Shown: positions 1 to 64,000 of the stretch, in pieces
Layout: each line of letters starts with the position of its first letter
Numbering within the stretch: position 1 is the stretch's first letter
Assembly (NCBI RefSeq): GCF_009674725.1
Contig: NZ_WKKH01000002.1
Span: 62,001 to 126,000 of the forward strand
Direction of reading: 5' to 3'
Origin: Pedobacter petrophilus
GTDB lineage: Bacteria > Bacteroidota > Bacteroidia > Sphingobacteriales > Sphingobacteriaceae
Length of the DNA stretch: 64,000 bases
The notes under the pieces: generated by a model
What the model was told of the DNA's origin: nothing
Seen by the model: only the letters and a program-made list of their open reading frames with translations
Database searches by the model: none
Made by a program: the position numbers and the translations under genes

Positions 1-1326
1 CAAAGATTTTTCATCGATAAGATTACCGATATTAAAATCGAAAGTTTTAACATTACCCGTATAAGATGGAACATTGTTTTTATCGATCTTCATGTTTACA
101 TCAGAAACGATTCTGCCCAGCTTCGTTTTGAACTCGCCATAAGCGATAAAATCATTTTGAAAGCCTGTAAAACTTCCATTAAAGTTAATGTTGCCGAACT
201 TATTAACGATTACGGGAATCACTTTTTTCTTGCTATTGGTTACGCCGGCAAGAATGGCATCAAGATCGGTTTTGTTGGTGCCAGCCATTTCAATCTTCAT
301 ATCCATGAAGGTTTCGCGCCACTTTGGTAAACCCTTAAGAATGAAATCTCCTTTAATATAAGTGGCTTTACCTGCTTTAATAGAAAGATTCTTCGCCCGG
401 AGGTTGTTCACCAAACCTGTAATCTGCCCATCTATATCCAGGTCCAGTTTCATGTCGTTAAGTTCCGGTGTAAAAAAAGCAACGTCTTTGGAGGATAGGT
501 GGCTATTCTTAAACACGGCTTTCATCCTCACATTATCCACATAATGATTAAAATCCTTCAGGGATTTATATTTCATTTGATAATAATTGGTCAGGTAGCT
601 ATTATCGGTAACCAATAGTAAATTTTTTAATTCTATGGCGTTACTATCCAGGGTAGTTTCTGCGGTAAGATTTTTAAGGTAAAAGCCACTTTTTTCCTTT
701 AATGTCAGGTTTTTAACATTAGTTTTAAGCAGGTGGTTTTTCATGTCAAGCCCTTCAAAGATTCCGCTTATGGCTTTAACGTCAACATTGTCGAAGTTGA
801 CAGCTTTGCCTTGAGTGGTATCTTTAGCGGCGTAGTTTGTATAGCGAAAAGCAAATTGATTTAAAATAAGCCGGCTTAACTTTACATCATAAGGCTTACT
901 TTTCTTTTTCTTTACCTTAGGTTTACCAGAATCGAAGTAGTCTATGAGGAAATCGAGATTAGAAGACTTATCTTTAAAATCCTTTAGGAAAAATTGCCCG
1001 TTATTGATCTGAACGGTATTGATATCGATTATCTTTTTATCAAGAGAGAGCTGATTAATATCAACCATAAATTGAGGCGTGCGCAGTAAAGTGTCTTTTT
1101 GTAAATCGAGCACCACTAAATCTTCGAGCACAACAGATTTGAAAGGCTTAATGTAAAGGCTTTTAATGGTGATAGTCGTATTCAGCTCTTTAGACAAATA
1201 TGCCGCTGCTTTCTGCGCAACATAGGTTTGAACGGGCTTAAACTGTAATGAGAAAATAATAAGCGCAAGCAGCAAAATTATTGATGCAATTACCCAAAGG
1301 AGTATTTTAAATAGTTTTTTAATAAT
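1..1326 (-). CDS. TamB/AsmA-like translocation and assembly protein, N-terminal part (cut by window edge)
   Basis: The frame is open on the minus strand from about 1341 to the left edge (about 442 codons seen). It opens with a short basic stretch and one hydrophobic helix reading LLWVIASIILLLALIIF, then long beta-rich sequence. The N-terminus closely resembles that of the full-length TamB at 41462-46456, which has LLWIIASIIILVV and the same helix-then-repeat layout, so this is a second TamB/AsmA-like periplasm-spanning protein anchored in the inner membrane. Such proteins are thought to help outer-membrane protein assembly or lipid transfer. No ATG, GTG or usable TTG lies between the in-frame stop (1342-1344) and the helix; the likely starts are ATT codons at 1326 or 1323, or there is a sequence error. 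It is divergent from tsaD with only about 25 bp between. Family call is fairly firm; the exact role of this paralogue is unknown. Confidence 0.75.
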   Translation of the reverse strand, partial: MIKKLFKILLWVIASIILLLALIIFSLQFKPVQTYVAQKAAAYLSKELNTTITIKSLYIKPFKSVVLEDLVVLDLQKDTLLRTPQFMVDINQLSLDKKIIDINTVQINNGQFFLKDFKDKSSNLDFLIDYFDSGKPKVKKKKSKPYDVKLSRLILNQFAFRYTNYAAKDTTQGKAVNFDNVDVKAISGIFEGLDMKNHLLKTNVKNLTLKEKSGFYLKNLTAETTLDSNAIELKNLLLVTDNSYLTNYYQMKYKSLKDFNHYVDNVRMKAVFKNSHLSSKDVAFFTPELNDMKLDLDIDGQITGLVNNLRAKNLSIKAGKATYIKGDFILKGLPKWRETFMDMKIEMAGTNKTDLDAILAGVTNSKKKVIPVIVNKFGNINFNGSFTGFQNDFIAYGEFKTKLGRIVSDVNMKIDKNNVPSYTGNVKTFDFNIGNLIDEKSL

Positions 1327-1350
1327 TTCGCAGCTTAAAATTTAAATAAT

Positions 1351-2352
1351 TTGTCTGTTATACTTGCTATCGAGTCTTCTTGCGATGATACTTCAGTCGC
1401 TATATGTAACAACGGCAAAATTACGGCCAATGTTATTGCAAACCAAACTATTCATGAAAATTATGGTGGCGTAATCCCCGAATTGGCATCCAGGGTACAT
1501 CAACAAAATATTGTTCCAACTATTGAGCAAGCATTAAACAATGCAAAGGTTACAAAACAGGACATAAATGCTGTTGCCTTTACGCGCGGGCCAGGTTTGC
1601 TCGGTTCCCTTTTGGTGGGGGTTTCCTTTGCGAAATCTTTTGCACTTGCGTTAAATATACCATTAATTTCTGTTAATCATATGCATGCCCATATCCTGGC
1701 GCATTTCATTGATGATCCAAAACCGAATTTTCCGTTCCTATGCCTTACCGTTTCTGGCGGGCACACACAGATTGTGCTGGTTAAGGATTATTTTGATATG
1801 GAGATTGTTGGCGAAACCCTTGATGATGCAGCAGGAGAGGCCTTTGATAAAACGGCCAAAATCTTGCAGCTTCCTTACCCCGGCGGACCATTAATTGATC
1901 AGCATGCAAAATTGGGTAACCCCAGGGCGTTCAAATTTGCTGAACCACAGATTGCAGACCTGAATTTTAGTTTTAGCGGATTTAAGACTTCGATCCTTTA
2001 CTTCATCAGAAAACAGGAAAAGGAAAATCCAAACTTTATTGCCGAAAATTTAGATGATATTTGTGCATCTGTTCAACATAGCATTGTTCAAATTTTATTG
2101 AATAAGTTAAAGAAAGCGGCCAAACAATATGGGATTAATGAAGTGGCCATTGCAGGTGGCGTTTCTGCGAACTCCGGTTTGAGGAACGGTTTGCAGGAAA
2201 CTGCTGATGAACTTGGATGGAACGTTTATATTCCTGCATTTCAATATTGCACTGATAATGCCGGAATGATTGCCATTGCCGGATATCAAAAGTACCTGGT
2301 TAAAGATTTTGTTGGGCAGGAAGTATCGCCGATGGCAAGAATGGAGTTTTAG
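1351..2352 (+). CDS. tsaD: tRNA N6-adenosine threonylcarbamoyltransferase TsaD
   Basis: 333 aa, the normal length. TsaD transfers the threonylcarbamoyl group from TC-AMP to A37 of tRNAs reading ANN codons, in the cytoplasm, with TsaB and TsaE (not in this window). The ASKHA nucleotide-binding fold starts at once with ESSCDDTS (residues 8-15). The metal-binding HMHAH motif is at 110-114, followed by the SGGHTQ loop, and the C-terminal CTDNAGMIA segment carries the third metal ligand. The reading frame has no ATG: the first possible start after the upstream stop is TTG at 1351, which gives exactly the expected SVILAIESS N-terminus, so TTG is taken as the start. It stands alone, divergent from the TamB-like gene. 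Identification is secure. Confidence 0.96.
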   Translation: MSVILAIESSCDDTSVAICNNGKITANVIANQTIHENYGGVIPELASRVHQQNIVPTIEQALNNAKVTKQDINAVAFTRGPGLLGSLLVGVSFAKSFALALNIPLISVNHMHAHILAHFIDDPKPNFPFLCLTVSGGHTQIVLVKDYFDMEIVGETLDDAAGEAFDKTAKILQLPYPGGPLIDQHAKLGNPRAFKFAEPQIADLNFSFSGFKTSILYFIRKQEKENPNFIAENLDDICASVQHSIVQILLNKLKKAAKQYGINEVAIAGGVSANSGLRNGLQETADELGWNVYIPAFQYCTDNAGMIAIAGYQKYLVKDFVGQEVSPMARMEF

Positions 2353-2395
2353 GTTAGAGGGGTTTAGATAGGTTAGAGGTTTAGATAGGTGAGGT
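2352..2395. repeat. short degenerate tandem repeat after tsaD
   Basis: About 2.2 copies of an 18-19 bp unit made of GGTTAGAGG and TTTAGATA lie directly behind the tsaD stop codon. Similar simple, purine-rich tandem sequence is often seen as intergenic debris. No palindrome or coding potential is visible. Confidence 0.5.
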
Positions 2396-2483
2396 GTTTG
2401 GAGCGCTAGGGAAAGGATTAGCTAAACAACACAATTGCAATTCTAAACTTCCAATTAAGAATAATTAAATTGAATTTATAGAT

Positions 2484-2681
2484 ATGACTGGAGCATCATT
2501 GATATTCTGGATCGTTTGCGCGATACCACTTATCGGAATTTTATATTACCTGATTAGAAAAGACAAAAATAAGCTGAACGGGAGTTGGGGGGTAATTATT
2601 TTAGGCGCCTTGATTATTTCGGCATTATTAGTTATCGTTTATGTAACCAAAGATTTTAACGCAATATTTAGCCAGAACTAA
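2484..2681 (+). CDS. small two-helix membrane protein, function unknown
   Basis: 65 aa with an ATG start. Two hydrophobic segments (about residues 5-22 and 36-54) flank a short basic loop reading RKDKNK, so both ends probably face the same side of the membrane. It lies between tsaD and the terminator shared with recA, in the tsaD direction and about 130 bp behind it, so it may have its own promoter. There is no recognisable family motif. The clean ATG, the two well-formed membrane helices and the terminator directly after the stop support a real gene. Confidence 0.55.
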   Translation: MTGASLIFWIVCAIPLIGILYYLIRKDKNKLNGSWGVIILGALIISALLVIVYVTKDFNAIFSQN

Positions 2682-2692
2682 TTTTCCTTTTA

Positions 2693-2724
2693 ACAAAAAA
2701 AGCGCTGATTCAGCGCTTTTCTCC
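2693..2724. terminator. bidirectional intrinsic terminator between the small membrane protein and recA
   Basis: A perfect 7-bp GC-rich stem (AGCGCTG / CAGCGCT, 2701-2717) with a 3-nt loop is preceded by a run of A and followed by TTTT. It can therefore end transcripts in both directions. It sits in the 56-bp gap between two convergent genes. Confidence 0.85.
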
Positions 2725-2737
2725 TTTATATTTTGAG

Positions 2738-3751
2738 TTATTTCTCAGCCAGTTTTTCTCCGGTTACTTCAGCTTTAATCTTAATTTCAAGTTCATCTGC
2801 CAATTCAGGGTTATCACTTAACAGTTGTTTTACTGCATCTCTACCTTGACCTAATTTAGTATCTCCGTAAGAGTACCATGAACCGGCTTTTTTGATAATT
2901 CCGAAGTCAACACCTAAATCTACGATCTCACCATTTTTCGAAATTCCTTCACCAAACATTACGTCAAATTCTGCAATTCGGAAAGGTGGAGCCACTTTAT
3001 TTTTAACGATTTTAACTTTAACACGGTTACCTGAAACTTCGTCAGAATCTTTAATTTGTGAAATCCTACGGATGTCCAGACGTACCGAAGCATAGAATTT
3101 TAATGCGTTACCACCAGTTGTGGTTTCCGGGTTACCAAACATCACTCCAATCTTATCACGTAACTGATTGATGAAAATACAGCAACATCCGGTTTTTGAA
3201 ATCGTTCCGGTTAGCTTCCTTAAGGCCTGACTCATTAAACGTGCGTGTAAGCCCATTTTACTGTCGCCCATTTCACCTTCAATTTCACTTTTAGGAACCA
3301 ATGCTGCGACAGAGTCAATCACGATCACATCAATAGCACCAGAGCGAATTAAGTTATCAGCAATCTCCAATGCCTGCTCACCATTATCTGGTTGAGAAAT
3401 TAATAAGTTGTCAGTATCAACCCCTAATTTTTTCGCATAAAACTGATCGAAAGCATGTTCCGCATCAATAAATGCTGCTATACCGCCTTTTTTCTGTGCT
3501 TCAGCAATAATATGGGTAGCTAAAGTTGTTTTACCAGAAGATTCCGGGCCATAGATTTCGATTACCCTTCCTTTTGGAATACCGCCTATACCTAATGCGA
3601 TATCTAAACTGATTGAACCAGTTGAGATAAAATCAATAGGTTCGATAGCAGTATCACCAAGTTTCATGATGGTACCTTTACCATAAGATTTTTCTAATTT
3701 ATCTAGAGTTAACTGTAATGCTTTTAATTTATCAGGATTTGCGCTTGCCAT
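2738..3751 (-). CDS. recA: recombinase RecA
   Basis: 337 aa, close to the usual 340-350. RecA forms ATP-dependent filaments on single-stranded DNA, drives strand exchange and promotes LexA-type self-cleavage. Visible motifs are the Walker A loop GPESSGKT (68-75), Walker B VIVID (142-146), the FINQLR and [15 protein letters not shown] segments of the DNA-binding loop L2 region, and a lysine-rich C-terminus. A run of three cysteines (189-191) lies just before FINQLR. The start is ATG, and a TATATTTA box lies about 20 bp upstream. The gene is transcribed singly and ends at a shared terminator. Identification is secure. Confidence 0.98.
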
Positions 3752-3771
3752 TTTTTTAAAATTTGATTCCG

Positions 3772-3779
3772 TAAATATA
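3772..3779 (-). promoter_or_regulatory. candidate -7 box of the recA promoter
   Basis: On the minus strand the sequence reads TATATTTACGG, one mismatch from the Bacteroidota -7 consensus TAnnTTTG, about 20 bp before the recA ATG. The same 11-mer precedes parC (50583-50593). No SOS-box palindrome is obvious around it. Inferred from position and motif only. Confidence 0.35.
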
Positions 3780-3874
3780 ATTGAATTGTCGGCTAAATAT
3801 GCTCGTGTTAATAACTTGTATTGCTAAAATATTTAGCTAAGTTAAAAGTTTTTTAGCTAATGTCAATAGTAAAG

Positions 3875-4549
3875 TTAAATTATTTTTATTTTAAGTAAGT
3901 CGCGTTCCTTTTGAGCCGTTAGCCGTTCGAAATAGCGGCACATATAGGTAATTTCACACACTTCGCATTTAGGGTTTCTGGCTACACAAACGTATCTTCC
4001 ATGAAGAATAAGCCAATGGTGTGCAATATGGATATCGTGTTGTGGTAAATTTTTAACCAGGTCTTTTTCTACTGCTAAAGGTGTTTTACCATCCGTTAAT
4101 CCCAGGCGGTTAGCCACGCGAAATACGTGTGTATCTACAGCCATCGCCGGTGCGTTATAAATTACTGAAGCAATTACATTAGCGGTTTTACGCCCTACGC
4201 CTGGCATTTTTTGCAGGTCATCTATCCCGGAAGGAACCACGTCATTAAATTCATTAACCAGGATATTGGCCATGCCCACCAGGTGTTTTGCTTTATTATT
4301 TGGATAGCTAATGCTTTTTATATAATCAAAAACAATATCTGGTGTAACTTCAGCCAGTGCTTTTGCATTTGGGAAGCGTTGAAATAAGGCAGGTGTAACC
4401 ATATTCACCCGCTTATCGGTACATTGAGCAGAAAGAATTACCGCAACCAATAATTGGTATGGATTATTGTAATGTAATTCGGTTTCTGCATCTGGCTGTT
4501 TGGCCGAGAAATGTTCTACAAAAAGTTTATAACGTTCTTTTTTAAGCAT
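3875..4549 (-). CDS. nth: endonuclease III (DNA glycosylase/AP lyase)
   Basis: 224 aa from the ATG at 4549. A longer frame begins at an ATG at 4600 but adds 17 residues with no family resemblance, so the start giving MLKKERYKLF is preferred. The enzyme removes oxidised pyrimidines and nicks the abasic site in base excision repair. The helix-hairpin-helix is at MPGVGRKTA (about 115-123) with the Schiff-base lysine K121, and the catalytic aspartate D139 is in VDTHV. The iron-sulfur ligands are Cys188, Cys195, Cys198 and Cys204 in the canonical C-x6-C-x2-C-x5-C spacing. It lies between recA and an efflux pump on the same strand. Secure. Confidence 0.96.
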   Translation of the reverse strand: MLKKERYKLFVEHFSAKQPDAETELHYNNPYQLLVAVILSAQCTDKRVNMVTPALFQRFPNAKALAEVTPDIVFDYIKSISYPNNKAKHLVGMANILVNEFNDVVPSGIDDLQKMPGVGRKTANVIASVIYNAPAMAVDTHVFRVANRLGLTDGKTPLAVEKDLVKNLPQHDIHIAHHWLILHGRYVCVARNPKCEVCEITYMCRYFERLTAQKERDLLKIKII

Positions 4550-4618
4550 GGGCAAATATAACAAGCAAATTGGTGAGTTACCACTTTCTCTGCTTTGCAT
4601 AAAGATTCAGGAAAATAA

Positions 4619-5806
4619 TTAATGCATTACGACATACTTTTGTGCTGTTGCTACGGATCCTTTACCAGATTTGCTTTTAATTAGCCAAAAGGCGAAAAAG
4701 GCACCAATTAATGCCATAGCGGCACCTACATAAGCTGGAGACGTGTAGTCAAAACCATAAACCAAAGGCAATCCTCCAAAAAAGGCACCCAGGGCATTTC
4801 CGATATTAAAACTCGCCTGACTGGCAGATGCGGCCAGCATTTCAGAACCTTTGGCCGATTGAATCATTAACATCTGGATGGGTGCGGCAAGTGAAAAAGC
4901 AACTGCACCAGTGATAAAGGTCATCACGAGTGCAAAAACCTGGTTTCCGGAAACGAAATGTACAATAGTTAGGGCAACAACCATCGCCAGTAACAACACA
5001 GCTGAGGCTTTGGCCGGTGAATATTTATCCGCCAGTAAGCCGCCGATAAAGTTTCCCGCCATCATACCTAAGCCGGCAAGCATCAAAATATAGGTTACCG
5101 ATTCTGGTGAAAAGCCTGCAACATCAGTCATCAATGGCGCAATGTAACTGTACCAGGTAAATAAACCACCTGTACCGATGGAGATCATTAAGATGATAAT
5201 CCATGCTTCTCTCTTTTTAAAGAAACTGAGTTCGGCTTTCAGGTCGCGGTTTTTGGCGGCTTCTAAAGCCGGAAGCCATAATTTAAGGCTTAACAAAGTA
5301 ATCAAGCCAACGGCAACCACTACTGCGAACGAAATGCGCCAGGAGAAGTTATGTCCGATAAAGGTACCCAACGGAACGCCCACAATATTGGCAATGGTTA
5401 AACCCATAAACATCAGCGAAACTGCTTGTGCTTCTTTTCCTTTTTTAGCTATCCGGCTGGCTACTACAGAACCAACACCAAAAAACGCGCCGTGGGGTAA
5501 GCCGGAAAGTAACCGGGCAATAAATAAAGTATTAAAGGTTGGTGCAAATGCAGAAAATGCATTAAAAGCGGTAAACATAACCATTAATGCGATGAGGATT
5601 TTTTTAGGCGGATATTTTCCGGCAATCATAATTAATAATGGAGCGCCAATAACCACGCCTAATGCGTATGCGGAAATTAAATGTCCGGCTTTGGGAATGC
5701 TTACCGTTAAATCTTTGGCAATGTCCGGAAGCAGTCCCATCATTACAAATTCTGTTATTCCGATGCCTAAACCACCTAAAGTTAAGGGCAGAAGATTTTT
5801 ATTCAT
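4619..5806 (-). CDS. MFS drug/sugar efflux transporter, AraJ-like (DHA1 family)
   Basis: 395 aa with about 12 hydrophobic helices, the normal size for a DHA1 major facilitator. The opening (LPLTLGGLGIGITEFVMMGLLP) and the helix-4 region RLLSGLPHGAFFG match the AraJ/YdhP/PbuE-like subgroup. Helix 5 contains a G-x8-G-x3-GP-like antiporter pattern (IVGVPLGTFIG). It would export small hydrophilic or drug-like compounds by proton antiport; the substrate cannot be told from sequence. It is a single gene, convergent with nothing, about 70 bp upstream of nth on the same strand, so the two may be co-transcribed. Confidence 0.85.
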   Translation of the reverse strand: MNKNLLPLTLGGLGIGITEFVMMGLLPDIAKDLTVSIPKAGHLISAYALGVVIGAPLLIMIAGKYPPKKILIALMVMFTAFNAFSAFAPTFNTLFIARLLSGLPHGAFFGVGSVVASRIAKKGKEAQAVSLMFMGLTIANIVGVPLGTFIGHNFSWRISFAVVVAVGLITLLSLKLWLPALEAAKNRDLKAELSFFKKREAWIIILMISIGTGGLFTWYSYIAPLMTDVAGFSPESVTYILMLAGLGMMAGNFIGGLLADKYSPAKASAVLLLAMVVALTIVHFVSGNQVFALVMTFITGAVAFSLAAPIQMLMIQSAKGSEMLAASASQASFNIGNALGAFFGGLPLVYGFDYTSPAYVGAAMALIGAFFAFWLIKSKSGKGSVATAQKYVVMH

Positions 5807-5975
5807 AGCGTACTTAGTGTTAGAATTACACTATGCAAAGGTATGGCTTTTTATTTTTTAAAATTGTAAAAATCCGGCCATCTTAGTGGTGCCTGTCCCT
5901 GGTACGCAACGCTACCATTATTTTAAATAAAGCAGCATTTCTATATTTTGAACCGGATAAATATCGCAAAAAAGT

Positions 5976-6011
5976 AAAAGGCTGCCCTACACTTGTAGAA
6001 CAGCCTTTTTT
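5976..6011 (-). terminator. intrinsic terminator behind the sigma factor operon
   Basis: The stem AAAAGGCTG / CAGCCTTTT contains a second inner stem (CTACA / TGTAG), with T-runs on both sides. It lies 16 bp behind the stop of the small gene at 6027 and faces that transcript. It may act in both directions. Confidence 0.75.
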
Positions 6012-6026
6012 AGCTCATGTAAATTC

Positions 6027-6221
6027 TTACTTCTTTCTGCTGTAGGCTAAGATCTTCTTGATGGTTTCATCCTGAGGATTTTTCGCTAAACGATCTAGCT
6101 TACCTTTTATTTGATCATAAAATAAGCTGATTTCTGCGTCAGATTCGATGTCAGTTTTAGGCTGAAACATGTTTTGAATAGGTAAGTTTACACTTGTGTT
6201 TGATGTAGAGGTTTTTGTCAT
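6027..6221 (-). CDS. small charged protein downstream of an ECF sigma factor, function unknown
   Basis: 64 aa from the ATG at 6221. The longer reading begins two codons earlier at a TTG. It has no membrane helix, no cysteine and no signal peptide. The N-terminal 25 residues are Ser/Thr/Asn-rich and probably disordered. The C-terminal part (EISLFYDQIKGKLDRLAKN) looks like an amphipathic helix. It starts 87 bp after the sigma factor stop, on the same strand and before a shared terminator, so it is probably co-transcribed. It lacks the zinc-binding or transmembrane architecture of a classical anti-sigma factor. Whether it regulates the sigma factor is speculation. Confidence 0.6.
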   Translation of the reverse strand: MTKTSTSNTSVNLPIQNMFQPKTDIESDAEISLFYDQIKGKLDRLAKNPQDETIKKILAYSRKK

Positions 6222-6308
6222 AAGCAACTAAATGTGATAAGTTTATAAACTTAACGATAGTTCAGATGCTTTATTTTATAGCCTACTACAAAAAACGTAA
6301 CATTTACG

Positions 6309-6893
6309 CTACCCTTTGTATGTCATCTCTTTCGTTTTAAGCATTTTCCTCAGATTACTCAAGGCATAGCGCATACGCCCTAACGCGGTATTGATGCTTA
6401 CATCGGTTAAATCTGCTATTTCCTTGAAACTCAAATCGGCATAATGACGCATTAGAAGCACTTCCTTCTGCTCATCAGGCAATAAATGAATCATTTCCTT
6501 TAGATCTTTATGGGTTTGATCACGAAGCATTTTATCTTCCGCGCTCTCATCATAAAACTGTAGCGTATTGAAGACATCCATTCCATCAGAACTGGTGATG
6601 ATTGGAGTTCGTTTCTCTTTTCTGAAATGATCAATAACGAGGTTATGCGCAATCCGCATTACCCAAGGCAAAAACTTTCCCTCTTCGTTATATCTTCCTG
6701 ATCGCAGCGTGTTAATTACTTTGATAAAGGCATCCTGAAAAATATCCTCTGCCAGATATTGGTCCTTAACCAATAAGTAGATAGAAGTATAAATCTTGCT
6801 TTTATGTCTTCGTAAAAGTTCCTGCAATCCGTTCTCGTTTCCGGTAATATATACCTTTACGAGGTCCTGATCGTTATATGATTGTAAATTCAT
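6309..6893 (-). CDS. ECF-type RNA polymerase sigma factor
   Basis: 194 aa, the usual size. Region 2 (about residues 25-90) carries DQYLAEDIFQDAFIKV and the promoter-melting segment FLPWVMRIAHNLVIDHFR. Region 4 (about 130-185) has LPDEQKEVLLMRHYADLSFKEIADLTDVS, a standard helix-turn-helix. There is no adjacent FecR-like or zinc anti-sigma factor and no SusC receptor nearby, so this is not the usual polysaccharide-uptake sigma. The small protein at 6027 follows in the same transcription unit. The gene is divergent from uvrA across about 260 bp. Regulon unknown. Confidence 0.93.
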   Translation of the reverse strand: MNLQSYNDQDLVKVYITGNENGLQELLRRHKSKIYTSIYLLVKDQYLAEDIFQDAFIKVINTLRSGRYNEEGKFLPWVMRIAHNLVIDHFRKEKRTPIITSSDGMDVFNTLQFYDESAEDKMLRDQTHKDLKEMIHLLPDEQKEVLLMRHYADLSFKEIADLTDVSINTALGRMRYALSNLRKMLKTKEMTYKG

Positions 6894-7086
6894 AGGTTTA
6901 CCTACACTAAATCCCGTACTGTTTGCTAAAAATTAATTTGTAGATGTTTAATTTCTATAGCTTATCTCCTATGTTTTTTGATTGAGTTGGTTTGGTTTTG
7001 AGGTTGTTAATGCCCAAAGAAAGTTATTTTTTTATCAAAATGCAAAAAATAAAATGTTAAAAAATAAATTAACCGTCTCAGTACCC

Positions 7087-7094
7087 TATTTTTG
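7087..7094 (+). promoter_or_regulatory. candidate -7 box of the uvrA promoter
   Basis: TATTTTTG fits the Bacteroidota consensus TAnnTTTG exactly, 58 bp before the uvrA ATG, within a very AT-rich 259-bp divergent gap (6894-7152). A clear TTG -33 element is not obvious. No other structure is seen in this gap. Confidence 0.45.
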
Positions 7095-7152
7095 TATCAT
7101 CTTAAAACCCAAATTACTTTCTGGGGTTTTCATAATATATTCTTAACGATAC

Positions 7153-9966
7153 ATGAGCAAAAAAGAGGCCGAAAAAGATCCGCATAAAAATATAATCATT
7201 AAAGGTGCCCGTGTGCACAACCTTAAAAACATAGATGTTGCTATTCCGAAAAATAAACTGGTGGTGGTTACGGGTATGTCTGGTTCGGGGAAATCTTCGC
7301 TTGCATTTGATACTTTATATGCTGAAGGACAACGCCGTTACGTAGAGAGTTTATCATCTTATGCCCGGCAGTTTATGGGGAGAATGAATAAACCTGATGT
7401 AGATTATATTAAAGGAATTGCGCCTGCCATAGCCATAGAACAAAAGGTGATTACTTCCAATCCCCGTTCAACAGTAGGTACCTCAACAGAAATTTATGAT
7501 TACCTGAAATTGCTCTTCTCCCGGATCGGAAAAACAATCTCCCCGATATCTGGTAAAGAGGTGAAAAAAGATTCGGTAAGTGCTGTGGTAGATTATGTAG
7601 GCGCCATGCCCGAAGATACAACGGTAACCATTTTTTGCCCGCTCTATCCACACAACAACCGGACTATTAAAGAAGAACTTGCCATCTTATTACAGAAGGG
7701 TTTTCTACGGGTGCTGATTGATGAGAAAATTTTAAAAATAGAATCGGTTCTTGATGATGCAGATTTTAAGGATTCAGAATTAACTGATGATAAAACGGTG
7801 CAAATTCTGATCGATCGGATCGTTGTTAATCAGGAAGAAGAAACTTTAAGCCGATTGGCAGATTCTGCACAAACTGCTTTCTTTGAAGGAAAAGGAGATT
7901 GTTATGTAGAAGCCGAAGGGAAAACCAAACATTTTAGCGATCGGTTTGAGTTGGATGGCATTCGCTTTGAAGAACCAACGCCTAATTTTTTCTCCTTTAA
8001 TAATCCATACGGTGCCTGTAAACGCTGTGAAGGTTACGGAAATGTAATCGGTATTGATGAAGATTTGGTGATTCCGGATAAAAGTAAAAGTGTTTACGAC
8101 AATGCCATTGCGCCCTGGAGAGGGGAGAAGATGAGCGTTTGGCTGCAGAACTTTGTTAAAGCCGCTCCAAAATTTGATTTTCCTATTCATAGGGCATATA
8201 GCCAGCTCACCAATAAAGAACAGCGTTTACTTTGGTCGGGTAATAAATATTTTGCCGGACTTGATGCTTTTTTCAAAGAACTGGAAGAACAAACCTATAA
8301 AATACAATACCGGGTAATGTTATCGCGCTACCGCGGAAAAACAACCTGCCCCGATTGTCAGGGATCTCGTTTACGTAAAGATGCATCTTATGTAAAGATT
8401 GCTGAAAAATCTATCATTGACATTGTATTGATGCCATTGTCTAAAGCACTGGTTTTCTTCAATGATTTAAAACTGGGTGTAAATGATGCTAAAATTGCAA
8501 AACGTTTATTGGCTGAAATTGATAACCGGTTCCTTTACCTGAACAATGTAGGTTTGGGTTACTTAACGCTGAATCGTTTATCTAATACCCTATCTGGCGG
8601 TGAATCGCAAAGAATCAATTTAGCAACTTCATTAGGCAGTAGCCTGGTCGGTTCCATCTATGTGTTGGATGAACCCAGTATCGGACTCCATCCGCGGGAT
8701 ACCAACAAATTAATTGAGGTACTGATATCTTTAAGGAACGTTGGGAATACCGTTATCGTGGTAGAACATGAGGAGGAAATGATGCGTGCAGCTGATTATA
8801 TTATTGATATTGGCCCGGAAGCAGGTACGCATGGCGGTAACCTGGTTTTTAGCGGCAATTACGAAGAAATATTACAAGATACCAAGAGCTTAACCGGGCG
8901 TTATTTAGCTGGCATAGAAAAAATTGCCATCCCGGAAAAGCGTCGGAAATGGAAAGATCATATCCTGATTAAAGGTGCCAGAGAAAATAACCTTCAAAAT
9001 ATTGATGTAAAGTTTCCATTGGGTGTTTTTACTGCTGTGAGTGGCGTTTCGGGCTCTGGAAAAACAAGTTTGGTAAAGAAAATCCTTTATCCTGCTTTGC
9101 AGAAAGCCATTGGTAATTATGCTGGTGAGCAAACTGGTGCTTATGATGGTATTTTCGGAAATACCGATTTAGTAAGTGCTGTAGAGATGGTGGATCAGAA
9201 TCCGATTGGTCGTTCAAGTCGTTCGAATCCGGTTACCTATGTTAAAGCCTGGGATGATATCCGTGCGCTGTTTTCAGGTTTGGCTGCTGCTAAAGCTGCC
9301 GGATTGAAGCCTGCGGCGTTCTCTTTCAATGTGGAAGGCGGACGTTGCGATGTTTGCCAGGGTGAGGGTGAAGTGAAAATCGAAATGCAGTTCATGGCGG
9401 ATATTTATTTGCCATGTGAGGCTTGCGGTGGAAAAAGGTTTAAACAGCAGGTTTTAGACATTACTTACAAAGAAAAAAATGTTTCTGAAATTCTGGATAT
9501 GACCATCGATGAAGCGGTTGATTTCTTTGCCGATGAGCAGAAGATTTTAAATAAACTGAATCCATTGGTAGATGTTGGTTTGGGCTATGTGCATTTGGGT
9601 CAATCATCAAATACCTTGTCAGGAGGGGAAGCACAGCGGATTAAACTGGCATCGTTCCTGATCAAAGGCAATAATGCCAATAAAACGTTATTCATTTTTG
9701 ATGAGCCAACAACAGGATTGCACTTTCACGATATTAAGAAACTATTGAAGGCTTTAAACACTTTGATAGAGCAGGGGAATACTATTTTAGTGATTGAACA
9801 CAATATGGATATGATTAAATGTGCAGATTGGGTAATCGATATCGGTCCGGAAGGTGGCGATGGCGGAGGCAAGCTGGTTTTTGAAGGCCTGCCTGAAGAT
9901 TTAATTAAAGAGAAAAATTCTTATACCGGCAAATATTTAGCATCGCATTTAAATTTAAATCCATAA
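7153..9966 (+). CDS. uvrA: excinuclease ABC subunit A (UvrA)
   Basis: 937 aa, full length. UvrA dimers find helix-distorting DNA lesions and load UvrB for nucleotide excision repair. It is a tandem ABC ATPase: Walker A loops GMSGSGKS (41-48) and GVSGSGKT (about 631-638), with signature motifs [12 protein letters not shown] (about 480) and [12 protein letters not shown] (about 822). The C-terminal zinc module [10 protein letters not shown]...CEACGG is complete. In the first zinc module only CKRC (about 288) is present; the segment where the first C-x2-C pair is expected reads [19 protein letters not shown] and has no cysteine. The C-x2-C-QGSRL module of the insertion domain is intact. uvrA is followed after 8 bp by the LysE-family gene and is probably co-transcribed with it. 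Confidence 0.96.
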
Positions 9967-9974
9967 TTTCGGCA

Positions 9975-10628
9975 ATGCTTTTCCTCACCTTTTTTATAGG
10001 CATCATTCTCAATGCCATGGGCTACATTCCCCCTGGCAATATCAACCTTACGGTTGCGCAACTTGCCATTAATAAAGGCATGCGTCAGGTGTGGTATTTT
10101 ATCATCTCATTTTCCTGTGTAGAGATATTTTTTACCTTCGGGATGATGCGTTTTGCCCGTTGGGCCATGAGTGATATCAACCCTAACGAGGCCGTAAGTG
10201 AAGTAAGGTTAGGCACTTTGGTAGATTGCTTTATGATTCTCATGTTCATTACCATGGGAACAATTACCTGGGCTAACCGGAAAAAGGTACCGGTAACCAG
10301 TAATAAAAAGGAAGATAAGCGAAGCGGAAGTGTGTTGTATGGCCTGATCCTGGGCGTACTGAATCCGGTTCAAATTCCTTTTTGGCTATTCTTTGGCAAT
10401 TATGTAATCTTGCACGAATGGATAGAAACGGATTATTTATCCCTGATTATTTTTGCTATTGGCTCTGGTTTTGGCTCCGCCGGAGCACTATATGTTTATG
10501 CGCATTTTGCCACCTTTATCCAGGAGAAATTCGCCTTAAGTAGCCTGATTATTAATAAATCTATTGCCATATTTTTATATGTACTGGCGGCTTACCTGAT
10601 CGTGAAACAGATTGTTGTTATCCTTTAG
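9975..10628 (+). CDS. LysE-family amino-acid exporter
   Basis: 217 aa with six hydrophobic segments, the size and topology of LysE/RhtB translocators. The family motif appears near the N-terminus as GYIPPGNINLTVAQLAINKG, followed by a central charged loop (about residues 98-115) and the conserved GLILGVLNPVQIPFW segment. Family members export amino acids or related metabolites; the substrate is not predictable here. It begins 8 bp after uvrA, implying transcriptional linkage without an obvious functional one. Confidence 0.85.
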   Translation: MLFLTFFIGIILNAMGYIPPGNINLTVAQLAINKGMRQVWYFIISFSCVEIFFTFGMMRFARWAMSDINPNEAVSEVRLGTLVDCFMILMFITMGTITWANRKKVPVTSNKKEDKRSGSVLYGLILGVLNPVQIPFWLFFGNYVILHEWIETDYLSLIIFAIGSGFGSAGALYVYAHFATFIQEKFALSSLIINKSIAIFLYVLAAYLIVKQIVVIL

Positions 10629-10633
10629 GGTTT

Positions 10634-10672
10634 TAGTCTTGAGTCGTAAGTCTTTAGTCCTTAGTTGGGAGT
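10634..10672. repeat. degenerate copy of the GTC-rich dispersed repeat
   Basis: Directly behind the LysE-family stop, the sequence is a string of AGTC-type half-units (AGTCTTGAGTC, AAGTCTTTAGTCC, TAGTTGGGAGT). The same half-units make up the palindromic copy at 11951-12022 and the coding copies in ribF (14948-15015) and leuS (21224-21260). The rest of the 10673-10885 gap is AT-rich, with an (AT)n stretch near 10823. No convincing gene is seen there. Confidence 0.55.
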
Positions 10673-10885
10673 TGCAGGGTGGTAAAGCTTATTACTCAGC
10701 CCCTAATTACAGCAATGATTACCGTTCTTAAAATGGATCAAGAGCAAGGACAATGTTAAAGACCAAAACAAGAAGCCTACTCCTAAAAAGAAAAACGTCA
10801 GACGAAAAACGACAATTGAATACATATATATATATCGAAAACCCTCAGCCTCATCTTGAAGAAATCTTTTTTATTAAAACACTTC

Positions 10886-11920
10886 TTACTTTAAAAATTC
10901 TACATTCCAGATTTTCTCTGCTTTTCTGCCGATGAGCCAGAACGATGCCGCCAATACTGAAAAGAAGAGTGCTTTGTGCCAGCTATCCCAGAAGTATTCA
11001 AAATAGCGGGTATAGAGATTTACAAAGAGAAAAGTAATTCCAAATTCACGGGCAATATCATCGCGGTATTTTAAACCATATAAAGTGCTACCTACGCAAA
11101 CTATAGCAGAAATTAAGGCCCAATAAAACAAGTTCAACTGCCTAACCGAATACCACTCCTCTAAACTGGCGAAGTTTCCAAAAACCGACAAAGCCCAGAG
11201 GGAGATGAATAAATAAACCATTCCGGCAAGGTAAGTTACCTGGAAAAATTGTTTTGTTTTGGGGATTGCCTTCATAATGAAAGATGATGCTGTTAGTGCA
11301 GCACCGAACACCACAAATCTCAGCGGGTAATTCATTCCGAGGAAATAATAGTTCCAGCGGCTTAAATAGCCGGTTTCAGTACCAAACCAGGCACCTAAAG
11401 ATATTAAGGCAAAAATCCAGATCAACTTGGAGTTGAAAAAATATCCTAGTCCGCCGTAGATAAACACGGAAATCAGGATCAAAACAGTGAAATTCCCAGA
11501 GCCATTATCGAGCGACTTGCCAAAATAAGCAATGGCATTCGCCGTGAGTAATATCGCTGAAAATACGATCGCTTCGTTGCTGAAACGCAGATTGGGAAGC
11601 TTTTTCTTCCTTCGGAAACCTAAAATATAGAGCCAGCCTGCAAGTCCGCCAGAAACCAGCGCAATTACAATATTTGGTGTGTTGTAAACCCTTTTGAGAT
11701 AATTCAGAATTGCATTGTCGATCAATAAAGATCCAAGCGCTATAAAGCCACAAGCTAAAGCTACCCAAAAGGCATATTGAGCAAGTCTTAACCAATCAAA
11801 ATTTTTGGCTTCATAACTCTGGCGAAGTTTGTTTCCCGTTTCTGCATTGATTAAGCCATCATTTTGCCATTGCTCAATCATATCATCCAGAAACTCACTT
11901 TTTTCTATATCAACTTTCAT
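10886..11920 (-). CDS. DUF2157-family membrane protein
   Basis: 344 aa. A short soluble N-terminal region (about 1-45, IEQWQNDGLINAETGNKLRQSY) has the look of the small helical head that opens DUF2157 proteins. It is followed by about eight to nine hydrophobic helices (residues 48-335) and an amphipathic tail. No catalytic motif is visible. Family members are uncharacterised inner-membrane proteins of Bacteroidota and Proteobacteria. It lies downstream of the antiporter on the same strand, separated by the palindromic repeat at 11951-12022, which may end or attenuate read-through. Family assignment is from overall architecture and the N-terminal motif. Confidence 0.7.
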   Translation of the reverse strand: MKVDIEKSEFLDDMIEQWQNDGLINAETGNKLRQSYEAKNFDWLRLAQYAFWVALACGFIALGSLLIDNAILNYLKRVYNTPNIVIALVSGGLAGWLYILGFRRKKKLPNLRFSNEAIVFSAILLTANAIAYFGKSLDNGSGNFTVLILISVFIYGGLGYFFNSKLIWIFALISLGAWFGTETGYLSRWNYYFLGMNYPLRFVVFGAALTASSFIMKAIPKTKQFFQVTYLAGMVYLFISLWALSVFGNFASLEEWYSVRQLNLFYWALISAIVCVGSTLYGLKYRDDIAREFGITFLFVNLYTRYFEYFWDSWHKALFFSVLAASFWLIGRKAEKIWNVEFLK

Positions 11921-11950
11921 AGGTAGGGTTGTATACGAAGATATAAAAAT

Positions 11951-12022
11951 AAGTCCGAAGTCGGGAGTCTGAAGTCGTAAGGCGATATCGACTCCGGACT
12001 AAAGACTCCCGACTCCGGACTT
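11951..12022. repeat. palindromic copy of the GTC-rich dispersed repeat
   Basis: A 72-bp imperfect inverted repeat: the left arm AAGTCCGAAGTCGGGAGTCT (11951-11970) pairs with the right arm AGACTCCCGACTCCGGACTT (12003-12022), with one mismatch over 20 bp. The centre has further GTC units and GATATC. It nearly fills the gap between the antiporter and DUF2157 genes and would form a long stable hairpin in RNA. Related sequence occurs at 10634, inside ribF and inside leuS. Confidence 0.8.
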
Positions 12023-12023
12023 T

Positions 12024-14237
12024 CTATATTACCTCTTTAATTTTCTTATTATTCCCGACAATCCAGATCACATCACCATTATCAAAAGTGAAATCAGATG
12101 ATGGGTTTAAAATTCTTTCCGTTCCACGTTCAATTCCAACAACCAGCGCCTGTGCTTTTTCCCGAATACCTGCATTTCTGATGCTTAAACCATAAACAGG
12201 AGATTCCAAGTTGACCACAACTTTCTGTAAGGTCATTTCCTTATCAGGGAAGTTTTTCTCGCTTTCTGTCTCCGGAATATCAACCTCTAAAATTGTCTTT
12301 ACCGCTGCCAGTTGATCATCTGCACCAATCAGCAATAGTTTATCATTCGGGTAAAGTCTTTCATCTCTACCCGGTGTTGGAATATTGGTTCTTCCGCGTT
12401 CAATCATGGCAATGTTTACACCATATTTTTCACGGATCATCAGGCTGGCAAGTGTTTGGCCAACTACCTCCGATTCCGGCGAAACCACCAGTTCTGTTAA
12501 GTGGGTATCCCAGGGTAAAATATCTGGTTTTTGATTTTCCCTGGCATTCAGGTTTAAGATGAAACGTTTTTCCAGCTTATTATAAAACGACTGGAGTTTT
12601 CTAGAGAAGATAAACATCATCAACACCATGAGCACCAGTGCTAATCCGGCAGCTATCCAGGTATCGAAAAATTCGTATACCAGGAAACCCACGAAAAACA
12701 CACCTAAGGCAATTCTAAAAGCCTCAATTGCGATAAGCGGCCCCCGCGTAAATTTTTTGCTGAGCCACAAATGCGAATAGGCAGTTTTCTGAATCCTCCT
12801 GATGGACAGCGCCCATAAAAAAGGGGCCATGATTACGAACGAAACCACCAAACTAATAATGGTAGATTTCATGCCGTTTACAACGTTATTGGCAATAAAA
12901 GGCTGGAGGTACCGGGATGCAAGGAAAATAATGGAGACTATAATTACGGAATGAATTACGGTGTTAAAAGCATATCCGCGCAAAAGGATTTTCCAATCGC
13001 TTAAAGTAGTCATCCCTTCAGTACTGGAGCTGTATCTCGAGATTCCATCAAGCCATTTCTTTGGTAAAATCCTGTTTAAAAAATTATAAAACGGCTCGGA
13101 CAATTTGATTAGATAAGGCGATGTAAAAGTAGTAATTGCTGCTGCGGCAACAGCGATGGGGTAAAGGAAATCGCTGGTTACTTTTAAGGTTAAACCTAAT
13201 GATGCAATGATAAATGAAAATTCGCCTATTTGCGCCAAACTCATGCCAGACTGTACAGCAGTTTTTAAAGGCTGGCCAGAAAGTAAAGCCCCCAAAATGG
13301 TAAATAAAATTTTCCCGGAGATGATTACAACAGTAGCTAAGATAATGGGTCCGGCATATTTAACCAGCATTGCAGGTTCGATCAGCATTCCTACTGATAC
13401 AAAGAAAACAGCGGCGAACAAATCCTTAACTGATTTGGTTAAATGTTCTATTCTTTCTGCCTGTGTTGTTTCGGCCAGGATTGAGCCCATAATAAATGCC
13501 CCTAATGCGGGAGAGAAACCAACCTTATCGGCCAGCAGCACCATCACCAAACAAAGCGCCAAAGAAACCACGAGCATGGTTTCATCATTCATTAATTTTT
13601 TGGTCGCTTTTAAAAATGATGGGATTAAAAATATTCCCGCTAAAAACCAAAGAACAAGGAAAAATGCTAATTTTAAGATAGACATGACCATTTCTGTTCC
13701 GGCAGATTGCTGGCTCACCGCAAGCGTGGAGAATAAAACCAGGAGTAAAATAGCCAGTAAATCTTCTACAATTAAAACACCGAAAACTAAACCAGCGAAT
13801 TTTTTATGTTTCAACCCTAATTCTTCAAAAGCTTTAATGGCGATCATGGTTGATGAAATGGACAAAATTCCACCAAAGAAAAGGCTATCCATATCTTTCC
13901 ACCCCATTGCTTTACCCGTTAAATAACCTGCAAGGATGATGAAAAGTACTTTTACAATGGCAGTAATGGAAGCTGAGCCACCTACTTTAACAAGTTTTTT
14001 AAAACTGAATTCTAAACCCAGGCTAAAGAGCAGGAAGATTACACCAATCTCACCCCAAATGTTAATGCTTTTAGTATCGGTAACGGATGGAAAAAAATCT
14101 AAATGTGGGCCAACAAGTAAACCCGCTAAAATATAACCTAAAACCAGGGGCTGCTTTATTCTTTTAAATATGAGTGTGGTAATCCCTGCTGCGGCGAGGA
14201 TTAATCCTAAATCGGCAATTAAATCTGGTAAATGCAT
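12024..14237 (-). CDS. CPA2 monovalent cation:proton antiporter with C-terminal TrkA-C domains
   Basis: 737 aa. Residues 1 to about 385 form the 12-13 helix Na+/H+ exchanger domain (KefB/RosB type), with GEIGVIFLLFSLGLEF in the core and a second hydrophobic block of about four helices around 420-560. The C-terminus carries two cytosolic TrkA-C-like domains (about 580-655 and 665-737), each with the VVSPESEVVGQTLASLMIRE-type opening, which usually bind a nucleotide or other ligand to gate transport. There is no Rossmann TrkA-N domain, unlike KefC. The likely role is K+ or Na+ extrusion and pH homeostasis in the inner membrane. It is leftmost but one in the leftward gene run. Confidence 0.9.
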   Translation of the reverse strand: MHLPDLIADLGLILAAAGITTLIFKRIKQPLVLGYILAGLLVGPHLDFFPSVTDTKSINIWGEIGVIFLLFSLGLEFSFKKLVKVGGSASITAIVKVLFIILAGYLTGKAMGWKDMDSLFFGGILSISSTMIAIKAFEELGLKHKKFAGLVFGVLIVEDLLAILLLVLFSTLAVSQQSAGTEMVMSILKLAFFLVLWFLAGIFLIPSFLKATKKLMNDETMLVVSLALCLVMVLLADKVGFSPALGAFIMGSILAETTQAERIEHLTKSVKDLFAAVFFVSVGMLIEPAMLVKYAGPIILATVVIISGKILFTILGALLSGQPLKTAVQSGMSLAQIGEFSFIIASLGLTLKVTSDFLYPIAVAAAAITTFTSPYLIKLSEPFYNFLNRILPKKWLDGISRYSSSTEGMTTLSDWKILLRGYAFNTVIHSVIIVSIIFLASRYLQPFIANNVVNGMKSTIISLVVSFVIMAPFLWALSIRRIQKTAYSHLWLSKKFTRGPLIAIEAFRIALGVFFVGFLVYEFFDTWIAAGLALVLMVLMMFIFSRKLQSFYNKLEKRFILNLNARENQKPDILPWDTHLTELVVSPESEVVGQTLASLMIREKYGVNIAMIERGRTNIPTPGRDERLYPNDKLLLIGADDQLAAVKTILEVDIPETESEKNFPDKEMTLQKVVVNLESPVYGLSIRNAGIREKAQALVVGIERGTERILNPSSDFTFDNGDVIWIVGNNKKIKEVI

Positions 14238-14318
14238 TTTGTTAATCGGTATTGTGGTAAATAATTTCCGGGCAGGCCGGCTGTGTATTCCACCGCATGG
14301 TGGTGCGCAAAACAGTAT

Positions 14319-14666
14319 TTACCAGAAAAAGTGTTTCGGATAAAGCATTTTAAACAAGCACCAATAGTTGTGTTTTAACCGTTTTAAAACCGCCTTACTA
14401 ATTGTTGAAGTGATGGAAAGTAGTAACGCCATAATCAAAACAGCAAATACAACTAAAAAATTTTTTACAACAGTATGATTCATCAGGTCTTTTTGGAAAC
14501 TTTCCTGATCTTGCGTATGGCCGAAGTGAAATTTAAAAGTGCTTTTTTTGAAGTTGCGAACGGGTTGTGCCGACTGAATTTTTGAGGTGTTATCTTTTTT
14601 TGGAGCAGCAAAGCTTGCGAAACTCACCAGCGTACTTAAAAAAATAATTATATAAAAAAGCCTCAT
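14319..14666 (-). CDS. small exported/membrane protein, function unknown
   Basis: 115 aa. An N-terminal signal-like hydrophobic segment (residues 1-20, ending SFAA) is followed by a polar stretch rich in Lys/Ser/Gln with HFGHTQDQ, one transmembrane helix (about 72-92) and a basic, aromatic C-terminus (LKHNYWCLFKMLYPKHFFW). No family is recognised. The start codon and first four codons are the 3' arm of the ribF terminator hairpin (14654-14698), so its translation must begin in a structured region. It lies between ribF and the antiporter on the same strand. Confidence 0.55.
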   Translation of the reverse strand: MRLFYIIIFLSTLVSFASFAAPKKDNTSKIQSAQPVRNFKKSTFKFHFGHTQDQESFQKDLMNHTVVKNFLVVFAVLIMALLLSITSTISKAVLKRLKHNYWCLFKMLYPKHFFW

Positions 14667-14698
14667 TGCTGCTAATATAGCGAAAATGAGGCTTTTTT
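14654..14698 (-). terminator. ribF terminator overlapping the start of the next gene
   Basis: A 13-bp perfect inverted repeat AAAAAAGCCTCAT (14654-14666) / ATGAGGCTTTTTT (14686-14698) with a 19-nt loop, 27 bp behind the ribF stop. On the minus strand it ends in T6 and fits an intrinsic terminator. The downstream arm contains the ATG of the 115-aa gene, so termination and initiation signals are superimposed. Confidence 0.75.
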
Positions 14699-14724
14699 GA
14701 AAGTTAAATTTCGATTAAACTTCC

Positions 14725-15723
14725 CTATTCCAGAGCTGAGAAGTAAGCTAAGGTATCTTCTTTATCCTTATGGAGCTGTACTTTCAAAGCTTCCAAACCG
14801 GTAAATTTTACATCGTGACGAAGGAATTTTAGGAAATTCATTTTGATATCCTGACCATAAATTTCCTGGTTAAAATCGAAGATATTTACTTCAATATTTC
14901 TGGTCATGCCGTTAATGGTTGGCCTTTGGCCGATGTAAGCCATACCTTTGAAAGTCCGGAGTCCGGACTCCGGAGTCTGAAGTTTGGCATTGCGCGACTC
15001 ATGATTATGGACTTCTGACCCTAAACTCATCGCTACCGTTACGGCGTAAATGCCATCACCGGGAATAAGCTTATAGGTTTCTTCTACAAAAATGTTGGCC
15101 GTTGGAAAACCAATTGTTCTGCCAATTTTATCGCCCTTTATTACACGCCCGAAAATGGAAAAGGCATAACCCAGATAATCTGATGCCAGGCCTACATCTC
15201 CAGCCAGCAGTGCCTGACGGATTTTAGTTGAACTTACGGCAACATCGTGAATATCCTGTTCCATAATTTCTTCTACTGTAAAGTCAAAATGAATGCCTGC
15301 AGCTTTCAAATCTGTCAGAGTACCGGTACGGTCTTTTCCAAAACGGTGATCATAACCGATGATAATGTGTTTGGTTCCGATATCATTTACCAGTGTGTTT
15401 TTGATGTAGTCTTCTGGTAGCTGATTGGAAAAATCGCGGGTAAAAGGCGTGATAATTAAATGATCTACCCCAAGGCTCTTTAATATTTCTGCCTTTTCAT
15501 TAATGGTATTGATCATCTTCAGATCCTGATTCTCTGGATCTATAATGAGTCTTGGATGTGGGAAAAAGGTTAAGATTACACTTTCACCGTGATTTGCTTT
15601 TGCTTTTGCTACCAATTGTCTGATGATTTTCTGGTGCCCGAAATGAACACCATCAAAAGTGCCGATGGTTACTACAGCGTTGTTAAGCTTGGTAAATTCT
15701 GATAGGTTATGGTATATTTTCAA
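14725..15723 (-). CDS. ribF: bifunctional riboflavin kinase/FAD synthetase RibF
   Basis: 332 aa, about 20-25 longer than usual. It phosphorylates riboflavin to FMN and adenylylates FMN to FAD. The N-terminal FAD-synthetase domain (1 to about 180) has GTFDGVHFGH (21-30) and SSTKIR (164-169). The C-terminal kinase domain has GFPTANI (205-211), GMAYIGQRPT (260-269) and IEVNIFDF. Between the strand ending YAVTVA (about 231) and FKGMAYIG (258) lies an extra segment of about 26 residues containing LQTPESGLRT. Its DNA is a copy of the GTC-rich repeat, so the extra residues look like an in-frame insertion. The start is TTG at 15723; the next in-frame ATG lies far inside the domain. It is last in the ftsX-to-ribF run. 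Confidence 0.95.
   Translation of the reverse strand: MKIYHNLSEFTKLNNAVVTIGTFDGVHFGHQKIIRQLVAKAKANHGESVILTFFPHPRLIIDPENQDLKMINTINEKAEILKSLGVDHLIITPFTRDFSNQLPEDYIKNTLVNDIGTKHIIIGYDHRFGKDRTGTLTDLKAAGIHFDFTVEEIMEQDIHDVAVSSTKIRQALLAGDVGLASDYLGYAFSIFGRVIKGDKIGRTIGFPTANIFVEETYKLIPGDGIYAVTVAMSLGSEVHNHESRNAKLQTPESGLRTFKGMAYIGQRPTINGMTRNIEVNIFDFNQEIYGQDIKMNFLKFLRHDVKFTGLEALKVQLHKDKEDTLAYFSALE
14948..15015. repeat. GTC-rich dispersed repeat inserted in frame in ribF
   Basis: AGTCCGGAGTCCGGACTCC and neighbouring GAGTCTGAAGT match the half-units of the intergenic palindrome at 11951-12022. A weaker second half (ACTCATGATTATGGACTTCT) lies about 40 bp further right. It coincides with a stretch of ribF coding sequence that has no counterpart in usual RibF proteins. 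Confidence 0.7.
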
Positions 15724-15748
15724 TGGGATAATCTTTTAAACTATGGGT

Positions 15749-15838
15749 TTTGCGTGAGGGATGGCAGCGGCATCTCCCGATTTTTCATCGGGAATATAGC
15801 GTACAGCCCGACCCCTTGCGTAGCTTGGGGACACGCCC
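15749..15838. ncRNA. compact structured intergenic element, possibly the Flavo-1 RNA motif
   Basis: A 90-bp multi-branched structure can be drawn by eye: closing stem GCGTG (15752-15756) / CACGC (15832-15836); GATG (15760-15763) / CATC (15771-15774); TCCCGAT / ATCGGGA (15775-15781 / 15787-15793); and CCCC / GGGG (15812-15815 / 15827-15830). Single-stranded blocks read GCAGCG and ATAGCGTACAGCCCGACC. I recall this kind of element as recurring between genes in Bacteroidota; whether it is Rfam Flavo-1 needs a covariance search. It lies in the 135-bp gap between yitT and ribF, both on the minus strand, so it could be a processed RNA, a leader of ribF or a mobile palindromic repeat. The strand is undecided. 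Confidence 0.45.
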
Positions 15839-15858
15839 AAATTTCTATAAATATTTTA

Positions 15859-16719
15859 TTAATGCAAAGCATGACGCTTCACTACGCCACCTTTTAAATC
15901 AGCAATTTGTTGTTGTATCACAAATGCATCAGGATCTATATTTCTGATGGCTGTTTGTAATTTACTCATTTCCAGTTTTGTTACAACGGTAAACACAATG
16001 TCTATATCATTTCTTTCGCCATAACCACCTTCGCCTTTGTAAATGGTTACACCGCGTTTCATTTCTGTGATGATATAACTTTTAATTTCATCCTGATGTT
16101 CTGAAATAATGGTTACGCCTGTGTATTGCTCTATTCCGTTTACGATAAAATCGATCGTGTAAGAGGCTGATAGATAAGTTAATATTGCATAGAGTGCCGT
16201 TTCAATATTTAAAAAGTAAGCCGCGAAGGCGAAGATGATAATGTTTAAAATAAGGATGATATTGCCGACGGTTAAAATGCTGTTTTTACTGATGTAAAGC
16301 GCGAGTACCTCCGTACCATCGATTACGCAGCCGCCACGCATGGCCAAACCGATTCCTCCGCCTAAAAACAACCCGCCGAAAAAAGCGATCAGCAATTTAT
16401 CATGTGTGATGGGCTGAAATGGCAATATAATGAGGGCTACGGATAAAGCCGCAATAGCAATCGCAGTTTTGATGGCAAAACCTTTTCCAATCTGTCTGAA
16501 ACCTAATATTACAAAAGGAATATTAATAATGGCAATGAGGTAGGAGAGGTTCCACCCGGTTAAGGTGCTTAAAAGCAGCGAGATTCCGGTTACGCCACCA
16601 TCAATAAAATGGCTGGGCATAAGGAAGCTTTTTAAACCAAAACAAGCTGAAGTAACCCCCGCGGCAATTAAGAGAATTTCTTTTGCAAAGCGGGCATTCT
16701 TGTTTTTTATCCGGTTCAT
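15859..16719 (-). CDS. YitT-family membrane protein (DUF161 + DUF2179)
   Basis: 286 aa. About five to six hydrophobic helices (residues 10-185) carry the family signature SHFIDGGVTGISLL near 35-48 and GGGIGLAMRGGCVIDGTEVLAL near 120-140. A soluble C-terminal DUF2179 domain (about 215-280) opens with RGVTIYKGEGGYGERNDIDIV, a ferredoxin-like fold thought to bind a ligand. Transport substrate and role are unknown. It lies 2 bp from truB, so the two are translationally close, and upstream of ribF. Confidence 0.88.
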   Translation of the reverse strand: MNRIKNKNARFAKEILLIAAGVTSACFGLKSFLMPSHFIDGGVTGISLLLSTLTGWNLSYLIAIINIPFVILGFRQIGKGFAIKTAIAIAALSVALIILPFQPITHDKLLIAFFGGLFLGGGIGLAMRGGCVIDGTEVLALYISKNSILTVGNIILILNIIIFAFAAYFLNIETALYAILTYLSASYTIDFIVNGIEQYTGVTIISEHQDEIKSYIITEMKRGVTIYKGEGGYGERNDIDIVFTVVTKLEMSKLQTAIRNIDPDAFVIQQQIADLKGGVVKRHALH

Positions 16720-16721
16720 CT

Positions 16722-17447
16722 TTATTCCTGAATTTTAATTTCTTCTTTCTTGCTACGAATATAATTAACAAGCTCTAAAACCTCAAACGAATTTGAAAGC
16801 AAAAAGTTTCCACTTCTGGTACGGGTGAGCTGAGATAAGTAGGCACCGCTGTTGAGGGCTTTTCCAAAATCGGAAACCAAAGAGCGAATGTAAGTGCCTT
16901 TGCTGCACACAATCCGGAAATCTATTTCAGGGAGTGCTATTCTGGTGATTTCGAAGGTTGGTACGCTTACGAAGCGTTTGCGCAATTCTACTTCCTCACC
17001 CAAACGGGCTTTTACATATAAACGTTCGCCATTAATTTTTACTGCAGAATGTGCAGGCGGATACTGCTCAATATCGCCTGTAAAAGGTGCTGTTGCAGCG
17101 TAAATTTCTTCGGGTGTAATAGAAGAAATATCGAAAGTCTGATTCACCTCCGTTTCCATATCGAACGATGGAGTAGTGGCGCCTAGAATCATGGTGCCGG
17201 TATATTCTTTTTCTTCTGCCTGGAAAGTATCTATCTGCTTGGTTAATTTCCCTGTGCAAATGATTAACAAGCCGGTAGCCAGTGGATCCAGCGTGCCTGC
17301 ATGACCTACCTTTAGTTTTAATGGCTTTAAAGAGTTACGGATTTTGCCAACCACATCAAAGGATGTCCATTTGTATGGTTTGTTAATTAAAAGCAGTTCG
17401 CCCTCGGCAAAATTGAAATCTTTAAACTTTGAATTTTCTGTACTCAC
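16722..17447 (-). CDS. truB: tRNA pseudouridine(55) synthase TruB
   Basis: 241 aa. It isomerises U55 in the T-loop of tRNAs. The N-terminal catalytic domain has KPYKWTSFDVV (23-33) and the active-site loop HAGTLDPLATG with nucleophile Asp54. Conserved YPPAHSAVK and GTYIRSL follow. It ends soon after the catalytic domain, so the long C-terminal PUA domain of E. coli TruB is missing, as in many short TruB forms. The start is GTG at 17447. It is in the ftsX-DUF3098-uppP-truB-yitT-ribF run; neighbourhood with ribF is common in bacteria. Confidence 0.95.
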   Translation of the reverse strand: MSTENSKFKDFNFAEGELLLINKPYKWTSFDVVGKIRNSLKPLKLKVGHAGTLDPLATGLLIICTGKLTKQIDTFQAEEKEYTGTMILGATTPSFDMETEVNQTFDISSITPEEIYAATAPFTGDIEQYPPAHSAVKINGERLYVKARLGEEVELRKRFVSVPTFEITRIALPEIDFRIVCSKGTYIRSLVSDFGKALNSGAYLSQLTRTRSGNFLLSNSFEVLELVNYIRSKKEEIKIQE

Positions 17448-17472
17448 AAATCTTTTTTGCGCAAAGATAAGA

Positions 17473-18276
17473 TTAAATTATTTGCATTGTATGGCCGGTA
17501 TACAACAAGATAATGATGATCAGACCGGCTGCAATTCTATAATAACCGAAAACTTTAAAACCATGCTTGTTTAAAAAGCCGATAAAGCTTTTAATGGCTA
17601 AAAGGGCTACAATAAAGGCCACTACATTCCCAATAATTAATAAATTAACCTGTTCGTGTGTAATGGTGTTTCCTTCTTTATAGAAATCGAATAATTTTTT
17701 GCCTGTTGCGGCGAACATTGTCGGAACGGCTAAAAAGAACGAAAATTCGGCTGCTAACTTTCTGCTTAGTTTTTGGCTCATTCCGCCAATAATGGTTGCT
17801 CCTGAACGGGAAACGCCCGGAATCATCGCTATACATTGAAAAAAACCAATTTTTAAAGCGGTTAGGTAATTGATTTCTTCCTCTTCATGAAGCGTTGGCT
17901 TATTGAACCATTTATCAACAAACAGAAGAATGACACCGCCAACTAATAATGAGATTCCTACAGCCATCGGACTTTCTAAAAGTTCATCAATTTTTTTGCT
18001 CAACAGTAACCCAAAAACTGCTGCGGGGATAAAGGCAACCAATAATTTGAGGTAAAAGTTAATGGATTTAAAGAATCTTTTGAAATATAATACCAGTACG
18101 GAAAGGATTGCGCCTAACTGAATTGCAATGGTAAATAGCTTTACAAACGGATCGCTGGCAATACCCATAAAGGATGATGCAATAATCATGTGCCCGGTGC
18201 TCGATACCGGTAAAAATTCAGTTAATCCTTCAATTATAGCCAGGATAATAGCTTTAAAATAATCTAGTTGAGCCAT
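17473..18276 (-). CDS. uppP: undecaprenyl-diphosphate phosphatase UppP/BacA
   Basis: 267 aa from the ATG at 18276. The longer frame from a GTG at 18312 runs through a hairpin and adds 12 unconserved residues. The integral-membrane enzyme dephosphorylates undecaprenyl diphosphate to recycle the lipid carrier for peptidoglycan and O-antigen. The two family signatures are present: [14 protein letters not shown] (16-29) and [10 protein letters not shown] (about 155-164), which hold the catalytic Glu, Ser and Arg. About eight membrane helices are visible. It is followed after 25 bp by truB. Confidence 0.95.
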
Positions 18277-18306
18277 GAAATTTTTTAGAAAATATCCAAT
18301 AAAATA

Positions 18307-18338
18307 GAACACGCTAAATTGAAAAATTAAGCGTGTTC
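18307..18338. terminator. stable hairpin between DUF3098 and uppP
   Basis: The stem GAACACGCT / AGCGTGTTC plus an inner AATT / AATT stem across an A-A mismatch is closed by a GAAA tetraloop. It lies 22 bp behind the DUF3098 stop and 31 bp ahead of the uppP ATG. The downstream sequence on the minus strand (TATTTTATT) is only moderately T-rich, so it may be a weak terminator, an mRNA-stabilising hairpin or a processing site. Confidence 0.55.
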
Positions 18339-18360
18339 CGGTTATCAGATTAAAATAAAA

Positions 18361-18591
18361 TTATTTTTTAAGAATAGCATAAATACCGAAGGCGAAGCCA
18401 GATAACACCACGATTGGTGCCAATAAAGTCCTTCTGAAATCGTAAATATCGCCGGTTGTTCCCATCATTAAAATGAAGCCTAAGGCTACAATTCCAATGC
18501 TGATTAATAATAACCTGTAATTTTTCCCGGTAAAAACCAACTCGCTTTTGGTGTCCTTTGTAATCGGACTTGTCTTTTTTTCTAATGCCAT
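18361..18591 (-). CDS. DUF3098-family small membrane protein
   Basis: 76 aa with a polar N-terminal tail of about 25 residues and two hydrophobic helices (about 28-44 and 56-72) joined by GTTGDIYDFRRTLLAP. This matches the DUF3098 layout of Bacteroidota, which sits next to ftsX. The start overlaps the ftsX stop (TAATG), so the two are translationally coupled. A role with FtsX in envelope remodelling is plausible from context only. Confidence 0.85.
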   Translation of the reverse strand: MALEKKTSPITKDTKSELVFTGKNYRLLLISIGIVALGFILMMGTTGDIYDFRRTLLAPIVVLSGFAFGIYAILKK

Positions 18592-19469
18592 TATCTATAA
18601 AGATTGTAAGATTTTAAACGTAAATACCTGCTCACTGCAAACCAGGTGCTAATGCCGGTAATAAATATTCCGATAATAATTAAGCCAACGAATACAAAGC
18701 CAAATTCTTTATAGTTGTTTAAGATAATAATTTCAGGAACCTCTTTACGTGCATAAATTAAAGTAGCTAACAAGATGATGATTGCAATAAATGCAGCAAT
18801 TAAACCATGCAAGGCAGCGTATAATAAAAAAGGACGTCGGATAAAGTTTTTCGTTGCACCAACCAGCTGCATACTTTTAATTAAAAATCTTTGTGAATAA
18901 ATTGCTAAGCGTATGGTGTTGTTAATCAGTGCAATTGCAATGATTAAAAGCAGTGCTGCAAATGCCAAAATAATTAAACCAATGGTATTGATATTTTTGT
19001 TTACCATATCGATTAAAGAACTCTGATAAACCACTTCTTTAACCACCGGGTTTTTAGCAATGCTTGCTTTTAAAGTTTCGATGCTTTTATTGTTAGCATA
19101 TTCTGCTTTTAAATAAACATCGAAAGTAGAGGTGAGTGGATTGTAACCTAAGAAATTAACAAAATCTTCCCCTAAATCCTGCGTTAAGTTTCTTGCTGCC
19201 AACTCTTTATTTACATATTGGGTTTGCTTTACCGCACGGTTTGCATTTAATTCTTTTTGAAAAGCCAGAACGTCAGTTTCCTTTGCGCCTTCATCAACAA
19301 TAATGTTAAGCACAATATTTTCTTTTACGTAATTAGACAGGTTTTTGGCATGTACAATTACCAACCCAAGCAGGCCCAGCATTAATAAAACCAGCGCAAT
19401 ACTGATAATCGTAGAGATATATACGGTTTTGGTTTTCTTAGATGCATCACTTACTTCGAATTCTTCCAT
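18591..19469 (-). CDS. ftsX: cell division/permease-like protein FtsX
   Basis: 292 aa from the ATG at 19469. The frame can be extended three codons to a TTG, but that leaves almost no leader behind the candidate promoter. FtsX is the membrane partner of the FtsE ATPase and controls peptidoglycan hydrolases during division. The order is cytoplasmic N-terminus, first helix (about 22-42), extracytoplasmic domain (about 45-160), then three helices (about 165-290) with the MQLVGATKNFIRRPF motif of this family. ftsE is not in the window. It is the first gene of the ftsX-DUF3098-uppP-truB-yitT-ribF run. Confidence 0.93.
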   Translation of the reverse strand: MEEFEVSDASKKTKTVYISTIISIALVLLMLGLLGLVIVHAKNLSNYVKENIVLNIIVDEGAKETDVLAFQKELNANRAVKQTQYVNKELAARNLTQDLGEDFVNFLGYNPLTSTFDVYLKAEYANNKSIETLKASIAKNPVVKEVVYQSSLIDMVNKNINTIGLIILAFAALLLIIAIALINNTIRLAIYSQRFLIKSMQLVGATKNFIRRPFLLYAALHGLIAAFIAIIILLATLIYARKEVPEIIILNNYKEFGFVFVGLIIIGIFITGISTWFAVSRYLRLKSYNLYR

Positions 19470-19489
19470 GTATTTCAATTTAGTTTTTG

Positions 19490-19521
19490 CGAAAATAGAA
19501 ATTATACCTGATAAACACCAA
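19490..19521 (-). promoter_or_regulatory. candidate ftsX promoter
   Basis: On the minus strand a TTG (19519-19521) is followed after 21 bp by TATTTTCG (19490-19497), one mismatch from TAnnTTTG, about 20 bp before the ATG at 19469. The spacing fits the Bacteroidota -33/-7 pattern. The same TATTTTCG box precedes leuS. Confidence 0.4.
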
Positions 19522-19673
19522 TATAAACCTACGCTAAATGAACTTTAACGCATTGGTAAACGATTTAGTTTGAGTGGATCATTATAATTTTAACGGACAC
19601 TTTTTTAGAAATCAGTACGAAATTTTAGTAAACGGCGTTAACTAATCATAACAAAACCCTAAATCTATTCTAA

Positions 19674-20078
19674 ATGAAAAAACAAATTACCATTATTGGA
19701 TTGCTTTTTATAGCAACAACGGCATTATTATCATGTAAAAAGGATCAAACTTCATTTAAAGCCCGGATTGTAGGGAAATGGATGGTAAATAAAATCGAAG
19801 TGTCGGGAAATACGAACCAATCTCTTAATGGAACATTCAATTATACCCGGGATGATTATATGGATTTTAAATTAAACAGCGAGGATCAGGTAGAGTTGAG
19901 CCTGACAAATCAGCGGACCATTGGTAATTATACCACCTCGTTAGGAGATGAATTCGGGATGATTTTTCCTGAGGGAACTTCATATTGTACGACTACCAAC
20001 CTCACTGCTACGCAGTTTCAATTCACTGCTAAAATTGATAAAACCAATATTGTGAAAACTTATTACTTAACCAGATAA
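19674..20078 (+). CDS. lipocalin-like lipoprotein
   Basis: 134 aa. A lipoprotein signal peptide ends in LLSC (lipidated Cys21), followed by KKD. After a short linker, KARIVGKWMVNKIEV resembles the opening GxW strand of lipocalin-like domains, followed by beta-rich sequence with two later cysteines lacking an obvious partner. It is probably lipid-anchored, facing the periplasm or outer membrane. Binding partner unknown. It has its own terminator (20104-20141). Confidence 0.72.
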   Translation: MKKQITIIGLLFIATTALLSCKKDQTSFKARIVGKWMVNKIEVSGNTNQSLNGTFNYTRDDYMDFKLNSEDQVELSLTNQRTIGNYTTSLGDEFGMIFPEGTSYCTTTNLTATQFQFTAKIDKTNIVKTYYLTR

Positions 20079-20103
20079 AGGTCTAATCCCCTAGTGTTTG
20101 CTT

Positions 20104-20141
20104 GCGCCATTGGTTTTTGATAGCCAATGGCGCTTTTTTTT
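20104..20141 (+). terminator. strong intrinsic terminator of the lipocalin-like gene
   Basis: A 10-bp stem GCGCCATTGG / CCAATGGCGC with a 7-nt loop is followed by T8. It lies 26 bp behind the stop codon. Confidence 0.9.
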
Positions 20142-20313
20142 GTTGCTTTGAAAGATGATGTTGCTTTGAGAAGAAGTTTTGATATATTCTTCTAGAAAGC
20201 TGAATATAATATTTTACGCGTTCTTATACAGGCGCAGGATAACATTTTTCTGTTATGAGTCCAGGTCTTATTTATAGTAACTCATTCTGTTTTTTTAAGC
20301 CCCTTAATTTCCG

Positions 20314-20321
20314 TATTTTCG
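20314..20321 (+). promoter_or_regulatory. candidate -7 box of the leuS promoter
   Basis: TATTTTCG, one mismatch from TAnnTTTG, 26 bp before the leuS ATG. It matches the box before ftsX. The rest of the 20142-20345 gap is AT-rich and shows no T-box-like or other recognisable leader. Confidence 0.4.
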
Positions 20322-20346
20322 CTCCTTTAAAAATTTAAAACTTGCA

Positions 20347-23151
20347 ATGGATTACCAATTCAAAGAAATAGAACAAAAGTGGCAGAAATTCTGGGCAGAT
20401 CATCAAACATTTAAAGCCGAAAGCAATTCTACAAAACCAAAATATTATGTGTTAGATATGTTTCCTTACCCATCAGGAGCAGGTTTACACGTTGGTCACC
20501 CACTGGGTTACATTGCATCAGATATTTTTTCGAGATACAAACGCCTTAAAGGCTTCAATGTTTTGCACCCAATGGGCTACGATTCTTTCGGTCTGCCGGC
20601 AGAACAATACGCCATCCAAACGGGTCAGCATCCGGCAATCACTACCGAAGCAAATATTGCAACTTACCGCCGCCAGTTAGACCAAATCGGTTTTTCTTTC
20701 GACTGGAGCAGAGAAGTGCGCACCAGCGAACCATCTTATTATAAATGGACACAGTGGATTTTTATGCAGTTGTTCAACTCCTGGTATAACTTGGAAAATG
20801 ATCGTGCAGAAGATATCACCACTTTAATTGAAAAATTTAATACTTCCGGGTCTGCGGATGTGAAAGCAGCTTGTGATGAAGATGTGAAATCATTTATGCC
20901 AAGTGATTGGGCAACGTTTACCGATGAGGAAAAACAGATTGAATTACTGAAATACCGTTTAACTTATCTTAGAGAAAGCACCGTGAACTGGTGTGCTGCT
21001 TTGGGAACGGTACTGGCCAATGATGAAGTAAAAGATGGTTTCTCTGAACGTGGTGGTTTTCCGGTAGAACAGAAAAAAATGATGCAGTGGAGCATGAGAA
21101 TCACTGCTTATTCTGAAAGGCTGTTACAAGGGTTAGATACCATCGACTGGCCAGAGCCTATTAAGGAAATGCAACGCAACTGGATTGGTAAAAGTGTTGG
21201 AGCTTCTGTTAAGTTTAAGATCGAGACTTCGGACTCTGAACTCAGGACTTCTGACTATATAGAGGTTTTCACTACCCGTGTGGATACCATTTTTGGTGTT
21301 TCTTATTTGGTTTTAGCGCCAGAGCACGAATGGGTGGCTGAATTAACTACACCAGAACAAAAACAGGATATTGAGAATTACATCGCTCAAACGAGGAAGA
21401 AATCTGAATTAGACCGCATGGCGGATACTAAAACTGTTTCGGGTGCTTTCACTGGTACTTATGTGATTAATCCGGTGAGCGGTGAACGTGTACCACTGTG
21501 GATTGCGGATTATGTACTTGCAGGATACGGAACCGGAGCGGTGATGGGCGTGCCAAGTGGCGATCAGCGCGACTGGTTATTTGCAACCCATTTCAATCTG
21601 CCGATTATTCAGATTCTGGATGGTCAGCAAGATATTGATGTGCAAGCGGATGCTACCAAAGCAGGAACCTATATCAATTCGGGTTTCATCAATGGCTTAA
21701 CTTATAAAGAAGCGGTGCCATTTTTAAATAACTGGTTGGAAGAAAATAAAGTTGGCAAGGCAAAAGTTAATTTCCGCCAGCGCGACGCAATTTTCGGTCG
21801 CCAAAGGTATTGGGGAGAGCCTATTCCGGTTTATTTTAAAGATGGTTTGCCATACTTGGTAAAAGAGGAAGAATTACCTTTAATTTTGCCAGAAATAGAT
21901 AAGTATTTACCAACTGAAACTGGTGAGCCACCTTTGGCGAGGGCTGAAGGTTGGGTGCCAAAAGATGGAGAACACTATGAGTTGAGCACTATGCCGGGCT
22001 GGGCCGGAAGTAGCTGGTACTGGTACCGTTATATGGATGCTAATAATGATGCTGACTTTGCTTCAAAAGAGGCTGTTGAGTATTGGAAAGCTGTTGATTT
22101 GTATATCGGCGGTTCTGAACATGCTACAGGCCACTTATTGTACAGCCGTTTCTGGAACAAATTTTTGAAAGATTTGGATTACACCCAAGAAGAAGAACCT
22201 TTCAAAAAACTGATTAACCAGGGAATGATTCAGGGGAGAAGTAATTTTGTTTATCGCATTAATGACGAGAATGGAAAGCCAACTAATACTTACGTCTCTG
22301 CCGGATTAAGGAAGGAATATAAAACATCAGCCTTACATGTTGATGTTAACATTGTAGAGAATGATACATTAGATCTAAATAAATTTAAAGCCTGGAGAGA
22401 AGAATATGCAAATGCAGAATTCATTCTTGAAGGCGGCAAGTACATCTGCGGTGTCGAAGTAGAAAAAATGTCGAAATCAAAGTTCAACGTGGTTAACCCG
22501 GATGATTTGATTGAGCGTTATGGAGCTGATACTTTACGGATGTATGAGATGTTCTTAGGTCCGTTAGAGCAAAGTAAACCCTGGAATACGAATGGTATTG
22601 AGGGTGTATTTAAGTTTTTACGGAAGTTCTGGAGATTGTTCCATAATGAAGCCTGGGAGTTTACAGTTTCTGATACGGAACCTACAAAAGCAGAATTGAA
22701 ATCATTACATAAGATTATTAAAAAAGTTCAGGAAGATATTGAGCGTTTTTCTTTTAATACATCTGTTTCCAGTTTCATGATTGCAGTTAATGAATTAACG
22801 GATCTTAAATGTAACAAACGCAGCATTTTGCAAGATATGGTGGTTATTTTGTCGCCATATGCGCCGCACATTTGTGAAGAACTTTGGGTACAATTGGGTA
22901 ATGAGGCTGGAACATTGTCGTATACGGCTTTCCCGGTTTTCAATCCGGAACACCTTGTAGAAGACGAATTTGCTTATCCGGTTTCTGTGAACGGTAAAAT
23001 GAAGATGAATTTAAATTTGAGCTTAACTTTGGCCCAGCCAGAAGTGGAGGCAATTTTATTCGCTAATGAGCAGTTCCAAAAGTTCTTGGATGGCAAGGCA
23101 CCGAAGAAAATCATTTTTGTTAAAGGAAAGATTATCAATGTAGTGGTTTAA
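20347..23151 (+). CDS. leuS: leucyl-tRNA synthetase
   Basis: 934 aa. It charges tRNA-Leu and edits mischarged products. The class I HIGH motif is HVGH (48-51 in PYPSGAGLHVGH), followed by the CP1 editing domain from about residue 285 with TTRVDTIFG. KMSKS is at about 707-711, then an anticodon-binding helical domain (WNTNGIEGVFKFLRKFWRLF onward). Two Bacteroidota-style insertions are seen, one near 155-215 and one just before KMSKS. At the entry to the editing domain (about 293-304) the strand-turn region is some six residues longer than in E. coli and is encoded by GTC-repeat-like DNA. Monocistronic with its own terminator at 23205. Confidence 0.97.
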   Translation: MDYQFKEIEQKWQKFWADHQTFKAESNSTKPKYYVLDMFPYPSGAGLHVGHPLGYIASDIFSRYKRLKGFNVLHPMGYDSFGLPAEQYAIQTGQHPAITTEANIATYRRQLDQIGFSFDWSREVRTSEPSYYKWTQWIFMQLFNSWYNLENDRAEDITTLIEKFNTSGSADVKAACDEDVKSFMPSDWATFTDEEKQIELLKYRLTYLRESTVNWCAALGTVLANDEVKDGFSERGGFPVEQKKMMQWSMRITAYSERLLQGLDTIDWPEPIKEMQRNWIGKSVGASVKFKIETSDSELRTSDYIEVFTTRVDTIFGVSYLVLAPEHEWVAELTTPEQKQDIENYIAQTRKKSELDRMADTKTVSGAFTGTYVINPVSGERVPLWIADYVLAGYGTGAVMGVPSGDQRDWLFATHFNLPIIQILDGQQDIDVQADATKAGTYINSGFINGLTYKEAVPFLNNWLEENKVGKAKVNFRQRDAIFGRQRYWGEPIPVYFKDGLPYLVKEEELPLILPEIDKYLPTETGEPPLARAEGWVPKDGEHYELSTMPGWAGSSWYWYRYMDANNDADFASKEAVEYWKAVDLYIGGSEHATGHLLYSRFWNKFLKDLDYTQEEEPFKKLINQGMIQGRSNFVYRINDENGKPTNTYVSAGLRKEYKTSALHVDVNIVENDTLDLNKFKAWREEYANAEFILEGGKYICGVEVEKMSKSKFNVVNPDDLIERYGADTLRMYEMFLGPLEQSKPWNTNGIEGVFKFLRKFWRLFHNEAWEFTVSDTEPTKAELKSLHKIIKKVQEDIERFSFNTSVSSFMIAVNELTDLKCNKRSILQDMVVILSPYAPHICEELWVQLGNEAGTLSYTAFPVFNPEHLVEDEFAYPVSVNGKMKMNLNLSLTLAQPEVEAILFANEQFQKFLDGKAPKKIIFVKGKIINVVV
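21224..21260. repeat. GTC-rich repeat-like segment inside leuS
   Basis: GAGACTTCGGACTCTGAAC followed by TCAGGACTTCTGAC aligns with the ribF insert (CAGACTCCGGAGTCCGGAC then TCCGGACTT) with about six differences over 30 bp and in the same reading frame (TSDSELRT against TPESGLRT). It encodes a surface turn at the start of the editing domain. Confidence 0.5.
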
Positions 23152-23204
23152 AAGAAGCATAAAGACCGAGCTTAAAGCCGAAAGCTGCCTGCTTAGTTTT
23201 ATAG

Positions 23205-23241
23205 AAGCCCTGATATGCCGTTTTGCAAATCAGGGCTTTTT
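23205..23241 (+). terminator. leuS intrinsic terminator
   Basis: The stem AAGCCCTGAT / ATCAGGGCTT with a 14-nt loop is followed by TTTTTG, 54 bp behind the leuS stop. The stem sequence is also related to the TCAGGG/CCCTGA hairpin of the neighbouring tandem repeats. Confidence 0.85.
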
Positions 23242-23412
23242 GTTTCGCCTTTTGTAGGTGGACTTTAGCCCTTAGTTCAAAATTGTTAGTCTCAAGTTCA
23301 CTTCAAAGCAGTAATACTTTATAACATTGCATTTCTTGTAAATCTTCCAATCAGAAAAATTATCATTAGACATATTACCCTAGTTAGATTTTTATTAGAC
23401 TATGGGTAAAGA

Positions 23413-23869
23413 GCAGCTTGCCATTCCATCGCCGTTGGCTTCAGCCAACGGATCAGGGAAAGCCCTGAGTTCTCTTTAGCCTTTAAGCTTTCGGTTTTTG
23501 CTTCCCAAAAATCGTCACTGCAAGTCCGCTACTTTTAAATCTCATATTAAGCAACTTTGCCATTCATCGCCGTTGGCTTCAGCCAACGAATCAGGGAAAG
23601 CCCTGAGTTCTTTTTAGCCTTTAAGCTTTCGGCTTTTGCTTCCCAAAAATCATCACTGCAAGTCCGCTACTTTTTAAATCTCATATTAAGCAACTTGCCA
23701 TTTTATCTCCCTTGGCTTCAGCCAACGGATCAGGGAAAGCCCTGAGTTCTTTTTAGCCTTTAAGCTTTCGGCTTTTGCTTCCCAAAAATCGTCACTGCAA
23801 GTCCGCTACTTTTTAAATCTCATGTTAAGCAGCTTGCCATTTCATCGCCGTTGGCTTCAGCCAACGGAT
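23413..23869. repeat. 139-bp tandem repeat array, 3.3 copies
   Basis: Units start at 23413, 23551, 23690 and 23829 (partial), a period of 138-139 bp. Each full unit has two adjacent hairpins: CCGTTGGCT / AGCCAACGG (9 bp, 2-nt loop) and TCAGGG / CCCTGA (4-nt loop). These are followed by a conserved stretch with AAGCTTTCGGCTTTTGCTT and CACTGCAAGTCCGC. Copies differ at only a few positions. Short frames across it are not coding. Fragments of the unit (AAGCTTTCGGCTTT) also occur at 23165-23185 and 23925-23945. The sequence from 23242 to 23412 is otherwise featureless AT-rich DNA. Confidence 0.92.
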
Positions 23870-23887
23870 AAAGGATAGTAAAAAACA

Positions 23888-23918
23888 AAACCCAGGCTGT
23901 TTTTCACAACCTGGGTTT
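23888..23918 (-). terminator. rhlE terminator
   Basis: The stem AAACCCAGG / CCTGGGTTT (9 bp, 13-nt loop) lies 32 bp behind the rhlE stop, with T-rich sequence following on the minus strand. Confidence 0.8.
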
Positions 23919-23949
23919 CTCTTTAAGCTTTAAGCTTTCGGCTTTCCAC

Positions 23950-25251
23950 TTAGTCTCTCTTCCTTCTATTCCCACCAAACGTTCTTTGACTGCTTGCATT
24001 CCGAGGTTTGCCGCTCATGTTGCCATCACCACCTTTTCTGGCGCCACCGCCACCACCTTTAGATTGTGCCTGTGGTTTACGTTTCACCTGGTTTTTGGCC
24101 AACATACTTTCCCAGCTTAATGGATAAGGATGATCATCAACTACTGGCAGCGTAATTTTAATCAGTTTCTGAATATCTAATAAGTATTCGTTTTCTTCCG
24201 CATCGCAAAAAGAAATCGCAATCCCGTTTGCACCAGCGCGACCAGTACGGCCAATTCTGTGTACATAAGATTCAGGAATATTTGGTAATTCGTAGTTCAC
24301 TACATGTGATAACTGATCAATATCGATACCACGGGCAGCAATATCTGTAGCTACCAACACCCGGATTTTTCTATCTTTAAAATCTGTTAATGCACGCTGA
24401 CGGGCATTTTGTGATTTATTTCCGTGAATAGCTGCAGATTTTATTCCGGCGAAGCCTAAATCTTTAACAATTCTATCTGCACCATGTTTGGTTCTGGTAA
24501 AAACCAAAGCAGTTTGAATATTTTTATCGTCCAGGAGGTGAATTAACAACTTCTTTTTATCGGGCTTATCTACAAAGTAAACCGATTGAACGATGGTTTC
24601 GGCAGTAGAAGAAATTGGTGTAACTTCCACCTTGGTTGGGTCTGATAAAATCGTATTCGCCAACTTTTGAATTTCATCCGGCATAGTTGCAGAGAAAAAT
24701 AAAGTCTGACGTTTTGCAGGTAATTTTGCAACTACTTTCTTTACATCGTGAATAAAGCCCATATCCAGCATACGATCGGCTTCATCTAAAACAAAAAGTT
24801 CGATGGTGCTCAAGCTGATGAAACCCTGGTTCATTAAATCCAATAAACGACCGGGGGTTGCCACTAAAATATCGATACCTTTTTTAAGCGCTTCTACCTG
24901 CGAGTGCTGGTTTACACCGCCAAATATTACCAGGTGACGCAAATTTAAATTGCTGCCATAAGCTTTAAAACTTTCTTCAATTTGAATGGCAAGTTCGCGT
25001 GTAGGCGTTAATATTAAAGCTTTAATGTTTTTGTTCGCCTTGGTATTGATGTGTTTTTCGTGCAATAACTGCAACATTGGAATGGCAAAAGCAGCGGTTT
25101 TACCTGTTCCTGTTTGTGCACAACCTAGTAAATCTTTACCTTTTAATATAGTGGGAATGGATTGCTCCTGTATTGGGGTAGGTTGTGTATAACCTTGTTT
25201 CTCAAGCGCCTGTAAAATTGGCTCTATGAGGTTTAATTCTTTGAATAACAT
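23950..25251 (-). CDS. rhlE: DEAD-box RNA helicase, RhlE family
   Basis: 433 aa from the ATG at 25251. A frame reaching back to a TTG at 25368 adds 39 residues unlike any helicase and overlaps a good promoter, so it was not used. The start [16 protein letters not shown] is typical. Motifs: Q-motif (PTPIQEQ), Walker A AQTGTGKT (45-52), DEAD at about 155-158, SAT at about 188, and [10 protein letters not shown] at about 330. The C-terminal 40 residues form a Gly/Arg/Lys-rich RNA-binding tail. It unwinds RNA in ribosome assembly or cold adaptation. The leader is about 107 nt and contains a hairpin. Confidence 0.93.
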
Positions 25252-25325
25252 GTATGTTTCTATGTAATATTTATCGAAGAAGCTAGAACAATCATTTGTT
25301 GAAGGACTAACTTGCGGAGAGAATA

Positions 25326-25373
25326 TGCCATTCAGAATGGCAAGCCCATATTCCTGCTTCAGCGGCAAAGATA
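25326..25373 (-). promoter_or_regulatory. rhlE promoter -7 box and leader hairpin
   Basis: On the minus strand TATCTTTG (25366-25373) fits TAnnTTTG exactly. About 15 nt further on, GCCATT and AATGGC form a short hairpin (within 25326-25352) in what would be the start of a roughly 107-nt leader. Long structured leaders are common for cold-induced helicases. The rest of the 25374-25772 gap toward susC is AT-rich; a 37-codon open frame at 25579-25692 is the only other thing seen there. Confidence 0.5.
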
Positions 25374-25772
25374 CAGAAATATTTGGGAAGACAGAAGTTT
25401 TTATATAAGGCCATCTTCAGGCGTTAGAAATTGATAAAAAAACGAATTAAAAATTTATTGTTTGGTTGCCTATTTATTTTTTATTAAATTGTAATCAGTT
25501 TATAATCAGAAATATGCAAGTTTTTTTGTTTACGTCTGTTTAAATATACCAAATATCTAACCAAATTAATTTCTATCTATGGCACAACACGTACCTAATC
25601 TTCAAAGTGATTTTCCAAGCTTTCATTCAATCGAATTTTTACATTTTCGATCAGATCTGCCTTGCACTTTTATTTTTCAAAGGTGTTGCTGATGAACGCC
25701 TGATTGAATTGAAACCACTTCATTAAGCTGGTTAATTCGAACCGAAAACTAATACTAACCAATATATAAACT

Positions 25773-28700
25773 ATGACACAAAATCTATCCATTTTCAGGA
25801 GGGGCTTTCTTCTTCTGTGCTTGGGTTTGTTGTATGCCATCGGCGCAACGGCCCAAACTAAAATTACTGGTAAAATCATTGCCAGTGATGACAAACTTCC
25901 TATTGTTGGCGCAACAATTAAAATTAAAAATGCAACCGGCGGTACCACAACGGATGCAAATGGTGCTTTCTCTCTCAGTGTACAACCGACTGATGTTCTC
26001 GTAATTTCTTTTATTGGCTTTACAAATAAAGAAGTAACGGTAGGCAGTCAGACCAATATTGCTGTGGTATTGCAGGCAGAGAATAACAATTTAACAGAAG
26101 TTGTGGTAACAGGTTATTCTGCCCAGCGGAAGAAAGATTTAACCGGAGCTGTGGCTGTGGTAAGTATGGATCTTTTAAAAGCACAGCCAGCTGCAAGTGC
26201 AGTAGAAGCGCTGCAAGGTAAGGCTACCGGTGTTCAGGTTATTAATGATGGTGCCCCGGGCTCTACACCACAAATCAGGATTCGTGGTACGAGTACCATT
26301 AACAACAATGAACCACTTTATGTAATCGATGGAGTACCTTTTGAAGGTAAATTATCGTGGCTCAACCAAAATGATATTGAAAGTTTACAAGTATTGAAGG
26401 ATGCTTCTTCTGCCTCTATTTATGGTTCAAGAGCGAATAACGGTGTGGTAATCATCACCACTAAAAAAGGTGTGGGGGGTGCACCAAAGATTACAGTAGA
26501 TTCTTATTACGGTACGCAGGTGCCAAGATCAAGCAGTTTCCCGGAAATGATGAACCCTCAGCAATATGCGCAATACGTATTTGATGGGTATACCAATGCC
26601 GGAAAAACAATTGCTGCAGGTAGAAACTATGGTTCGGGTACAACGCCTGTATTACCGGAATACCTGGTAGCAGGATCGAAATTAGGCCAGGATGTTATTG
26701 CTGCCGATGCTGATCCATCGAAATATAATTATAGCCGAGATCCAAACTTATTTTACCAGATTACCCGCGCCAATAAAGCAGGTACCAACTGGTTTGATGA
26801 AATAACAAAAGCTGCTCCGGTTCAGAATTATCAGTTAGGTGCAACTGGAGGTGGCGAAAATGCAACTTATGCGGTTTCTGCCGGTTACCTGAATCAAAAA
26901 GGAACTATAGATTACACTGGTTTTAAACGTTATAACTTCAGGTCTAATACAGGTATATCTGCATTTAACAAACGCGTGCGTTTTGGTGAAAATGCACAAT
27001 ACAGTTATTCAGAAGGCTTCGGATTTGGAGTGAATCCAAATCTTCCTGGCGGTTATCAGGATCAGGGAAGTGCCTTAGGATGGGCTTACCGGATTCCAAC
27101 CATCATTCCTGTGTATGATATCAATGGTAATTTTGCAGGGAGTCGTGGTAGTCAGTTAGGTAATGCAGAAAACCCTTTGGCTTTCTTATACAGAGCAAAA
27201 GATAACAAAAATAAGAATAACTTCTTCTTCGGGAATATTTTTGGCGAAGGGGATATTATCCCAGGTTTAGTATTGCGTACAAACTTTGGTTTACGCTACG
27301 AAAATTATAATGGCTTATCAATGCGTTATCCAAACCTTGAATTTTCTGAAGGGAATAACTCCAATAACTTAAACGAATACCAGGGTTATAACACGGAATG
27401 GACCTGGACCAATACTTTAAACTATAGTAAAGTATTTAATGAAAAGCACAGGGTGAATGCCTTAATTGGAACAGAAGCGATCAGATCCAGATCCAGACAA
27501 TTAAATGCCGGAAGGAACGACTTCTTCCTTTTAGGTAATCCGGATTACTACTACTTAAATACAGGTTCTTCCAACATAAGTAATTCGAGTACCGGATCAA
27601 TCGGATCTTTATATTCTTTATTTGCTAAACTTGATTATTCATTTGACGACCGCTACTTAGCCAGCTTTACCATTCGTCGAGATGGTTCATCAAACTTTGG
27701 CGAGAATAATAAGTATGGAAATTTCCCGGCAGTAAGTGGTGCATGGCGAATTTCTGAAGAGGATTTTATGAAAGATGTTAAATGGATCAGCGATTTGAAA
27801 ATTCGGGTTGGTTACGGACAAACCGGAAATCAACGGATTCCTGCTTATCAATATATTAACCGATTTGAAAGTTCTATCATTAATGCAGCCTATGCTGTTG
27901 GCGGTGGCAATGGTCTTAGTACAGGGGTACGTCAAAACGCTTACCAAAACCCTGATGTGAAATGGGAATCTTTAAAATCGCTTAACATTGGTTTAGATTT
28001 TACTTTGTTAGATGGCGCGGTTGATGGATCATTGGATTGGTACGATAAGAAAACCACAGATATGCTTTACAACTTACCATTACCATCAAGTGTGGTAGGT
28101 TTGGGTAGCTCTCCGTTTGTAAATATCGGTGATATGAGTAATAAAGGGATTGAATTTAATGTAGCTTATCACTATGGCAGAAAAGCAGATAGTCCTTTTA
28201 AATTTGATATTGGGGTAAACTTCTCTAAAAACGAAAACAAAATCGTGCAGCTGGCTCCGGGAATCTTAAATCAGATTTATGGAAACTATAGAAGTTTGCA
28301 AACCAGTGTATTGCAGGAGGGCGCTCCTTTTGGTTCTTTCTTTGGGTATAGAACAACGGGTATTTACCAAAGCGCTGCTGATATTGCGAACAATCCATCT
28401 TATGCTGGTGCAAGGGTTGGCGGACTTCGTTATCAGGATATTAATGGCGATGGTGTATTGGATCCGAAAGACCGTACCATTATCGGTGATCCGAATCCTG
28501 ATTTCAATTTAGGGGTAAACCTGAATGCTTCTTACCGTAATTTCGATATTTCTGCCTTTATCTACAGTGTACAAGGCAACGATATTTTTGAGGCTACCCG
28601 TTACTTTACCGACTTCCCATCTTTTGATGGTGCAAAAAGCACAAGATTGTTAAATGCCTGGAGCCCTACTAATACCTCAAGCCTTATCCCTTCTGCATAT

Positions 28701-29003
28701 GCTGGTGCATCTGATCTTGAGTTTGCTTCTTCCAGCTATTACATTCAGGATGGAAGTTTTGTAAGATTGAAAAATATTCAACTTGGTTATTCAGTTCCAA
28801 CAGCTAAAGCTTTCGGACCGAATTCTAAAATTAGCAGACTGAGGGTTTACGTGAGTGCAACCAATTTATTTACCATTACCAAATACACGGGGTTAGATCC
28901 TGAAGTAAGTCAGATTACTGATGGTTTTACTGCTCCCGGGGTAGATCAGGGTGTATATCCTTCGCCACGTCAATTTTTAATCGGTATTAATGTTGGGTTT
29001 TAA
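25773..29003 (+). CDS. SusC/RagA-family TonB-dependent outer-membrane transporter
   Basis: 1076 aa. A signal peptide (1 to about 28, ending ATAQ) is followed by a carboxypeptidase-regulatory-like domain (about 30-112), the conserved EVVVTGYSAQRKKDLTG linker, the plug (about 118-232, with IRIRGTST and PLYVIDGVP), then a 22-strand barrel ending in an aromatic residue (INVGF). With its SusD partner it imports a glycan, peptide or other large nutrient using TonB energy. There is no N-terminal STN domain, so no direct sigma/anti-sigma signalling is expected. No glycoside hydrolase, sulfatase or regulator is adjacent, so the substrate cannot be inferred. Confidence 0.96.
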   Translation: MTQNLSIFRRGFLLLCLGLLYAIGATAQTKITGKIIASDDKLPIVGATIKIKNATGGTTTDANGAFSLSVQPTDVLVISFIGFTNKEVTVGSQTNIAVVLQAENNNLTEVVVTGYSAQRKKDLTGAVAVVSMDLLKAQPAASAVEALQGKATGVQVINDGAPGSTPQIRIRGTSTINNNEPLYVIDGVPFEGKLSWLNQNDIESLQVLKDASSASIYGSRANNGVVIITTKKGVGGAPKITVDSYYGTQVPRSSSFPEMMNPQQYAQYVFDGYTNAGKTIAAGRNYGSGTTPVLPEYLVAGSKLGQDVIAADADPSKYNYSRDPNLFYQITRANKAGTNWFDEITKAAPVQNYQLGATGGGENATYAVSAGYLNQKGTIDYTGFKRYNFRSNTGISAFNKRVRFGENAQYSYSEGFGFGVNPNLPGGYQDQGSALGWAYRIPTIIPVYDINGNFAGSRGSQLGNAENPLAFLYRAKDNKNKNNFFFGNIFGEGDIIPGLVLRTNFGLRYENYNGLSMRYPNLEFSEGNNSNNLNEYQGYNTEWTWTNTLNYSKVFNEKHRVNALIGTEAIRSRSRQLNAGRNDFFLLGNPDYYYLNTGSSNISNSSTGSIGSLYSLFAKLDYSFDDRYLASFTIRRDGSSNFGENNKYGNFPAVSGAWRISEEDFMKDVKWISDLKIRVGYGQTGNQRIPAYQYINRFESSIINAAYAVGGGNGLSTGVRQNAYQNPDVKWESLKSLNIGLDFTLLDGAVDGSLDWYDKKTTDMLYNLPLPSSVVGLGSSPFVNIGDMSNKGIEFNVAYHYGRKADSPFKFDIGVNFSKNENKIVQLAPGILNQIYGNYRSLQTSVLQEGAPFGSFFGYRTTGIYQSAADIANNPSYAGARVGGLRYQDINGDGVLDPKDRTIIGDPNPDFNLGVNLNASYRNFDISAFIYSVQGNDIFEATRYFTDFPSFDGAKSTRLLNAWSPTNTSSLIPSAYAGASDLEFASSSYYIQDGSFVRLKNIQLGYSVPTAKAFGPNSKISRLRVYVSATNLFTITKYTGLDPEVSQITDGFTAPGVDQGVYPSPRQFLIGINVGF

Positions 29004-29014
29004 TTAAAATTATC

Positions 29015-30727
29015 ATGATGAAACATATAAAATATATCATTCTTTCCGTATTAATTTGCAGCAGTATGTCTTGCAAGCGGGAATTTTTAACACTACAGCC
29101 ACAGGGTGAACTCACTGAGGAACAATTGATGACGCAAGACGGCGTTGAAGGCCTTTTAGTAGGTGCATACAGTTTATTAAATGGCAATATAAATGGTACT
29201 TATGGAAATTACGGCGCTGCTCCAAGCCAATGGTTATTTGGCGAAGTGGCATCAGATAATGCGCATAAAGGCAGTAGCGTAGGCGATCAGCCACCTATGA
29301 ATGCCATAGAACAACATGCTCCAACCAGTACCAACGATAATTTATCCAATATCTGGGACAGGTGCTTTGAAGGTATTCAACGGTCGAACACAACCATTAA
29401 AGTTTTAGCCAGTTTGCAGGCTGGAAGTTCAGGTAAGTTCAGCGATGCCCGTGCAAAAGAGATACAGGGCGAAGCCAGATTGTTGCGTGCGCACTATTAT
29501 TTCTTTTTAGTGAGAATCTTTAAGTTCGTTCCATATATAACAGAAACAACTAATGGTGCCTTTGTGCCGAATGATAAAGATATTTACCCAAACATTGTAG
29601 ATGATCTTACTTATGCAGTGGCTAATCTTTCTACCACCAAACCAAGAGGACAAAGAGGTCGTGTAGATAAATATGCAGCTCAAGCTTATCTCGGGAAAGT
29701 GTTGCTTTATCAGAAAAAATATACAGAGGCTTACGATCTGCTTAATGCAGTTATTCTGGCTAAACCAGATATTACTACTTTGCCTTACTCAGATAATTTT
29801 GACATTACCAAAGAAGGCGGGCCTGAAGCAATTTTAGCAGTTGAACACGCTGTGGGTACAGATGGTACCGGTGGTGATAATGGTAATGTGGGAGATATTT
29901 TGAACTTCCCATATGGTAACACACCAATTAATTGCTGCGGTTTCTTTCAGCCAACTATTGATTTAGCAAACGCATTCAAAGTAGATGCCAACGGCCTTCC
30001 TTTATTAGATGGCAGTTACCGTAATAATCCTTATAAATCTGATTTCGGTTTATCAGCTGCAGAAAAAGATAGTTATGTGGTTGATAAAACATTACCATTA
30101 GATCCAAGAATAGAATCTACTTTGGGTAGACGTGGTGTTCCTTACCGCGATTGGGGATTAATGGCTGGCGATACCTGGATCCGTGATGCAAGCAATGGCG
30201 GTCCGTTCTTAGCAATTAAAAACACCATTGATGCTTCACAGATTTCCAGCGGATCAGCACCAGGAACAACCAACGTAACCGGACTAAATGTTAACCTGAT
30301 CCGTTTAGGTGATGTATATTTAATGGCTGCAGAATGTGCAGTTGAGAAAGGCGATTTACAAAGGGCTTTAACGCTGGTAAATCTGGTTCGCCAAAGGGCT
30401 TCAAAAATAACGCCTCAACTGGTTAACGGAGCGCCTGCAGCCGCTTACAAAGTGAGTCAGTATGCAACATTTCCAGATGCTACGTATGCACGAAATGCTG
30501 TGCGTTTCGAACGCAGATTGGAATTGGCAATGGAAGGCCATCGGTTTTTCGATTTGGTGCGTTGGGGTATAGCCAAACAAGCCCTCGAAAGTTATTTTTC
30601 TTTTGAAGGTGGGTACTTTAACTACTTAAAAGGCATTACCATTGAAGCCAGAGATGAATATTTCCCGCTGCCACAAGATCAGATTGACAGAAGCAAGGGC
30701 ACGTTGAAACAAAACCCGGGCTACTAA
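29015..30727 (+). CDS. SusD/RagB-family nutrient-binding lipoprotein
   Basis: 570 aa. A lipoprotein signal peptide ends SMSC (two adjacent ATGs at 29015 and 29018 are possible). The N-terminal TPR-like half has GEARLLRAHYYFFLVRIF, and the C-terminal half holds the conserved RFERRLELAMEGHRFFDLVRWG and a closing FPLPQDQID motif. It forms the lid of the SusCD transporter on the cell surface. The gene starts 11 bp after susC and ends at a strong terminator, so the pair is a two-gene operon. Confidence 0.95.
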   Translation: MMKHIKYIILSVLICSSMSCKREFLTLQPQGELTEEQLMTQDGVEGLLVGAYSLLNGNINGTYGNYGAAPSQWLFGEVASDNAHKGSSVGDQPPMNAIEQHAPTSTNDNLSNIWDRCFEGIQRSNTTIKVLASLQAGSSGKFSDARAKEIQGEARLLRAHYYFFLVRIFKFVPYITETTNGAFVPNDKDIYPNIVDDLTYAVANLSTTKPRGQRGRVDKYAAQAYLGKVLLYQKKYTEAYDLLNAVILAKPDITTLPYSDNFDITKEGGPEAILAVEHAVGTDGTGGDNGNVGDILNFPYGNTPINCCGFFQPTIDLANAFKVDANGLPLLDGSYRNNPYKSDFGLSAAEKDSYVVDKTLPLDPRIESTLGRRGVPYRDWGLMAGDTWIRDASNGGPFLAIKNTIDASQISSGSAPGTTNVTGLNVNLIRLGDVYLMAAECAVEKGDLQRALTLVNLVRQRASKITPQLVNGAPAAAYKVSQYATFPDATYARNAVRFERRLELAMEGHRFFDLVRWGIAKQALESYFSFEGGYFNYLKGITIEARDEYFPLPQDQIDRSKGTLKQNPGY

Positions 30728-30743
30728 ATTTGGTAAACCTCAT

Positions 30744-30782
30744 AAAAAAACGCATGGAGCAACTTGCTCCATGCGTTTTTTT
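30744..30782. terminator. bidirectional terminator between susD and the GPH transporter
   Basis: A perfect A7-CGCATGGAGC / GCTCCATGCG-T7 hairpin with a 4-nt loop (AACT). Symmetric A and T runs serve both convergent genes. Confidence 0.93.
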
Positions 30783-30803
30783 ATGGTAGTAGAATTCGAA
30801 TGT

Positions 30804-32138
30804 TTATTTCTCTTCTTTAAATCTGCTAAAAACAAGCAGAGCGATGAGGCACAATGCAAAACCTACTACGCCGTTTAACCGTAATCCGAAATCATTTCCC
30901 GGATCTTTTCCATAGATGGTTAGCATGGCAAAAATGGCAATGCCGAGCGTTTGGCCTAGTTTCACAAAAAGGTATTTTACGGCAAAAAACATTCCTTCAT
31001 GGTTTTCTCCCGTTTTAATCGTGTCTTTTTGAGCAATATCTGCTAAGATTGCTGTGGGTAAGATACCCAAAGCTGCCAAAGGAAAAGAGGCCGAAAGTAC
31101 CAAAAGGTAAATCTGTGTATAAGGTCCGAAAGGTAGTTTCCCGAGGAAGAAGATGGTCACAAAAATTAAGCAGAGTACGCCAAAACCTAATAAAACAAAG
31201 GGTTTCTTGCCAATTTTTGCAGACCCTAAAGTAACCAGTGGATAGAATAAAAGCGATGCCAATACCATTGCGCCCATAAATTTGCCGCCTTCTGATTCTG
31301 GCAAGCCGAGCAAAACGGTACAAAAGAATAACAAGCCACTGGAAATAATACTTAAAGCGGTATAAAAAGCGAAATCAGAAATTAAATAATATTTGAAATT
31401 GCTGTTTTTAAAGGTGTTTTTTATAGCAGGCCAAAGCGGAACATGGGTTGGTTTTGCCACTGAAAACTCTTTCTCTTTAATGAAAAATATTGGCATCAAC
31501 ATAGCCAGACCAGATAAAACGCATAAACCCCAGATGGCAATTTGTACAGACTCGCTGCGATCTGCAACATTAAAATGATTTTGTACCAAATCTGCAAAGT
31601 TGTTGGTGCAGGCAGAGAAGATAATGCCGATTACAAAACCCACTTGTTGATAGCTGGATAGTTTAACCTTTTGACGGGGTGTATTGGTTACTTCTGCCAG
31701 TAAGGCGTTGTATGGAATGATGTAAGTGGTTACCGATACAAAAAATAAGCAGAGTGTAATGGTAAGCCACCACGCATTATGTAAACTTTCTCCCTTCTGA
31801 ATGGGATAAAATACCAATCCACAAAATATCATTGCAGGTAAAATTGCCCACTTCATAAAAGGCATGCGTCGGCCATTTGGATTTTCGCTGGCATCACTTC
31901 TGCTTGCAATAAACGGGTCAAATATGGCATCAACCAATCTGCCAGAGGCAGCAATAATTGATAAAATGTTAAATGCGCCCAAAAAAACAAGTTGCGGAAC
32001 TAAGGTGGGTAAACCCGAATTACTGGGTGGCAGGTAGAAAAAAGGAAGCATAACAATGATGATGTTCGTCATTGTGCTCCAACCAATCATACCTGCAGCG
32101 TAAGCAATTTCTTGTTTTAGAGAGAGTGTTTTATTCAT
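30804..32138 (-). CDS. MFS symporter of the glycoside-pentoside-hexuronide (GPH) type
   Basis: 444 aa with 12 predicted helices. The GPH/MelB hallmark is near the N-terminus: GRLVDAIFDPFIASRSD (about 65-81), with the Asp residues that bind the coupling cation, followed by GRRMPFMKWA. The family co-transports sugars or glycosides with Na+ or H+ across the inner membrane. It lies tail to tail with the SusCD operon; a functional link to that uptake system is possible but not shown. Substrate unknown. Confidence 0.85.
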   Translation of the reverse strand: MNKTLSLKQEIAYAAGMIGWSTMTNIIIVMLPFFYLPPSNSGLPTLVPQLVFLGAFNILSIIAASGRLVDAIFDPFIASRSDASENPNGRRMPFMKWAILPAMIFCGLVFYPIQKGESLHNAWWLTITLCLFFVSVTTYIIPYNALLAEVTNTPRQKVKLSSYQQVGFVIGIIFSACTNNFADLVQNHFNVADRSESVQIAIWGLCVLSGLAMLMPIFFIKEKEFSVAKPTHVPLWPAIKNTFKNSNFKYYLISDFAFYTALSIISSGLLFFCTVLLGLPESEGGKFMGAMVLASLLFYPLVTLGSAKIGKKPFVLLGFGVLCLIFVTIFFLGKLPFGPYTQIYLLVLSASFPLAALGILPTAILADIAQKDTIKTGENHEGMFFAVKYLFVKLGQTLGIAIFAMLTIYGKDPGNDFGLRLNGVVGFALCLIALLVFSRFKEEK

Positions 32139-32161
32139 TAATCTGGTTAAATTATTTTGTG

Positions 32162-32204
32162 AAGCAAGGTCTTATTTTTAATTGGTAAAACCAGCCTTGC
32201 TTTT
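32162..32204. other. hairpin in the 267-bp gap before the GPH transporter
   Basis: AAGCAAGG (32162-32169) pairs with CCTTGCTT (32195-32202), with a smaller TTGG/CCA stem inside. It lies 24 bp upstream of the transporter ATG on the minus strand and could be a leader structure of that gene or a weak terminator of the APC gene. Nothing else is recognised in 32205-32405. Confidence 0.4.
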
Positions 32205-32405
32205 CATTTTATTCTGTTCGATTTGCGGCGATTTATTCTCGTGAAATTGGTTACCTGGAAAGTTTAAGTCTTAAAAACTGATATCGTCATTTCACAATAG
32301 CCGGGTGGATTTCAGGCATAATTTTTTTGATTCCTGAAAAGACAAGAATGGAAGCGATTTAGTGCTGATAAGTTAATCGGGTTGTTTAAAAGACTGATTA
32401 ATTAC

Positions 32406-33740
32406 TTATTTTTTGAAAAACCTCGAAACGAAATAAATAATTATAAACCCTGTAAAAATATATAGCCCATTCAGCGCTGCATCAGGATCATCCGCATAGA
32501 TACTAAAGGCAACGAAAGTATAAGCAGCGATAAATATGATTGGTAATATTGGATATAGGGGTACAGTGTAAATTGTTTTTTTATCAAGATGTGCAGTTCT
32601 TTTTCTTAAAATGAAGATAGTGGCAGCAGAACTTGCCATACTGATGCTTTCCAGAAAGATGGTATAGTTTAAAATTTTATCGAAGGTTTTCGCATAGAAA
32701 ATAACCACCACAGCAATTAGCGTAAAAACAGTCAGGCTCAGGGTGATTACTTCCGTTTTCGGATTTATCTTACTGAATATTTTTGGAAGCGCGCCTTCTT
32801 CGCCCATGGCAAACATCGCTCTCGGGTTGCTTAATAAATTCACATTGACGTAACCCATCACGGATACGAAAATGATCACCGAAAGCATTTTAAATCCCGC
32901 CGGACCAAATATTTTTGAAGCTAAAATTGCCGCAATACTTTCAGCAGTTTTCAATTCTTCGAAGCCGATTACCTTTACATAAACATAATTAATAATTAGA
33001 TAAAGTGATACGATTATCGATAAACCAATAATGATTGAACGCGGAATAACTTTCTTTGCTTCTTTTACCTCACCTCCAAAATTGATGGTTTGTGCATAGC
33101 CTGCGTAAGAGAATGAAACGGCTATTAAACATAAGCCTAATGCTTTTCCATAATCTGACCAGGTAGGTACGGTACCGGTTTGAGTTTTGAAAACAGGTGT
33201 CACTGCCTGAGTTTGTGAGCCAAAAAAGACGGCACAAATGAGCAATAAGATTAAGGCGATTTTGACAATGGTTAATACATTCTGTGTTTTAGCACTTGCT
33301 TTTAGCCCAAGTAAATTAATGAAATAGAAAACCAATATCGTAGTGATTGCAATGATAACCCTGTAAAAATCTGTTTGCATATCTGCTGGTAAAATGATTT
33401 TGCCCAAATATTCAGCGCCAATAATGGAGATTGCTGCTACAGAGGCTGCACTCGAAATAATCACGATGCAATTGATGGCAAAAGCAATGGAAGGATGGTA
33501 AGCGGCAGAAAAGATTTTATAATAACCTCCCGTTACCGGATATCTTGAGCCGATTTCGGCATATGTAAGTGCACCACAAAATGCAACAAAACCACCAATA
33601 AACCAGGCCAGATAAAATAATTCGGGAATCTGGGCTTTCGCAGCCACGTTTACCGGCGTACGAAATATGCCCATTCCGATTACCAAACTGACCACAATCA
33701 TGGATAAATCGAAGAGCGAAAGTTGCTTTTTTTGTTGCAT
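32406..33740 (-). CDS. APC-superfamily amino-acid permease
   Basis: 444 aa with 12 helices. The N-terminus SLFDLSMIVVSLVIGMGIFRTP has the G-x-G-I-F substrate-binding turn of the amino acid-polyamine-organocation family in helix 1. ALTYAEIGSRYPVTGGYY in helix 3 and SFSYAGYAQTINFGGEVKEAKKVIPRSI in helix 6 are the other family signatures. It takes up an amino acid or exchanges it for a product; the substrate is not predictable. A single gene. Confidence 0.9.
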   Translation of the reverse strand: MQQKKQLSLFDLSMIVVSLVIGMGIFRTPVNVAAKAQIPELFYLAWFIGGFVAFCGALTYAEIGSRYPVTGGYYKIFSAAYHPSIAFAINCIVIISSAASVAAISIIGAEYLGKIILPADMQTDFYRVIIAITTILVFYFINLLGLKASAKTQNVLTIVKIALILLLICAVFFGSQTQAVTPVFKTQTGTVPTWSDYGKALGLCLIAVSFSYAGYAQTINFGGEVKEAKKVIPRSIIIGLSIIVSLYLIINYVYVKVIGFEELKTAESIAAILASKIFGPAGFKMLSVIIFVSVMGYVNVNLLSNPRAMFAMGEEGALPKIFSKINPKTEVITLSLTVFTLIAVVVIFYAKTFDKILNYTIFLESISMASSAATIFILRKRTAHLDKKTIYTVPLYPILPIIFIAAYTFVAFSIYADDPDAALNGLYIFTGFIIIYFVSRFFKK

Positions 33741-34082
33741 TAAAAGAATAATAATTAAGGGATGAAGATAGGGAAAATATGGATAAGAGAAACTGAGAAC
33801 AGGAAAACGAGTAACTAAAAACTAAAAACAAACAACGAAAATCAAAAGCCTTTTAATGTTGAAATTTTCATTTGCTTGCTTCGAAGATTAGGAGTATTAT
33901 TGTAAATAATTTTTGCTATTCGATTTTTGAGAATCCTTTTTTGATATTTCTCATTTACTCGATATCAAATCATCCCAAAAATATTGTCAGGTTGAATGTT
34001 AAAGCTTGCTCCGAACATCTCTCGGTATCGCTCCTTTGTGTAATCACAAAGTTCTATCAACCTGATGACAAATATAAAATTT
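33741..34082. other. 342-bp divergent gap between the APC permease and parE
   Basis: AT-rich DNA with no gene. The one clear structure is a perfect hairpin CTTTGTG / CACAAAG with a TAAT loop (34034-34051), about 32 bp before the parE ATG. The word TGTAATCACAAA inside it recurs at 35968-35979, before the histidine kinase. No exact TAnnTTTG box was found. Confidence 0.5.
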
Positions 34083-35954
34083 ATGGCAGAAGTAGTTTAT
34101 AACGACGACAGTATTCGCTCATTAGATTGGAAAGAACACATCAGATTACGGCCCGGTATGTATATCGGTAAGTTGGGTGACGGCTCTGCGCAAGACGATG
34201 GAATTTATGTTTTGTTAAAGGAAATCGTCGATAACTCTATCGATGAGTTCGTAATGGGCACAGGAAAAACCATCGAAATTACAGTTTCCGAGCAAAAAAT
34301 AAATGTTAGGGATTATGGTCGTGGCATTCCGTTAGGAAAAGTTATAGATTGCGTAAGTAAAATTAATACAGGAGGTAAATACGATAGTAATGCCTTTCAG
34401 AAATCAGTAGGGTTAAACGGAGTGGGTACGAAGGCAGTAAATGCATTATCTGCCAGTTTTACCGTTCAATCCTACCGGGATGGTAAAAGCAAAAAGGTAG
34501 AGTTTTCGAAAGGGGAGATTGTTAACGAACAACCCATTATTGATACTACTCAGCGAAATGGTACTGCCATTACCTTTTATCCTGATGAAACCATTTTTAG
34601 AAACTACCACTACATTCCTGATTTTGTAGAAAGTATGGTGTGGAACTATGTGTTCCTGAACACCGGCTTAACCGTAAATTTTAATAATCAAAAATATTTT
34701 TCGGAAAGAGGATTGTATGATCTCCTTTCTAAATTCAATAAGCCGGAAGAAATTCGTTATCCAATTATCCATATGATTGGTAACGACATTGAAATTGCCA
34801 TGACTCACGGCCAGCAGTATGGCGAAGATTATCACTCATTTGTTAACGGACAGCATACCACACAGGGGGGAACTCATCAGGCAGCTTTCCGTGCCGCGGT
34901 AGTAAAAACAGTAAGAGAGTTTTTTAAGAAAGAGTTTGATGCTGCCGATGTCCGTTCATCTATCATTGCTGCCATTTCAGTGCGGGTTCAGGAACCTGTA
35001 TTCGAATCACAGACGAAGACTAAACTTGGTTCTCAAAACATGGGGCCAGAAGGACCATCAGTAGCCACGTTCATTAATGATTTCGTGAAGAAGGAACTGG
35101 ATGATTATCTCCACAAAAATCCGGATGTAGCCGATGCGCTTTTAAAACGAATCAACCAGTCTGAGCGTGAGCGTAAAGATATTGCAGGCATTAAAAAGCT
35201 GGCAAATGATCGTGCAAAGAAAGCTTCGTTACATAATAAGAAGCTTCGCGATTGCAAAGTGCACTTCAACAGTACACACGAAAAGCGTTACGAAACAACA
35301 TTGTTTATCACCGAAGGAGACTCGGCATCAGGTTCAATTACAAAATCACGAGATGTAGATTGCCAGGCAGTTTTTAGTTTAAAGGGTAAACCGCTTAACT
35401 GCTACGAGTTAACGAAAAAAGTAGTTTATGAAAATGAAGAATTTAATTTATTACAGCATGCACTTAATATTGAAGATGGTTTAGAAGGCCTGCATTATAA
35501 TAACATCGTTATTGCAACTGATGCAGACGTAGATGGAATGCACATTCGTTTACTTATGATGACTTTCTTCCTTCAGTTCTTTCCTGATTTAGTAAAGGCA
35601 GGTCATGTTTACATTTTACAAACCCCATTATTCCGGGTTCGAAATAAAAAAGAAACTATTTATTGTTATAGTGATGAAGAGCGTCGAAATGCTATTGCAA
35701 AATTAGGCAACAAACCTGAAATTACTCGTTTTAAAGGGTTGGGAGAGATTTCTCCTGATGAATTTGGTTTGTTTATTGGTAAAGATATCAGGCTCGACCC
35801 TGTTATTTTGAAAGATCAGACCATTAAAAGTTTGCTGGAATACTACATGGGAAAAAACACTCCCGACAGGCAGCAACACATCATCAGAAATCTGCGAGTA
35901 GAAAAAGACGAGGTAGTAGAAGAAGAACCTAAAATTATTGATGAAGTAGCATAA
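34083..35954 (+). CDS. parE: DNA topoisomerase IV subunit B (ParE)
   Basis: 623 aa from the ATG at 34083, which gives [10 protein letters not shown]; an earlier ATG six codons upstream at 34065 is possible. The subunit hydrolyses ATP and supplies the TOPRIM domain for strand passage and decatenation with ParC. The GHKL ATPase (about 20-220) has [16 protein letters not shown] and [15 protein letters not shown] transducer domain follows. The TOPRIM domain has EGDSAS (about 417) and DADVDGMHI. The length and the [12 protein letters not shown] start fit the ParE-like type of Bacteroidota better than GyrB. Its partner gene parC is about 15 kb downstream at 50614. Confidence 0.93.
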
Positions 35955-35960
35955 ATTTCG

Positions 35961-35991
35961 GCGTTGATGTAATCACAAATTAAATCAACGC
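35961..35991 (+). other. hairpin between parE and the histidine kinase gene
   Basis: GCGTTGAT (35961-35968) pairs perfectly with ATCAACGC (35984-35991). The loop carries GTAATCACAAA, also present before parE. It ends 2 bp before the TTG start of the kinase and has no T-run, so it would hide the ribosome entry site rather than terminate. Confidence 0.5.
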
Positions 35992-35993
35992 AT

Positions 35994-38126
35994 TTGAAAC
36001 CTGTAAAAAGTTCAGCCAGAAAGTATTTAGTAGTCGTATCTTCAATTTTAGCGATTTTCGGTATAACGGCAGTTTTATTCGTAAATTTCTCTAACATACC
36101 ACTGCTAAAGTCGGTGAAGAAAAGTACCCAGGTACAATACGGATGTGTTAAATTTGATAGCTGTATCTTTAAACTTTATAATGCAGAAAACAGCTGCAGA
36201 ATGTATATCCTTAGCGAGGATCGAAGTTACTATGATTTATTTGTTAAGGAGATTGCCGAAATCTCCTTAACTATGGAAAGCCTCAATAATAAGAATAATA
36301 AAGAAAATGCCCTCGTTTCCAAAGATTTTGATCGCTTAATTGCTCAAAAGAAACTACAAACCCAACAATTTATTTTTCTAAAACGGCTTTCGGATAGTCT
36401 AATTAATTTTTCTGTCCAGGTAAGTGAGGTGGTAAAAGGAAATAGTCCTCAAGCCAGGCTTTTCACCACAAAACAATTCAAAAACATAATTGATACCATT
36501 AAACCAAAAATAGCTGCGGATCAGAAAAAGCATTTTTTTTGTCGGGTAATTGCTGCTATTAACGGTAGAACTAAAAATGAAACTAATAGCGCTAAATCAA
36601 TTTTAGCAGAAACAGCCATTGCAGATACCTCTTCCTTAAACCTGATTGATAATAATAGACAGCTTACTGCTCTTAACAATTATTACCTCAAACTTTTTTT
36701 AACAAATAACAAGCTCAAAAACAAAGAAAAGCAATTGCTTAATATAAATCATCTGTTGATTTTGGCAATTGTTGACAGACTGAAAAAATATAAATCAACT
36801 GAGCGTGATTATCATTCCTCTGCTCATCAAATCGCTGATATGACAGTGCTTGATGAAATAGAAAATCTAGATAAGTTTACAAGGGTCTTGCTTGCACTCG
36901 CGATAGGGCTGTTGGCATTTGTTTTTTATATGATTTATCATTTTTATAAGAATGAAAAAGCATTAATAGCACACAGTGATAAGGCAGCTTACTATGCTAT
37001 TTCGAAAAGCCGCTTTCTGGCTAATATGAGTCATGAAATCAGAACGCCTTTAAACTCTATTGTCGGTTTTTCGGAGCAGTTAGCGCAGATCAACCTTGGA
37101 GAAAAACAAAGAGAACAGGTTAGCGCAATCGAAAGGTCATCCCTTATGCTACTCGAAGTAGTAAATAATATCCTCGATTTCTCTAAATATGAGACAGGGA
37201 AAGTCATTTTAGAACAAGTATCTTTCTCTCCATATGCCGCAATAAAAGACGTTTTTGATAGCATGAGTGTACAGGCCACCATAAAGAAAATTGGCTTCAA
37301 AATGGACCTGAATATTAACGATGACATATATATATTGGGTGATCCTTTGCGCTTAAAACAAGTTGTGATGAATTTATTAAGCAATGCCATCAAATTTACT
37401 TTAAATGGAACGGTAACACTACATGCAGATTTAACCATTGTGCAGGAAGGGCAAGCGAAACTGAATGTGAATATCACTGATACCGGCATGGGCATAAACC
37501 CGATCGATCAGCTAATTATTTTTGAGGAATTTACCCAGGTTTATTATCCTTCTACTAAAGAGAGACAACAGGGTACCGGATTAGGGTTGGCTATCTGTAA
37601 GAAGATTGTAGAATTTCAAGGTGGCACGATAGGTGTGAAAAGTAGGGAAGGAGAGGGATCTGTCTTTTCTTTTGAACTATCTTATCGAACAACGGTGAAA
37701 CCGATTCTAATAGAATCTTCAACATCAAAATTATATCACAGCGCTGCTTCTCTGACTGGAAAAAGAATTTTGCTGGTGGATGATAACATGTTGAATATTT
37801 TACTGGCCAGTACCATCCTTAAGAAATATAAAATCTCTTTTGATGCTGTATATAATGGAAAAGAAGCTTACGGATATTTTAAGGAAAATGAATACGATCT
37901 TATTCTTACAGATATACAAATGCCAGAAATGGGTGGTATAGAACTTACACAGAAAATCAGAAAAAACCATGATATAAAAAAGAAAAATACACCCATATTG
38001 GGAGTAACAGCCAATATTCTATGGGAAGACAGATTAAAATATTTAGCTTCGGGGATGGATGAACTTGTGCTTAAGCCGTTTTTAGAACATGAGTTAGTAG
38101 AAAAAATACTGAAGTTCATCCGTTAA
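35994..38126 (+). CDS. hybrid sensor histidine kinase/response regulator
   Basis: 710 aa, TTG start; no ATG allows a complete first membrane helix. Layout: helix 1 (about 11-32), a 260-residue extracytoplasmic helical sensor with no recognised domain, helix 2 (about 297-318), HisKA with FLANMSHEIRTPLN (His about 347), a HATPase with NLLSNAIKFT, DTGMGI and GTGLGLAI, and a receiver domain with ILLVDDN and phospho-acceptor Asp about 639 in LTDIQMPEMGG. There is no HTH, so it must signal through an unlinked partner or Hpt protein. It follows parE after 39 bp with a hairpin between. Signal unknown. Confidence 0.92.
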   Translation: MKPVKSSARKYLVVVSSILAIFGITAVLFVNFSNIPLLKSVKKSTQVQYGCVKFDSCIFKLYNAENSCRMYILSEDRSYYDLFVKEIAEISLTMESLNNKNNKENALVSKDFDRLIAQKKLQTQQFIFLKRLSDSLINFSVQVSEVVKGNSPQARLFTTKQFKNIIDTIKPKIAADQKKHFFCRVIAAINGRTKNETNSAKSILAETAIADTSSLNLIDNNRQLTALNNYYLKLFLTNNKLKNKEKQLLNINHLLILAIVDRLKKYKSTERDYHSSAHQIADMTVLDEIENLDKFTRVLLALAIGLLAFVFYMIYHFYKNEKALIAHSDKAAYYAISKSRFLANMSHEIRTPLNSIVGFSEQLAQINLGEKQREQVSAIERSSLMLLEVVNNILDFSKYETGKVILEQVSFSPYAAIKDVFDSMSVQATIKKIGFKMDLNINDDIYILGDPLRLKQVVMNLLSNAIKFTLNGTVTLHADLTIVQEGQAKLNVNITDTGMGINPIDQLIIFEEFTQVYYPSTKERQQGTGLGLAICKKIVEFQGGTIGVKSREGEGSVFSFELSYRTTVKPILIESSTSKLYHSAASLTGKRILLVDDNMLNILLASTILKKYKISFDAVYNGKEAYGYFKENEYDLILTDIQMPEMGGIELTQKIRKNHDIKKKNTPILGVTANILWEDRLKYLASGMDELVLKPFLEHELVEKILKFIR

Positions 38127-38143
38127 AGAATTAAAGGCAGGCT

Positions 38144-39166
38144 TTATTTGTCTGGTGCATGTACCGTATCTTCCGGATGCTGCGGGGGAAGAACATCAAC
38201 CTGTTTTTCTACAATCGTAATTTTGGTAAATACTGCATATTTGCTAGGTGAAATACCGCCATCGAACTTCTCGGCATAAGCTTGAGTAAACTCAGCACCG
38301 AAATAAAGTATTATCGAGGTATAATAAATCCAAAGTAAGATAACGATGATCGAGCTTGCGGCACCAAATGCAGAACCGGGATTACCTTTCTCAATGTAAA
38401 TTCCAATTAAATATTTACCTAAACTAAAAAGTACTGCGGTAAATAACGCGCCTATAATAGCCGATTTCCATTTAATTACCACATCTGGAAGTACCTTAAA
38501 TATTACGGTGAACACCGCTGTAACTGCGGCCAGGGTAATCACATTATTTAAAATATAGATGATCAATGCCATCGTATCATCAGCGACAGGAATAACCTCA
38601 TCTATCTGGCTTTTAGACAGCAGAGAAATCAGCTTATCTCCAAGACCAACTACTACACTATTAATTACAAGTGATACGAGAAGTAAAAACCCCATGGAAA
38701 CAATAAGCGAAAAAGAAAGCAACCGGTTAGTTAACATTTTCAGCCAGCCCTTTTTAGGAATCGCTTTTACTTTCCAGATCATGTTGATGCTATCCTGAAT
38801 CTCAATAAATATTGCCGTCGATCCAATAATCAGTGTACCGATTCCGATAATTAGTCCGATGGTAGATTGCCCGCTTTTGGTTGAGTGTTCAACAAAACCT
38901 TGAATTTGAGTAGCAGCATCCTTCCCAACCATATTGGTGATTTGTGCGAAGAATTTATCACGGGTATCTGTATTGCTTTTATTACCTAAAAAGATCGTGG
39001 CAGCAGATAAAACAATAATGATAAGTGGTGTTAAAGAGAAGATGGTATAGTAGGCCAATGCCGCACTAAGTTTCGTCACTCTATCTTCTACAAACCCTTT
39101 TCCGGCGGCAATGAATAAATGATATAAAGCGATGAAAAATTGTCTGACCTTCTTAACTAACTTCAT
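38144..39166 (-). CDS. YihY/BrkB-family inner-membrane protein
   Basis: 340 aa with about six hydrophobic helices. GFVEDRVTKLSAALAYYTIFSLTPLIIIVLS near the N-terminus is the family signature, and WIYYTSIILYFGAEFTQAYAEKFD near the C-terminus is the second conserved block. It was once labelled RNase BN, which is a misassignment for this family; the actual role is not settled, though a transport or lipid role is suspected. It lies 8 bp upstream of... tamL's stop on the same strand, so it is the first gene of a YihY-side block converging with the kinase gene. Confidence 0.87.
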   Translation of the reverse strand: MKLVKKVRQFFIALYHLFIAAGKGFVEDRVTKLSAALAYYTIFSLTPLIIIVLSAATIFLGNKSNTDTRDKFFAQITNMVGKDAATQIQGFVEHSTKSGQSTIGLIIGIGTLIIGSTAIFIEIQDSINMIWKVKAIPKKGWLKMLTNRLLSFSLIVSMGFLLLVSLVINSVVVGLGDKLISLLSKSQIDEVIPVADDTMALIIYILNNVITLAAVTAVFTVIFKVLPDVVIKWKSAIIGALFTAVLFSLGKYLIGIYIEKGNPGSAFGAASSIIVILLWIYYTSIILYFGAEFTQAYAEKFDGGISPSKYAVFTKITIVEKQVDVLPPQHPEDTVHAPDK

Positions 39167-39174
39167 TCGAAAAA

Positions 39175-41478
39175 TTAAAACGGATATCCTATTCCAATGT
39201 TAAAGATTAAATTCTCTCTTCTCCAGGCTTTATCGCCAAAGGCGATATTATCAAATACCCAACGCTGGCCTTCTGGTAAATAAGGTTTACGTACCGGGAA
39301 TGCCACATCTAAGCGAACTACGAAAATAGTAGCGTCAACCCTTAAACCAGCACCAGTGCCTACAGCCAGTTCATTTAAAGTATTTTTCAGTTTAAATTCA
39401 GATCCTGGTCTTCCGGTATTTGCTGTTCCAGGTACACCAACATCTTCTTTTCTTAACCAAACATTACCGGCATCAACAAATAACGCTCCGTATAAAACGC
39501 TCACTAATTTAAACCTTAATTCTGAGTTTAGCATCAGCTTTATATCCCCGCCCTGATCCGCAAATATAGCATCTTCCGAAACTTTGTACGTTCCAGGACC
39601 TAATGTTCTGGCTGGAAAAGCCCTGATATCATTACTTCCGCCAGCAAAGAATTGTCTCACAAATGGTAGAGACGTACTGTTTCCATATGCATAACCATAA
39701 CCAAGATTTAAGCGGTTTGCCCAGGTTACATTTCTGGTAACTTTATAATAATCTCTTAAGTCGGCCTCTAATCTGATGAATTGAGATAAGGGTACATTAA
39801 AGATAGAGCGTTTACCTTCGGCATCTTTAGGAACAAAAGCACCCCATAGGTTTCCGCCGGTTTCTATGCTCCCAAAAAAGAAAGTATTGTTCCTCCGGTT
39901 AGTTTCCATCTGGTTGGTGTAAGTGAAATTATAGTTACTACCAATGATAAACTGATTTTCTAAAGTTGTTCTAAGCAATGGATTTACTTTATATAAACTG
40001 TCTCGTATGTCAGTTGAGGGAAAGCCCGTTGCGATATAACTCACGGAAATCGGGTTAAAGTTATGTTCCTTATACTGGTTTTCTTTGAAGTTATAACCAA
40101 ATTCTCCTTTAAAAGCATTCAATGTGTATTCACCACCCCTGTTTAGCATTTGATAAGAAAGTGATGCAATCGTTTTCGGAATAAAGGCTGTGGTACTGTT
40201 TGGTTTGTAAAAGGGAACAATAAATCTTGGAAAAGTTAATTTTGCCTCGGTAGTGAGCGAGACAGAATTTTTACCTAATGATGTTCCCCTGGTTTGCGTT
40301 TCAAAACCGCCGGCAACGCTAATGTCTAATTGCTCAGCACCTCTAAAAAGGTTCCTGGTTGTTTGGGTTACCCTAACTTCAGAACCCACAAAGTTATTCG
40401 ATTTACTTGTTCCTGTAACCCCAAATGTTAGTGAATTCTTTTTAAGTGGTGTTAAATAGATATTCAGATCAAGCTGATTATTTTGAAAACTATCAACAGG
40501 TAAAAACTCCGCCCTTACATCCTGAAAAGCACCCACATTTACCATTCGGTTTAATGACTGGTTATGATCTCTACGGTTATATGGTTCTCCTTTTTGAAAG
40601 AATACCAAACGATCAAACAATCTTGGTTTGAAAGTATTTCGGTCGTCGTAGATATTAAAATCTTTGTATTCTAAAGGCTTTAAGCGTCTTAAAACGGTAT
40701 CTCTTCTTAGTGAATAATTTGGATAGATATTAATGTTTTTGATGGTATAAGGTTTCAACCCTGCATCAGGAGCAATATCTTTAACCTTAACGGATACATT
40801 TACCAGGTTTTTGCCAATGGTACTATCCACCTGCATAATTAAATAATCAGGACTAAAATAAAAGAAACCATTTTCCTTTAAATCATTATCAATTCTAATC
40901 CGCTCATTTGTGTAAGTGTCTAAGTCGTAATAGTCGCCCACTTTTAATAAAGTTTTACCTTTATTATTGTTGATGATTTTAGTTAATAAACCCGTATCCG
41001 GTGGAAACGTTATGCTATTAATTTTATACCGCTCACCAGTATTTGCCGTGTAAATGGCCTTTCCTTTTTTCGCTTTCACCACGGTATCACCTGTAACTTC
41101 AGCCTGAAGGTACCCTTCACTTAGCAGATAGCTGGTTAATACATCGTTGTTGTATTTTAATTTTACTTCACTCAAAAGCACAGGTGCCTCACCTTTTTTT
41201 CTAATCCAGTTCCTTAAACCGCCTTTTGCTTTTTTAGGCTCGCCGGCAAAGTTATAAATGGCCAGTTTTAATTTGTTATTTGGCTTTGGCCTTGTTTTGC
41301 TTTTTAAATCTGCCTTTACCTGTTTTTCATCATCAATTTTGCCCGAAGAATCCGGATTAATGTTTATTTCAGCTCCGGTATATAAAATCTGCCCTGGCTT
41401 TAAGGATTTGGTACTGCTACAGCCCGCGTAAACTAAACAGGCCAATAAAAATAGGGTAGGTCTAGTTAGTTTTCTCAT
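39175..41478 (-). CDS. tamL: TamL: TamA-like outer-membrane lipoprotein (POTRA + BamA-type barrel)
   Basis: 767 aa from the ATG at 41478; a TTG six codons earlier is not needed. A lipoprotein signal ends VYAGC (Cys20), then several POTRA-like repeats (to about 400, e.g. YKINSITFPPDTG and YTIKNINIYPNYS), then a 16-strand BamA-superfamily barrel (about 400-767) with GGSNDIRAFPARTLGPG, the conserved lid-loop-like motif, and a terminal aromatic (IGIGYPF). In Bacteroidota the lipid-modified TamA homologue is called TamL and works with TamB. It overlaps the end of tamB by 17 bp, so the two are translationally coupled. Confidence 0.9.
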   Translation of the reverse strand: MRKLTRPTLFLLACLVYAGCSSTKSLKPGQILYTGAEININPDSSGKIDDEKQVKADLKSKTRPKPNNKLKLAIYNFAGEPKKAKGGLRNWIRKKGEAPVLLSEVKLKYNNDVLTSYLLSEGYLQAEVTGDTVVKAKKGKAIYTANTGERYKINSITFPPDTGLLTKIINNNKGKTLLKVGDYYDLDTYTNERIRIDNDLKENGFFYFSPDYLIMQVDSTIGKNLVNVSVKVKDIAPDAGLKPYTIKNINIYPNYSLRRDTVLRRLKPLEYKDFNIYDDRNTFKPRLFDRLVFFQKGEPYNRRDHNQSLNRMVNVGAFQDVRAEFLPVDSFQNNQLDLNIYLTPLKKNSLTFGVTGTSKSNNFVGSEVRVTQTTRNLFRGAEQLDISVAGGFETQTRGTSLGKNSVSLTTEAKLTFPRFIVPFYKPNSTTAFIPKTIASLSYQMLNRGGEYTLNAFKGEFGYNFKENQYKEHNFNPISVSYIATGFPSTDIRDSLYKVNPLLRTTLENQFIIGSNYNFTYTNQMETNRRNNTFFFGSIETGGNLWGAFVPKDAEGKRSIFNVPLSQFIRLEADLRDYYKVTRNVTWANRLNLGYGYAYGNSTSLPFVRQFFAGGSNDIRAFPARTLGPGTYKVSEDAIFADQGGDIKLMLNSELRFKLVSVLYGALFVDAGNVWLRKEDVGVPGTANTGRPGSEFKLKNTLNELAVGTGAGLRVDATIFVVRLDVAFPVRKPYLPEGQRWVFDNIAFGDKAWRRENLIFNIGIGYPF

Positions 41479-44400
41479 TTTGTGCTTTCTGTTCAATGTT
41501 TTTTGATCTTCTATTTCTTTTCTTCTGGAATATTTCTCTGAATTTATTGTAATCTACAACAAGGGTAAATCCTAAACCTGTTTCTATAATCTGTCCCTGC
41601 ACAATCACATCGTTTTGGTTTCTTCTGTATGCACGCAATCTATATCTTCCATCTGCTGATAATGCATATTCCACATTCACGTTACCTGCAATATCTGTAG
41701 ATTTTTCACCCGGCGCCTGCGGACCTTCTAAAGCAAATGAGCTTCCAACAGTTACTGTTAATCTATCATTCAGTAGCTTTTTAGATAAACCAACTTCAAG
41801 ATCTGTTTTTTGCTGCATTGATCCTGTAGAATAGTCTTCTGATGAATTTACGCCAAAATTAAGGTCTACACCCTGAATTAAGTCAGATGTTAGGTTATTT
41901 AATTGTTCAGTTAAGAGTTTACTTACGCTCGAACGGGCTAATGTAGAAACGCCACCTCCGCCGCCGGCCAAACTTTCAAATGGATTATTGGCGATAAATC
42001 TATTCAGGGCCAGCAATGCAAATACCTGTTTATTTAACTCGCTTTCATTTCTGTTTACATTAATTAATTTGGTGTAAACTTGTCCGCCTAAAGCATTACG
42101 TTCATTTTCTGGTAAGTCTAACCTAAATGAAATGATGGGTTTCAATAACTCTCCTTTCATCATTAAATAAACCTGGAACGGTAATTTTGTTCTGGCCTCG
42201 TATAAATCCGGCTGATTTAATAAATCAATTGGTGCGGCATTAACTTCATAAAGTGCGGTTAAGTTTACGTTTGCAGCAGTCGGTTCCCCGGTCCAAATGA
42301 GGGTACTTCCTTTTACTAATCTAAATTCTTTTTTACCTAACGGACCAATCGATAAGTTATAAGAGCCATCAACTACTTCGTAACGGCCAGTCAGACTGAT
42401 TTTACCACTCGGATCCATCGTTGCATTTAAATTGGCTTCTCCTTTTATGTTTAAGGCATCGCCATTGGATGGATCTACCACTACGTTAAGTTCTGCCTCT
42501 GGATCGATGGAAATGGCCGCAACAAGATTGATTCCTTTAACAGGCGATTTACTGATGCTATCAACCTTCAAGGCTTTTTGACCATTAAACGGTGGCGCAT
42601 CTGCATCTATAAATTGTACAATTCCTTCCTGACTTATAATTGATGGATCATTAGCTGGTAAGGCGAAGAAGAACCTGGTATCTTTATTTACCTTGATATT
42701 CATATTTACATCCGGCTGATTCAAGTCTCCCCGAACTTTAATGTCGCTGGTGAGGTAAACTTTACCGTAAATCATCTCATTATCTGCGGCAGTAGAATTA
42801 ATTGCCCGGAAGTTATTCATTTTGATATCCAAACCAAAGCGATAATTTCTGTAATCGGTCGTTAATATCTTTCCATTAATGGTTGCTTTCTGGTTAAGTG
42901 AATCAATCAGTGTAAAGTTGTTAAAAGCTATTCCCTCATTGGTAAAGGAAATCTTTTCATTAGGCATTCTGAAATATGAATTCACATAGGCTACATTGAT
43001 TCCTGCGTTATTAAAAGTCAGATCACCTAAGATTTTTGGAGCGGTTAATGCGCCCTTAACAGTAAGTGCACCCGAAAGTGTTCCGGTTCCGTTTTTTAAC
43101 TGACCTGCAGATAAGCTTTCAATATTTTTCATCTCAATCTTATCAATATTAACCGTCAGATCCAATGCACTTTGTGGTGCGGTATAGTAAAAACCGTTTA
43201 CACGTAAATCATGAACACCACTTAAAGCAACGTTAACCTCAAAAGCATTTTTGGTATCATTATTTACGGCTAAACGTAGCGTTCCCAATTGATCTTTTTG
43301 GTAGCGCAGCTGATCAATCGTTAAATTCGCTTCAAACTTCGCGGCAGTGGCCAAGTCTTTCACGTTCGCTGTTCCGTTCAAGCGTCCGCCAACCAGGGTA
43401 GTATCGGTTTCTGCAAACTTGGTTAATGTTTCCAACTGAAAATCTTTAAACTCAACTGCCAATGGCGCATTGGGCTTTGTTGGATTACTGTTGATAGATA
43501 GCGATTGACCATTATTACTGATCTGGAATTGATTCACTAAGATTCCAGATGCACCAAACTGTATGTAGTTATCTTGTGAAACAACCCATTTTTGGTAGTC
43601 AAGTAAGAGTTTTTGAGGATCTAAAGTAAATTTGAAATCTTTATTAATCGACTGGAAATTTCCACCAATTACATATTTATCCTTGCGTTGTCTATCACGA
43701 AGGAAAATATTTACACCCAGTAAATTGTTAGCTGCATTGCCGCTAATTTCGGTATTGAACAGGGAAACCGACGGACTTTGAAGCGCTTTAACAGTTAAGG
43801 CGTAATCTAATTTATTATTATCGTTATTAATATTTAAAACGGTGGTATCTACCTTAAAATCACCGTAAACAATTTGCGGGAAGTTCCCTTTAATTTGCAG
43901 ACTGTCTTTTTGTGTATCGATTAAACCGTAAAATTGCGATTGTTTGAAAACGGTTAGTTCCGGTACAAACTGCTTTAACAATTTAGAATCGTAAACCTGT
44001 ACAAAGAATCGTATCCTTTGATCCGGAATCTTTGTTACTTCCCCAAACGCATAATATTTATTGATTTCGTTAATGATGGCATTACTCACCTTTGTTAACT
44101 GGTATTTGCCATCTAATTTTGCTGATAACACTTCTGATTTTAAAGTCAGTAAGTTCTCTGTTTCATTCGTTTTAGCAAAAACAGAGATGGTATCTACATT
44201 AATTCGTTGTTGATCTTTTACCAATTGTAAACCTGTAATGTCAACATTTCCATTTAAGTAATCTGCATCGGCGGTTGCCAGGTCAACCTTTACAACCCCA
44301 GCAGCACTTAACACTGTCGGACTAAAATTTAATGCCTGAAGGTTAATTTGTTTTAAATTTAAATCTGCCCTAACAGCAGGATATTTTCCTGCAAGGTTAA

Positions 44401-46456
44401 CATTTGCATCTAATGCAAAGTTCGCATTGCTATCTGGCATGCTACTTTTGATGACTACTTTCTGGTTGGCATATGTGCCTGCAAGTTTCAAATTGCGGTA
44501 AGTATATTTATTATAAAAAGCACTTAAAACACGGGCATTAAACTTCGCGTTTATTTTTTTTGGATCCAGGCCTGTACCGGCAACATCAGCTTTAACTGAA
44601 ACCCGACCTAATTTTGGTTGCATTTTTAACAGTCTGCCAACCTTGAAGTTATTCAGGGTAATATCCGCTTTGTAACTTTCGCGGCCTTTTGCTCCTTTCA
44701 TTCCAGCAACTAAAACTGCTCCACCCATATCTGTCTGAATGTTCATGTTGGTGTTGAAATCAGTCATTGATCCGGTAAACTTACCTCTTGCATTAATTAC
44801 ATTTGGCAATTCTATAGATGGTGGAAGAGATTTTTTCGGAACAACAACTAAAATATCACTCTTCGTTAAATAGAGTTTTTTGATATTCAGATCGAGAAAT
44901 GTTTTGTTCACATCTGGCAATCCCTTTGCCGTTCCGCTAATGTCTATTTGCGTATTCTTTAATCCCGAAATTTGTAAACGTGGAATTTTAAGGTCGTTCA
45001 AATACCCATTTAATTCTGCATTAATTTTGATTTTCTCATTTCTATAGTTGGCAGGAACTGCATCGCTGAAATAGCCGGCATCTTTAAGCCCGATGGTTGT
45101 ATTTTTTAAACTTAAAGCCATTTTAACACGTTCAGGATGTTTGGTCAAATCCTCCATAGAAGTGAAGTTTAATTCCGTAGCATTCTCAATAGTGGTGTTC
45201 GGCGTTTTTAAAACGAAGTTGCTTAATTTAATTTGCTTATCGTTATAAATGGCGTTACCCTTTAGTTCAGTTAAAGCAAAACCGCTCTTCTCTTTCATAG
45301 AGCCATTTTTTACGTTAGCCTTAATACCATCGGCGCTGTAACTTACATCTCCTGCACCAAAAGTAAGGCCGCTAATTTTAAGGTGATTAAAATCCATTCC
45401 TTTTGGAGCCGCTTTTGCACCAAGATTATCAAACTGTACATTGTTATCTGCCAGGCTGATATTCTTTATAATTAATCCTAACGGAGATTTTTCCGGAACA
45501 ACGGTATCTTTTACCTTCTTCAAATTATTGCTTGGGGCGGGTTTGAAGGCAAAGAGAATGTTCGACTTATTTAATTTGGCATCTTCAACAGAATATTTAC
45601 TGTTTGTTAAATCGACCTTTAAATTTACAATCCCTAATTCGTTAACATCGGCAACAGCTTTAGTCGTCGAGATTTGATCATCGTAATTTACTTTAACATT
45701 ATTAAAAGCAAAATTTTCTACCTCTATGAGTGGAAGTTTACCGGTTTCCTTTTCGGCACTGTCTACACTGTTGGTGAGGTGTTGTACCAATTGTGTTAGC
45801 GGTTTCTGCTGCAGGTATCTTAATGAGGTGTTATTTAAGTTCAAATCGCGGATCACGTAATGTTGATTCGCTAAATCGAAGGTTTTAAGTTTAGTTTTTA
45901 AAGCGCCGAGGTAAAGTTTTACATCATTGCCGGCAACATCATCTCGGTAGGTAATGCCAATATCTTCGAAAGAAACTTTATCAACAGAGAATTTAAGTGT
46001 TGAAGTGGTATCCTGATCAACCTTTTCTTCGGGTTTTTTCTGATCGCTCATGAAAGCATCAACCAGAAAAGAAAAATTGAAGGTAGTGTCCGGATCAATA
46101 CGTTTTACGTTTGCCCGGATGTTTTTTAGCTCAATGTTATTAATCTCAACAGTGTTTTTTAACAATTTGAAGAGGCTGATATCTACTGCCAGTTTTTCGG
46201 CATAAAGTAGCGTGTCTCCTTTTCTGTCTTCGATGTAGAATTTGTTTAATACTACATCTTTTGGCAGTGCAATCTTAATGCTTTCCAAACTGACCTCTGT
46301 CTTGGTTTTGTTTTTAAGGTAATTAATTGCCTTTCCTTTAACAAAGTTTTGTACTGCGGGTATGTTAAGTGAGAGTGCAATACCTACAACCAGGATAATT
46401 ATTGAAGCGATTATCCAAAGTAAAACTTTTAAACTTTTACGTACATATTTATTCAA
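41462..46456 (-). CDS. tamB: TamB translocation and assembly module protein
   Basis: 1664 aa. An N-terminal membrane anchor (about 9-32) is followed by very long beta-rich, repetitive sequence (a hydrophobic groove in known structures) and the C-terminal DUF490/TamB domain (about 1330-1640, with GPLGKKEFRLVKGSTLIWTG and EVGLSKKLLNDRLTVTVGSS). It spans the periplasm and meets TamL at the outer membrane. The start is TTG at 46456; the next ATG is more than 130 codons inside. The C-terminal tail is basic. It resembles the partial protein at 1-1326, so the strain has at least two. Divergent from cdd across 147 bp. Confidence 0.93.
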   Translation of the reverse strand: MNKYVRKSLKVLLWIIASIIILVVGIALSLNIPAVQNFVKGKAINYLKNKTKTEVSLESIKIALPKDVVLNKFYIEDRKGDTLLYAEKLAVDISLFKLLKNTVEINNIELKNIRANVKRIDPDTTFNFSFLVDAFMSDQKKPEEKVDQDTTSTLKFSVDKVSFEDIGITYRDDVAGNDVKLYLGALKTKLKTFDLANQHYVIRDLNLNNTSLRYLQQKPLTQLVQHLTNSVDSAEKETGKLPLIEVENFAFNNVKVNYDDQISTTKAVADVNELGIVNLKVDLTNSKYSVEDAKLNKSNILFAFKPAPSNNLKKVKDTVVPEKSPLGLIIKNISLADNNVQFDNLGAKAAPKGMDFNHLKISGLTFGAGDVSYSADGIKANVKNGSMKEKSGFALTELKGNAIYNDKQIKLSNFVLKTPNTTIENATELNFTSMEDLTKHPERVKMALSLKNTTIGLKDAGYFSDAVPANYRNEKIKINAELNGYLNDLKIPRLQISGLKNTQIDISGTAKGLPDVNKTFLDLNIKKLYLTKSDILVVVPKKSLPPSIELPNVINARGKFTGSMTDFNTNMNIQTDMGGAVLVAGMKGAKGRESYKADITLNNFKVGRLLKMQPKLGRVSVKADVAGTGLDPKKINAKFNARVLSAFYNKYTYRNLKLAGTYANQKVVIKSSMPDSNANFALDANVNLAGKYPAVRADLNLKQINLQALNFSPTVLSAAGVVKVDLATADADYLNGNVDITGLQLVKDQQRINVDTISVFAKTNETENLLTLKSEVLSAKLDGKYQLTKVSNAIINEINKYYAFGEVTKIPDQRIRFFVQVYDSKLLKQFVPELTVFKQSQFYGLIDTQKDSLQIKGNFPQIVYGDFKVDTTVLNINNDNNKLDYALTVKALQSPSVSLFNTEISGNAANNLLGVNIFLRDRQRKDKYVIGGNFQSINKDFKFTLDPQKLLLDYQKWVVSQDNYIQFGASGILVNQFQISNNGQSLSINSNPTKPNAPLAVEFKDFQLETLTKFAETDTTLVGGRLNGTANVKDLATAAKFEANLTIDQLRYQKDQLGTLRLAVNNDTKNAFEVNVALSGVHDLRVNGFYYTAPQSALDLTVNIDKIEMKNIESLSAGQLKNGTGTLSGALTVKGALTAPKILGDLTFNNAGINVAYVNSYFRMPNEKISFTNEGIAFNNFTLIDSLNQKATINGKILTTDYRNYRFGLDIKMNNFRAINSTAADNEMIYGKVYLTSDIKVRGDLNQPDVNMNIKVNKDTRFFFALPANDPSIISQEGIVQFIDADAPPFNGQKALKVDSISKSPVKGINLVAAISIDPEAELNVVVDPSNGDALNIKGEANLNATMDPSGKISLTGRYEVVDGSYNLSIGPLGKKEFRLVKGSTLIWTGEPTAANVNLTALYEVNAAPIDLLNQPDLYEARTKLPFQVYLMMKGELLKPIISFRLDLPENERNALGGQVYTKLINVNRNESELNKQVFALLALNRFIANNPFESLAGGGGGVSTLARSSVSKLLTEQLNNLTSDLIQGVDLNFGVNSSEDYSTGSMQQKTDLEVGLSKKLLNDRLTVTVGSSFALEGPQAPGEKSTDIAGNVNVEYALSADGRYRLRAYRRNQNDVIVQGQIIETGLGFTLVVDYNKFREIFQKKRNRRSKNIEQKAQNEKTN

Positions 46457-46603
46457 AGCGGATGGTGTTTGGTGATTTTAAAATATATAAAACCAGCTAT
46501 CAAAATTAATTTTAATAGCGCGTCTGCAATTAATACAAAAAATATCCTAAATTGTTCGCCCGCTACAGAAATTTAACATTGGCGGTTTCGTAAAATATTA
46601 CAA

Positions 46604-47092
46604 ATGAAATTATTAAATTTAAATATAAGTTTTGAGCAATATGCCGGCATTGATGAATTGGCTGAAAATGACAGGCTGCTTTGTGAAAATGCGGAGCAGG
46701 CTTTAGCCACTTCTTATTCTCCATATTCTAAGTTTAAAGTAGGTACAGCAATTCGCCTGGCAACCGGACAAATCGTTTTAGGAAGCAACCAGGAAAACCT
46801 TGCTTATCCATCCGGATTGTGTGCAGAGCGCGTTGCATTGTTCACTATTGGAGCTAATCAGCCTGATGCAGTAATTGAAAGCATGGCCATTACAGCACAT
46901 ACTGATACCTTTGAAATTACTAAACCGGTTACTTCTTGCGGGGGCTGCCTGCAAGTGATGGCAGAATTTGAGCGGAAACAAAAAACGCCGATAGCAGTAA
47001 TATTTTATTGCCTGAACGGAGAAGTTTTAAAAGTGCCAAGTGTAAAGAGTTTGTTGCCATTTTCGTTTGTAGAAGATAGGTTGGAAAGATAA
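46604..47092 (+). CDS. cdd: cytidine deaminase
   Basis: 162 aa, typical of the tetrameric class. It converts cytidine and deoxycytidine to uridine forms in pyrimidine salvage. The zinc site is complete: Cys73-Ala-Glu75 in GLCAERVA and Cys112/Cys115 in SCGGC (usually PCGxC, so Pro is replaced by Ser). SPYSKFKVGTA (39-49) is the substrate-binding segment. It ends 1 bp before a possible ATG of the PNGase gene and may be co-transcribed with it. Confidence 0.95.
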   Translation: MKLLNLNISFEQYAGIDELAENDRLLCENAEQALATSYSPYSKFKVGTAIRLATGQIVLGSNQENLAYPSGLCAERVALFTIGANQPDAVIESMAITAHTDTFEITKPVTSCGGCLQVMAEFERKQKTPIAVIFYCLNGEVLKVPSVKSLLPFSFVEDRLER

Positions 47093-47126
47093 GATGCGCG
47101 TGCTTATATTTGGTCTTTTCCCATTT

Positions 47127-48806
47127 ATGAAACGATTTTACATCCTCCATTTTCTTCTTGCCATTTCGACTATTGCACAAGCTCAAAAAGTTTTAAAAAC
47201 GAAGGCAGTATATCAGATAACCTACAACCGGTCTGCTGATGGGAAATCAAAAGAAGATAAGAATCCAACAATTGTTTTGGTTAACGAGCGGCAAAATTTG
47301 CTCACTTCGCAAAATATACTGCGCAACGGATCGAATTATCCTTATGAACAAAGCATTATTGCTAAACCAGAAAATACCTTATTCCAGATAGCCAATTTAG
47401 CAAAGCAAAGCCAAATTGCAACTGCTGATCGTTCGGCTATCGAAAAACAGGTTTTTGAGTTTAGTGATGAAACAAAAGTAATTCTAGGTTATCGTTGCAA
47501 GAAGGCCAAAACCATCGTTAACTCCAATACCATCGAGTTATGGTACACCACTGATGCCGGCATTAAGGCTGCGCCAACTGTTTTAGGGCAGAATCTTGGA
47601 TTGGTTCTAGAGCAGATCCGTAATGGAAACAGCTACGTTACGGCCACTAAAATCGAAGAGGTTAAGAGCTTTAAGTATATTGATGTAGCGGATTTAAAGC
47701 TAACGGATGGTTTATCGTACAAAGACCTGCTGTGGAAAAGCAGGTTCACTACTTTAAATATTTTCAATAATGAGACCATCAATTTTATGGAGAAACCACA
47801 ATCTAACGATTCTATTTTCAGGTTCGCCGGTGGAACGGTAATTGCCAGAAAAGTGAAATTTCCTCCGTTGCAGTCTAGTCCAAATGTTTTTGTGGATCTT
47901 ACCGCACAATCTAACGGCGATGCTTATGATAGAACGGGCTCTGTATTCATCATCCCGACGGATAAAAAGATCAGCTTACTGGATGCATTAAAGAGTTCTG
48001 TAAATGCCCTTCCTGTTTACAATAATGGAAATGGCAAAACCTATCAGGGTGTTGTCGCTACTGACAGTTATAGCCCCGTAATCGAATTGATGCGATTTTT
48101 CACTCCCTTTGGTGTTGGGAAATATAATTACCTCAAGTTGAAAGATAAAGATTGGGCTGAAAAGGTTTACTACAGACAAGATGTTTCAGAACTTTTTCCT
48201 TTGATGAATGGCAAAGAAGTTTGGGTAGCTGTGTTTATAGGAAATTATGATAAAGGCGGGCATCGGGTATCAATGAACATTACCTTACATAATGATAGAA
48301 ACCAGGCAGACAACAAAGCAGTTTTGATGCCTTTGTTTAATGCTACCAATGTGATGGAAATGGCTGGACAGGAATATGCCACCATGTTTAGCAGCGAAAA
48401 GGGATTGGAAGTTTCATTTACGCTTCCAAAAGATTTGAAAGATGCCAGGCTACGCTACATCACTACTGGTCATGGCGGCTGGAGTGGTGGAGATGAGTTT
48501 GTCCCTAAAAAGAATACCATCTTTTTAGATGGAAAAGAAACATTTTCTTTCATTCCCTGGCGGATGGATTGCGGTTCTTATCGCTTATCCAACCCGGCAT
48601 CTGGAAATTTCGAAACCGGCTTATCATCATCAGATTTAAGTCGTTCTAACTGGTGCCCCGGAACGGTAACGAATCCGAACATTATTCCTCTAGGCGATTT
48701 GAAAGCAGGAACACATATAATAAAAATTGCAATACCAATGGGCCTTCCGGAAGGTTCTGGTTCTAGCGCCTGGAATGTTTCGGGTTTATTGCTGGGGAGT
48801 GAATAG
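47127..48806 (+). CDS. secreted PNGase F-II-like peptide-N-glycosidase
   Basis: 559 aa from the ATG at 47127, which places a signal peptide (YILHFLLAISTIAQAQ) at the start; an ATG 11 codons earlier would bury it. Residues 20 to about 215 form an extra N-terminal domain resembling GLPGLI-type sequence (VFEFSDETKVILGYRCKKA), reminiscent of the bowl-like domain described for PNGase F-II of Elizabethkingia. Residues about 235-559 match the two jelly-roll PNGase F domains: VFVDLTAQSNGDAYDRTGSV (acidic Asp) and TTGHGGWSGGDEFVPKKN (acidic Glu) hold likely catalytic residues, and SRSNWCPGTVTNP is a family signature. It releases N-glycans from glycoproteins outside the cell or in the periplasm. Activity is inferred. 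Confidence 0.82.
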   Translation: MKRFYILHFLLAISTIAQAQKVLKTKAVYQITYNRSADGKSKEDKNPTIVLVNERQNLLTSQNILRNGSNYPYEQSIIAKPENTLFQIANLAKQSQIATADRSAIEKQVFEFSDETKVILGYRCKKAKTIVNSNTIELWYTTDAGIKAAPTVLGQNLGLVLEQIRNGNSYVTATKIEEVKSFKYIDVADLKLTDGLSYKDLLWKSRFTTLNIFNNETINFMEKPQSNDSIFRFAGGTVIARKVKFPPLQSSPNVFVDLTAQSNGDAYDRTGSVFIIPTDKKISLLDALKSSVNALPVYNNGNGKTYQGVVATDSYSPVIELMRFFTPFGVGKYNYLKLKDKDWAEKVYYRQDVSELFPLMNGKEVWVAVFIGNYDKGGHRVSMNITLHNDRNQADNKAVLMPLFNATNVMEMAGQEYATMFSSEKGLEVSFTLPKDLKDARLRYITTGHGGWSGGDEFVPKKNTIFLDGKETFSFIPWRMDCGSYRLSNPASGNFETGLSSSDLSRSNWCPGTVTNPNIIPLGDLKAGTHIIKIAIPMGLPEGSGSSAWNVSGLLLGSE

Positions 48807-48833
48807 TATTTCCCAGGCGCATATTGTATTTTA

Positions 48834-49003
48834 AATAAGAACCACCCCCTTTAATTCCCCCGCCGGCGGGGGAGACAGGGTGCCTACCTGCCATGTGCCC
48901 GATACTGGTACGAAACTTACTTACATACTTTTTTTCATCATGCTATCTGCAACTTGTATCCCCCTCTGGAGGGGGCAAGGGGGAGGAATGTGTGTGTTAA
49001 GCA
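48834..49003. repeat. 174-bp palindromic repeat, copy 1 (left of the DUF559 gene)
   Basis: Starts AATAAGAACCACCCCCTTT. It contains the perfect 16-bp palindrome CCCCCGCCGGCGGGGG and, about 85 bp on, the hairpin CCCCCTC-TG-GAGGGGG, separated by a conserved core with TGCCTACCTGCCATGTGCCC and GATACTGG. It is separated from copies 2-6 by the nuclease gene. It begins 28 bp after the PNGase gene stop. Confidence 0.92.
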
Positions 49004-49023
49004 ATCTATATTTTTTACGATCA

Positions 49024-49040
49024 AATTAGAGGCTCTAATT
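49024..49040. promoter_or_regulatory. 17-bp perfect palindrome before the DUF559 gene
   Basis: AATTAGAG-G-CTCTAATT, 45 bp before the ATG of the nuclease gene and outside the repeat copies. It could be an operator for a dimeric repressor or part of the gene's own mobile boundary. Motif only. Confidence 0.4.
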
Positions 49041-49084
49041 AATAATTCCACTTAATCTTTTCTTCGAATTTCTTATATTGAACC

Positions 49085-49495
49085 ATGGAGAAGGCAAATA
49101 AAAATAATCTTTGGCATTATAATACCGAGCTTAAAAAATTTGCTAATTCCAATCGAAAAGAAATGACAAAAGCTGAGGCTTGCGCATGGAAATTTTTGTT
49201 AAGCGGCAGACAAATGATGGGTTATCAATTTCGGAGGCAGAGACCAATACTAAATTTTATTGCTGACTTTTTATGTAAAGAACTGATGTTAATTATTGAA
49301 ATTGATGGTTTAACCCATACTTGGGATAGCGTTGCTGAAAATGATAAAAGGAGAGAAAAAGCATTAGCAGATGTTGGATTTACCATTCTTAGATTCGAAG
49401 ATGATGAAATTTTAAAAGATATTGAAAATGTGAATCGGGCTATTTGTTTTTATATTGAAGATTTCGAACTTCGAAATAAGAACCACCCCCTTTAA
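49085..49495 (+). CDS. DUF559 family (Vsr-like PD-(D/E)xK fold) endonuclease-domain protein
   Basis: 136 aa, a normal DUF559 length. After a helical start with EMTKAEACAWKFLL (27-40), the core reads GYQFRRQRPILNFIADFLC (46-64) with Asp61, then LIIEIDG (69-75) with Glu72 and Asp74, His78, and GFTILRFEDDEIL (98-110). These are the positions expected for a Vsr-like metal-dependent nuclease. The substrate is unknown; the family is not proven to be restriction, repair or transposition. The gene lies between copies 1 and 2 of a 174-bp palindromic repeat, and codons 131-136 (NKNHPL) plus the stop are exactly the first 21 bases of copy 2. No partner methylase is adjacent. Confidence 0.88.
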   Translation: MEKANKNNLWHYNTELKKFANSNRKEMTKAEACAWKFLLSGRQMMGYQFRRQRPILNFIADFLCKELMLIIEIDGLTHTWDSVAENDKRREKALADVGFTILRFEDDEILKDIENVNRAICFYIEDFELRNKNHPL

Positions 49496-50331
49496 TTCCC
49501 CCGCCGGCGGGGGAGACAGAGTGCCTACCTGCAATGTGCCCGATACTGGTGCGAAACTTACTTAAACATTTTCTACGTCATGCTATCTGCACTTTGTATC
49601 CCCCTCTGGAGGGGGCAAGGGGGAGGAATTTGTATTAACCAACATCGTCAATAAGCCCCCCCCCCTTTAATTCCCCGCCGGCGGGGGAGACAGGGTGCCT
49701 ACCTGCCATGTGCCCGATACTGGTGCGAAACTTACTTAAGCATTTTCTCCATCATTCTATCTGCACCTTGTATCCCCCTCTGGAGGGGGCAAGGGGAGGG
49801 ATTTGTATTCACCAACTTCGTCAATAAGAACCACCGCTTTTAATTTCCCCGCCGGCGGGGGAGACAGGGTGCCTACCTGCCATGTGCCCGATACTGGTAC
49901 GAAACTTACTTAAACATTTTCTCCATCATGCTATCTGCACCTTGTATCCCCCTCTGGAGGGGGCAAGGGGGAGGAATTTGTATTCACCAACCTCGTCAAT
50001 AAGAACCACCCCCTTTAATTCCCCCGCCGGCGGGGGAGACAGGGTGCCTACCTGCAATGTGCCCGATACTGGTACTAAACTTACTAAAACATTTCTCAAT
50101 CATGCTATCTGCACCTTGTATCCCCCTCTGGAGGGGGCAAGGGGGAGGAATTTGTATTCATCAACCTCGTCAATAAGAACCACCCCCCTTTAATTCCCCC
50201 GCCGGCGGAGGAGACAGGGTGCCTACCTGCCATGTGCCCGATACTGGTACGAAACTTACTTACATACTTTTCTCCATCATGCTATCTGCACCTTGTATCC
50301 CCCTCTGGAGGAGATAATAGGGAGGGAATTT
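49475..50331. repeat. tandem array of the 174-bp palindromic repeat, copies 2-6
   Basis: Units start at 49475, 49650, 49823, 49998 and 50172, a period of 173-175 bp. Length changes fall mostly in C- and G-runs. Each has the palindrome CCCCCGCCGGCGGGGG (for example 50021-50036) and the hairpin CCCCCTC-TG-GAGGGGG (for example 50122-50137), with a well-conserved core between. Copy 6 is damaged at both hairpins and fades out at about 50331. The unit is close to 58 codons, so one frame stays open across two copies, but this looks accidental. Together with copy 1 there are six copies around one nuclease gene. Confidence 0.95.
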
Positions 50332-50582
50332 CGGCTACACAGCCGCTCCTTACCAAAGTTAGAAATCGCTAAATTTTAGTTCATTAAACCTGATTGCAGC
50401 GATATCCTTTTTTGTAATAGAAGTTTCTCTTATTTCACAGAGATGGTTACAAAAAAGATTTAGCGTAAAGCAGGAGTAACGCTTGAAAAAAGCTACAGGC
50501 ATTGCTTTTCAAATTAGAATCGGCAGGTTTTTCAATACTGAAATGTGTATAACCTCTATTCACTCGGTCACATCATTTTTCT

Positions 50583-50590
50583 TATATTTA
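50583..50590 (+). promoter_or_regulatory. candidate -7 box of the parC promoter
   Basis: TATATTTA (then CGG), one mismatch from TAnnTTTG, 24 bp before the parC ATG. Identical over 11 bp to the recA box. The gap 50332-50582 holds two imperfect inverted repeats (TTTTTTGTAA at 50408 with TTACAAAAAA at 50447; TTGAAAA near 50485 with TTTTCAA near 50505) and nothing else recognised. Confidence 0.38.
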
Positions 50591-50613
50591 CGGCTGCCAA
50601 TTTTTGTAAATAA

Positions 50614-53598
50614 ATGAGTGAAGAATTAAACCAAAACGTAAACGAAGAACACAAACATACGATAACCCCAATTAACGGTTTATACGAAAACTGGTTTCTG
50701 GATTATGCCTCTTACGTGATTTTGGATCGTGCTGTACCGCACATTCATGATGGTTTAAAGCCTGTTCAACGCCGCATTATGCATTCATTAAAGGAAATGG
50801 ATGACGGACGTTTCAATAAAGCAGCCAATGTGATTGGAAACACGATGAAGTATCACCCGCATGGTGATGCCTCTATTGGCGATGCGATGGTGCAAATTGG
50901 TCAGAAAGATTTGCTGATTGACATGCAGGGAAACTGGGGTGACCCTATTACCGGCGACAGTGCTGCAGCTCCTCGTTACATCGAGGCCCGTTTATCGAAG
51001 TTTGCGAACGAAGTGGTTTTCAATCCGGATACGACCGAGTGGCAGTTAAGTTACGATGGACGAAACAACGAACCAATTACTTTACCTGTTAAATTTCCTT
51101 TGTTGTTGGCGCAAGGGGCAGAAGGTATTGCCGTTGGTTTGGCTACGAAAGTGATGCCGCACAATTTTAACGAACTGCTGGATGCCTCTATCGAGGTGCT
51201 AAAGGACGTTCGACCGAATATTGTTCCCGATTTCTTTACAGGGGGTATGGCCGATTTTTCCAATTACAATGAAGGGCAGCGTGGCGGCAAAATTCGGGTT
51301 AGGGCGAAAATTACTGAAAAGGACAAGAAGACGCTCGTTATTACTGAAGTGCCTTATAGCACCACTACCAGCTCGGTGATTGATAGTATCCTCGCTGCCA
51401 ACGATAAGGGTAAAATTAAAATCAAAAAGATTGAGGATAGCACGGCAGCCCATGTGGAGATTATTGTGCATCTGGCACCGGGCATTTCGCCTGATGTAAC
51501 CATTGATGCACTGTACGCTTTCACGGCCTGCGAAGTTTCCATCTCACCAAATACCTGTATTATCCAGGGAGATAAGCCGCATTTCTTAAGTGTAAATGAT
51601 ATCCTGATTGAGAATACCAAACACACTAAACATTTATTAAAAAAGGAACTGGAAATTCGCCTGCATGAGTTGCAGGAAAAGATTTTCTTCAGTTCACTGC
51701 TTAAAATATTTATTCAGGAGGGGATGTATAAAAATCCTGAATATGAAAACTCAAATAATTTTGATACGGTTGTAGAGGTGCTACACATATTGTTTGATCC
51801 TTTCAAACCCTCGCTTTACCGCGAAATTCTACCAGAAGATTTTAAAAAGCTGATCGACAAGCCAATGAGTAGCATCACCCGTTTTGATGTGAAAAAGGCA
51901 GATGAGCAAATGAAAAATCTGGAAGATGAAATTAAGGTGGTTAAAAATCACCTGAAGCACCTTACTGATTATACCATCGCCTGGTTCCGGAGATTAAAAG
52001 ATAAATACGGAAAGGGCAGAGAACGCAGAACTGAAATCCGCCTGTTTGATCGGGTAGAAGCATCGAAAGTAGCGCTGGCGAATGTAAAGTTATATGTAAA
52101 CCGCGAAGATGGTTTTATTGGTACTGGTTTGCGTAAAGATGAGTTTATTGCCGATTGCTCTGATCTTGATGAAGTGATTGTTTTTCGTGAGGATGGAAAA
52201 TGCATGATTACCAAAGTGGCTGATAAAACTTTTGTTGGAAAGGGAATTATCCATGCGCATGTATTTAAGAAAAATGACGAACGGACCATTTATAATTTGA
52301 TTTATAAAGATGGCGGCACCGGCACAGCCTATATCAAACGCTTTGCAGTTGTTGGGGTAACGCGGGACAAGGAGTACGATTTAACCAAAGGATCTAAGGG
52401 CTCAAAGGTTTTATATTTCACGGCTAATCCCAATGGTGAAGCTGAAATTATAAACGTTGCATTGAAACCGCATTCCAAGCTGCGTAAGCTGCAATTCGAT
52501 CAGGATTTTGCTGAAGTGGCGATTAAAGGGCGTGGCTCGCAGGGGAATATTATTTCAAAATTCCCGGTTAAAAAAATTACCTTGAAGAGTAAAGGTGTTT
52601 CTACCTTATCAGGATTGAAGATTTGGTATGATGATTTATTGAAACGGCTAAACGTTGATGGCAGAGGTAAATACCTTGGCGAGTTTGATGGCGATGACCG
52701 GATTTTACAGGTTCATAAAGATGGTTACTACGAGTTAAGTTCTTTTGAGTTGAGCAATCACTTTGATGATGGTTTAATTTTAATTGAAAAGTTTGATCCG
52801 GAGAAAGTTTTTGCAGCTGTTCATTTCGAAGGCAAAGCCCAGAATTATTTCATCAAACGTTTTGTTTTTGAACTGCAATCTGTTGGCAGGAAGACTATTT
52901 TCATCAGCGAAGAGCAAAAATCCAAATTATTGTTTTTAACCGCTCATCCAGCAGCAAAGGTTGTTGTGGATGTGTTGAAAGGTAAAACACAAATCCCGGA
53001 GACATTGGATTTAATGCTTTCTGAATTAATTGACGTAAAAGGTTTAAAAGCGAACGGTAATCGCTTATCGCCTCATGAAGTGAAAAAAGTTGTGCTGGAA
53101 GAACCTGAAATTGAGGTAGAAGAAACGGATGAAAGTGACGAGGGTGGAAACGATGATGATTCAAATGAAACTTCTGAACGAGGAGAGGTGATGGAAACAG
53201 AGGTAACTGAAGAAGTTGGTGAATCGTTAGCAGGTGAAGAGTTTTCCAAGCCAGAAGTAATCGGGGAGATTGCTGAAACATCAGTGTTGGAACAGTCAAA
53301 ACCAAAATTTGAACGTAAAAGTGTGCCGGTTACTGCGGAAAAAGTGGTTCCTGAAGAAACACCGGTAATAGAGAAGCCTGCTTCAGAGCCAGTTAAAGAA
53401 GTAGAAAAGGAAGTTGATCAAACACCTCCTGCGGAAGCGGTAACAGAGAAACCGAAACCTGCACCTGCAAAGAAAGAAGAGCCCAAAGTTAAAGAAAAGC
53501 CGAAAGCTGATGAAAAACCGGCGAAAAAAGTTGATTTTGAAATCACAAACCCTAATGATATCGAGATTGACGATAAAGGGCAATTGGGATTGTTTTAG
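50614..53598 (+). CDS. parC: DNA topoisomerase IV subunit A (ParC)
   Basis: 994 aa. It breaks and rejoins DNA for decatenation and relaxation with ParE. The winged-helix domain has GLKPVQRRI (48-56) and the active-site Tyr in AAPRYIEARL (about Tyr122). A tower and a long coiled coil follow. The C-terminal pinwheel domain (about 500-820) is ParC-like. From about residue 826 comes a 150-residue low-complexity tail, first very acidic (ETDESDEGGNDDD), then Lys/Pro/Glu-rich, ending in a conserved-looking NDIEIDDKGQLGLF. The tail probably is flexible. It stands alone, with parE about 15 kb away and tamB-tamL and the repeat array between. Confidence 0.92.
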   Translation: MSEELNQNVNEEHKHTITPINGLYENWFLDYASYVILDRAVPHIHDGLKPVQRRIMHSLKEMDDGRFNKAANVIGNTMKYHPHGDASIGDAMVQIGQKDLLIDMQGNWGDPITGDSAAAPRYIEARLSKFANEVVFNPDTTEWQLSYDGRNNEPITLPVKFPLLLAQGAEGIAVGLATKVMPHNFNELLDASIEVLKDVRPNIVPDFFTGGMADFSNYNEGQRGGKIRVRAKITEKDKKTLVITEVPYSTTTSSVIDSILAANDKGKIKIKKIEDSTAAHVEIIVHLAPGISPDVTIDALYAFTACEVSISPNTCIIQGDKPHFLSVNDILIENTKHTKHLLKKELEIRLHELQEKIFFSSLLKIFIQEGMYKNPEYENSNNFDTVVEVLHILFDPFKPSLYREILPEDFKKLIDKPMSSITRFDVKKADEQMKNLEDEIKVVKNHLKHLTDYTIAWFRRLKDKYGKGRERRTEIRLFDRVEASKVALANVKLYVNREDGFIGTGLRKDEFIADCSDLDEVIVFREDGKCMITKVADKTFVGKGIIHAHVFKKNDERTIYNLIYKDGGTGTAYIKRFAVVGVTRDKEYDLTKGSKGSKVLYFTANPNGEAEIINVALKPHSKLRKLQFDQDFAEVAIKGRGSQGNIISKFPVKKITLKSKGVSTLSGLKIWYDDLLKRLNVDGRGKYLGEFDGDDRILQVHKDGYYELSSFELSNHFDDGLILIEKFDPEKVFAAVHFEGKAQNYFIKRFVFELQSVGRKTIFISEEQKSKLLFLTAHPAAKVVVDVLKGKTQIPETLDLMLSELIDVKGLKANGNRLSPHEVKKVVLEEPEIEVEETDESDEGGNDDDSNETSERGEVMETEVTEEVGESLAGEEFSKPEVIGEIAETSVLEQSKPKFERKSVPVTAEKVVPEETPVIEKPASEPVKEVEKEVDQTPPAEAVTEKPKPAPAKKEEPKVKEKPKADEKPAKKVDFEITNPNDIEIDDKGQLGLF

Positions 53599-53642
53599 AT
53601 AAAGACGGCTTGAGCTCCTGGCAAGTCGGTGTTGGACCAGAA

Positions 53643-53762
53643 TCGTCCTCTTGAACTTGTTTCAGGATCTTTCCAGATAGGTGCTGAACTAAATTCAGCA
53701 TGACGATTTGGCGATAGTCCACTAAATCGAAGATCGTCCTTTGCGAGGCACAAAGCAATCCT
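53643..53762. repeat. REP-like palindromic elements behind parC
   Basis: Block 1 (53643-53706) begins TCGTCCTCTTGAAC and ends TTCAGCATGACGA. It contains the hairpin TGCTGAA-CTAAA-TTCAGCA and its ends are inverted repeats of one another. Block 2 (53732-53762) reads ATCGTCCTTTGCGAGGCAC then AAAGCAATCC, a form of the common TTGCGAGG...AAGCAATC repeat. The flanks 53599-53642 and 53763-53891 show no gene. Confidence 0.65.
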
Positions 53763-53891
53763 ACAAAGTTGGGTAGGTTAATTAACTCATAGCAATTGCA
53801 ATAAGATTACTTCGTCTGCTGAAAAAGCCCCCTTCACAGCACCTATCAATTCAAATTCCATATAAAACCAAAATCTTAAAATTTAAAAATC

Positions 53892-53899
53892 TATATTTG
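53892..53899 (+). promoter_or_regulatory. -7 box of the TPP-riboswitch operon
   Basis: TATATTTG fits TAnnTTTG exactly and lies about 10-17 bp before the first paired base of the riboswitch, just where the transcript should begin. Confidence 0.6.
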
Positions 53900-53908
53900 C
53901 CTTACTCA

Positions 53909-54081
53909 AAGGGGTGCTGGTTAAGTTGCAATTTCTGTTGCAGCCATCGGCTGAGATTACACCCAAAAGGGATAGAAGGTAAAGGTTGAAAGGTATGTGG
54001 TTTTGAAGACCGTCCACCTTAATCCCCTCCAGCCTTCTAACTCATACTACCTGATTCGGATAATGCCGGCGTAGGGAAGAG
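53909..54081 (+). promoter_or_regulatory. TPP riboswitch (THI box) with an extra folded insert
   Basis: All conserved TPP-binding blocks are present: GGGGTGCTGG (53911), GGCTGAGATTACACCC (53949-53964), ACCTGATTCGGATAATGCC and GGCGTAGGGAAG ending at about 54081. Between ACACCC and ACCTGATTCGG, where E. coli thiM has a few bases, there are 84 nt (53965-54048). Their ends pair as TAGAAGG (53973) / CCTTCTA (54033). The P3 arm is also longer than usual. The riboswitch lies 76 bp before pnuT and would shut the operon down when thiamine pyrophosphate is plentiful. Confidence 0.95.
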
Positions 54082-54157
54082 GTAAATTCACCATACTGTT
54101 TCGCCCTGAAAGCAGTTTCAATTATTTTTTATTAGTCGAGAGACAAAATTATTGTAA

Positions 54158-54778
54158 ATGAATTTTCAAGAGTGGTTCAGGCTTTTTCAAGAACAAATTT
54201 TACGCACTTCAATTGTGGAGTGGCTGGCTGTTGGCTTCGGCATTTCTGAAGTTTTATTAGCCAAAAAGAATAATATCTGGTTATATCCAACCGGAATTAT
54301 ATCCATTCTGTTATATATGTTTCTATTACTGGATGTTAAACTTTATGCGGAGATGCTATTGAATATTTATTATTTAGTGATGAGCGTTTATGGCTGGATC
54401 ATCTGGAAAAAGCGTAAAGTTGATGGTGAAAATCAAGTGTCATGGAGTACAAACCGGGAGTTATTAATTGCCGTACTCATTTCGGTGCTTGGTTTTTTCA
54501 TTCTGTATTTTGCATTACGAAACCACACCGATTCAGACGTTCCAATTCTAGATGCTTTTGTTTCCTCCGTAGCATGGGCCGGCATGTGGCTTTTAGCCAA
54601 GCGCAGAATCGAAAATTGGATCTTTCTAAATATTTCCAATATTGTTGCCATTCCGCTACTATTTCATAAAAAACTGCCGCTTTTGGCCTGCCAAACGATG
54701 TTTCTATTTATAGTAGCCATATTTGGCTTCTTAGAATGGAAAAAAATTATTGGAAAACGGAAGTTAAGTATTATTTAA
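54158..54778 (+). CDS. pnuT: PnuC-family vitamin transporter, thiamine type (PnuT)
   Basis: 206 aa with about seven membrane helices. The segment WLAVGFGISEVLLAKKNNIWLYPTGIISILLY and the central YGWIIWKKRK motif are typical of PnuC. Although PnuC proteins carry nicotinamide riboside, the members directly behind a TPP riboswitch in Bacteroidota are assigned to thiamine (PnuT). They work by facilitated diffusion, with thiamine trapped by phosphorylation. No thiamine pyrophosphokinase gene is adjacent. The next gene begins 1 bp after its stop. Confidence 0.88.
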   Translation: MNFQEWFRLFQEQILRTSIVEWLAVGFGISEVLLAKKNNIWLYPTGIISILLYMFLLLDVKLYAEMLLNIYYLVMSVYGWIIWKKRKVDGENQVSWSTNRELLIAVLISVLGFFILYFALRNHTDSDVPILDAFVSSVAWAGMWLLAKRRIENWIFLNISNIVAIPLLFHKKLPLLACQTMFLFIVAIFGFLEWKKIIGKRKLSII

Positions 54779-54779
54779 A

Positions 54780-55874
54780 GTGAAAGATATGGATACAGTG
54801 ATTATAACCTGGCAAGAGAAAGTGAGTGCATATGCCGCTCAATCAGAACAGATAGGTGCATTACATCCGGAGATCCTGGAACTCGTTTATCAGGAAAATT
54901 GGTTTAAATTATTTGTGCCGGAAATTTACGGTGGAGCAGGTAAAAAACTCCCGGAAATTTTAAGGCTTGAAGAAGAACTGGCTGAGGCCGATGGCAGTTT
55001 AGGGTGGACAGTAACCCTTTGTGCGGGTGCAGCCTGGTTTGCAGGATTCTTAAATCCAGAATTGGCAACCGAAATTTTTGCCGACAGGCAAGTTTGTTTT
55101 GCCGGTAGCGGTGCAGTTGGTGGGGTTGCAATCGAAACTGAAAACGGCTACTTAATCAATGGCTATTGGAAATATGCCAGTGGCGCTTTACATGCCACTA
55201 TTTTTACCGCAAACTGTTCTTTAAAGAAAACAGACGGGACAGATCTTTTAGATGAAGATGGAAATCCCGTTATTATGTCTTTTATTCTTAAAAAAGATGA
55301 AGTAGAAATCCTTTCTGGCTGGTCTTATTTTGGCCTGATTGCCACAGGAAGCCATGCTTTTGAAGTTAAGGATTTAATTGTTCCGAAGAATAGAACTTTT
55401 AAAATTAACGATAATATAGCAGTTGCAGATGAGGGCTTCGATTATCCTTTTTTGCAACTGGCCGAAACCACTTTGGCTGTAAATAGCCTCGGAATGGCTC
55501 AACACTTTATCCGATTAGTAGAAAATTCCTTTTTCTCCCGTACAGGCTTGCGCAGATACAATGAAAATCAAATTGCCTTTTTCAATGCTGAATTAGATAA
55601 ATGCAAATTAGCAGTTGAAACGCTAAAGTTGCAATTTTATCATGCTTTTGATGAGTCTTGGAATCAATTAATTTATGCTGGTGCGATAGACAATGAACAA
55701 CTCGAAACGGTAAGCAGGGTAAGTAGAAAACTTGCGCATGCCTGCAGAAGAGCCGCAGATACACTTTTCCCTTATTGTGGATTGGAAGCTGCTAAAAAAG
55801 AATCAGAAATTAACCGCGTTTGGAGAGATATCCATACGGCGAGTCAGCATGCTTTGCTTACGTTTGAAATTTAA
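54780..55874 (+). CDS. acyl-CoA dehydrogenase-fold flavoprotein in the thiamine operon
   Basis: 364 aa from a GTG at 54780; an ATG at 54789 is equally possible. The N-terminal helical domain has LFVPEIYGGAGKKLPEILRLEEELAEADGS, the beta-domain has GSGAVGGVAIETENGYLINGYWKYASGA, and a C-terminal helical bundle ends with RVWRDIHTASQHALL. This matches the acyl-CoA dehydrogenase / group D flavin monooxygenase superfamily (DszC/HpaB-like) more than a true fatty acyl-CoA dehydrogenase; no clear catalytic Glu is visible. It starts 1 bp after pnuT, so it is under the TPP riboswitch. A role in salvage or oxidation of a thiamine-related compound is inference. Confidence 0.78.
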   Translation: MKDMDTVIITWQEKVSAYAAQSEQIGALHPEILELVYQENWFKLFVPEIYGGAGKKLPEILRLEEELAEADGSLGWTVTLCAGAAWFAGFLNPELATEIFADRQVCFAGSGAVGGVAIETENGYLINGYWKYASGALHATIFTANCSLKKTDGTDLLDEDGNPVIMSFILKKDEVEILSGWSYFGLIATGSHAFEVKDLIVPKNRTFKINDNIAVADEGFDYPFLQLAETTLAVNSLGMAQHFIRLVENSFFSRTGLRRYNENQIAFFNAELDKCKLAVETLKLQFYHAFDESWNQLIYAGAIDNEQLETVSRVSRKLAHACRRAADTLFPYCGLEAAKKESEINRVWRDIHTASQHALLTFEI

Positions 55875-55963
55875 TGTTAAGGCAAGTCATATTTGCTTCT
55901 CCTAAAATCTGTTGTCTGTTTATCTAATTTCGGTTGAATCACAACGCTGCAAAATGGCTTGCT

Positions 55964-56413
55964 TTATTTCGCAGAAAATAGTTTTAATGGCAGGCAGTCT
56001 TCAGCCGGATAAAAGACAAACGCTGGGTTTATTTCGGTAACAATAGGTTTGTCGTATAGATGTTCGTCGATAATCTTTTTTAAAACTTCTTCTCCCTTTA
56101 TTTTTTGAGTCTCATTATCATAAAATAACTGATCGGAATGGGGAATCCCATTTTATTTACCTGTCTGTTAAAATAGTAGGATTATGGGCTTTGAAAAAGA
56201 TCAGTAACAATTCGGTGTATAAAACTTCGTTTTTGTTAAAAATGATTTCGACAACTTCTGCACGTCCAGTATCACCGTTACTAATTTCCATATGAGTTGG
56301 GTGCCTCAGTTCGCCATCCATGTAAACAGATGTTACCAACTCAACTCCTTTAATCATTTAAAAAATAGCTTCTGTACACCAAAAACTCCGCCCACAAATG
56401 TTGCTTTTGCATA
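55964..56413 (-). pseudogene. msrA: msrA (peptide methionine sulfoxide reductase A) pseudogene
   Basis: Three MsrA-like pieces lie in order on the minus strand in different frames. Piece 1 (about 56413-56357) reads KATFVGGVFGVQKLFFK and then stops. Piece 2 (56357-56157) reads IKGVELVTSVYMDGELRHPT...HNPTILTDR and stops. Piece 3 (about 56110-55964) reads FYDNETQKIKGEEVLKKIIDEHLYDK...VFYPAEDC and ends at TAA. The expected active-site GCFWC is now GVFGV, so the catalytic Cys is gone as well. At least two frameshifts are needed to join the pieces. The flanks 55875-55963 and 56414-56502 hold nothing else recognised. Confidence 0.88.
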
Positions 56414-56502
56414 TATCTCCCAACGACGAAATCTATGCCTAATAGATCTTATATCTTGGGTATTTTGGTCAAAGATCCGGTAATGAGGGCCATTTAGATA
56501 TA

Positions 56503-57915
56503 TTATAGCGATTTGGCTTTCATCTTTTTTAACTCTGATTGGAAATTGGCAACCGATGTTTTTTCTTGCTTGCCTTTTTCAATAGCTGTTTCCTGAGTTT
56601 TAACTGCTTCCTCATAGTAACCCATGCGATAGAGAATGTGAGCTAATGTATCATAATATCCTGACAATGGATTCAGCTCTATCGAACGGCGACTCCAGAG
56701 CATCGCCTTGGTAAGGTTGTTGATGTTTTTTGTTCCAATTTCGTAAAACTTCCAGGCTGCATTGTTCAATTCCATCGCATAGTTGCTGGATGAAGATGTA
56801 ACAGTAACAATCGACTGTGTTGTTACACTTTTCGTTGTAGAAAACTTCATTAAGCTATCCATCTTTTCTTTCGATACCATCTTTACTGTCTTGTTAGGGA
56901 ATGGACTTGGCATCGCAGCATTATGATTTCGGGCTTCAATTTTCTTAATACTATCGGCGCTAACATTCATATAATAGTTATCATAGAAATACATGGCTGT
57001 TCTCATGTAATTGGCCGTGTCTTTTACCGAATTATAATACCAAAGGATTTGATTGTTGAAAGCTTTTTCACCCGCCCTGTAATCTCTGGTCCAGGAAGAA
57101 CGCGCAAAATTCGCACCTGCCATGGCTCTGCTCACTTTTTTCTCTTTTGCTGCAGCCATCATAGTGTTAGAAATAATAGCATTATTAACCGCCACTCTTT
57201 TTTGCAAAGGTTCATTTTTATAAAAACTATCAACCAGCTTTTTATTGTTATAAATCAATTTATAAGCCTTACCATCTGCGTAAGGGCCAGATTCTAAAAT
57301 ATAACGGATATTCTCATAACTGTCAAAATCACTAATTTTCAAGTTGTTAACGTATTTTTCAATCAGATCTGCATTATTGGTGATTCCAATTTTCTTTCTG
57401 AAATCGATAAGTTTTTTGATCAGGTTATTATTATTGCTCCCATCGGCTTCAACTTCTTTCTCCAGTTCTGAGATCGATTTTTCTTTATATGCTGATAATG
57501 CCTTATCTACCATTGATAAGTACTTCTTTTTGTCTGTTGAGTTTCCAAAATCACTAAAAAAAATTTCTTTATTCGGTCTTAGGAAAATATATGCGGGAAA
57601 ACGTTTGATATTGCCTAAGTGGATAATAGATCTTATACTGGTGTCTACTATAGTCGTTTTATAAACAGTGAATGCTTGATCAATTTTTGCAATAACGTCA
57701 TTTTCGTCTAAAGCCGATTTAAAACTCACTTTTGAATTAGGTGGTAAGTAGCTGGGGTCTGCCATTCTCGGTGTATTAATAATCAATAGAACAGGTTTAT
57801 CAGTTTCTGTAGCGCGCAAAAGTGCAACAGCTAAAGATTTGGTAGATTTTAATTCTTGAGAAAAGCCTGAAAGTGAAAAGAATAAGGCAATAATTAACGA
57901 GAGTATTGTTTTCAT
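56503..57915 (-). CDS. exported thioredoxin-fold/TPR protein without a CxxC motif
   Basis: 470 aa. A signal peptide (1-20, SLSGFSQ) is followed by a thioredoxin-like segment (about 25-145: ATETDKPVLLIINTP ... IKRFPAYIFLRPNKEIFF). The position where CxxC would stand reads TPRMADPSY, so no redox function is expected. Then come helical sequence and a C-terminal TPR-like repeat (about 385-460: AAWKFYEIG, AMLWSRRSIELNPLSGYYDTLAHILYRMGYYEEAV). Probably a periplasmic scaffold or chaperone-like protein. Exact function unknown. A single gene; the msrA remnant lies downstream. Confidence 0.72.
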   Translation of the reverse strand: MKTILSLIIALFFSLSGFSQELKSTKSLAVALLRATETDKPVLLIINTPRMADPSYLPPNSKVSFKSALDENDVIAKIDQAFTVYKTTIVDTSIRSIIHLGNIKRFPAYIFLRPNKEIFFSDFGNSTDKKKYLSMVDKALSAYKEKSISELEKEVEADGSNNNNLIKKLIDFRKKIGITNNADLIEKYVNNLKISDFDSYENIRYILESGPYADGKAYKLIYNNKKLVDSFYKNEPLQKRVAVNNAIISNTMMAAAKEKKVSRAMAGANFARSSWTRDYRAGEKAFNNQILWYYNSVKDTANYMRTAMYFYDNYYMNVSADSIKKIEARNHNAAMPSPFPNKTVKMVSKEKMDSLMKFSTTKSVTTQSIVTVTSSSSNYAMELNNAAWKFYEIGTKNINNLTKAMLWSRRSIELNPLSGYYDTLAHILYRMGYYEEAVKTQETAIEKGKQEKTSVANFQSELKKMKAKSL

Positions 57916-57941
57916 AAGTGATGAGTGTTAAAATAAAGATG

Positions 57942-57971
57942 CAAAAAAAAACCTGCAATTTAATTGCAGGC
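57942..57971 (-). terminator. terminator of the lipoprotein gene at 57979
   Basis: The stem GCCTGCAATT / AATTGCAGG followed on the minus strand by T9. It starts 8 bp behind the stop codon. Confidence 0.88.
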
Positions 57972-57978
57972 TTAAATA

Positions 57979-59025
57979 TTATTGATATTGAATATATATC
58001 GGCTTCGGCGTAAGTTTCAATAACTCTTCCGGAGTTAATAATCGCTTAGGTTCTTTTTTCAGGTCGTTTTTGTAAAAGAGTTTGAAACCTGTAAATTGTA
58101 CTGGTTCGCCGTAAACGAAATGGCGATAGGTGCCTTTCTTTAATTCAGGTTCACCCCATCCATCCATGTGTATCACTACTTGTACTTCCGGACGTAATTT
58201 AATATTAGCGGAATTGGTTACCATTTTTTTAGTGAAACGGTGTAATACAAAAACCTTTGGAGGCAGGTTATATTTTTTAACAAGATCAGCCAGGTAGCCA
58301 GTTACATAGTTAATATCTACAGCATCATAAGTTCCAATTCTCTTACCAGGAAGGGAACCATCTTTCATTGAAAATTCCGGATCTATCCCCAGGTGAACAT
58401 TTGGCATTTGCAGGTATTTCTGGATATGAGGAAGTTCGGCTTTAATTGTACTTAAAGCAACCTGCAAATCGAGAAAAACAATAGTATTTGGTTGCATCTT
58501 CGCAATTGTTAAAACAGAATCAATCTGTTTATTTCCCATGCGGTTGATGTATTTTTTATCTTTTCCGGGCGTTCCGCTTGCTACAGCAGCAATATAGTGT
58601 AAGCCAACCTGTACCGGGGTAGATGGATCTGCTTTTTCCCAACGTTTAACTTCTGCATTTAAGTGTTGCCACATTTCTTTTGGCGCATATTCACCCAAGG
58701 CCCCCATTTTTTTAGAGTGAAGGTTTCCATAATAAACAACAATACGTTTAAATGGAAGGATTGCACCGGCTAATGGAGTTGGCTGGTTTTTTACCGGCCA
58801 TTTACCTGTTGTATCGCCATTAGCTAGTTTTTTTACAAGAGAATCATATAGTTTAGGATCAACAGGCTTCATTACGTTTGCTGCTGAATCTGCTTTCTTT
58901 TTAGTAGTGTCTGATGATGACTGGCTAACTCCGTTACTGCTTTTGCCATCTGAATTACAGTTAGCAAATAAGCTGATTGCGGCAAAACCGAGTATTACTG
59001 TGCCAGCTAAATGGGGAAATTTCAT
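57979..59025 (-). CDS. lipoprotein of unknown function (possible TIM-barrel hydrolase-like fold)
   Basis: 348 aa. The lipoprotein signal ends LFANC (Cys23), then a low-complexity Ser/Lys/Asp linker to about 50. The globular part has conserved-looking blocks: FKRIVVYYGNLHSKKMGALGEY, VGLHYIAAVASGTPGKDKKYI, TIVFLDLQVALS, NVHLGIDPEFSM and VFVLHRF. The alternating strand/helix pattern and DPEF acidic pair suggest a (beta/alpha)8 barrel, possibly glycosidase-related, but no family name is offered. Monocistronic. Confidence 0.7.
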   Translation of the reverse strand: MKFPHLAGTVILGFAAISLFANCNSDGKSSNGVSQSSSDTTKKKADSAANVMKPVDPKLYDSLVKKLANGDTTGKWPVKNQPTPLAGAILPFKRIVVYYGNLHSKKMGALGEYAPKEMWQHLNAEVKRWEKADPSTPVQVGLHYIAAVASGTPGKDKKYINRMGNKQIDSVLTIAKMQPNTIVFLDLQVALSTIKAELPHIQKYLQMPNVHLGIDPEFSMKDGSLPGKRIGTYDAVDINYVTGYLADLVKKYNLPPKVFVLHRFTKKMVTNSANIKLRPEVQVVIHMDGWGEPELKKGTYRHFVYGEPVQFTGFKLFYKNDLKKEPKRLLTPEELLKLTPKPIYIQYQ

Positions 59026-59118
59026 AGATATTATTAATAGTTAAAGTATACGCTTTTTTTAAGTATCCGATTTTATGGGGAAAAGGTATATAAATTTGGT
59101 GAATGAAACCAAATAAAA

Positions 59119-60000
59119 TTACACATTACAGAATTTTCCGAAAACGCCTAACGGGAGTTTAATGCCTGCGGTTGCCTGTAAATATAATTCACCTACTTCT
59201 AAATTTTTTACGTTTGGATAAGAAGTGTGGATTAAATTTTCGACAATTACAGCAGAAAAACCCAGCGAATAAGTATTCAGAATGAGAAAATGTTCCTGCT
59301 CATCTAAGAGCTGCACTACATCTTGCATCATCTCCTGGATATGATCTTCCAGTTTCCATTTCTCTCCATTCGGACCATGCCCATATGCGGGTGGATCTAA
59401 AATGATACCATTGTATTTTTTACCTCTTTTAAGTTCTTTTTTAACAAACTTTAAAGCATCTTCAACCATCCAGCGGGTATTTTTTAAGCCAGACAATTCC
59501 TGATTTTCATTTGCCCAGGTAACCACTTGTTTGATTGAATCTACGTGAGTGGTTTCCGCGCCAGCTGCATTTGCAATTAATGATGCGGCACCTGTATAGG
59601 CAAAAAGGTTCAAGACCTTTGGTTGCGGAGTTTTAAATTTTTTAATTGATGAGGAAATGAAATCCCAGTTTACAGCCTGCTCAGGGAAAACGCCAACATG
59701 TTTAAACGAGGTTAAACCTAAACGAAGTTTAATAGCCACTTCATCGTTTTTATATTCCACATGCCAGCGATCAGGGATTGATTGATTTTTCTTCACCCAT
59801 TCTCCAGAAGTTGCCGACCGGCCCCTAAAAGTAATGTTGGCTGTTTTTTTCCATTCCTGTTCTGATAATGTTTTCTTCCAAACAGCCTGCGGTTCAGGCC
59901 TGATTAAGATCACATTTCCGAAACGTTCTAATTTTTCAAAATCCCCGCAGTCAATCAGTTCATAATCTTTCCAATGCGTTGGGGCCAATAATTGTATCAT
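59119..60000 (-). CDS. class I SAM-dependent (rRNA-type) methyltransferase
   Basis: 293 aa. The C-terminal Rossmann domain has the SAM loop VLNLFAYTGAASL (about 126-138), an acidic turn THVDSIKQVVTWANEN, and the catalytic motif DPPAYGHG (about 202-209), which fits RlmI/RlmK-like 23S rRNA m5C/m7G methyltransferases. No PUA domain is present at the N-terminus. The start ATG overlaps the stop of the upstream toxin gene (ATGA), so it is translationally coupled to the toxin-antitoxin pair. Confidence 0.85.
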   Translation of the reverse strand: MIQLLAPTHWKDYELIDCGDFEKLERFGNVILIRPEPQAVWKKTLSEQEWKKTANITFRGRSATSGEWVKKNQSIPDRWHVEYKNDEVAIKLRLGLTSFKHVGVFPEQAVNWDFISSSIKKFKTPQPKVLNLFAYTGAASLIANAAGAETTHVDSIKQVVTWANENQELSGLKNTRWMVEDALKFVKKELKRGKKYNGIILDPPAYGHGPNGEKWKLEDHIQEMMQDVVQLLDEQEHFLILNTYSLGFSAVIVENLIHTSYPNVKNLEVGELYLQATAGIKLPLGVFGKFCNV

Positions 60001-60386
60001 GTATTCAGTAACTTTAAATTTGGGTAATTTCTGATGTATTGATCATCAGAAATGACAGTTAAATCTTTAGCAATTGCTTGCGAGATAATAAGCCGGTCAA
60101 AAGGGTCTTTATGTATTAATGGAAGCGTAGAGTATACCTTAAAATCATGCTCGTCTGGCTGAAGAATTTCGATGTTATACTTGCGAAGCAAAGCATAAAT
60201 AGAGGAAATATCATCTCTTAATTTAAGTTTGCCTATATTCATTTTAATAACTATTTCCCAAATACTTACTATACTAAAATACTTTTTAAGATTGGGATTG
60301 TTAATGAGATTAATTGTTTTCTGAGGGATTTGTAAATCGCCATTAATGAAGAACAAAAATATATGTGTATCGAGCAGAAAATGCAT
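59997..60386 (-). CDS. PIN-domain toxin (VapC-like)
   Basis: 129 aa, the usual length. Acidic residues of the PIN RNase site are in place: Asp6 (LLDTH), Glu44 (SIWEIVIKM), Asp97 (HKDPFDRLI) and Asp114/115 (VISDDQYI). It would cleave RNA when free of antitoxin. It directly follows its antitoxin (stop TAA immediately followed by ATG) and overlaps the next methyltransferase gene by 4 bp. Confidence 0.92.
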   Translation of the reverse strand: MHFLLDTHIFLFFINGDLQIPQKTINLINNPNLKKYFSIVSIWEIVIKMNIGKLKLRDDISSIYALLRKYNIEILQPDEHDFKVYSTLPLIHKDPFDRLIISQAIAKDLTVISDDQYIRNYPNLKLLNT

Positions 60387-60635
60387 TTACATATATTCTT
60401 TAAGTTCATCCAATGGCTCATTGAAATCATCAGAAATATAAAGTATAGTCCCTTTCGCCGAGCCATATAAACTTATGGGCTCTTCAACAACGTTATTACT
60501 ATCAGTATTTGAATCCTGGTAAAATTTTTTCGAATGTTTTGCTTTCAGAAAATCAATAAAATCTTCTACTTCGTTTACCATGCTTTCTGGCAAGGTTTCC
60601 AGTTTGTTAATGATATTTTTTGTAGCCGAAGTCAT
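60387..60635 (-). CDS. DUF2281-type antitoxin of the VapC-like toxin
   Basis: 82 aa from the ATG at 60635; a TTG two codons earlier is unnecessary. The N-terminal part (KNIINKLETLPESMVNEVEDFIDFLKAKHSKK) is the DUF2281 helix pair, and the C-terminal part is acidic and probably disordered until it wraps the toxin (ISDDFNEPLDELKEYM). The position directly before the PIN toxin supports the assignment. It begins 19 bp after mlaF. Confidence 0.85.
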   Translation of the reverse strand: MTSATKNIINKLETLPESMVNEVEDFIDFLKAKHSKKFYQDSNTDSNNVVEEPISLYGSAKGTILYISDDFNEPLDELKEYM

Positions 60636-60654
60636 AAACAAAGGTAAGAATTTT

Positions 60655-61407
60655 TTAGAACTTGTCTTTTGCTGCTTTCATAAAGCGACTTGCAAATACA
60701 AAGTCGTTTAATTCTTTTATTTCAGTATGGGCAATTTCTTTATTGCTGCCTTCCCAGAATTTCTTTCCCTCGTGCAAAAACAAGATATAATCTCCTATTC
60801 CCATTACAGAGTTCATATCGTGGGTAACTACAATGGTAGTGGTTTTAAACTCTTCTGTCAGTTCCTGAATTAACTCATCAATCACGATAGAAGTTTTAGG
60901 GTCTAATCCAGAGTTCGGCTCATCACAGAACAGGTATTTTGGGTTCATAGAAATGGCACGGGCAATCCCTACACGTTTCTTCATCCCTCCGGAAAGTTCT
61001 GCAGGAAATAATTTATTTTTACCGGCAAGATTTACACGCTCCAGGCAAAAATTAACACGTTCTAACTTTTCGTTTCTGGTTTGATCCGTAAACATATTAA
61101 GTGGAAACATAATGTTATCCTCTACCGTCATACTGTCAAATAAAGCAGATCCCTGAAAAAGCATTCCAATTTCTTTACGTACCTCAATCCGTTGCTCATA
61201 AGTCATCGGTGTAAAATCACGCCCATCGTATAAAACAGAACCAGAATCTGGCTGATGTAAACCAACCATACATTTAAGCAATGTGGTTTTACCTGAACCC
61301 GATCCTCCGATAATTAAATTTGTAACGCCTTCTTCAAACTTACCGGAGATGCCTTTTAAAACCTCGTTTCCAGAGAATGATTTATATATATCTTTAACTT
61401 CGATCAT
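60655..61407 (-). CDS. mlaF: ABC transporter ATP-binding protein, MlaF-like
   Basis: 250 aa from the ATG at 61407; the longer frame from a TTG at 61440 overlaps mlaE. Walker A GGSGSGKT (34-41), signature LSGGMKKRVGIARA (about 139-152), Walker B FCDEPNSGLDP (about 160-170) and the H-loop THD. With MlaE it energises lipid transport between inner and outer membranes. It is coupled to mlaE by a TAATG overlap. No MCE-domain (mlaD) gene follows, as the next genes are a toxin-antitoxin pair. Confidence 0.93.
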   Translation of the reverse strand: MIEVKDIYKSFSGNEVLKGISGKFEEGVTNLIIGGSGSGKTTLLKCMVGLHQPDSGSVLYDGRDFTPMTYEQRIEVRKEIGMLFQGSALFDSMTVEDNIMFPLNMFTDQTRNEKLERVNFCLERVNLAGKNKLFPAELSGGMKKRVGIARAISMNPKYLFCDEPNSGLDPKTSIVIDELIQELTEEFKTTTIVVTHDMNSVMGIGDYILFLHEGKKFWEGSNKEIAHTEIKELNDFVFASRFMKAAKDKF

Positions 61408-62141
61408 TACAATAACAATTGAGTAACTAAATAATCGCAAACAAGAATAGAAATACAGCTAATTACAACTGCTCTTGTACTTGCCTGAGAAACCTCTAAA
61501 GCACCACCACGAACATAAAAACCTTCGTAAGCAGGAACAGACGTAATGATGAAACCAAATACAAATGCTTTTACCAATGCAACAACAATAGTATAGGGGT
61601 TAAAGTCAGTTGTAATTCCCTGAAGATACTCTGAAGGTGTAACAGCGCCAGATACGGAACCGCCAATGTAACCGCCAGAAATACTTAAAAACATAGAAAT
61701 AATTACCAGCATTGGTACCATTGTAATACCAGAAATAATTTTAGGAAGAATGAGATAACCAGGTGCGTTAATACCCATAATCTCAAGGGCATCAATTTGT
61801 TCTGTTACGCGCATCGAACCGATCTCAGATGAAATCGCCGAGCCAATTTTACCTGCTAAAACAATAGCACTAATGGTTGGGCTTAATTCAAGAATACTGG
61901 AATCCCGGTTAACGGAACCGATAATGGTTTTAGGAATAAAATCACTCACCAGCTGGAAAGCAATCTGTAAAGTCATTACCGCACCAATAAACGTAGAAAT
62001 GATGGCAATAAGGCCTAAAGAGCCCACACCTACATAATCCATTTGTTTGGCAATTTCTTTTAAGTATATTTTTAGTTTTTCCGGCCTTCTGAATACAGAT
62101 TTGAGCAGCAGGATGTATCTCCCGAAATTGGTAAAATTCAT
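61407..62141 (-). CDS. mlaE: MlaE-family lipid ABC transporter permease
   Basis: 244 aa with five to six hydrophobic helices. The family block GSVNRDSSILELSPTISAIVLAGKIGSAISSEIGSMRVTEQIDALEIMG (about 75-124) is very well conserved, followed by ISMFLSISGGYIGGSV. The N-terminal helix is amphipathic. It moves phospholipid across or out of the inner membrane with MlaF and an MCE protein encoded elsewhere. Divergent from the SDR gene across about 145 bp. Confidence 0.93.
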   Translation of the reverse strand: MNFTNFGRYILLLKSVFRRPEKLKIYLKEIAKQMDYVGVGSLGLIAIISTFIGAVMTLQIAFQLVSDFIPKTIIGSVNRDSSILELSPTISAIVLAGKIGSAISSEIGSMRVTEQIDALEIMGINAPGYLILPKIISGITMVPMLVIISMFLSISGGYIGGSVSGAVTPSEYLQGITTDFNPYTIVVALVKAFVFGFIITSVPAYEGFYVRGGALEVSQASTRAVVISCISILVCDYLVTQLLL

Positions 62142-62286
62142 TCCGTATATGGTGCTTAATTTAAATGATCATTTATATTACTACAAAGAAACGATAAAAA
62201 AGTTGGAGCGCTTTGATAATTGCAAAAATATTCGTGGTTTTGAATATAAATATGGTTTTTTGTCAACAAAAATTAAACCATAAAAA

Positions 62287-62976
62287 ATGAAAGCTTTAAT
62301 CACGGGTGCAACAAAAGGTATTGGCCGGGCAATAGCCGTTAAACTTTGGAACGAAGGATATGATTTAGCCCTGGTAGCCAGAAGCTCCGATGATTTAGTG
62401 CTATTGCAGGAAGAATTTGCTGCTCCGGACAGAAAAATTCTTACCTACACTGTAGATTGTGGAGTTAAAGAAGAAGTTTATCAATTTCTCCACCAGGTGA
62501 AAAATGAATTTGGTTTTATAGATGTGCTGGTTAATAATGTCGGTGTATTTATACCGGGAAGTTTATTGGATGAAGCAGATGAAACATTTGAAAAGCAACA
62601 GGATCTGAATGTAAATGCAACCTATTATATCAGTAAGTTTTTCGGGAAAGAGATGCGTTTAAAGCAACAAGGTCATATTTTTAATATCTGTTCTGTGGCA
62701 GGCAAAAGTCCCGTAGAAAATGGTGGCAGTTATAGTGTAACAAAAGCAGCGATGTTAAGTCTTAATCATGTATTGCGGCAAGAGTTAGCACCACACAACG
62801 TTAAAGTAACTGCTTTTTTGCCGGGCGCTACAAAGACAGCATCATGGGAAGGAACCAGAATTCCTGATGAGAAATTTGTACAACCCGCTGATATTGCAGA
62901 AACACTTTATACCATTTTAAACTTAAGTAAAGGGGTAAATGTTGATGAGGTTTTAATCACTCCGCTCAATTTTTAA
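62287..62976 (+). CDS. short-chain dehydrogenase/reductase
   Basis: 229 aa, a short classical SDR. Nucleotide-binding GATKGIGRA (7-15), NNVGVF (83-88), and catalytic Ser136, Tyr149 and Lys153 in SYSVTKAA. The basic residue at Arg32 after the second strand suggests NADP(H). It resembles 3-oxoacyl-ACP reductase-like enzymes, but the substrate is unknown. It is followed after 7 bp by the PspC protein. Confidence 0.9.
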   Translation: MKALITGATKGIGRAIAVKLWNEGYDLALVARSSDDLVLLQEEFAAPDRKILTYTVDCGVKEEVYQFLHQVKNEFGFIDVLVNNVGVFIPGSLLDEADETFEKQQDLNVNATYYISKFFGKEMRLKQQGHIFNICSVAGKSPVENGGSYSVTKAAMLSLNHVLRQELAPHNVKVTAFLPGATKTASWEGTRIPDEKFVQPADIAETLYTILNLSKGVNVDEVLITPLNF

Positions 62977-62983
62977 ACACAAA

Positions 62984-63694
62984 ATGAACCGCGTTATGGA
63001 AAAGAAGCTTTTTAGAAACGAACACGATAAGATGATTGCCGGGGTAGCTTCAGGACTTGCAGATTACATGCAGGTAGAGGTTACCATAATCAGATTATTA
63101 TTTGTATTATCAACTATTTTTATGGCCGGGGCTGGCCTGATCGCCTATATTATTATGTGGGTAATTGTTCCGGTTAACAATGATCCATCCGTTAGATTTT
63201 CAAAATTTAACGATTATTTCAATAAAAACAATCCAACCAATGCACCATTTGGCAACCCACCGCCATTTACGGGGCCAACAGGGTCTGAAAACGTTAACTG
63301 GACGCAACCTGTTAATGAAAATGCACAAAAAACGCCTTTCGAAACGCAACCTGATTTTAGTAAGTTTAATAAACCCAACGATACCGGACGAACGGTTACG
63401 GGTTTGGTATTACTGATCATTGGCTGTTTCTTTTTGATGCGGGAGATGGATTTTATCCCAGACTGGTTCACCATTAGAAATTTCTTTAAGTTTATGTGGC
63501 CACTGATTTTTATTGCATTAGGGATCAGTATCATTGCAAAATCAAAAAGGAAAAACGACTGGCAGGCCTTTAAGCAACAACAAACTGCTGAAGAAGAAAA
63601 GAAAGCAGATTTTTCTGAAGTTGTAGTAGAAAGCGAGCCGGTTACCAATCAGGATAACACAAATAATTCAACAGCAAACAATCCTCAATTATAA
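62984..63694 (+). CDS. PspC-domain membrane protein
   Basis: 236 aa from the ATG at 62984; the ATG at 62996 (MEKKLFRNEHDKMI) is an equally good start. The PspC domain (about 5-65) has KKLFRNEHDKMIAGVASGLADYM and an inner-membrane helix. A proline/asparagine-rich linker (about 75-130) follows, then two more helices (about 137-190) of the LiaF-like type and an acidic tail. PspC-like proteins sense or buffer envelope stress. The next gene encodes a similar membrane domain, suggesting a small envelope-stress operon. Confidence 0.88.
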   Translation: MNRVMEKKLFRNEHDKMIAGVASGLADYMQVEVTIIRLLFVLSTIFMAGAGLIAYIIMWVIVPVNNDPSVRFSKFNDYFNKNNPTNAPFGNPPPFTGPTGSENVNWTQPVNENAQKTPFETQPDFSKFNKPNDTGRTVTGLVLLIIGCFFLMREMDFIPDWFTIRNFFKFMWPLIFIALGISIIAKSKRKNDWQAFKQQQTAEEEKKADFSEVVVESEPVTNQDNTNNSTANNPQL

Positions 63695-63699
63695 ATATT

Positions 63700-64000
63700 A
63701 TGAAATTAGATAGATTAATTTGGGGTATTTTACTGCTTTTTATAGGCGGTGTACTTCTTCTCGAAAACTTTGGAATAATAAATTTTTACTGGCGTAACGT
63801 ATGGGGCTTTTGGCCAATATTTTTGATCATTGGGGGTTTGAATATCTTGTTCAACAAAAATAATTCTCAAACCGGCAGCATTATTTCTATTGCTGTTTTA
63901 GTGGTCGCATTATCGTTCTTATTTGTAAAAGGGCAACAAGTTCCGGAGCATGGTTCGTGGTGGGGTAGAAATTTTAAAAAGGATATAGATATTAATATCG
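63700..64000 (+). CDS. LiaF/DUF5668-like membrane protein, N-terminal part (cut by window edge)
   Basis: The frame starts ATG at 63700, 5 bp after the PspC gene, and runs off the right edge (100 codons seen). MKLDRLIWGILLLFIGGVLL and WGFWPIFLIIGGLNILF are the paired helices of LiaI/LiaF-TM-type proteins, followed by a third helix and the start of a soluble part. It resembles the helical region in the upstream PspC protein. The gene is likely co-transcribed with it. Confidence 0.8.
   Translation, partial: MKLDRLIWGILLLFIGGVLLLENFGIINFYWRNVWGFWPIFLIIGGLNILFNKNNSQTGSIISIAVLVVALSFLFVKGQQVPEHGSWWGRNFKKDIDINI

Follow-up and report, generated by a model that had tools for sequence, protein, structure and literature searches.

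DUF559 nuclease genes are linked to triplex-type repeats across bacterial phyla

Sequence comparisons across phyla link genes of the DUF559 family to short palindromic repeats with a G-rich tail: genes and repeats lie side by side, they are co-inherited, and the type of repeat matches the clade of the gene. This suggests that widespread triplex-forming repeats, so far ownerless, have DUF559 as their partner enzyme, as REP sequences have RAYT. We consider a functional pairing of the DUF559 nuclease and these motifs likely, with a probability of about 0.8.

The repeat array and its gene in Pedobacter petrophilus

We analyzed a 64,000-nucleotide stretch of the Pedobacter petrophilus genome (the window; contig NZ_WKKH01000002.1), in which six copies of a repeat of about 174 bp surround one DUF559 gene. 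The copies start exactly where the original prediction, made from the sequence alone, had placed them. On the plus strand they span 48834-49007 (copy 1, an inverted doublet upstream of the gene), 49475-49649 (copy 2, overlapping the 3' end of the gene), 49650-49822 (copy 3), 49823-49997 (copy 4), 49998-50171 (copy 5) and 50172-50331 (copy 6, with a decayed right half). TRF run on the window returned a period of 174 with 4.8 copies and 93% matches at 49475-50311. Copy 1 ends at 49007 and copy 2 starts at 49475; the intervening 467 bp contain the gene with its leader, as had also been proposed. The open reading frame at 49085-49495 (plus strand, 136 aa) matches Pfam DUF559 (PF04480) in a profile search (E=1.5e-28) and is the sole DUF559 gene in the 5.47-Mb genome. 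The 174-bp unit is confined to this locus in the whole genome, except that a different contig has a weak match of 37-47 bp.

The repeat had been described as a 174-bp unit with two hairpins. The period and copy starts held, and the unit can be refined to two ~30-nt elements in inverted orientation, about 80 bp apart, each consisting of a C-rich arm, a loop, a G-rich arm, a spacer and a G-rich tail. Element 1, or the left type, has the core GCCGGC and the tail GGGGGTGG and reads CCCCCGCCGGCGGGGG-AATTAAA-GGGGGTGG on the minus strand. Element 2, the right type, has the core TCTGGA and the tail GGGGGAGG and reads CCCCCTCTGGAGGGGG-CAA-GGGGGAGG on the plus strand. Left-type motifs lie at 48842-48872 (copy 1), 49657-49687 (copy 3) and 50006-50036 (copy 5), all on the minus strand, and right-type motifs at 49600-49626 (copy 2), 49774-49799 (copy 3), 49948-49974 (copy 4) and 50122-50148 (copy 5), all on the plus strand. 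The two motifs that bracket the gene, a right-type one directly upstream (48960-48986, plus strand) and a left-type one at the 3' end (49483-49513, minus strand), both aim their tails at the gene. The downstream motif contains the stop codon, and the last codons of the gene (AAT AAG AAC CAC CCC CTT TAA) fall inside copy 2; a C-terminal NHPL or similar ending is also found in DUF559 homologues of other species. The array may have formed when the doublet was amplified in tandem, with the gene in one of the spacers.

At this locus, the repeat-DUF559 element is common to two other species and absent in 15 that have the same neighbours. No base-precise empty site could be defined in those 15 because the intergenic region is too diverged. 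Just 3' of the array and 5' of a topoisomerase gene, a Flavo-1 RNA (RF01705, 60.8 bits) lies at 50382-50481 (plus strand), and the region around it is conserved among related species. The window contains a second tandem array at 23412-23869 (period 139, 3.3 copies, 93% matches).

The repeats have the layout of intrastrand triplex motifs

In all 103 gene-adjacent motifs, TNT precedes C5, and 78 of them have TG as the central dinucleotide. The tail mirrors the purine arm rather than copying it directly (654 versus 512 of 721 positions matching). The first tail base after G5 tracks the stem, with T opposite a purine-arm C (64 motifs) and A opposite A (36 of 37). This stem-tail covariation at position 6 (64 C-T, 36 A-A and 1 A-T) is significant at p=1.2e-26; in both tests the G5 runs were fixed by the search pattern and position 6 was free. 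Because of the mirrored tail and the covariation, we read the repeats as class II intrastrand triplex motifs by layout, with a Y arm, an R arm and, in mirror order, an R third strand antiparallel to the purine arm, joined by short loops. We take T over a C-G pair in the DUF559-linked motifs to be a tolerated interruption; this combination lies outside the standard triplets of the published class (PMC4666352). The left-type spacer, at 7 nt, is one above the published loop limit for such motifs. Hairpin energies were not beyond those of dinucleotide shuffles.

A published survey (Holder et al. 2015, PMC4666352) catalogued class II intrastrand triplex motifs, also called TM or PIT elements, in more than 260 bacterial genomes, E. 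coli K-12 among them, and offered no account of how they spread. The E. coli motif was shown to form a triplex in solution, and its loci are prone to instability in that species (PMC4666352). The DUF559-linked repeats resemble this class in the mirrored arrangement of arms and tail, the intergenic position, the inverted pairing of two subtypes and the instability. They differ in being linked to a nuclease family, whereas no linked gene, mobility function or other function was reported for the published motifs (PMC4666352). In our Rfam search, the window motifs matched whalefall-1 (RF01762) at 22.6 bits, below threshold, at 48956-48988, 49596-49628, 49944-49976 and 50118-50150. The hairpin and G-rich tail of whalefall-1 raise the possibility that this "RNA" is a DNA repeat belonging to the triplex-motif class.

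DUF559 genes adjoin the motifs more often than expected by chance

Among 145 Pedobacter genomes, close homologues of the window gene adjoin such elements. A scan of 84,980 species yielded 79 loci, in Bacteroidota, Planctomycetota, Ignavibacteria/Chlorobi, KSB1 and others, and nearly all 79 are visibly bracketed by palindromes. With an explicit detector, a motif was found within 300 bp of 54 of 76 homologues from many phyla compared with 7 of 539 shifted positions (p=1.5e-51), and on both sides of 27 of the 76 compared with none of the shifted positions. A motif-independent inverted-repeat score, which measures how closely the upstream flank resembles the reverse-complemented downstream flank, yielded p=4.5e-29. 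All 31 Pedobacter genomes with the gene contain motifs, compared with 22 of the 113 without it (p=1.5e-17), although this genome-level correlation is confounded by shared ancestry. A check for such clustering, suggested in the original prediction, thus did not refute it: repeats lie beside the clade of the window gene far more often than by chance. The motifs in those 22 gene-less genomes, and in some E. coli strains without the gene, indicate that persistence of the motif does not need the gene.

Palindromes could also gather around small AT-rich genes as terminators or neutral GC-rich hairpins. GC-rich hairpins do often end genes, and two phage DUF559 genes carry plain terminator-like hairpins. 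However, a specific tail and a conserved TNT head mark the motif, which occurs in both directions and also upstream, and is absent at 24 other DUF559 loci and 532 of the 539 shifted positions. Published tests of such motifs also found no terminator activity (PMC4666352). We regard this explanation as highly improbable.

In a phylogenetic tree, a branch with support 78/89 separates the repeat-associated genes from 40 other DUF559 genes. The repeat-associated genes form two clades, A and B, with two repeat types: the tail GGGGGATG occurs in 16 of 16 clade-B genomes and in none of the 14 clade-A genomes. The 40 other Pedobacter DUF559 genes have 0-1 motif matches in the expected orientation. When orientation was ignored, a separate motif subtype with outward tails was found at 14 of 15 DUF559 genes of ~400 aa and at one truncated relative, whereas none of the 24 remaining Pedobacter genes (19 standalone and 5 encoding very large proteins) is flanked by a motif. 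A lack of repeats at other DUF559 loci, which would have spoken against the original prediction, is seen only in some clades, as at these 24 genes, and not at the hisF-fused, alphaproteobacterial, Deinococcus and E. coli genes. Motif orientation relative to the gene varies between lineages, with tails inward in Bacteroidota and outward in the hisF type and in Deinococcus. No phage or plasmid was found to carry a member of the repeat-associated clade above 50% identity. A literature search, with subscription papers and preprints outside its scope, found no paper linking DUF559 to triplex repeats.

The presence of Y1_Tnp genes also correlates with motifs genome-wide (51 of 82 genomes compared with 2 of 62), yet none of 28 Y1_Tnp genes has a motif within about 1 kb, so a RAYT was ruled out as the local partner of the repeats. 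The genome-wide correlation would fit another explanation, in which another transposase moves repeat-DUF559-repeat, an old element, in trans, and DUF559 is cargo or a decayed part that does not act on the repeats. Motif doublets do sit inside larger MITE-like repeats with terminal inverted repeats of their own in two genomes (G084 and G123; loci L349-L353, L367 and L368). Against it stand the motif-free surroundings of the Y1_Tnp genes and the lack of any other gene seen between the flanking repeats; purifying selection on the DUF559 gene (see below) and clade-matched repeats would also be unexpected for cargo. We consider movement in trans improbable.

The repeat-gene-repeat block inserted between hisA and hisF

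The motif-flanked Pedobacter proteins of ~400 aa are DUF559-HisF fusions. Their motif subtype is CCCCCTTTAGGGGG-CG-GGGGGG with tails outward, and they belong to a DUF559 clade other than that of the window gene. In one Pedobacter lineage, the TM-DUF559-TM block lies flush between the hisA stop codon and codon 2 of hisF as a discrete insertion with terminal inverted repeats. The locus reads from hisA, ending in TAA, directly into CCCCCCAGCCCCCTAAAGGGGGAG, then through DUF559 to CTCCCCCTTTAGGGGGCGGGGGG, followed immediately by CTAAGTAAA and the rest of hisF. The right repeat encodes the linker PPLGGGG of the fusion protein, and the hisF start codon is replaced. Five species that lack the fusion have hisA and hisF matches separated by just 37-38 bp, and this empty junction contains no repeat. 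No target-site duplication is visible at hisA-hisF, where a few bases through the hisF start codon were replaced. As judged from this junction, which provides the best evidence, repeat-gene-repeat behaves as one unit that was inserted at least once.

These junctions bear on a further alternative, that the gene is a homing-type parasite that landed in pre-existing repeats. The homing nuclease I-Bth0305I is among the closest solved relatives of the protein, and one species (G003) has a single repeat where a close relative (G107) has the gene. However, the block is flush with its repeats and the empty junctions lack them, so the repeats came with the gene. The earlier suggestion that the repeats are a preferred landing site is also weakened, and we give the homing explanation very little weight. 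At the clade-B locus in question, three close species differ: G107 has the gene, G003 the single repeat, and G112 a fused palindrome with a right-hand remnant. The flanks of G107 and G003 are 96.5% identical over 1230 bp. The simplest account of the gene-less states is loss through slippage between the repeats, at which the block has collapsed. The gene seldom occurs in more than one copy and frequently keeps a conserved position, which indicates that recent transposition is rare. In several unfused species, the hisA-hisF gap contains CGTCATTGCGAGGCACGAAGC-type palindromes instead (L407, L408, L410, L412 and L414-L416).

The DUF559 protein is a putative Vsr-fold nuclease

We modeled the window protein with AlphaFold2 using 74 homologues (pLDDT 90). 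The best matches among solved structures were 3hrl (Z 14.8), the homing nuclease I-Bth0305I (3r3p; Z 10.6) and Vsr (1cw0; Z 8.9), followed by TnsA and Holliday-junction resolvases. Five residues of catalytic type (E31, D61, E72, D74 and H78) are invariant in the 74 sequences, and a dN/dS of ~0.09-0.1 points to purifying selection. On the basis of this model, we confidently predict a Vsr / I-Bth0305I fold and a putative nuclease. The protein resembles Vsr and the EDxHD homing endonucleases (I-Bth0305I, 3r3p) in its fold and in its invariant acidic and histidine residues. The genes differ in setting, as Vsr and EDxHD genes lie in introns or beside methyltransferases and the DUF559 gene sits between repeats.

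The main rival explanation is a structure-specific, Vsr-like repair enzyme that keeps repeats prone to triplexes or hairpins in check for the host, with the gene kept near its substrate and no spreading of repeats. The fold would suit this role, as would a single-copy, conserved gene under purifying selection. In its favour, VsrA, a DUF559 protein of Caulobacter, has been connected with a repair-like pathway resembling that of Vsr (PMC12907096), and instability of motif loci is reported for E. coli (PMC4666352). However, a repair enzyme need not lie between its own substrates, and the flush hisA-hisF insertion and the stop codon within the repeat point to a mobile unit. We therefore judge a purely repair-related role unlikely, though less so than the other alternatives.

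Comparison with REP systems and a possible mechanism

The functional pairing that we favour resembles REP/REPIN sequences and their RAYT (TnpA-REP) transposases, known together as REPtrons. The analogy, already drawn in the original prediction, fits the anatomy: a single-copy chromosomal enzyme gene lies between inverted palindromes of ~20-40 nt, gene-less inverted doublets and clusters occur elsewhere in the genome, and repeat types match the lineage. The parts differ, as RAYT is a Y1 HUH transposase and DUF559 has a PD-(D/E)XK / Vsr fold. The REP GTAG tag is absent from the DUF559-linked motifs, which have the invariant TNT head described above, a variable spacer after the hairpin and, unlike REP, a G-rich third-strand tail. 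CGTC-tagged REPs (PMC3733652) are similar in lacking a dedicated transposase, in forming inverted dimers and in occurring in Bacteroidetes and alphaproteobacteria. Their 8-9-bp stems start with AT and have loops of 4-5 and a CCA tail, whereas the DUF559-linked motifs have stems that begin with C5 and a tail of G5 followed by WGG. Given these differences in stem start, tail and head, we rejected membership in either the CGTC or the GTAG REPs.

By this analogy, DUF559 probably acts on its repeats in a RAYT-like way, and the pair would on balance be a REPtron built from unrelated parts, a Vsr-fold nuclease and G-tailed ~30-nt palindromes. The nuclease would recognise a hairpin or triplex formed by repeats that become single-stranded during replication or repair, and would nick or cut there. 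Subsequent repair could copy, delete or move the repeats and sometimes the gene. Several of the observations above count against this model, namely the rarity of recent transposition, gene-less states that can equally be losses, the lack of an identified target-site duplication, motifs that persist in gene-less genomes, the ancestry-confounded genome correlation with its Y1_Tnp counterpart, doublets within MITE-like elements, the lineage-dependent motif orientation and hairpin energies within the shuffled range. More tentatively, and less likely than not in our view, DUF559 proteins including YcjD might be the dedicated enzymes of bacterial triplex repeats, recognising intrastrand triplexes, such that a single-domain PD-(D/E)XK nuclease mobilises a genome-wide repeat class without HUH or DDE chemistry. 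A DUF559-triplex pairing would give a role to a large family of "unknown function" and add a second, independent bacterial way to run a REP-like repeat population.

DUF559 genes beyond Bacteroidota

On large replicons of Sinorhizobium, Deinococcus, Pseudanabaena and Qipengyuania, distantly related DUF559 genes have the same palindrome design with other sequences. In Sinorhizobium, the motif CCCTCTCCCC..GGGGAGAGGG-CTA-GGGTGAGGGG lies on both sides of the gene (flank score 194), and the Deinococcus genes have flank scores of 71, 98 and 113. A GC-rich hairpin lies within 150 bp of 15 of 23 distant genes compared with 15 of 109 shifted positions (p=1e-6), in a small sample that includes some plain hairpins. 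In the gonococcus (Neisseria), the DUF559 gene belongs to the family of NGO0050, a protein of solved structure (3hrl), and is flanked by a motif on both sides.

In E. coli (strain KE47 and K-12 MG1655), ycjD (b1289) ends inside a motif and a full motif lies between ycjD and fabI. The gene is present in ~3,319 of 5,426 E. coli genomes. With the triplex repeats linked to a conserved nuclease that has a K-12 gene, the question is directly testable in laboratory strains. No clean empty site was found in the one strain without ycjD that we examined, GmF046 (L399). There, a TetR-RND efflux cluster takes the place of the sapF-ycjD side of fabI, and similarity in the query resumes ~40 bp from a motif. 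In K-12 (L398, about 1350-1400), a long inverted repeat, CCTCATTCTGACAA..TTGTCAGAATGAGG, lies directly before and over the ycjD start. Some DUF559 genes are located inside operons, as in the sufB/sufC gap and a transhydrogenase operon of Sphingomonas and the hpa and paa clusters of Deinococcus (L380, L394, L382, L384 and L390).
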